Source of the DNA: a virus
Direction: 5' to 3' (one strand)
Length of the DNA: 22,318 nucleotides
Virus record (IMG/VR): IMGVR_UViG_3300042471_000448
Coordinates: 1 to 22,318 of that record
The first letter of the stretch is position 1; every line of letters starts with the position of its first letter. The notes beneath the pieces were generated by a model. That model was not told the origin of the DNA, searched no databases, and worked only from the letters and a program-made list of their open reading frames with translations. Both the position numbers and the translations under genes were made by a program. This document shows, piece after piece, positions 1 through 22,318 of the stretch.

Positions 1-6
1 GAACCC

Positions 7-1515
7 ATGACAACAATCGAGGAAAGGACCGCCGCCAGAGAAGCGGCGCTGGCAGCAGCCGTGGCAGCTTCCCGGCGGCTCGCGCGGCCAGAGGATTACG
101 TATTCGACAAAGCGCAAGAGGCATTTTGGGACTTGCGTGATGGGACACAGCATTCTGAAAAAGCGGTCGACGCTTCCATCCCTATCGAGCTTTGGCGAGT
201 TGAAGTGGAAGAAGCCGAAGAGGAAGCACCAGCCGAAGGACGGCGTGGCCGTGGGCGGCGTCGACGTGAACGGCTCATCCCGCCTTCGCGCGACATCATG
301 CGCGTTGAAAATGATCAGTTCGTCGAAGGTAGCACATGGTGGCCCGGTGAGCCGCAAATCATCAAGGATATATTTATAGATTCCAACGGCTGGCGTCCAG
401 CGCTGGGCCGGAGGATCTACAACAAATACCTGCCGCCGCCCGAACTCACTGGCGACGCTGCGCAAGCGGTTGTTTGGGTCAACCACGTACGCAAGCTCTG
501 GCCCGACCCGGTCGAGCATGAGTTCTTCTTCGACTTCTGCGCGCATATGGTCCAGCGCCCCGACGTGAAGTGCAACGCTGCAATCGTCTTGAGCGGCACA
601 CAAGGCATCGGTAAAGATGCGGCGTTGATGCCAGTGAAAGCCGCAGTGGGCAACTGGAACACCAAGAACATCGACCCCGACGAGCTGTTCAGCCCCTACA
701 AGCCGTGGCTGGAAACTTTGATGCTCGTGGTCGACGAAGTGCGCCCGACGAAGGATGAGTTCCATGCGTCGTCAGCTTACAATATTCTTAAGCCAATGAT
801 CGTCGCGCCACCCGACACGCTGCCGCTGAACGACAAATACGCAAAGTTGCGGCACATCATCAACCGGCTGCGCGTGTTCATCACGACCAACGACTGGATG
901 AGCATGTACATCCCACCCGAAGACCGCCGCATGTTCATCATGCACTCTCACCTGCCACAAAAGTGGCATGAGAAAGAAAAACAACCAGCCTACTTCAATG
1001 AGCTGTTCGCATGGTTCGAAAGTGGCGGCATCAACCACGTAGCCGCGTGGCTGACGGCGAGAGACCTCTCGGCGTTCGACCCCAAGGCACAAATCGCTCG
1101 CACAGCCGGGTGGGGCGCTGTGGCGGCTTCCTGGGGTGAGCCTGAGGACGCTGTCGCTTGGGTGCTTGACCAGCTGGGCAACCCACCGGCCATCCTCGGA
1201 CAAGAACTTGTCAACCCACAATTCGACCACCGCGAAGAAGTTGCCAACATGCTCAAGTCGCCGCGCAAGATTTCTCACCGCATGAACCGCGCTGGCTACG
1301 TCAATGTGCCTGCACCGGGCGGCGCTGACCGATGGGTCTTCCGCTCGGAAGGCAAAACGCTGCGCGCGAGATATGCCTTTGTGCGCGGAGAGCTGACGCG
1401 TGATATCGATGCCGCGACCGAGCTTGTGCGCAAAAGAGGAGAAGAATTGCTCGCCGCACAATCCCAAGATGGGGGAAATGTGGTCGTTTTGGAAGCAAAG
1501 AAGGGTGGATTCTGA
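7..1515 (+). CDS. DUF5906/VapE-type helicase (primase-helicase C-terminal part)
   Basis: This looks like the ATPase half of a phage primase-helicase that unwinds the replication fork. Seen: a Walker A loop GTQGIGKDA at residues 197-205, a hydrophobic Walker B strand ending in VVDE (D243, E244), a sensor-like FITTND at 291-296 and an arginine-finger-like DRRMF at 306-310. This order is typical of DUF5906/virulence-associated-protein-E helicases. Residues 66-90 are an acidic then very arginine-rich linker. No primase catalytic domain is present. The reading frame is still open at the window edge, so ATG at 7 may be internal and an N-terminal domain may lie upstream. The TGA stop overlaps the first copy of the repeat in the following gap. 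The helicase assignment is good; the true start is uncertain. Confidence 0.82.
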   Translation: MTTIEERTAAREAALAAAVAASRRLARPEDYVFDKAQEAFWDLRDGTQHSEKAVDASIPIELWRVEVEEAEEEAPAEGRRGRGRRRRERLIPPSRDIMRVENDQFVEGSTWWPGEPQIIKDIFIDSNGWRPALGRRIYNKYLPPPELTGDAAQAVVWVNHVRKLWPDPVEHEFFFDFCAHMVQRPDVKCNAAIVLSGTQGIGKDAALMPVKAAVGNWNTKNIDPDELFSPYKPWLETLMLVVDEVRPTKDEFHASSAYNILKPMIVAPPDTLPLNDKYAKLRHIINRLRVFITTNDWMSMYIPPEDRRMFIMHSHLPQKWHEKEKQPAYFNELFAWFESGGINHVAAWLTARDLSAFDPKAQIARTAGWGAVAASWGEPEDAVAWVLDQLGNPPAILGQELVNPQFDHREEVANMLKSPRKISHRMNRAGYVNVPAPGGADRWVFRSEGKTLRARYAFVRGELTRDIDAATELVRKRGEELLAAQSQDGGNVVVLEAKKGGF

Positions 1516-1740
1516 TCCCGAGATTGACGCAGAATGAATTTCGATGAGAGCCGCAGGAATAATAGTCGTCTCGGGCAACTTGGGATCCTGATCCCGAGAT
1601 TGAAGCATAATCCCAAAAATCCCAAGATAGTAATTGTTGGATAATTTTGTGTTAATTTGTATTAAATTAAGAAAAAGAGAAGAATAGGAAATCTCGGGCA
1701 TCTCGGAATCTCGGGATTTGGCGGCGTACCCGAGATTTAG
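1512..1740. repeat. Clustered CCCGAGAT motifs, candidate iteron/operator array
   Basis: A 16-base direct repeat CTGATCCCGAGATTGA occurs at 1512-1527 and 1588-1603, and extends to 22 of 24 matching bases. The core also occurs as ACCCGAGATT at 1728-1737 and inverted as GTCTCGGG (1568-1575), AATCTCGGG (1690-1698), ATCTCGG (1700-1706) and AATCTCGGGA (1707-1716). Nested inverted repeats include GGGATC-CT-GATCCC (1582-1595). AATCCCAA is repeated at 1609 and 1618. The array starts on the stop codon of the helicase gene. Many copies in both orientations next to an AT-rich tract and a replication gene suit an origin; a repressor-operator array is the main alternative. Confidence 0.6.
1624..1692. other. 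AT-rich tract without + strand cytosine, possible unwinding element
   Basis: These 69 bases have no C on the + strand and only about 20% G, against about 55% GC in the neighbouring genes. The tract lies between two clusters of the CCCGAGAT motif. An AT-rich tract flanked by repeated protein-binding sites is the usual arrangement of an iteron-type origin, where melting begins. This is inference from layout; no initiator binding site is recognised. Confidence 0.4.
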
Positions 1741-1786
1741 GAAACTTTTTATGCTTTGTGCGAAATAGAAACGCGCGGCGAAAATG

Positions 1787-1815
1787 TTGCCGGAAGAACA
1801 GAGCGCGGCGATAAT
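1787..1815 (+). promoter_or_regulatory. Candidate sigma70 promoter before the small terminase gene
   Basis: TTGCCG at 1787-1792 is followed after 17 bases by GATAAT at 1810-1815, close to the TTGACA/TATAAT consensus (4/6 and 5/6) with the ideal spacer. It lies 52 bases before the ATG at 1867. The -35 type TTGCC recurs in the promoter candidate at 11298. Confidence 0.45.
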
Positions 1816-1822
1816 CGCGCGA

Positions 1823-1844
1823 AGAATGCTGTTTGAAGCATTTT
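1823..1844 (+). promoter_or_regulatory. Weak hairpin in the leader of the small terminase gene
   Basis: AATGCT (1825-1830) and AGCATT (1837-1842) form a stem around the loop GTTTGA, extendable by a G-T and an A-T pair. It lies between the promoter candidate and the start codon. The stem is AT-rich and has no real T-run, so it is at best a weak attenuator or may be chance. Confidence 0.2.
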
Positions 1845-1866
1845 CAATAAAACTTTAGGATCAAAT

Positions 1867-2286
1867 ATGGCTGGCGTGAAGGGTCGTAGTGGCAGACCAC
1901 CGGGCAGCGGCGGTCGTCCTCCTGGCGTTTTGAACAAAACAACGCGCGCGGCGCGTGAAGCCATCGCGGCGTTTGTTGACGACAATGCTCCGCGCATGCA
2001 GGAGTGGCTGGACAAGGTTGCGCAGGGCGTGCCTCGTGTTGATGCGGATGGCAATCAGTTGCACGATGAAGACGGCAACCCGATGTGGTTCCATCCACCC
2101 AACCCTGAGAAGGCGTTCAACATGCTCAAGGATGTGGTTGAGTATCACGTGCCCAAGCTCGCTCGCAGCGAGGTCACTGGTGCAGGCGGCGGCCCGATTA
2201 GTGTGGCGGCCATCGACATGAAAGGGTTGTCTGACGCCGAGCTGGAAACAATGCAGCGGCTCTTGGCGAAAGCGAGCGACGCATGA
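1867..2286 (+). CDS. Putative terminase small subunit (DUF5681-like N-terminus)
   Basis: Probably the DNA-recognition subunit of the packaging motor, working with the large terminase encoded just downstream. The N-terminus has the glycine/arginine/proline pattern of DUF5681-type phage DNA-packaging proteins, with GRPPG at residues 9-13 and again at 16-20, then LNKTTRAAREAIAAF entering a helical region. Residues 85-110 are a second helical stretch (NPEKAFNMLKDVVEYHV). The duplicated GRP core resembles an AT-hook, which would suit minor-groove binding. AGGA at 1857-1860 supports the start. The stop overlaps the next start as ATGA. No classical helix-turn-helix is obvious, so the call rests on position, length (139 residues) and the N-terminal pattern. 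Confidence 0.65.
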   Translation: MAGVKGRSGRPPGSGGRPPGVLNKTTRAAREAIAAFVDDNAPRMQEWLDKVAQGVPRVDADGNQLHDEDGNPMWFHPPNPEKAFNMLKDVVEYHVPKLARSEVTGAGGGPISVAAIDMKGLSDAELETMQRLLAKASDA

Positions 2287-2534
2287 GCATCGACCGCACG
2301 CCAGTCGGTGCTGAAACAGAAGTGATCGAGGAATGGCTGCGGCAGTTCGGTGAATTGCAAGAAACATCCGAAGGCACAGCGGTGGTGCTCACAACAGAGC
2401 TGTTGCGCGAATACGCCGAGTGGGTTGCGGCTTGTCAGCGCGAATGTATCGCTCAGGTGTTGGAGCGGATGCCTGATGGTTACTGGGCGAACAACTGCGC
2501 GATGGCTATACGCATGATGAGGGCGCAACACTGA
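2283..2534 (+). CDS. Hypothetical protein between the terminase subunits
   Basis: An 83-residue, mostly helical acidic protein that I do not recognise. Seen: amphipathic helices around residues 12-25 (TEVIEEWLRQFGEL) and 40-65 (LLREYAEWVAACQRECIAQVLE), two cysteines at about 51 and 55, and no membrane segment. It starts inside the stop of the small terminase gene (ATGA, 2283-2286) and its own stop overlaps the large terminase start as TGATG. It is therefore probably translated by coupling with both. A role as terminase accessory factor is only suggested by position. Confidence 0.65.
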   Translation: MSIDRTPVGAETEVIEEWLRQFGELQETSEGTAVVLTTELLREYAEWVAACQRECIAQVLERMPDGYWANNCAMAIRMMRAQH

Positions 2535-4105
2535 TGAATGCTCCATTGAGCCCTGCTGTGATGTTGGACGCGATACGCCGTGAGAAAGACCGGCGAGCGG
2601 CGTCTGCATCATTGTACGAGTTCGTGAAGCAAGCATGGCCGATTGTCGAGCCGGGTGTGCCGTTCATTGCCAGCTGGCACATCGAAGTCATCTGTGAGCA
2701 CTTGGAAGCGATCAGCTCAGGCGAGCTCCGCAAGCTGCTCGTCAACATCCCACCGCGACACTCCAAATCTACCATCGTGAGCGTTATGTTCCCGATGTGG
2801 GAGTGGCAAGTGTCGCCTGAGCAAAAGTATCTGTGTGCGAGCTACAGCGGCACACTCTCCATCCGCGACAACCTGAAGGCGCGGCGGCTCGTGCAGAGCC
2901 CATGGTACCAAGAGCGTTGGGGCCAGCTGTTCGAGCTCGCTGGTGACCAGAACGCCAAGCAGCGTTTCGAGAACGACAAGACAGGCTACCGGCTCGCCAC
3001 CAGCGTTGGCGGTACGGCCACTGGTGAAGGCGGCTCGCGGTTGTTGCTTGATGATCCGCACTCAGCGCAAGAAGCTCAGTCTGACGTGATCCGTCAGAGC
3101 GCGCTGGAATGGTTTGACGTTGTTTGGTCGACGCGACTCAACGATCCCAAGCGTGACGCGATGATCACCATCATGCAGCGGCTGCACGAAAAAGACATCA
3201 GCGGACACATCCTTGAGGACATTGGCGGCTGGGAACACTTGATGATCCCGGCTGAGTGGGATGGTGTGCGTCGCAAGACGATCCTGGGCTCATACGACCC
3301 GCGCACGACAAAGGGCGAGCTTATCTGCGCAGAGCGCTTCGGTGAAAAAGAAATCACCGAGCTCAAGCAGCTGCTCGGCGTTTACGGCACTGCGGGTCAG
3401 CTGCAGCAAGATCCGCAACCGGCTGAGGGCGGCATTCTCAAGACCAAGTTCCTGCGGCTCTGGCCGCACGACAAAGGGTTGCCGCAGTTCGAATATGTCT
3501 TGCAGTCGTATGATTGCGCGTTCACTGAGAAGACGACTGGCGACCCAACGGCTTGCAGCGTTTACGCCGTGTTCACGCTCGACAACGAGCGGCACGTGAT
3601 GTTGATCGACGCATGGGATGAGCATTTGTCGTACCCTGAGTTGCGCACAAGGGCGATCAGGGATTGGCAGACAGAGTACGGCGGCACGACGGTCAAGGAT
3701 GGGTTGCGCGCGGCCCGGCGGCCTGACCGCGTGTTGGTCGAGGCAAAGGCGTCAGGCCAGTCACTCTTGCAAGACCTGCGGCTCGCGAAGGTGCCAGCTA
3801 TCGGCTACAACCCCGGCAACGCGGACAAGGTCTCGCGCGCGCATCAGGCGGCCCCAACACTGGAGCTCGGCTACGTTTGGGTTCCTGAGAGCGGCAAGAA
3901 CATCGGCCATGCGGTGAGCTGGGCGTTGCCGTTCATCAAGCAGCTCGAGAAGTTCCCTGTGGCCGAGCATGACGACTATGTCGACACGTTCACTCAGGCG
4001 ATCATTTACCTCAAGAACGATGGTTGGTTCGACTTGCCCAAGGCACGCGACCCAGACGAACCCAAGCAGTGGAAGCGTGAAAGGATCAATCCTTATGCAG
4101 CCTAA
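2534..4105 (+). CDS. terL: Terminase large subunit
   Basis: The ATPase-nuclease that cuts concatemeric DNA and drives it into the prohead through the portal. ATPase part: Walker A-like PPRHSKST at residues 73-80, Walker B RLLLDDP at 169-175, and motif III/coupling MQRLHEKD at 214-221. The QQDPQPAEGG stretch at 291-300 is the usual hinge signature. Nuclease part (RNase H fold): acidic residues D327 (SYDCAF), E403 (LVEAKASG) and D481/D484 (HDDYVDT) in the expected order. Length, 523 residues, is normal and all key residues appear intact. The start overlaps the preceding stop (TGATG). GAGGG at 2519-2523 is a plausible ribosome site. Confidence 0.95.
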   Translation: MNAPLSPAVMLDAIRREKDRRAASASLYEFVKQAWPIVEPGVPFIASWHIEVICEHLEAISSGELRKLLVNIPPRHSKSTIVSVMFPMWEWQVSPEQKYLCASYSGTLSIRDNLKARRLVQSPWYQERWGQLFELAGDQNAKQRFENDKTGYRLATSVGGTATGEGGSRLLLDDPHSAQEAQSDVIRQSALEWFDVVWSTRLNDPKRDAMITIMQRLHEKDISGHILEDIGGWEHLMIPAEWDGVRRKTILGSYDPRTTKGELICAERFGEKEITELKQLLGVYGTAGQLQQDPQPAEGGILKTKFLRLWPHDKGLPQFEYVLQSYDCAFTEKTTGDPTACSVYAVFTLDNERHVMLIDAWDEHLSYPELRTRAIRDWQTEYGGTTVKDGLRAARRPDRVLVEAKASGQSLLQDLRLAKVPAIGYNPGNADKVSRAHQAAPTLELGYVWVPESGKNIGHAVSWALPFIKQLEKFPVAEHDDYVDTFTQAIIYLKNDGWFDLPKARDPDEPKQWKRERINPYAA

Positions 4106-4262
4106 GAAACCAGTGTGGGAAAAAGCTCGCCCCAAAGACCTGCCTGAGCCGAAGGCGCTCAGCAAGAAGCAAAAGTCCAGCGCCAAGAGCATGGCCAAGA
4201 GCGCCGGGCGGCCCTACCCGAACCTTGTCGACAACATGCGCGCTGCGCGCAAGAAGGGTTGA
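4095..4262 (+). CDS. Small basic conserved phage protein (55 aa)
   Basis: A 55-residue, lysine- and arginine-rich protein beginning MQPKKPVWEK and ending in RAARKKG, with the conserved-looking block AGRPYPNLVDNMRAA near the C-terminus. I place the start at 4095, 11 bases inside the end of the terminase gene and 10 bases after AAGGA (4080-4084). A longer frame starting at 3969 would be entirely inside the terminase gene and reads as out-of-frame terminase. Similar short basic proteins accompany terminase genes in uncultured aquatic phages (from memory). Function unknown; nucleic-acid contact is conceivable from the charge. Confidence 0.65.
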   Translation: MQPKKPVWEKARPKDLPEPKALSKKQKSSAKSMAKSAGRPYPNLVDNMRAARKKG

Positions 4263-4265
4263 GCC

Positions 4266-4508
4266 ATGGTCGACAAAAGCAAGATGGCCTGCAACAAACC
4301 GCGCAGCACGCCTGACCATCCGAAGAAGAGCCACATCGTGAAGGCGTGCGAGGGTGGCACAGAGAAGATCATTCGCTTCGGTCAGCAGGGCGTCAAGGGT
4401 TCGCCCGAGGGCAGCGCACGCAACGATTCATTCAAGGCGCGCCATGCGAAGAACATCGCAAAAGGCAAGATGAGCGCGGCTTACTGGGCTAACAAAACCA
4501 AATGGTGA
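4266..4508 (+). CDS. Conserved phage protein, basic, unknown function
   Basis: An 80-residue basic protein with two conserved-looking blocks: CNKPRSTPDHPKKSHIVKAC with IIRFGQQGVKG in the first half, and FKARHAKNIAKGKMSAAYWA near the end. I recognise this pattern from many uncultured marine and freshwater phages, where it sits beside the terminase or portal genes without known function. Two cysteines about 20 residues apart (C9 and C29) could bind metal or form a bridge, but there is no CxxC. It follows the preceding gene after three bases and has only a weak ribosome site. No signal peptide or membrane segment. Confidence 0.72.
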   Translation: MVDKSKMACNKPRSTPDHPKKSHIVKACEGGTEKIIRFGQQGVKGSPEGSARNDSFKARHAKNIAKGKMSAAYWANKTKW

Positions 4509-4511
4509 TCT

Positions 4512-7091
4512 ATGGCTGACATCCGTCCAACACCCGAGCAGCGCCCCGTTGTGGGCGGCTTGGCACGATTGCTCCAGCGCGCCGACCAGTTCGCTCGTAA
4601 GCCGTTCGGCTACGAGAACCCGCCGGTGGCGATGGTGTCAGACTTTCTAAGTATCCCACCGCTTTACCGAACGCTAGAGAACTATGCGTATGGTTCGCCG
4701 TTGGCGTCAGGCACCAGCTCGGTCAGCCGGTATCTGCCAAAGCTGACTGAGGACACAAAGGGCGCGATTGAAGGTGCGATCAACTTGGCACCGCTGGTGG
4801 GGCCAGCAGCGCGCGCCACGACAGCCGGTGCAACAGCGTTGGGGCGCTTGGGCGAGCGAGCAGCGGCTCAAGCGGTTCCTCAAATCATGGAGCGTCGTGG
4901 CGTTGGTGCAGACTTGTTGTCGGCGCTCTCGCAAGGCACGACCAGCAACGTCGTGAAACCAAAGGGCGGCAATTGGTTGGCGAGCAGCATTGAAAACAAG
5001 TTAGTGCCGCTCAAAAGCCCAGACGAAGAAATGGCAATCCAAGCTGTTCTGCGTGCCAATCCAAATATCGATCGAGAGGCTGCTCGCCAATTTGTAGCTG
5101 CTGATTCTGCTGTCCCGCCGCAAAACCAAGCCATCAATCGTTGGATCGACACAAAGCTCGCGAAGTACATCCGCAACGAGATGGGCACGCCGGAAGATCC
5201 TGTGCGTGCGTTGGCCGAGCGCGGCGTGTTGCATTTCCAACCACGCGGCTTCCGTGACGCTTCGTCAGCTATGGACAGCGTCAGGATCAATCGAGGGTAT
5301 GGTGGGTTCCCGCTTGAAGACACAGCCACATCACCACTCGCAAAACAGTGGGAGCGTTATGCCGATGAAGCCATTCAGCCTGTTCCTTCACAAACGCGCG
5401 TTGCCGGTCTTGAGTTGACGGGCGATTTCCGTGCTCAAAAAACTTTAGCAGACAATCCTTGGTTGAAAACGTTGCCGCGCGACACGCTTGTTTATGAACC
5501 CGGTTATCGCGCGTTTGTCGATGATGAAATGCTCGGCTTCCCGCACCTCATCGACGAACTGAAAGCTGCAATGAGCCCGACGAGCGAATTGCCGACGAAC
5601 TTGCGGCTCGACCCAAAGGACATTGACAAGCTCACTGTGCCGCAAGCGGTTGAGCGTGTAAGCAAGATCAACGCATGGCGCGCCGAACAAGCCGCCCAAG
5701 CTGAGAAAGCAGGGATGATGGAAAACCTGCAAGCGGCTCCGCGCTTGGCCGACGAGAACTTGCAGTTGTCGTTCGTGGAGAAACCCGGCGGCGCATGGGT
5801 GGACATTCCAGAGACGGTCAACGAAAAAGGAATCCAGCTCTGCACATCAATCGGCAAAGCGGGTGGCTGGTGCACGAAGAACGAAGGTCTTGCCAGGACT
5901 TATGGTTCAGGCGAGAATCGTTTGACAACGCTTTTGGACGCCGAGGGCCGTCCGCACGCTCAGGCGAAGATCACGACGGACGCTGACCATCTTGCTGCTT
6001 TCGAAACAGCGACAGAAACTTTGACGCCTCAACAAGTTGCACGTTGGGAAGACGACATGGCGCGGATAATGGATCGGCCACCAGAATTGGAAGAAGGTCT
6101 CGACTGGATGGCGCAAAACGCGCCAGAAGCTTATTTGGCGTACAAGAAAAATCTGGCTGACCAAGGCAAAAACTCTTTACCCGACATCACCGAGCTCAAG
6201 CCTCCCGGCAATTCATTCAGCAGCGACCGCGCACAAGAATACGCCAAGCGCGACCCGCAATACAAAACCAAGGTCACCGGCTCTGTCTTGAACTTCCTCA
6301 ACAGCGGCGAGTGGGGGCGTGTCGCTGACCTGCATCATTACGACATCGTGGACTTGCAGGAGCCGGGGAGCTTGATGGACGGGCTCAAAACGCTCTACGG
6401 CGACGAAAGTTCTCGCCGCATCGGACAAGAGTTCATCGATGCGTTCAACCATGCTGTCGCAGCAGAGCCGAACGCCAACCGCTTTATGACGCCGCGCCAG
6501 TTACGCGACTTCATTGGCCCTGTCGAACCTTTGGAGGGCTACGCCGAAGGTGGTTATGTTCAAGGCTATGGCGTCGGTGGCGCAGTCAAGTCGTTCGCCA
6601 AGCTGGTGCGCAGTTACCTTGCAGGCGAAGGCAAAGTAGCAGAAGCCGCGCCCAAAGAACAGAAGATGTTGCAAGGTGTTTATCGCGGCTATGCAGGCGA
6701 GCCCGGCGGCGAAGAAGCCTTGTTCGCCTCGCCTCAAAAGTCGATCGCAGACTATTACGCGCGGCGGCGCGCTGCAGAGACCGGCCAAACACCGCACGCC
6801 GAGATGCTGTTGGTGGATCCGTTTGCGGGTGACCAATATGGCTTGAGCATCTTGTTGGACAGACACAACCGCGACCCGAACTTCACACGCGCTCGCAAGC
6901 TCCGGCCCGAAGACGTTGTTGAGCGCACTCAGCTCTATGCAAAGGGCGGCGCGGTCGACTATGACCCTGACGAGATCGCAAGGTTGGCGGCGAGTGTTGT
7001 GCCCGGTTACGCCGCAGGCGGCTTGGTCGACTATGACCCAACAGAAATAGACACAATTGTGTCCAAACTGAAAGAGGAATTCCATGGCTGA
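4512..7091 (+). CDS. Large multidomain protein with PcfJ-like and ART-like stretches
   Basis: An 859-residue protein between terminase and portal. Seen: a hydrophobic alanine/glycine-rich helix at about 85-120; a central stretch at 429-490 with LCTS (C444), GGWCTK (C454), GSGENRL (466-471) and GRPHAQAKI (H482), laid out like the C-terminal part of PcfJ proteins; and at 724-770 YRGY, then LFASPQKSIADYYARRRA, then HAEMLLVDP, which resembles an ADP-ribosyltransferase fold (R725, S740, Y748/Y749). Glycine motifs YAEGGYV, YGVGGAV, YAKGGAV and YAAGGLV occur from 677 to 839. The last two begin a duplicated unit with DYDP. Such domain mixtures are typical of polyvalent proteins of phages and conjugative elements. 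Domain calls are by eye. Possibly packaged and injected. It overlaps the portal gene by 8 bases. Confidence 0.6.
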   Translation: MADIRPTPEQRPVVGGLARLLQRADQFARKPFGYENPPVAMVSDFLSIPPLYRTLENYAYGSPLASGTSSVSRYLPKLTEDTKGAIEGAINLAPLVGPAARATTAGATALGRLGERAAAQAVPQIMERRGVGADLLSALSQGTTSNVVKPKGGNWLASSIENKLVPLKSPDEEMAIQAVLRANPNIDREAARQFVAADSAVPPQNQAINRWIDTKLAKYIRNEMGTPEDPVRALAERGVLHFQPRGFRDASSAMDSVRINRGYGGFPLEDTATSPLAKQWERYADEAIQPVPSQTRVAGLELTGDFRAQKTLADNPWLKTLPRDTLVYEPGYRAFVDDEMLGFPHLIDELKAAMSPTSELPTNLRLDPKDIDKLTVPQAVERVSKINAWRAEQAAQAEKAGMMENLQAAPRLADENLQLSFVEKPGGAWVDIPETVNEKGIQLCTSIGKAGGWCTKNEGLARTYGSGENRLTTLLDAEGRPHAQAKITTDADHLAAFETATETLTPQQVARWEDDMARIMDRPPELEEGLDWMAQNAPEAYLAYKKNLADQGKNSLPDITELKPPGNSFSSDRAQEYAKRDPQYKTKVTGSVLNFLNSGEWGRVADLHHYDIVDLQEPGSLMDGLKTLYGDESSRRIGQEFIDAFNHAVAAEPNANRFMTPRQLRDFIGPVEPLEGYAEGGYVQGYGVGGAVKSFAKLVRSYLAGEGKVAEAAPKEQKMLQGVYRGYAGEPGGEEALFASPQKSIADYYARRRAAETGQTPHAEMLLVDPFAGDQYGLSILLDRHNRDPNFTRARKLRPEDVVERTQLYAKGGAVDYDPDEIARLAASVVPGYAAGGLVDYDPTEIDTIVSKLKEEFHG

Positions 7092-9564
7092 AATGAACAA
7101 GCCGCTCGAAGACGACGAGGAACAAGGCGAAATGTTCGAGCTCGAAGACGACGAGCTCGAAGTTGAAGACACCGAAGACGGCGGCGCGATCATCCGTATG
7201 GAAAACGAGCAAGACGCCGCAGTCAAGCAAGCGCACTTCGCCAACATCGTCGAAGAGGTCGACCCATCCGCACTCAAGACGGCGGTGCAAGACCTGCTGG
7301 ATAAGCTCGAAAAAGACAAGGAAGCCAGAGAAAAGCGCGACAAGCAGTACGAGGAGGGATTGCGTCGTACTGGCTTGGGTGACGACGCGCCGGGCGGCGC
7401 TCAGTTCACTGGTGCCAACAAGGTGGTGCATCCGATGCTGGTGGAAGCCTGCGTGGACTTCAGCGCGCGGTTCATGAAGGAGGTGTTCCCGCCGTCCGGC
7501 CCGGTGAAGAGCAAGATCCTGGGCGAGCACGACAAAGAGAAGGTCGACAAGGCGCGGCGCAAGGCTGAGTTCATGAACTGGCAATGCACGGAACAAATGC
7601 CAGAGTTCCGCAGCGAGCTGGAGCAGCTCAGCACGCAGCTGCCGTTGGGCGGCGGTCAGTACCTGAAGCTCATGTGGAACGCGCAATGGAAACGCCCATG
7701 CTCTGAGTTCATTGCGATTGACGACATTTACTTGCCGTTCGCGGCCACGAACTTCTACAGCGCCGAGCGCAAGACGCACGTCCAATACATCACCAAGATG
7801 GAATACCAGCGGCGCGTGAACGCCGGTATGTATTCAGACGTCGACATCGGCCAGCCAGAAGACCCCGAGTTCAGCAAGGCGAGCCAAGCCAACGACAAAA
7901 TCGAAGGGCGCAAGGACACCGCCTACAACGAAGATGGCTTGCGCACCATCTTTGAAATTTATACGCACTTGGACTTTGGTGATGGCGTTGAGCCTTACAT
8001 TCTCTCCATCGACAAGAGTTCCGGCAAGGCGCTTTGTTTGTACCGCAACTGGGAACCAGAAGACGAACAAAAGCGCGAGCTAGACTGGATTGTTGAGTTC
8101 CCATTCGTGCCTTGGCGCGGCGCTTACCCTATCGGGCTCACGCACATGATCGGCGGGTTGAGCGGTGCGGCCACCGGCGCGTTGCGCGCGCTGTTGGATT
8201 CAGCTCACATCCAAAACATCCCGACGCTGTTGAAGTTGAAAGGCGGCCCGAACGGTCAAACCATCAATGTCCAACCGACCGAAGTGGCAGAAATCGAGGG
8301 CGGCGCGCTGATCGACGACATCCGCAAGCTCGCGATGCCTATGCCGTTCAACCCGCCTTCAGCCGTGTTGTTCCAGCTGCTCGGGTTCTTGGTCGACGCA
8401 GGCAAGGGTGTGGTGCAAACGTCGTTCGAGAAGCTCTCAGACGCCAACCCCAACCAGCCTGTGGGCACGACGCTGGCGTTGATTGAGCAGGGCATGGTGG
8501 TGTTCAGCTCGATTCATTCGCGCCTCCACAACTCCATGGCGCGTGCGTTCAAGATCCTTCACCGCATCAACAGCGCCTACCTCACCGACGAGGTTGTTGA
8601 GGGTTACGACGCAGGGTTAGACGTGAAGCCGCAAGATTTCGACGGCCCGTTGGACGTCATTCCTGTTTCTGACCCAGCGATTTTCTCGGAAACACAGCGC
8701 TTTGCGCAGGTTCAGGCGTTGATGCAGCGCGCGGCGATGATGCCGGGCATGTACGACCAGCGTAAAGTTGAGGAAATGTTCCTGCGGGCGATGAAAATCC
8801 CCGACAACGACGTGTTGAAGCCAGATCCGGGCAAAGACAACGTCGATCCTGTGTCGGAAAACGTCGCGGCAGCCATGGGCAGGCCGATTTATGTGTTGCC
8901 GAAGCAGGATCACATGGCGCATATCAAGACGCATGTCGCATTTTTGAAGTCTCCGCTGTTCGGCATGAACCCGGCGATCACACAGACCTACCTTTATCCC
9001 ATCGCGTTGCACCTGCGCGACCACTTGTTGAACTATTACTTGGTCGAAGCGCACGAAGCCGTCGAAAGAGCGTCCGAGGAAAAGCTCATCGGAGACGATT
9101 CCGCGCAAGAAGTGCAAGTCATCTTGCAAGTTCAACAATTCATCGAGCAACAACTCGGTGCATTCGCGCAAGAGTTGGCGCAACTGTCGCAAGCTGCAGA
9201 GCAATTCAAGCCGCAACCACCCATGCCGCCAGACAGCTCGTTGCAAGTGGCTCAAATCGGCGCTCAGGTGCAGCAAGCCGCGTTGCAACAGCGTGCACAA
9301 AGCGATCAACAACGCCTCGCGCAGCAAGCACAAATCGAACAACAGAAGTTGGCAGACCGCGCACAAGAGCGTGCCGAAGAAATGCGGCAAGAGGAGTTGC
9401 GTCAGATGGCGGAAAACGAACGGACAGCGGCAGAAATCGGTGCACGCGAGCGTATGAACACCGCCGACAACGACACGGCGATGAGGTTGGCTGCGGCAGA
9501 AATCGCCAGTGGCGAGAAGATTGCGGTGAGCACCGGCACCGGCATCAATCCGGGCACACGTTAA
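7084..9564 (+). CDS. Portal protein
   Basis: The dodecameric ring at one capsid vertex through which DNA enters and leaves, docking the terminase and later the head-tail adaptor. Its 826 residues match long P22-type portals. Seen: a strongly acidic N-terminus (residues 8-34), then the conserved opening of the portal core (ANKVVHPMLVEACVDFSARF at 111-130, then MKEVFPP). A glycine-rich GGLSGAATGALRAL stretch lies mid-protein, and a glutamine- and alanine-rich coiled coil covers about 678-800, as in the barrel helix of P22-like portals. GAGGA at 7074-7078 precedes the ATG. The start overlaps the upstream gene by 8 bases. Position beside terL and upstream of scaffold and capsid supports the call. 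Confidence 0.9.
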   Translation: MAEMNKPLEDDEEQGEMFELEDDELEVEDTEDGGAIIRMENEQDAAVKQAHFANIVEEVDPSALKTAVQDLLDKLEKDKEAREKRDKQYEEGLRRTGLGDDAPGGAQFTGANKVVHPMLVEACVDFSARFMKEVFPPSGPVKSKILGEHDKEKVDKARRKAEFMNWQCTEQMPEFRSELEQLSTQLPLGGGQYLKLMWNAQWKRPCSEFIAIDDIYLPFAATNFYSAERKTHVQYITKMEYQRRVNAGMYSDVDIGQPEDPEFSKASQANDKIEGRKDTAYNEDGLRTIFEIYTHLDFGDGVEPYILSIDKSSGKALCLYRNWEPEDEQKRELDWIVEFPFVPWRGAYPIGLTHMIGGLSGAATGALRALLDSAHIQNIPTLLKLKGGPNGQTINVQPTEVAEIEGGALIDDIRKLAMPMPFNPPSAVLFQLLGFLVDAGKGVVQTSFEKLSDANPNQPVGTTLALIEQGMVVFSSIHSRLHNSMARAFKILHRINSAYLTDEVVEGYDAGLDVKPQDFDGPLDVIPVSDPAIFSETQRFAQVQALMQRAAMMPGMYDQRKVEEMFLRAMKIPDNDVLKPDPGKDNVDPVSENVAAAMGRPIYVLPKQDHMAHIKTHVAFLKSPLFGMNPAITQTYLYPIALHLRDHLLNYYLVEAHEAVERASEEKLIGDDSAQEVQVILQVQQFIEQQLGAFAQELAQLSQAAEQFKPQPPMPPDSSLQVAQIGAQVQQAALQQRAQSDQQRLAQQAQIEQQKLADRAQERAEEMRQEELRQMAENERTAAEIGARERMNTADNDTAMRLAAAEIASGEKIAVSTGTGINPGTR

Positions 9565-9581
9565 TTTTTATGGAGGTAACA

Positions 9582-9728
9582 ATGAGCGACAAACCAACAC
9601 CCGGCACTGTGCCGATGAGCGGCCCTTACGTGAAACAAAAGCACCGCCTCGCGGCTGGTGAAAAGCTGAACGGCCAGACATTGCCCGCAGCGCCCAAGAC
9701 CACTCCAGGGCCAAAAACCCCTGCATGA
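9582..9728 (+). CDS. Small hypothetical protein (48 aa)
   Basis: A 48-residue protein starting MSDKPTPGTVPMSGPYVK, rich in proline, lysine and threonine, probably disordered. Support: a strong GGAGG site at 9572-9576 with good spacing to ATG 9582, and an exact ATGA overlap (9725-9728) with the next gene. Without it the strong ribosome site would have no purpose. I do not recognise a family; it may be a small virion-associated or accessory protein. Confidence 0.65.
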   Translation: MSDKPTPGTVPMSGPYVKQKHRLAAGEKLNGQTLPAAPKTTPGPKTPA

Positions 9729-9922
9729 ATGTAGTCGACCAACTATTCAATCGTCTCAAGGCTGACCAGCAGGCATTTGCGCTGGACGCCTTGAGACGAC
9801 CACAAACACGGGATACCTTCGAGTACGGGTACCGCGTCGGCATCGTGCAAGGGTACGAAGCCGCCATCAATGTGCTCTTGCAACTTCTGAAAGAGGAGAA
9901 AGACAGTGACCCAGACCTATGA
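9725..9922 (+). CDS. Small helical hypothetical protein (65 aa)
   Basis: A 65-residue helical protein: two helices at about 1-25 and 33-58, with the central RDTFEYGYRVGIVQGYEAAI linking them. It resembles short proteins that sit between portal and scaffold genes in related phages (from memory), without known function. The start lies inside the preceding stop (ATGA) with no clear Shine-Dalgarno site, so expression probably depends on translational coupling. Its end overlaps the GTG start of the co-chaperonin gene by 17 bases. Confidence 0.65.
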   Translation: MNVVDQLFNRLKADQQAFALDALRRPQTRDTFEYGYRVGIVQGYEAAINVLLQLLKEEKDSDPDL

Positions 9923-10313
9923 GGACGCATTGGCAGAGGCTTTTCCGGCGGTAGACGCTGGCATTCAGCCTTTCGGTAGCCGTGTCCTGGTGCAAATCCG
10001 TACGCCAAAGAAAAAGTCGGCAGGCGGCATCATCATTGACACCGGCTCGCGCGACACCGAAAAATGGAACACCCAAGTCGGCAAAGTAGTTTCACACGGC
10101 CCAGTGGCTTATCGCAACCGCAACAACTTGGAAGCGTGGCCTGAAGGTTCATGGGCGCATGCCGGTGACTTCGTGCGTGTACCGAAATACGGCGGTGACC
10201 GTTGGGAAGTTCCAATGGAAAACGGCGAGAGCGCGATGTTTGTGATTTTCAACGACTTGGATATAATCGGCAAGGTCGATGGCGACCCGCTAGCTATCCG
10301 AGCATTCATCTGA
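9906..10313 (+). CDS. GroES-like co-chaperonin
   Basis: Likely the heptameric lid that works with host GroEL, replacing or modifying host GroES to fold phage proteins, most plausibly capsid or scaffold. Seen: IQPFGSRVLVQI at residues 20-31 matches the first strand of Cpn10 proteins. KKKSAGGIIIDTG at 35-47 corresponds to the mobile loop that contacts GroEL, with GGIII in place of the usual GGIVL. GKVVSHGP at 59-66, HAGDFVRVPKYGG at 85-97 and VIFNDLDIIGKVDG at 113-126 follow the canonical order. At 135 residues it is longer than bacterial GroES (about 97), as in phage co-chaperonins such as T4 gp31. GTG start, with GAGGAG at 9893-9898. Confidence 0.88.
   Translation: MTQTYEDALAEAFPAVDAGIQPFGSRVLVQIRTPKKKSAGGIIIDTGSRDTEKWNTQVGKVVSHGPVAYRNRNNLEAWPEGSWAHAGDFVRVPKYGGDRWEVPMENGESAMFVIFNDLDIIGKVDGDPLAIRAFI
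10240..10267 (+). promoter_or_regulatory. Possible sigma70 promoter inside the end of the co-chaperonin gene
   Basis: TTGTGA at 10240-10245 and a perfect TATAAT at 10262-10267 are separated by 16 bases. Transcription would start about 50 bases before the scaffold-like gene. The site is within coding sequence, so chance is a real possibility. Confidence 0.25.
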
Positions 10314-10325
10314 AGGAGATGAACC

Positions 10326-11294
10326 ATGGCAGAAAAGCTCACTGAAAAAGACGACGACAAAGATGACGACATCGTCATAGTCGAAGAAGACCCGAGCGCG
10401 AAACAACAAGAACCAACCGGCATCGAATCAGACGACCAAGAGGACGCGCGCGTCAATGCGTCCAACGAGGATGACGACGATGATGAAATCGACGCCAGCG
10501 ACAAAGAGCGGGAAGCAATCCGCGAGCGCCGCCGCTTGGAAAAGCAAGAGCGCAAGGTTCGCCGCGACGAAGCCATCAAGCGTGACAAAGTCGAACTCGA
10601 CTTCCTGCGCAAGCGCAACGACGACCTAGAGCGCCGCCTCAGCGCTCAAGAGCAGCGCGCTCACACAGCCGATTTGCGCGGCTTCGATGCTGAAATTGCA
10701 CGCGCCCAGCAAGAAGTCGACATGGCCGAGAAAGTCATCGCAAAAGCCGTAGCAGCAGGCAACGGTGACGACGTAGCGCAAGCCATGCGGTACCGTGACG
10801 CGGCGATTACCCGAGCCCAACAGCTAACTTGGCAAAAGCAGCAAACCGCGCAGCAGCCGCCAACGCAGCAAACCGCGCCAGACGACGTTGCCATCGCTTA
10901 CGCAAAAGAGTTCATCCAGGAAAATCCTTGGTACGACACTCAGGGCGGTAACGAGGACAGCGCCATCGTGCTCGCCATCGACCAATCTCTCGCCAAAGAC
11001 GGCTACGACCCGCACACCGAGGATTATTGGGACGAGTTGCGTCGCCGGGCAGCGCGCCGCTTGCCGGAGCGTTTTGCGCCGAACAAAGAGCCTGCGCAGC
11101 AAAAGCGTGAAGCTCGCGGCGGCCCACAGGTAGGCTCCGGCAAAGAGCATGCGCCCACCAGCACTCGCAAGGAGATCTACATCTCCCCAGAGCGCAAACA
11201 AGCATTGATTGAGGCGGGCGTTTGGGACGATCCTGTTTTGCGTAATAAGTATGTTAAGCGTTACGCAGAATACGACCGCAATAATAAAGCTTGA
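10326..11294 (+). CDS. Putative scaffolding protein
   Basis: Probably the internal scaffold that guides capsid assembly. Seen: a very acidic, low-complexity N-terminus (about residues 1-65, with long runs of Asp/Glu), a charged helical/coiled-coil region at about 60-170 (REAIRERRRLEKQERKVR onward), a Gln/Pro-rich linker at about 170-185, and a conserved-looking C-terminal block with FIQENPWYDTQGG and DGYDPHTEDYWDELRRR. The composition (acidic, helical, no membrane segment) and the place between portal and capsid genes fit phage scaffolds, which otherwise share little sequence. Strong AAGGAG at 10313-10318. The last 40 residues are basic, as in P22-type scaffold ends that bind coat protein. 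A head protease or other minor head protein is less likely. Confidence 0.7.
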   Translation: MAEKLTEKDDDKDDDIVIVEEDPSAKQQEPTGIESDDQEDARVNASNEDDDDDEIDASDKEREAIRERRRLEKQERKVRRDEAIKRDKVELDFLRKRNDDLERRLSAQEQRAHTADLRGFDAEIARAQQEVDMAEKVIAKAVAAGNGDDVAQAMRYRDAAITRAQQLTWQKQQTAQQPPTQQTAPDDVAIAYAKEFIQENPWYDTQGGNEDSAIVLAIDQSLAKDGYDPHTEDYWDELRRRAARRLPERFAPNKEPAQQKREARGGPQVGSGKEHAPTSTRKEIYISPERKQALIEAGVWDDPVLRNKYVKRYAEYDRNNKA

Positions 11295-11297
11295 GTG

Positions 11298-11326
11298 TTG
11301 CCTTTTTTGAAGTTTCACAACATAAT
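11298..11326 (+). promoter_or_regulatory. Candidate sigma70 promoter before the 11356 gene
   Basis: TTGCCT at 11298-11303, a 17-base spacer, then CATAAT at 11321-11326 (4/6 and 5/6 to consensus). It lies in one of the few gaps (11295-11355) and would drive the decoration and capsid genes. CAATCG follows the -10 box after five bases, as in the promoter candidate at 16644. Confidence 0.5.
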
Positions 11327-11355
11327 GTGCACAATCGCTGAAAGGAGCGAGCAAT

Positions 11356-11886
11356 ATGACCGACGAACGCCTGAAGAAATCCGCTGGAGACAATCGCACA
11401 AATCGCGCGATGGAAGATCGTGCTGTCACTGAAAATCGTGAAGTCACCGAAGATGAGCGGGTTGAAATGTTCCGTCAGCAGTTTTTCCAGTCCTCACTTC
11501 CGGACTTGCCTAAGATTCCGGGCTGGCACACATGCTGGCTCACCACCACCAATCCGCGTGACTCCATCCAAATGAGAATTCGTTTGGGTTACGAACCTGT
11601 GAAGCCAGAAGACGTTCCTGGCTGGGAATACGCCACACTCAAGACGGGTGACTGGCAAGGGTTCATCGGCGTCAACGAAATGCTTGCATTCAAGCTGCCT
11701 ATTTCACTGTACGAAAAATACATGAAAGAAGCGCATCATGACGCGCCATTGCGTGAAGAAGAGAAACTCACCGACACTGCTGAGTTCTTGGAACAACAAG
11801 CGCGCGCTTCGAAATCGAAGCTGCAAATTGGTGAGGGCAATTTGGAAATGGGACAAAAGCGTGAGGCAATGTTTGACCTCTCGTGA
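11356..11886 (+). CDS. Conserved phage head-module protein, unknown function
   Basis: A 176-residue protein not assigned to a named family. Seen: a charged, probably disordered N-terminus (to about residue 45), a compact central part with tryptophans and IPGWHTCWLTTTNPRDS, IRLGYEPVKPEDVPGWE and LAFKLPISLYEKYMKEAHHD, and a C-terminal charged helix with LEQQARASKSKL. Proteins with this layout occur immediately before the capsid genes in related uncultured phages (from memory). AAGGAG at 11342-11347 gives a clear start. It is the first gene of a probable unit including the capsid gene. It may be a minor head or assembly factor; nothing in it indicates a protease. Confidence 0.62.
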   Translation: MTDERLKKSAGDNRTNRAMEDRAVTENREVTEDERVEMFRQQFFQSSLPDLPKIPGWHTCWLTTTNPRDSIQMRIRLGYEPVKPEDVPGWEYATLKTGDWQGFIGVNEMLAFKLPISLYEKYMKEAHHDAPLREEEKLTDTAEFLEQQARASKSKLQIGEGNLEMGQKREAMFDLS

Positions 11887-11915
11887 CGAAACCATTTAAC
11901 CATTAGGAGTATGCA

Positions 11916-12509
11916 ATGTCTTCGACTAGCGCACCTTTTGGCTTCCGTCCGTCTTTCCACAACAGTGGCCAGATGCGGCCGAAAGCCTACACCATCACGT
12001 CGACTTACGCAGCCAACATCTTTTCGGGCGATCCCGTAAAGCTGACTGACAACGGCGTGGTTGAACTGGGTACCTCTGACGGTACTCGCTCCGGAACTGC
12101 TGGCGGCGTACTGCTGCTCGGCATTTTCGCTGGTTGCCAATACCTTGATGCATCGGGCAAACCGACCATCAGCCCGTTTTGGCCTTCAGGCACCACAGGC
12201 ACCGAGATCGTTGCTTGGGTTTATGATGACCCAGAAACGCTCTTCGACGTTCAGTACGACAATCCTTCTGTCGGCACAACGGTGCAAACCGCTGTCGGCG
12301 AACAGTGTGACTGGACGATTGCTTCGCCCGGCGGCTCGACCCGAACCGGTCTGAGCAACACGTACCTGACCGCGATTCAGTCTACATCTGGCCAGTTCCA
12401 GATTACTGGGTTCGCATACAATATCAATGACTCACTGACTGACGCTTATGTACAAGTAACTGTTCGCATCAACGAACACCAGTACAAAGCAGCAGTTAAC
12501 TCGGTATAA
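11916..12509 (+). CDS. Probable capsid decoration / minor head protein
   Basis: A 197-residue beta-rich, Gly/Thr/Ser-rich protein directly upstream of the capsid gene. It opens with APFGFRPSFHNSGQMRPKAY and contains FSGDPVKLTDNGVVE and GGVLLLGIFAGCQYLD, a pattern I associate with small beta-barrel head proteins next to major capsid genes in uncultured phages. No signal peptide and no catalytic motif. AGGAG at 11905-11909 sets the start; an out-of-frame ATG at 11911 can be ignored. Its stop TAA is embedded in the strong ribosome site of the next gene. Decoration (capsid-cementing) is the best guess from position and composition, not shown by a motif. Confidence 0.6.
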   Translation: MSSTSAPFGFRPSFHNSGQMRPKAYTITSTYAANIFSGDPVKLTDNGVVELGTSDGTRSGTAGGVLLLGIFAGCQYLDASGKPTISPFWPSGTTGTEIVAWVYDDPETLFDVQYDNPSVGTTVQTAVGEQCDWTIASPGGSTRTGLSNTYLTAIQSTSGQFQITGFAYNINDSLTDAYVQVTVRINEHQYKAAVNSV

Positions 12510-12522
12510 GGAGGGTTGACGA

Positions 12523-13437
12523 ATGGCTACCCCAATGCGTAGTACCGACTTTCGGTCGGTTGTCGAACCTATCCTGAACGAAGTGTTCGACGGTGTTTAC
12601 GAGCAACGTGCTGACGAATGGAGCATGGTGTTCCGTGAGCAAAAAGGCATTCCGCGTAACTACCATGAAGAGCCAGTGCTCTATGGTTTCGGTGCAGCGC
12701 CTGAACTGCCTGACGGCATGGCTGTCAGCTATCAATCAGGCGGCGTACTGTTCCTGCAGCGCTATCTCTACAAGGTCTATGGTCTGGCATTCAGCCTGAC
12801 CAAAGTTCTCGTGGAAGACGGTGACCACATTCGCATCGGTCAAACCTACGCCAAGCATCTGGCGCAGTCGCTGATCGAAACCAAGGAAACTCTTGGTGCG
12901 AACATTCTGAACCGCGCGTTCAACGCCAGCTACCCCGGCGGCGATGGCGTGGCACTGGTTTCGGCCAACCACCCAATCGTGAACGGCACGTTCAGCAACC
13001 AGCTGACCACCGCAGCCGCGCTGAGCCAAACTTCGCTGGAGCAGATCCTCATCCAAATCCGCAACGCTGTTGACAACAACGGCAAGCGTATTCGTTTGAC
13101 TCCGCGCAAGATTGTTTCTGGCCCGAGCAACGTGTTCCAAGCTGAGGTGCTGTTGAAGTCTGTGCTGCGTACCGGCACAGCTGACAACGACATCAACCCA
13201 GTGAAGTCGATGGGCCTGTTGTCGGAAGGTCAAGCTAACCTTTCTCGTATTACGTCCACCACTGCTTGGTGGGTCGAAACTGATGCGCCCGAGGGTCTCA
13301 AGCTCTTGATGCGTCGCGGTCTCGAGAAATCGATGGAAGGCGACTTCGAAACCGACTCCATGCGTTACAAGGCCACCGAGCGTTATGTGTTCGGTTGGAC
13401 TGACCCGCGCGGCGTTTACGGTACCGCTGGCGTTTAA
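12523..13437 (+). CDS. Major capsid protein
   Basis: The main shell protein, expected to have the HK97 fold. The 304-residue sequence has the layout of Mu gpT-like coat proteins in uncultured phages: FRSVVEPILNEVFDGVYEQ near the N-terminus, FLQRYLYKVYGLAFSLTKVL at 84-103, a central FNASYPGGDGVALVSANHP, then KIVSGPSNVFQAEVLLKSVL and a C-terminal RYVFGWTDPRGVYG. Little sequence precedes the core, so no long cleaved propeptide (delta domain) is evident, which fits a separate scaffold gene. The strongest ribosome site in the window, AAGGAGG at 12508-12514, precedes it by 8 bases, as expected for the most abundant protein. Followed by a hairpin-rich gap. Confidence 0.88.
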   Translation: MATPMRSTDFRSVVEPILNEVFDGVYEQRADEWSMVFREQKGIPRNYHEEPVLYGFGAAPELPDGMAVSYQSGGVLFLQRYLYKVYGLAFSLTKVLVEDGDHIRIGQTYAKHLAQSLIETKETLGANILNRAFNASYPGGDGVALVSANHPIVNGTFSNQLTTAAALSQTSLEQILIQIRNAVDNNGKRIRLTPRKIVSGPSNVFQAEVLLKSVLRTGTADNDINPVKSMGLLSEGQANLSRITSTTAWWVETDAPEGLKLLMRRGLEKSMEGDFETDSMRYKATERYVFGWTDPRGVYGTAGV

Positions 13438-13445
13438 GTAGTGAA

Positions 13446-13530
13446 CCCCGCTCGGGCAACCGGGCGGGGAATTCCGGGGTTACCCGGTGTTGTAGACAGT
13501 CCCGGCTGACGTCATGCAGACTACGACACC
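13446..13530 (+). ncRNA. Structured RNA element downstream of the capsid gene
   Basis: Three strong stems follow the capsid stop. Stem 1: CCCCGCTCGG (13446-13455) pairs with CCGGGCGGGG (13460-13469) through 10 pairs (one G-U), closed by a GCAA tetraloop of the stable GNRA class. Stem 2: CCGGG/CCCGG (13474-13478 and 13483-13487) around GTTA. Stem 3: GGTGTTGTAG (13486-13495) with CTACGACACC (13521-13530), 10 pairs with one G-U. Stem 3 shares two bases with stem 2. No T-run follows any of them, so this is not a standard intrinsic terminator. Likely roles are 3' mRNA stabilisation, processing or attenuation. Confidence 0.5.
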
Positions 13531-13555
13531 TTGACTCGCATGAGAGGAAACGAAC

Positions 13556-14155
13556 ATGGCACAAACTACATTCACCGGCCCAGTAACTTCGCTGAACGGT
13601 TTTTCTAGCGGCACTTCTTCGTCGCCGATTTCCGTCACAACTGCCGGCAACATTTCCAGCTCTTACGGCACAACTTCTGCTACGACCGGCGACACGAGAC
13701 TGTCTTACCAGCGGCTCGCATTTACTTCGACCGGTTCTGGTGAAACCGCACGCTTCCTCACCCGCGTAACTGGCGCAAATGCAGCAACAGGCGGCACGAT
13801 CAACGGCGCACACATCTCGACGTCGATCAACACAGGCGGCTCAATTTCTGGCGCAGCGAATGCAATCCGTGCAACGCTGGGCGGCACCGCGACAACTCCG
13901 GGCGGTACTCTGGCTGTTCTGCAACTGGACACCGACTACGGCACCAACGTGACTTTGGGCGCTGCATCTTCGTTTATCCGTGTTACCGACAGCGGTTCGC
14001 AAACTGGCGAAGTGCAAAATCTGATCAACATCGAAACTGGCCCTGCGGCTACTGTTGCGCCTACTGCTACTGCGGTTGCAACTGTTTCCAAGGCAATTAA
14101 AGTTCGCATCGGTGGAACTGATTATTATGTTCCTGCTTATGCTTCTTTTAGCTAA
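13556..14155 (+). CDS. Conserved beta-rich structural protein
   Basis: A 199-residue Thr/Ser/Gly/Ala-rich protein with few charged residues, typical of virion surface or fibre proteins. Seen: an N-terminal FTGPVTSLNGF stretch, TRLSYQRLAFTSTGSGETAR, then a repetitive GGTINGAHISTSINTGGSIS region followed by ANAIRATLGGTATTPGGTLA, and a C-terminal KVRIGGTDYYVPAYASFS. This pattern is common after capsid genes in uncultured phages, without known function. AGAGGA at 13542-13547 sets the start. It follows the structured gap and its stop overlaps the next start as TAATG. A head fibre or capsid-associated role is inferred from position. Confidence 0.65.
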   Translation: MAQTTFTGPVTSLNGFSSGTSSSPISVTTAGNISSSYGTTSATTGDTRLSYQRLAFTSTGSGETARFLTRVTGANAATGGTINGAHISTSINTGGSISGAANAIRATLGGTATTPGGTLAVLQLDTDYGTNVTLGAASSFIRVTDSGSQTGEVQNLINIETGPAATVAPTATAVATVSKAIKVRIGGTDYYVPAYASFS

Positions 14156-14325
14156 TGGAAATAACCAAGGAATTTTTGGTTGGTGAGATGCAAGAGCTTG
14201 AGCAAGAATTAACGAAGGCAAACACCTTCATCATTCAAGCTCAAGCGACTTTGGCTGCTTACCAAATGTTGGTCAGAAGGTTGGACGAAACTGAACAGCC
14301 AAAAGACACGGAGGCGCTTCAATGA
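14155..14325 (+). CDS. Small coiled-coil accessory protein (56 aa)
   Basis: A 56-residue, highly helical protein (starting MEITKEFLVGEMQELEQEL) with heptad-like spacing of hydrophobics across most of its length and an acidic, probably flexible C-terminus. Support: it is framed by a TAATG overlap with the preceding stop and an ATGA overlap with the following start, and it fills what would otherwise be a 166-base gap. There is no clear Shine-Dalgarno site, which suits coupling. Similar short coiled-coil proteins are scattered through phage structural modules; function unknown. Confidence 0.65.
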   Translation: MEITKEFLVGEMQELEQELTKANTFIIQAQATLAAYQMLVRRLDETEQPKDTEALQ

Positions 14326-14642
14326 GACGCATTGTATTATCCAAAACTGGTGCTGGCGCCAGTGCTGTGTCGCCGATGAACCTGAACACGAGCCCATTCA
14401 ACGTGGGTTTTGGTGTGATTGTGAGCGGAACAGCGAACTACACGGTGCAACACACGTTTGACGATGTGTTTTCGCCTACGTTCGACCCCAGCACGGCCAC
14501 TTGGTTTCCGCACCCAACAATTGCAGCGCTAGGTGCTAATGCTGACGGCAACTATGCATTCCCAGTAACTGCGATTCGGTTACTGGTGAATTCTGGCGGC
14601 GGTACAGCTACGCTCGTGTTGCTGCAAGCTGGCATTCAGTAA
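14322..14642 (+). CDS. Conserved small structural protein
   Basis: A 106-residue beta-rich protein, recognisable as a widespread short phage protein by YTVQHTFDDVFSPTFDPSTA, a tryptophan-containing WFPHP segment and a C-terminal AIRLLVNSGGGTATLVLLQA. The layout suggests a small beta-sandwich. GGAGG at 14310-14314 with ATGA coupling sets the start, and its TAA overlaps the next gene as TAATG. No catalytic or membrane features. Probably a virion component, but position in the structural block is the only evidence. Confidence 0.65.
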   Translation: MRRIVLSKTGAGASAVSPMNLNTSPFNVGFGVIVSGTANYTVQHTFDDVFSPTFDPSTATWFPHPTIAALGANADGNYAFPVTAIRLLVNSGGGTATLVLLQAGIQ

Positions 14643-14881
14643 TGAGCTACGTCGGTTACTCAGGCGTAGCCAACCAAGCTCCAACTACTCCCGGCTGCGC
14701 GCTGGGGGTGGTTGCTGACGCAAATGATGGATATGGCAACGACGTCGGTGGGTCTGGCGTTGTTGATACTTATTCATGCTTGGTGCCGCCTACACCACCG
14801 ACGACGTGTTTCATTTTGATGGAAAACAGCGGCTATGTCTTGCAAGAAGACGATAGCAAGATTGAATTGGAGGTTTGCTGA
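14642..14881 (+). CDS. Hypothetical protein ending in an LxxEDxS-type motif
   Basis: A 79-residue protein, Gly/Pro/Val-rich, not recognised as a family. The C-terminus (FILMENSGYVLQEDDSKIEL) is a short beta-strand repeat of the kind often found at the ends of phage structural proteins, and resembles the FIITEDGDGYLEL ending of the protein at 17703. Four cysteines (about residues 19, 46, 56 and 79) are unusual for this set of proteins. Both ends use overlapping stop/start codons (TAATG and TGATG), so it belongs to the same coupled unit as its neighbours. Confidence 0.55.
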   Translation: MSYVGYSGVANQAPTTPGCALGVVADANDGYGNDVGGSGVVDTYSCLVPPTPPTTCFILMENSGYVLQEDDSKIELEVC

Positions 14882-15882
14882 TGGCTGACCAAAAAATTTC
14901 TGCGATGCCCTCGGCGGCAACGCTTGACGGCACCGAGATTACCCCAATCGTTCAGGCAGGCGTCAACAAGCAGATAACGACTGCCGAATATGTGTCTGAA
15001 GTGTTGGATGTTAATCCGGTGCTGACTACGCAGGGAGGCACCAATCTGACGACCTACACGCTTGGCGATACGCTGTATTCCTCGGCGACAAATACGCTGG
15101 CGAAGTTGGCAGGCAATACGACGACCACCAAGAAATTTCTAAGTCAGACCGGCACGGGCAGCGCTTCTGCGGCTCCGTCTTGGGAAACGCTCGACCCTTC
15201 AGACATCAACACCCAGTACGGTGCGTTTTACTTTGACTACAGCACCACCATCAGCAGTGAAGCGTCACAAAATGACACAACAATCAATGTTGTCTCAACG
15301 ACTGGGTTTTCGACGGCTGGCGCATTGTTTATCGAAGCGGAACTGATCACTTACACAGGCAAGACGGCAACGTCATTCACAGGCTGCACTCGCGGCGCTG
15401 CTGGTTCTCCAAACAAGGCTCATGCGGTTGGTGTTGCTGTCAACGGCGCTCAGGTAGCAACGGCAAATACTTCAACGCTGTTGCAATTGAACACAACGAC
15501 AGCAAGCAATGGCGTGACGCTAAATACTTCGACATCGCAGATTTCTGTGGCGGTTGGCGGCACATACAACTTTGCATTCAGCGCTCAGTTAAATAATTCG
15601 ACCGTTGGGCAGACGTTGGCCGCAATATGGTTTGCAATTGATGGTGTTGATGTGCCTGCTTCAGCAAGTTGGGCAACGGTTGCGTCCAGAGAGAATGATT
15701 CTACGCCCGGTTCAATCATTATGGCGGCTAATATTTTCCTGACATTGACATCATCAAACAACGTGACAATGAAGTGGTTGACGCCTGACGGCCATGCGTC
15801 ATTGGTGACTTATCCCCCAAGCGTGAGTCCTGCTTATCCTGCGGCTCCGGCTGTGATTTTAACTGTCAATCAGGTGTCGTAA
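14881..15882 (+). CDS. Fibre-like structural protein
   Basis: A 333-residue protein with three parts. Residues 1-110: an adaptor-like N-terminus (KISAMPSAATLDGTEITPIV) and a GGTNLTTYTLGDTLYSS stretch that recurs in the large fibre gene at 18012. Residues about 120-190: a beta domain with NVVSTTGFSTAGALFIEAEL and the motif LITYTGKTATSFTGCTRGA, a common phage tail-protein module. Residues about 200-333: a jelly-roll-like C-terminus (TYNFAFSAQLNNS, AAIWFAIDGVDV, then alternating strands) recalling C1q/TNF-like tips. I chose ATG 14881 over TTG 14875, because TGATG overlaps the preceding stop and GGAGG (14869-14873) is 7 bases upstream. Probably a fibre or spike; receptor binding by the C-terminus is inference. 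Confidence 0.65.
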   Translation: MADQKISAMPSAATLDGTEITPIVQAGVNKQITTAEYVSEVLDVNPVLTTQGGTNLTTYTLGDTLYSSATNTLAKLAGNTTTTKKFLSQTGTGSASAAPSWETLDPSDINTQYGAFYFDYSTTISSEASQNDTTINVVSTTGFSTAGALFIEAELITYTGKTATSFTGCTRGAAGSPNKAHAVGVAVNGAQVATANTSTLLQLNTTTASNGVTLNTSTSQISVAVGGTYNFAFSAQLNNSTVGQTLAAIWFAIDGVDVPASASWATVASRENDSTPGSIIMAANIFLTLTSSNNVTMKWLTPDGHASLVTYPPSVSPAYPAAPAVILTVNQVS

Positions 15883-15884
15883 TC

Positions 15885-16133
15885 ATGGAATTGATGCTCT
15901 GGAATACCGTTTTGACTGCCGCCGTCGGCATTTTGGGTTGGGTGTTGCGTGACAAGGCTGCAGAACTCACGCGTGCCACAATTTTGATCAATCGCACTCG
16001 CGAAGAAGTCGCCAAAGAATACGTCACAAAAGCCGAAGTGCACGCAGACATAAACCGCGTGATGATTCGGCTGGAAGTTTTAGACGCGAAGCTCGACCGA
16101 CTCATCGAAAGTAACCGAATCAGAGGAGTTTAA
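15885..16133 (+). CDS. Membrane-anchored coiled-coil protein
   Basis: An 82-residue protein with one hydrophobic helix at about residues 4-21 (MLWNTVLTAAVGILGWVL) followed by a long charged coiled coil (about 25-78) with LEVLDAKLDRLIESN heptads. It has no signal-peptidase or lipobox site. This layout fits an inner-membrane spanin-like or holin-accessory protein, or a tail-associated anchor. No endolysin is present in the window to support a lysis cassette. It starts 2 bases after the preceding stop and ends 2 bases before the next gene, so it is cotranscribed with structural genes. Function unassigned. Confidence 0.6.
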   Translation: MELMLWNTVLTAAVGILGWVLRDKAAELTRATILINRTREEVAKEYVTKAEVHADINRVMIRLEVLDAKLDRLIESNRIRGV

Positions 16134-16135
16134 GC

Positions 16136-16642
16136 ATGAGCAAGTCACTGAAATACGTCAAAGACTTCGATTTTTCTAGCGCAGGCAAGACGGTCGGCTA
16201 TTGCGGCGGCGGTATGGCCAAAAAGAATTACGCTGAAGGCGGCGGCGTCCGCACAGCGATGTCTGCTTCGGCCAGAAAAGAGATCATGGCCAAACCAACT
16301 ATGCAAAAACGCGAAGTTGTCCAGCGGGAAACCGTCAAAGCGCCTGCCGCACCTGAAGGAATGCTGCGTGACACGTCTTCTTTGGGCATAAAGGGCAACA
16401 AAAACCCTGGAATTGGCCGTCGTCGCATGCCGGTAGCGCCAAAAGAACCGATGATTGCTCCTTATAAAGCAGGCGGCGCTGTATCGAAAGCTGGCGAGAA
16501 AAAGATTCCGAAAGTCATGCACGAATTCAAGGCTGGTGAACTGCATTCTGGCAGCAAAACTGGCCCGGTAGTGAAAAGTCGCGAACAAGCGTTGGCTATT
16601 GCGTTGAATGAAGCGCGCAGTGCCGGCAAAAAGAAAAAGTGA
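16136..16642 (+). CDS. DUF6496-type basic protein
   Basis: A 168-residue, strongly basic protein. Residues about 124-162 carry KVMHEFKAGELHSGSKTGP, VKSREQALAIALNEA, which I recognise as the DUF6496 domain found in many phages and some bacteria, function unknown. The N-terminal part is low complexity with glycine motifs YCGGGMA, YAEGGGV (32-38) and YKAGGAV (110-116), like those in the large protein at 4512. The C-terminus ends in a lysine run. The basic charge suggests DNA or RNA contact, perhaps as a virion-internal protein. Its stop codon lies inside the inverted repeat of the next promoter region. Confidence 0.75.
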   Translation: MSKSLKYVKDFDFSSAGKTVGYCGGGMAKKNYAEGGGVRTAMSASARKEIMAKPTMQKREVVQRETVKAPAAPEGMLRDTSSLGIKGNKNPGIGRRRMPVAPKEPMIAPYKAGGAVSKAGEKKIPKVMHEFKAGELHSGSKTGPVVKSREQALAIALNEARSAGKKKK

Positions 16643-16664
16643 GTTGTCAGAAACGGACAACTCA
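16640..16664. promoter_or_regulatory. Perfect inverted repeat overlapping a promoter, possible operator
   Basis: TGAGTTGTC (16640-16648) and GACAACTCA (16656-16664) form a perfect 9-base inverted repeat with a 7-base centre. It covers the -35 box and most of the spacer of the promoter candidate at 16644-16672, where a dimeric repressor would block RNA polymerase. As RNA on the + strand it could be a hairpin but no T-run follows. Read on the - strand it is followed by a T-rich run and would resemble a terminator. Confidence 0.45.
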
Positions 16665-16672
16665 AGCATAAT
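16644..16672 (+). promoter_or_regulatory. Candidate sigma70 promoter before the head-tail adaptor gene
   Basis: TTGTCA at 16644-16649 (5/6), a 17-base spacer and CATAAT at 16667-16672 (5/6) make the best sigma70-type promoter in the window. CAATCG follows five bases after the -10 box, as at 11298. It lies in the 83-base gap before the adaptor gene, with 53 bases from the -10 box to the ATG, and would serve the tail/fibre genes. Confidence 0.55.
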
Positions 16673-16725
16673 TGGGTCAATCGGGCAGGCTGCCAACAGC
16701 CGCTATGTGACTGAGTGAGGGTAAC

Positions 16726-17706
16726 ATGGCGTATTCAGGGAACATCGGCGGCACGACAACCAACGCACTGAAGGTGGTAGATCACGCCTTCCGGCGTTGC
16801 CGTCTTCCTGCGCAAGCCATCACTGCAGAAATGCAGTCGTACGCGCTGGAATCCTTGCGGTTCATGCTCAATGAACTCGCCAACATCAAGACGCCAAGCT
16901 GGTGCATTCAGAAGTTGATTCTTCCGATGTATCAGAATCAACCGCTCGTCACGCTGCCTGAAGGCACAGTCGAGATCCTCAACTTGAATTACCGCGTGTT
17001 GCAGTTGTTGGATGGCCCTTATGTCGCCACGTCCACGAGTTACACGGTCAACTTCACTACTCAAACGACCGTCGACACAATCGGGATAAAGTGGAGTGCA
17101 GCGGCTGTGCCTGTCACGTTCCAAGTGAGCACCAACGGAACTGTTTGGACGACTGTCGGAACTTCGAGCGCAACCGCTGCGGCAGGCGAGATAACTTGGA
17201 CAGACATCTCTGGCGCGTTGCCTTACAATTATTTCCGCATCACGGCCACGTCACCGTTGAGTTATAGTGCAATCACACTCGGCAACTTGCCGCAGGAAAT
17301 TCCTTTGGGTCAGTTGAACCGCGACAGCTACGTGAATCAGTCCAACAAAGTTTTTCCGGGCCGTCCGAGCAACTATTATTTCCAACGTAACTTGCCTGAC
17401 GCGGTTGTTTACCTTTGGCCTGCGCCGTTTGTCGCGGCTGAAGCTGCTCAGCTGATCCTTTGGCGGCATCGCCAAATCATGGATACAGAAAACTTGCAAC
17501 AAGAAGTCGAAATGCCAGACCGTTGGCAAGAAGCCATCATCAATGGCCTCGCCGCTCGCATGGCTGCTGAAACGCCTGCGGTGGACGCGCAATTGATTCC
17601 GATCCTTGAACAAAAAGCCGCGATGAGTCAACAGCGCGCTTGGGATGGGGACAACGATGGCTCGCCGACACAAATCAATCCAGGCATCGGGGTTTACACA
17701 AAATGA
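16726..17706 (+). CDS. Head-tail adaptor, P22 gp4-like tail accessory factor
   Basis: Likely the ring protein that attaches under the portal and closes the filled head in short-tailed phages. Helical N-terminus: ALKVVDHAFRRC and MQSYALESLRFMLNELANI at 14-54. The C-terminal part has the family pattern LGQLNRDSYVNQSNKVFPGR, PSNYYFQRN, VVYLWPAPF, IMDTENLQQEVEMPDRWQEA and GLAARMAAETPAVD. Residues about 100-186 are an inserted beta domain (TVDTIGIKWSAAAVPVTFQV, WTTVGT, YNYFRITATSP) resembling discoidin/F5-8C-like carbohydrate-binding modules, which plain P22 gp4 (about 166 residues) lacks; this explains the 326-residue length. GAGG at 16717-16720. Overlaps the next gene by ATGA. Confidence 0.78.
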   Translation: MAYSGNIGGTTTNALKVVDHAFRRCRLPAQAITAEMQSYALESLRFMLNELANIKTPSWCIQKLILPMYQNQPLVTLPEGTVEILNLNYRVLQLLDGPYVATSTSYTVNFTTQTTVDTIGIKWSAAAVPVTFQVSTNGTVWTTVGTSSATAAAGEITWTDISGALPYNYFRITATSPLSYSAITLGNLPQEIPLGQLNRDSYVNQSNKVFPGRPSNYYFQRNLPDAVVYLWPAPFVAAEAAQLILWRHRQIMDTENLQQEVEMPDRWQEAIINGLAARMAAETPAVDAQLIPILEQKAAMSQQRAWDGDNDGSPTQINPGIGVYTK

Positions 17707-18011
17707 GCAGCGGCAAGTTCCTCGACCCGTCTGGCCAGCCGACTTATGGCATTGCTATTTGTGGTCGTTGCTCGCGCAAGATGTTGTTGGCTGATTTGTC
17801 GCCTGACCCGAACTATCCCGGCTTGATGGTTTGTGAGGAAGACCGCGACGAATATGACCCTTACCGTCTTGCCCCGCGCCGTCCAGACCAAATTGTTTTG
17901 CCATTCAACCGGCCTGACACACCGATCAACACTCGGCCTGCTGGTTTGATTCAAGAGCAGGGCAACGAGTTCATCATCACAGAAGATGGTGACGGATATT
18001 TGGAGTTATAA
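17703..18011 (+). CDS. Small Cys-motif protein, possible degenerate zinc ribbon
   Basis: A 102-residue protein. I place the start at 17703 (MSSGKFLDPSGQ), where ATGA overlaps the adaptor stop; a frame from 17640 would add 21 residues read from inside the adaptor gene. Residues 17-50 contain ICGRCSRKMLLADL, GLMVCEEDRDEYDPYRL, matching a short phage zinc-ribbon-like family in which CxxC pairs flank about 20 residues. Here the second pair is CEED, so the fourth ligand would be Asp or is lost. The C-terminus FIITEDGDGYLEL resembles the end of the protein at 14642. Probably a small tail-module protein; function unknown. Confidence 0.65.
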   Translation: MSSGKFLDPSGQPTYGIAICGRCSRKMLLADLSPDPNYPGLMVCEEDRDEYDPYRLAPRRPDQIVLPFNRPDTPINTRPAGLIQEQGNEFIITEDGDGYLEL

Positions 18012-20285
18012 ATGTCAGAAGTACCAAGCAATCTGATACCGACCAGAATCACGCAGCTGCCCGTCGCGCCGGTGGCCGACGAGAACTCGTTGATGATGAT
18101 TGTGTATCAAGGCAACAACTACCAAATCCGTGTTGGTGATTTGTTGTCGGTGGCGGGTGTGCCGACGTCGCGTGCAGTTTTGGCTGGCACAGGGCTGGAT
18201 GGCGGCGGCCAGCTCACTTCTAACGTCACGCTCAGCATCGCTCCCGGCGGCGTCGGTTCTACAGAGCTCGCAAACTCAGGCGTCACGCCGGGCGTTTATG
18301 GAACGTCCACAAACATCCCTGTATTGACGGTGGACGCCACCGGGCGTGTGATGGCCGCCACCACGATACCGGCGACAATCAGCGGTTATGTTCCTGAAAA
18401 CCGACAAGTGATTGCCGGCACAGGGTTGACGGGCGGCGGCGCACTGAACACCGACGTGACGCTCAACGCCAACTTGAGCAACGCAACGCCGTTGGTGTTG
18501 GACGACACGGGTTCGGCGGGTGTTTCTACGCAAATAGCGCGCGCCGACCACCAACACCCTGCTGTGGATTTGTCTGACCAACAACAAATCAACGGCATCT
18601 TGCCAGTCGACCAAGGCGGCACGAGCCGCTCATTGGTGCCGGACGAGGGCGCTATCATCTGGTGCGGCGCTGATGGCTTATACGTTGGCCCTGTGGGTAC
18701 GGCTGGCCAAGTTCTTGTTTCCAACGGCACAGGAGAATACACTTGGGGCTCTGCGTTGTTGGTTGTTGATCAGCCTGCCAACGTGATTTATGCCGGCCCA
18801 GCGAGTGGCCCAAATGGTCCCACAGCGTTCCGGTCGATGGTGATCGACGACTTGCCTGTTTCCGGCGCTTCTGCGGGGACATACGGTTCTCAGTCGGTTG
18901 TTCCCGTCATCGCCATCAATGCAAAAGGTCAAGTCACTTCCGCGACCAACACGTCGATCAATGCCGTCACGCTCACCACCGGGTCGATTTCGACCGCGCC
19001 GACCAACGGCACTGACATCGTCAACAAGAATTACGCCGACTCAATCGCGACAGGCATTAACTTCCATCAGGCTTGCCGGTTGGCTACAACGGCAGCGCTG
19101 CCGTCTTGCACCTACAACAACGGTACTTCTGGTGTGGGTGCTACGCTTACCGCAACCGCGAACGGAGCTCTCTCAGTCGACAGCACGTTGGTCGTGGCGA
19201 CCAATCGAGTTTTGGTCAAAAATCAAAGCGATGCGGCACAAAATGGTGTTTATGTCGTCACACAAGCCGGTGACGGCAGCAATCCGTTCATCCTGACTCG
19301 GGCAACTGACTTTGACTCTGCGGGAACGGGCGTTGATCAGATTGATGCTGGTGATTTCTTCCTGATTACTGCGGGCACTTCGAACGCCAACACCTCATGG
19401 GTACAACAAACACCGTTGCCGATTACAGTAGGTACGACCGGCATCGTGTTCAGTCAGTTTGGCGCGGCAGGCGTCACTTATACGGCGGGAACAGGCCTCA
19501 CGCTTGCCGGCACAGTTTTCAGCATCACCAATACAGCAGTGGCTGCGGCCTCTTATGGGTCTGCTTCTTCCGTCGGCACCTTCACGGTGAATGCGCAAGG
19601 GCAGTTGACTGCGGCTGCTGACACGTCCATCGCGATTGCCAGCAGCCAAATTACTTCAGGCACGATTGATTCGGCTCGTATCAGCGGCTCATACACCGGC
19701 ATCACTGGGGTTGGCACGCTGACCGTTGGAACTTGGAACGCCACCACGATAGGTGTTGCTTACGGCGGTACAGGGCTGACGTCTTATGCGGCTGGCGACC
19801 TTGTTTATGCAAGTGGTACGACGACTATATCGAAGCTGGCGCTGGGCACTTCAGGGCAGGTATTGACTGCTGGGGCATCAGCGCCGCAGTATGTAGACCA
19901 ATCAACGCTTTCCGTCGGGTCTGCGACAACCGCTGGGTCTGTCACAAATTCGGCAACATTCAACAACAGCGGCACAGGTGACGCCTCTGGCACGACCTTC
20001 AATGGGTCAGCAGCTAAGACAATCAGTTACAACACCGTAGGCGCTCCGAGCACGTCGGGCACCAACGCAACAGGCACTTGGAACATCAGCATCACAGGCA
20101 ACGCCGCGACCGCCACCAGTGCGAGCGCAGCGACCAATTTGGCGGGTGGCGCAGCGAGCCAGATCCCTTATCAAACTGGGTCAGGCACAACAGCCTTCCT
20201 CGCCAACGGCACAGCAGGGCAGGTGTTGTTGTCTAACGGTGCTTCTGCGCCAAGCTGGGGCGGCGTTTCTGGAGGTACATTTTGA
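18012..20285 (+). CDS. Large repetitive tail fibre-like protein
   Basis: A 757-residue Gly/Thr/Ser/Ala-rich protein, almost certainly a fibre. N-terminus: RITQLPVAPVADENSLMMIV, related to the N-terminus of the 14881 protein and probably virion-attaching. Repeats: a 34-residue unit of type YGxxxxVPxxxVxAxGxVxxA at 90-123, 286-319 and 509-542; AGTGLxxGG units near 58, 135 and 492; GQVLxxNGxxxPxW units at 232, 615 and 736. A common phage tail module occupies 338-484 (ATTAALPSCTYNNGTSGVGA, RVLVKNQSDAAQNGVYVVTQ). An ADHQHP motif lies at 178-183. The C-terminus ends in GASAPSWGGVSGG, without a visible chaperone or receptor-binding tip, so a distal domain may be on another protein. GGAG at 18002-18005 sets the start. 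Confidence 0.8.
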   Translation: MSEVPSNLIPTRITQLPVAPVADENSLMMIVYQGNNYQIRVGDLLSVAGVPTSRAVLAGTGLDGGGQLTSNVTLSIAPGGVGSTELANSGVTPGVYGTSTNIPVLTVDATGRVMAATTIPATISGYVPENRQVIAGTGLTGGGALNTDVTLNANLSNATPLVLDDTGSAGVSTQIARADHQHPAVDLSDQQQINGILPVDQGGTSRSLVPDEGAIIWCGADGLYVGPVGTAGQVLVSNGTGEYTWGSALLVVDQPANVIYAGPASGPNGPTAFRSMVIDDLPVSGASAGTYGSQSVVPVIAINAKGQVTSATNTSINAVTLTTGSISTAPTNGTDIVNKNYADSIATGINFHQACRLATTAALPSCTYNNGTSGVGATLTATANGALSVDSTLVVATNRVLVKNQSDAAQNGVYVVTQAGDGSNPFILTRATDFDSAGTGVDQIDAGDFFLITAGTSNANTSWVQQTPLPITVGTTGIVFSQFGAAGVTYTAGTGLTLAGTVFSITNTAVAAASYGSASSVGTFTVNAQGQLTAAADTSIAIASSQITSGTIDSARISGSYTGITGVGTLTVGTWNATTIGVAYGGTGLTSYAAGDLVYASGTTTISKLALGTSGQVLTAGASAPQYVDQSTLSVGSATTAGSVTNSATFNNSGTGDASGTTFNGSAAKTISYNTVGAPSTSGTNATGTWNISITGNAATATSASAATNLAGGAASQIPYQTGSGTTAFLANGTAGQVLLSNGASAPSWGGVSGGTF

Positions 20286-20629
20286 TGCTGGATAAGCTCA
20301 TTACGCGGGTGTTTAAGGTGCGCAACGCCGCGCATTCTGAGCACTGGACAACCAATTCATTTGCTCAACACAAAGCGTTAGGGCATTTTTATGAAGACAT
20401 AATTGATGTGATGGACAAATATGTCGAAGCGCATCAGGGCACGTTTGGGCAGATGAAAAAAGCGCCTGACGGAGTGCCGGACATCGCTGAATTGCTACGA
20501 GATGAAATGTTGTGGTTGATTGAAAACCGGTCGAAAATTGCTAAAGATATTCCAGCGTTAGAAAATTTGTTGGATGAGATGGCTGCGGTTTACATGAAAA
20601 CACTTTACAAAATTGAAAATTTGAGGTGA
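20285..20629 (+). CDS. Dps/ferritin-like four-helix protein (DUF5856-type)
   Basis: A 114-residue helical protein. I choose ATG 20285 (TGATG overlap, GGAGG at 20271-20275) over TTG 20282. HSEHW at residues 17-21, H29, D44 and E48 recall the ferroxidase ligands of Dps mini-ferritins: the H29-D44 and D44-E48 distances (15 and 4) equal those in Dps, while H20-H29 is shorter (9 against about 12). Later helices include PDIAELLRDEMLWLIE and ALENLLDEMAAVYMKTLYKI. From memory this corresponds to DUF5856, a family of T4-like and other aquatic phages. Iron binding, oxidative protection or a structural four-helix role are possible. Lower GC than genes to its left. Confidence 0.6.
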   Translation: MLDKLITRVFKVRNAAHSEHWTTNSFAQHKALGHFYEDIIDVMDKYVEAHQGTFGQMKKAPDGVPDIAELLRDEMLWLIENRSKIAKDIPALENLLDEMAAVYMKTLYKIENLR

Positions 20630-20633
20630 CAAA

Positions 20634-20846
20634 ATGGCACAAACCGGCTACACACCAATTCAGCTTTACCACAGCACTACGCCGGGCGCGGTTCCCACGG
20701 CTGCGAATCTTCTGCCCGGAGAATTGTCTATAAACATCGCTGATGGAAAGCTGTTTTATGAAAATTCAGGTGGAACAGTGACTGAATTTTCAGCCGGAAT
20801 TAGCGCCGGCAAATCTATCGTCTTTGCAATGGTCTTCGGACTATAA
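20634..20846 (+). CDS. Small conserved tail-module protein (70 aa)
   Basis: A 70-residue protein starting MAQTGYTPIQLYHSTTPGAV, with LLPGELSINIADGKLFYENS. This block is common at the N-terminus of phage fibre and structural proteins, where it probably contributes to virion attachment; here it stands alone. It ends in a hydrophobic stretch (SIVFAMVFGL), too short to be a confident membrane helix. AGGTGA at 20624-20629 overlaps the preceding stop. It could be a fibre adaptor or a remnant of a larger fibre gene; the next two genes may supply the rest of the assembly. Confidence 0.62.
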   Translation: MAQTGYTPIQLYHSTTPGAVPTAANLLPGELSINIADGKLFYENSGGTVTEFSAGISAGKSIVFAMVFGL

Positions 20847-20856
20847 GGAGTAAATC

Positions 20857-21234
20857 GTGGCAAATCCAAATATTGTTAACGTCGCCGCTATTTATGGCGA
20901 AAATTCTAGTGTTTCACTTACGACTACCGGTGCTACCAGTCTTGTGAGCAATGCCGCATCTAGCGGTAAGGTCTACAAGATCAACACGATCATGGTTGCT
21001 AACGTAGACGGCACAACCGCTGCGGACATCACCATCAACAAGTACAGCGCAGCAGCTCTGGGTGGATCGGCATTCCCGATTGTCTCCACCGTGTCGGTTC
21101 CTGCTGATGCGACCCTGATTGTTCTGGATAAGACTACAGCGATCTATCTCAAAGAGAACGAGTCAATTGGTGCCACGGCGGGAACAGCTAGTGACTTAGT
21201 GGTGACAACCTCGTGGGAAGAGATAAATAGTTAA
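20857..21234 (+). CDS. Small structural protein, beta-sandwich-like
   Basis: A 125-residue beta-rich protein with GTG start and AAGGAG at 20845-20850. Seen: VNVAAIYGENSSVSLTTTGA, VYKINTIMVANVDGTTAADI, INKYSAAALGG, VPADATLIVLDKTTAIYLKE, and a final LVVTTSWEEI. The alternating strand pattern and the I.VAN.dgttaadI.i.k type segment occur in short phage structural proteins in tail and neck regions (from memory). No catalytic motif. Its position between fibre-type genes suggests a tail or fibre component. Confidence 0.62.
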   Translation: MANPNIVNVAAIYGENSSVSLTTTGATSLVSNAASSGKVYKINTIMVANVDGTTAADITINKYSAAALGGSAFPIVSTVSVPADATLIVLDKTTAIYLKENESIGATAGTASDLVVTTSWEEINS

Positions 21235-21243
21235 GGGGGCGAT

Positions 21244-22318
21244 ATGCCACTGCGTCCTCCGGCTGGGTTTATCTCAGCTTTTTACAATCCGTTGCAGGTT
21301 CCTAATGCGCCTACAGGCGTCAGTGCGTCTGCTGGGGTAGATGGCGCTGCTACCGTTTCTTTTACCGCTCCCACGAATGTTGGTGGTGGAGCGATTACGG
21401 GCTATGGCGCTGCTGCGGTCAAGACTTCTGACGGCACAACGATTACTAACACAGGCGCGTCTTCACCAATCACAGTCACAGGACTGACGAACGGCTCTGC
21501 TTATACGATGAATGTATGGGCTATTAATAGTTTTGGCCCAAGCCCGTTTGGTACGAGTGGAAGTGTTACCCCAACTGCATCAAGAGGACTTTTTGGTGGC
21601 GGCGAAAATGATAGTAATGTCATCGACTATATAACAATAGCAACTACAGGCAACGCCACCGATTTTGGAGATTTATACGTCGGTCGAAGCAGTTTAAGTT
21701 CTTGTTCCTCTTCAACAAGAGGAGTTTGGGGCGGCGGGTTTGTCAATCCCGGAACTTATGAAAATCGAATTGATTATGTGACTATTGCTTCTACGGGAAA
21801 TGCTGCTGAGTTTGGTAATCTGACGGTAAAAAGAGATTATTTAGCAGCATGTTCTTCTTCAACTAGAGGTTTATTTGGCGGCGGATATGACAATACAAAT
21901 TTCTCTAATGTAATTGATTACATCACAATTGCATCTCTTAGCAATGCCATTGACTTTGGTGATTTGACTGTAGGTCGTCGCCAATTAGGCTCTTGCTCCT
22001 CTCCAACAAGGGGTGTTTGGGGCGGCGGATATAGAGCGCCATCCGAATATGCAACAATTGATTATGTGACTATCGCATCGACCGGAAACGCCGTTAGTTT
22101 TGGAAGTTTAACGGCGGCTAGGTCTTACTTGGCGGGATGCTCTTCTTCAACTAGGGGTTTATTTGGTGGTGGTTTTGGATCAAATATTATTGACTACATC
22201 ACTATAGCAACTACCGGCAATGCTACAGATTTTGGCGATTTGTCTGGAACTTCTTATGGATTAGCCGCTTGCTCATCTTCTACAAGAGGGGTTTTTGCTG
22301 GGGGCTTTACGGTAAACG
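21244..22318 (+). CDS. Fibronectin III plus kelch-like repeat protein, partial at 3' end
   Basis: An open frame from ATG 21244 (after GGGGG at 21235-21239) to the window edge; 358 residues seen, no stop. Residues 20-111 are a fibronectin type III domain (NAPTGVSASAGVDGAATVSF, VTGLTNGSAYTMNVWAINSF). From 113 on there are six starts of a 44-49-residue repeat: RGLFGGG or RGVWGGG, then IDYxTIAxTGNAxxFGxLT and CSSSTRG. The GG-turn and the length suggest kelch-like beta-propeller blades. Such proteins are common among aquatic phages and bacteria and are probably adhesins or fibre tips. Base composition is clearly more AT-rich than in the head module. More repeats, and any C-terminal domain, lie beyond the window. 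Confidence 0.75.
   Translation, partial: MPLRPPAGFISAFYNPLQVPNAPTGVSASAGVDGAATVSFTAPTNVGGGAITGYGAAAVKTSDGTTITNTGASSPITVTGLTNGSAYTMNVWAINSFGPSPFGTSGSVTPTASRGLFGGGENDSNVIDYITIATTGNATDFGDLYVGRSSLSSCSSSTRGVWGGGFVNPGTYENRIDYVTIASTGNAAEFGNLTVKRDYLAACSSSTRGLFGGGYDNTNFSNVIDYITIASLSNAIDFGDLTVGRRQLGSCSSPTRGVWGGGYRAPSEYATIDYVTIASTGNAVSFGSLTAARSYLAGCSSSTRGLFGGGFGSNIIDYITIATTGNATDFGDLSGTSYGLAACSSSTRGVFAGGFTVN
21580..22318 (+). repeat. Kelch-like coding repeats, alternating two-blade units
   Basis: Repeats within the last gene begin at the arginines of residues 114, 159, 208, 256, 304 and 348, giving steps of 45, 49, 48, 48 and 44. Units alternate between LFGGG with IDYITIA and VWGGG with IDYVTIASTGNA; the sixth start has VFAGG. 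The DNA copies differ at many third positions, so they are not recent identical duplications. Confidence 0.7.

Follow-up and report, generated by a model that had tools for sequence, protein, structure and literature searches.

A conserved double-pseudoknot RNA between the capsid gene and a putative capsid cement gene of phages, with a possible role in translation initiation

A structured RNA between two head genes

A stem-rich gap follows the major capsid protein gene of this virus, and the question that it raises is which of the two flanking genes the structure serves, and how. In the window, the whole 22,318-base stretch of an IMG/VR virus record analysed here, the capsid gene is located on the plus strand upstream of the gap (12523–13437) and is Mu gpT-like (Phage_capsid_4; Pfam PF25209, E = 3.8e-11; PF10124, E = 3.4e-5). 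The original prediction placed three stems within 13446–13530, and all are present at these coordinates: a first hairpin with a GCAA loop (13446–13455 with 13460–13469), a 5-pair stem of CCGGG (13474–13478) with CCCGG (13483–13487), and a third stem of 10 pairs including one G.U (13486–13495 with 13521–13530), which we refer to as P1. Reading of the corresponding gaps in relatives places this region as only part of a recurring post-capsid segment. The conserved RNA is a double pseudoknot at 13474–13548, between the capsid gene and a cement-type gene, and its two pseudoknots, its P2 hairpin and its P4/Shine-Dalgarno hairpin at 13535–13548 were absent from the prediction. The case for this fold rests on the relatives, because folding of the lone sequence gives only a modest excess over chance (−48.9 versus −40.0 ± 3.6 kcal/mol, z −2.45, 2 of 200 shuffles).

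All parts of the element lie on the plus strand. It begins with the CCGGG strand of pseudoknot PKa (13474–13478), whose partner is CCCGG at 13501–13505 in the P2 loop, the local alternative being 13483–13487. The 5' arm of P1 (13486–13495) is followed by a single unpaired A and by P2 (13497–13508; CAG, loop UCCCGG at 13500–13505, CUG), which P1 encloses. A conserved junction, ACG-UCAUGC-AGA (13509–13520), supplies the 5' strand of kissing helix PKb (13512–13517), and its unpaired nucleotides ACG and AGA are nearly invariant in the alignment of relatives. After the 3' arm of P1 (13521–13530) and a short linker comes P4 (13535–13546; CUC-GCAUGA-GAG), the entire loop of which (13538–13543) pairs with 13512–13517 to form PKb. 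The Shine-Dalgarno sequence GAGGA (13544–13548) overlaps the 3' strand of P4 and ends 7 nt before the start codon at 13556; the spacing between AGG and ATG is conserved at 7–8 nt in most relatives.

The gene that begins there (13556–14155, plus strand) opens with a conserved N-terminal tag, MAQTTFTGPVTSLNGF, which in the window (13556–13603) and its relatives runs for about 16 residues with the pattern M-A-x-T-T-F-x-G-P-V-x-S-x-N-G-F. Synonymous positions of the tag codons vary freely, so that the tag is conserved as protein, which rules out that the RNA continues into the coding sequence. The bodies behind the tag, of about 60–240 residues, are often unrelated to one another, and the combination of a constant tag with swapped bodies suggests a modular system of cement or decoration proteins. 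One sister body family is found both under the present RNA and under the Rfam RNA Mu-gpT-DE described below; a profile of this family hits 7eel_H, the cement protein of Pam1 (E = 5.8e-5), and the top four Foldseek matches to its structural model (pLDDT 78) are capsid or cement entries of KHP30, Pam1, GP4 and KHP40. The window's own body gives a poor AlphaFold model (pLDDT 50) and no match, and we infer from tag and position only that this gene encodes a capsid cement protein.

Covariation supports a sense-strand fold

Post-capsid gaps were taken from 80 IMG/VR loci whose capsid proteins are 86–96% identical to that of the window; a sequence pattern free of any pairing requirement then matched at least 120 contig stretches, and a descriptor search returned 162 candidates, 149 of them good and 128 distinct. 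When 45 diverse members are aligned by sequence alone (MAFFT), 97.3% of cells are paired, a percentage inflated by the partial choice of members by pairing, which does not inflate the variety of pair types, and 17 of 22 pairs have double-sided changes. The covariation score of this alignment is 0.613, as against 0.198 when shuffled and at most 0.151 in slid registers. The original prediction had proposed covariation in related phages as its check, and we applied a tree null (a home-made version of the R-scape idea; 97 distinct sequences, cutoff E ≤ 0.05), on which P1 contributes seven significant column pairs and P2, PKb and P4 one apiece, ten in all; no significant pair lies outside the model among these sequences. 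Nine of the ten P1 pairs show compensatory changes. Two of the three P4 pairs never vary and so contribute no covariation evidence.

All six pairs of the kissing helix PKb form in 149 of 162 descriptor instances, through sequence types as different as ACAUGC/GCAUGU, UCAUGC/GCAUGA, ACAUAC/GUAUGU, AUGCAC/GUGCAU, CUGCAC/GUGCAG, UUGCAC/GUGCAA and ACAAGC/GCUUGU. Without any pairing filter, 104 of the 120 matches listed lie before a TTFxGP-tagged gene; all six pairs form in 102 of these 104, whereas unrelated pattern matches form two or three only. For PKa, a complement of at least 5 is found in 119 of 128 relatives versus 58 with shuffled partners, and, where the loop is other than CCCGG or CCCAG, in 29 of 38 versus 6.2, both comparisons ignoring kinship. 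The non-Watson-Crick cells of P1, read on the coding strand, comprise 57 G.U and 4 A.C, an excess indicating that the element acts as a sense-strand RNA, transcribed with the capsid genes. Taken as comparative evidence, these observations show a sense-strand fold of P1, P2, P4, PKa and PKb with the Shine-Dalgarno sequence built into the 3' strand of P4.

It had been suggested that the second and third stems compete through shared bases 13486–13487. The overlap is real in the window, but the conserved partner of strand 13474–13478 is the P2 loop, not the local strand. A bistable switch between the second stem and PKa was considered and is not supported as a conserved feature: the local hairpin is somewhat more frequent than in shuffles (48 versus 29), but with strands other than CCGG the counts are only 10 versus 4.5 (maximum 10).

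Distribution of the element and its likeness to Mu-gpT-DE

About 150 IMG/VR loci share the element, and the phages concerned form a large aquatic group. A relative of the capsid protein is encoded upstream in 136 of 149 instances, and the element is still present where capsid identity to the window has fallen to 32–48%. Our covariance model (R1) gives one strong match per genome, and no multiple copies, in 15 long contigs. Among the 76 closest capsid relatives for which enough sequence lies downstream, the element immediately follows the capsid gene in 38, comes after an inserted gene in 11 and is absent from 27. The inserted gene, by eye often homing-endonuclease-like, separates capsid gene and element (L003, L004, L005, L013, L042, L046, L047, L050, L051, L064 and L069), the latter being kept with the cement gene.

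Divergent named phages also carry the element. The model matches Pelagibacter phage HTVC023P (E = 8e-8) and MW202675.1 (E = 2e-4), and inspection by eye recognised the element in DSL-LC04, HTVC027P and 023Pt_psg01, where both pairings are kept. The covariance model outperformed BLASTN of the consensus element, which had no match in INPHARED. A scan of 84,980 GTDB species genomes gave four matches, all on phage contigs beside a capsid relative, and no host gene with the element. In 48 of 85 marine members a TATAAT-like −10 box lies 15 nt upstream of the element, which is thus predicted to form the 5' end of a cement mRNA in these relatives; in the window's clade such a promoter is found in 2 of 36 members, which is chance level.

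Other leaders occupy the same junction. In about a dozen capsid relatives that lack the element (L052–L055, L058, L059, L063, L068, L071–L073 and L075), the capsid stop is followed by a simple hairpin enclosing the Shine-Dalgarno sequence (UUCUC-UAAA-GGAGAA and the like), and the gene behind it, a similar one, starts MSQTTWSGPL. Planktothrix phage Pag-Yong1 has yet another leader (L211:3909–4014), with a hairpin GACCCGGGG/CCCCGGGUC and a loop CCGUCUCC that is complementary to the Shine-Dalgarno region GGAGACGG; this may be the same design reached independently.

No Rfam family, riboswitches and cis-regulatory RNAs included, reaches its gathering score in the window, and Mu-gpT-DE (RF03012) has no match there. 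Sub-threshold matches to RF03012 fall right on the element, and in its register, in two relatives (10.5 bits in L028 and 9.2 bits in L086; family cut-off 49). Matches to mir-214, P15 and L20-leader in a permissive scan were sub-threshold, chance-like and implausible, and were discarded. The element and Mu-gpT-DE have in common a core of the order P1-A-P2-AC(loop)GA-P1', RF03012 aligning to L028 in exact register; a position flanked upstream by a Mu gpT-like capsid gene and downstream by a TTFxGP-tagged gene; and a loop pairing that engages the translation initiation region. They differ in that the present RNA has a longer P1, a further 5' strand that pairs with the loop of P2, and a P1 loop that kisses a separate P4/Shine-Dalgarno hairpin, whereas the Mu-gpT-DE loop pairs with the start codon. 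By a criterion devised here rather than Rfam's, loop and start codon of the following gene are complementary in 1 of 141 instances of the present RNA and in 59 of 79 of Mu-gpT-DE. Because position, core and target are common to both, we regard the element as a new and larger form of the little-studied Mu-gpT-DE family, one that falls short of the RF03012 threshold and carries in addition a second pseudoknot and a Shine-Dalgarno hairpin. A description of this variant was not found among the openly accessible papers searched.

Roseobacter phage CRP-901 has a true member of Mu-gpT-DE (72.3 bits) at the same junction, and in 121 pattern-matched loci a capsid relative lies upstream in 118 (median identity to the window's 41%) and a tag-bearing gene downstream in at least 112. 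A TATAAT-like box precedes the element by 13–14 nt in 73 of 103, and alignment with CRP-901 pairs CCUG of P1 with the Shine-Dalgarno CAGG. With a relaxed loop definition and ignoring kinship, at least 5 pairs form between loop and start-codon region in 59 of 79 loci versus 31 shuffled, and loops with GCC accompany GCN as codon 2 in 52 of 52 and other loops accompany GGN in 26 of 26. The covarying codon 2 is thus Ala (GCN) or Gly (GGN) across these loci (L218–L396; L084:3488–3540). RF03012 is filed as 'Gene; sRNA', but an upstream promoter, a Shine-Dalgarno sequence in P1 and a loop that covaries with the start codon give it the look of a leader at the 5' end of the cement gene. The two RNAs would then hide one initiation region in two ways, and parsimony on the capsid tree gives about ten swaps of leader type.

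What the element may do

We consider it probable that the element is a cis-acting RNA leader of the capsid cement gene that controls translation initiation, and that it probably sets the timing or amount of cement protein. In the complete fold, PKb would keep the three-pair P4 closed and so hide the Shine-Dalgarno sequence, leaving the cement gene poorly translated; opening of the fold would give ribosomes access. Occlusion is suggested because the sister family pairs with the start codon and about a dozen relatives use a plain Shine-Dalgarno hairpin, and control of translation is favoured by the 11 loci in which inserted genes have parted the element from the capsid gene but not from the cement gene. 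Two points speak against it. A fold that hides the Shine-Dalgarno sequence of a gene needed in roughly capsid-like amounts requires a release mechanism, and none was found; and the ribosome could melt the short P4, making the element a weak modulator or a 5' stabiliser.

Tentatively, the most likely trigger for opening would be a phage structural protein, so that cement output would track capsid supply; the capsid protein or the tag would be a likelier trigger than the body, since RNA, tag and capsid protein stay constant across exchanged bodies. A more specific possibility, to which we give about one chance in four, is an assembly-responsive switch: the double pseudoknot would be bound by capsid protein not yet assembled, or by the cement tag, and cement translation would thereby be set in step with the shell. 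On this view the present design, which would hide the Shine-Dalgarno sequence, and the Mu-gpT-DE design, which would hide Shine-Dalgarno sequence and start codon, have replaced each other roughly ten times at the junction in aquatic phages that are abundant.

Translation control of the cement gene by this leader, if true, would be a conserved RNA control point for capsid reinforcement in very common freshwater and marine phages, including HTVC023P-type pelagiphages, and would make a testable leader for translation control out of an Rfam family filed only as an 'sRNA' behind capsid genes. Few phage pseudoknots have a known role in translation, and the only viral example that a 2010 review could give for autoregulated translation was the T4-type gene 32 pseudoknot (PMC3014915). 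In T4 and T2 the gene 32 mRNA leader contains a pseudoknot that is an autogenous translational operator; the present element is likewise a phage leader pseudoknot upstream of a translation start, and would work similarly if a protein trigger were confirmed (PMC3014915). The gene 32 pseudoknot differs in that it lies 67 nt upstream and the ribosome site there carries an A+U-rich tract (PMC3014915), whereas the present fold itself includes the Shine-Dalgarno sequence. The target here is also different, a capsid cement gene, and no sequence relation between the two is shown.

An alternative explanation, which we judge unlikely though deserving of weight, is that the element stabilises or processes the 5' end of the cement mRNA, shielding it from RNase E or 5' attack so that the message would last long and be translated at a high level, and that the overlap with the Shine-Dalgarno sequence is incidental. 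The −10 boxes at fixed distance (48 of 85 marine members; 73 of 103 Mu-gpT-DE loci) predict an RNA that begins at the element, and the cement gene must be highly expressed; however, the window's clade keeps the fold without such a promoter (2 of 36), and stabilisation predicts neither a kissing-loop pairing beside the Shine-Dalgarno sequence nor the start-codon covariation of Mu-gpT-DE.

A riboswitch that senses a small molecule or ion, and through it the state of the infected cell, is improbable, although a double pseudoknot with near-invariant unpaired ACG and AGA resembles ligand pockets. Sequestration of the Shine-Dalgarno sequence is a usual riboswitch output, and in the SAM-II and preQ1 riboswitches a pseudoknot helix adjoins or covers it. 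The present element differs from these in having neither an Rfam riboswitch match nor a metabolic gene; its single target is structural, and it is confined to phages, the four GTDB matches all being on phage contigs.

The original prediction emphasised the 3' end of the capsid gene, and a location behind its stop codon is in keeping with an end element or terminator. The 10-bp hairpin with the GCAA loop (13446–13469, plus strand) lies right after the stop and outside the conserved element, and all 39 members whose element immediately follows the capsid gene, among them the window, have a stable hairpin there. Its stem and loop vary, GCAA being replaced by GAAA, UUCG and others, and in 20 of 39 close relatives a T-run makes it terminator-like. 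In the window no T-run follows 13469 or 13530 and no intrinsic terminator site is found on the plus strand, so the statement that this is not a normal intrinsic terminator holds there, even if the first hairpin of relatives often resembles one. The conserved part begins past this hairpin, is without a T-run, ends in the Shine-Dalgarno sequence of the next gene and is kept with that gene despite inserted genes (11 loci), which makes a 3' end role very improbable for it. An effect on capsid mRNA ends or stability is unsupported for the conserved part, given that in marine relatives the −10 box lies 15 nt upstream of it, and the further suggestion of control over downstream expression is the one that the comparison supports.

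Least probable is a DNA-level site, such as a constant head promoting recombination and swapping of cement bodies: RNA and tag are constant while bodies differ completely and leader type switches about ten times, but the 57 G.U versus 4 A.C cells of P1 need selection on coding-strand RNA, and recombination may exploit any conserved stretch as a by-product.

The head-gene cluster of the window also contains a GroES-like co-chaperonin gene (9906–10313; Cpn10, E = 5.9e-9), and the named relatives likewise have co-chaperonin genes in the head-gene cluster.
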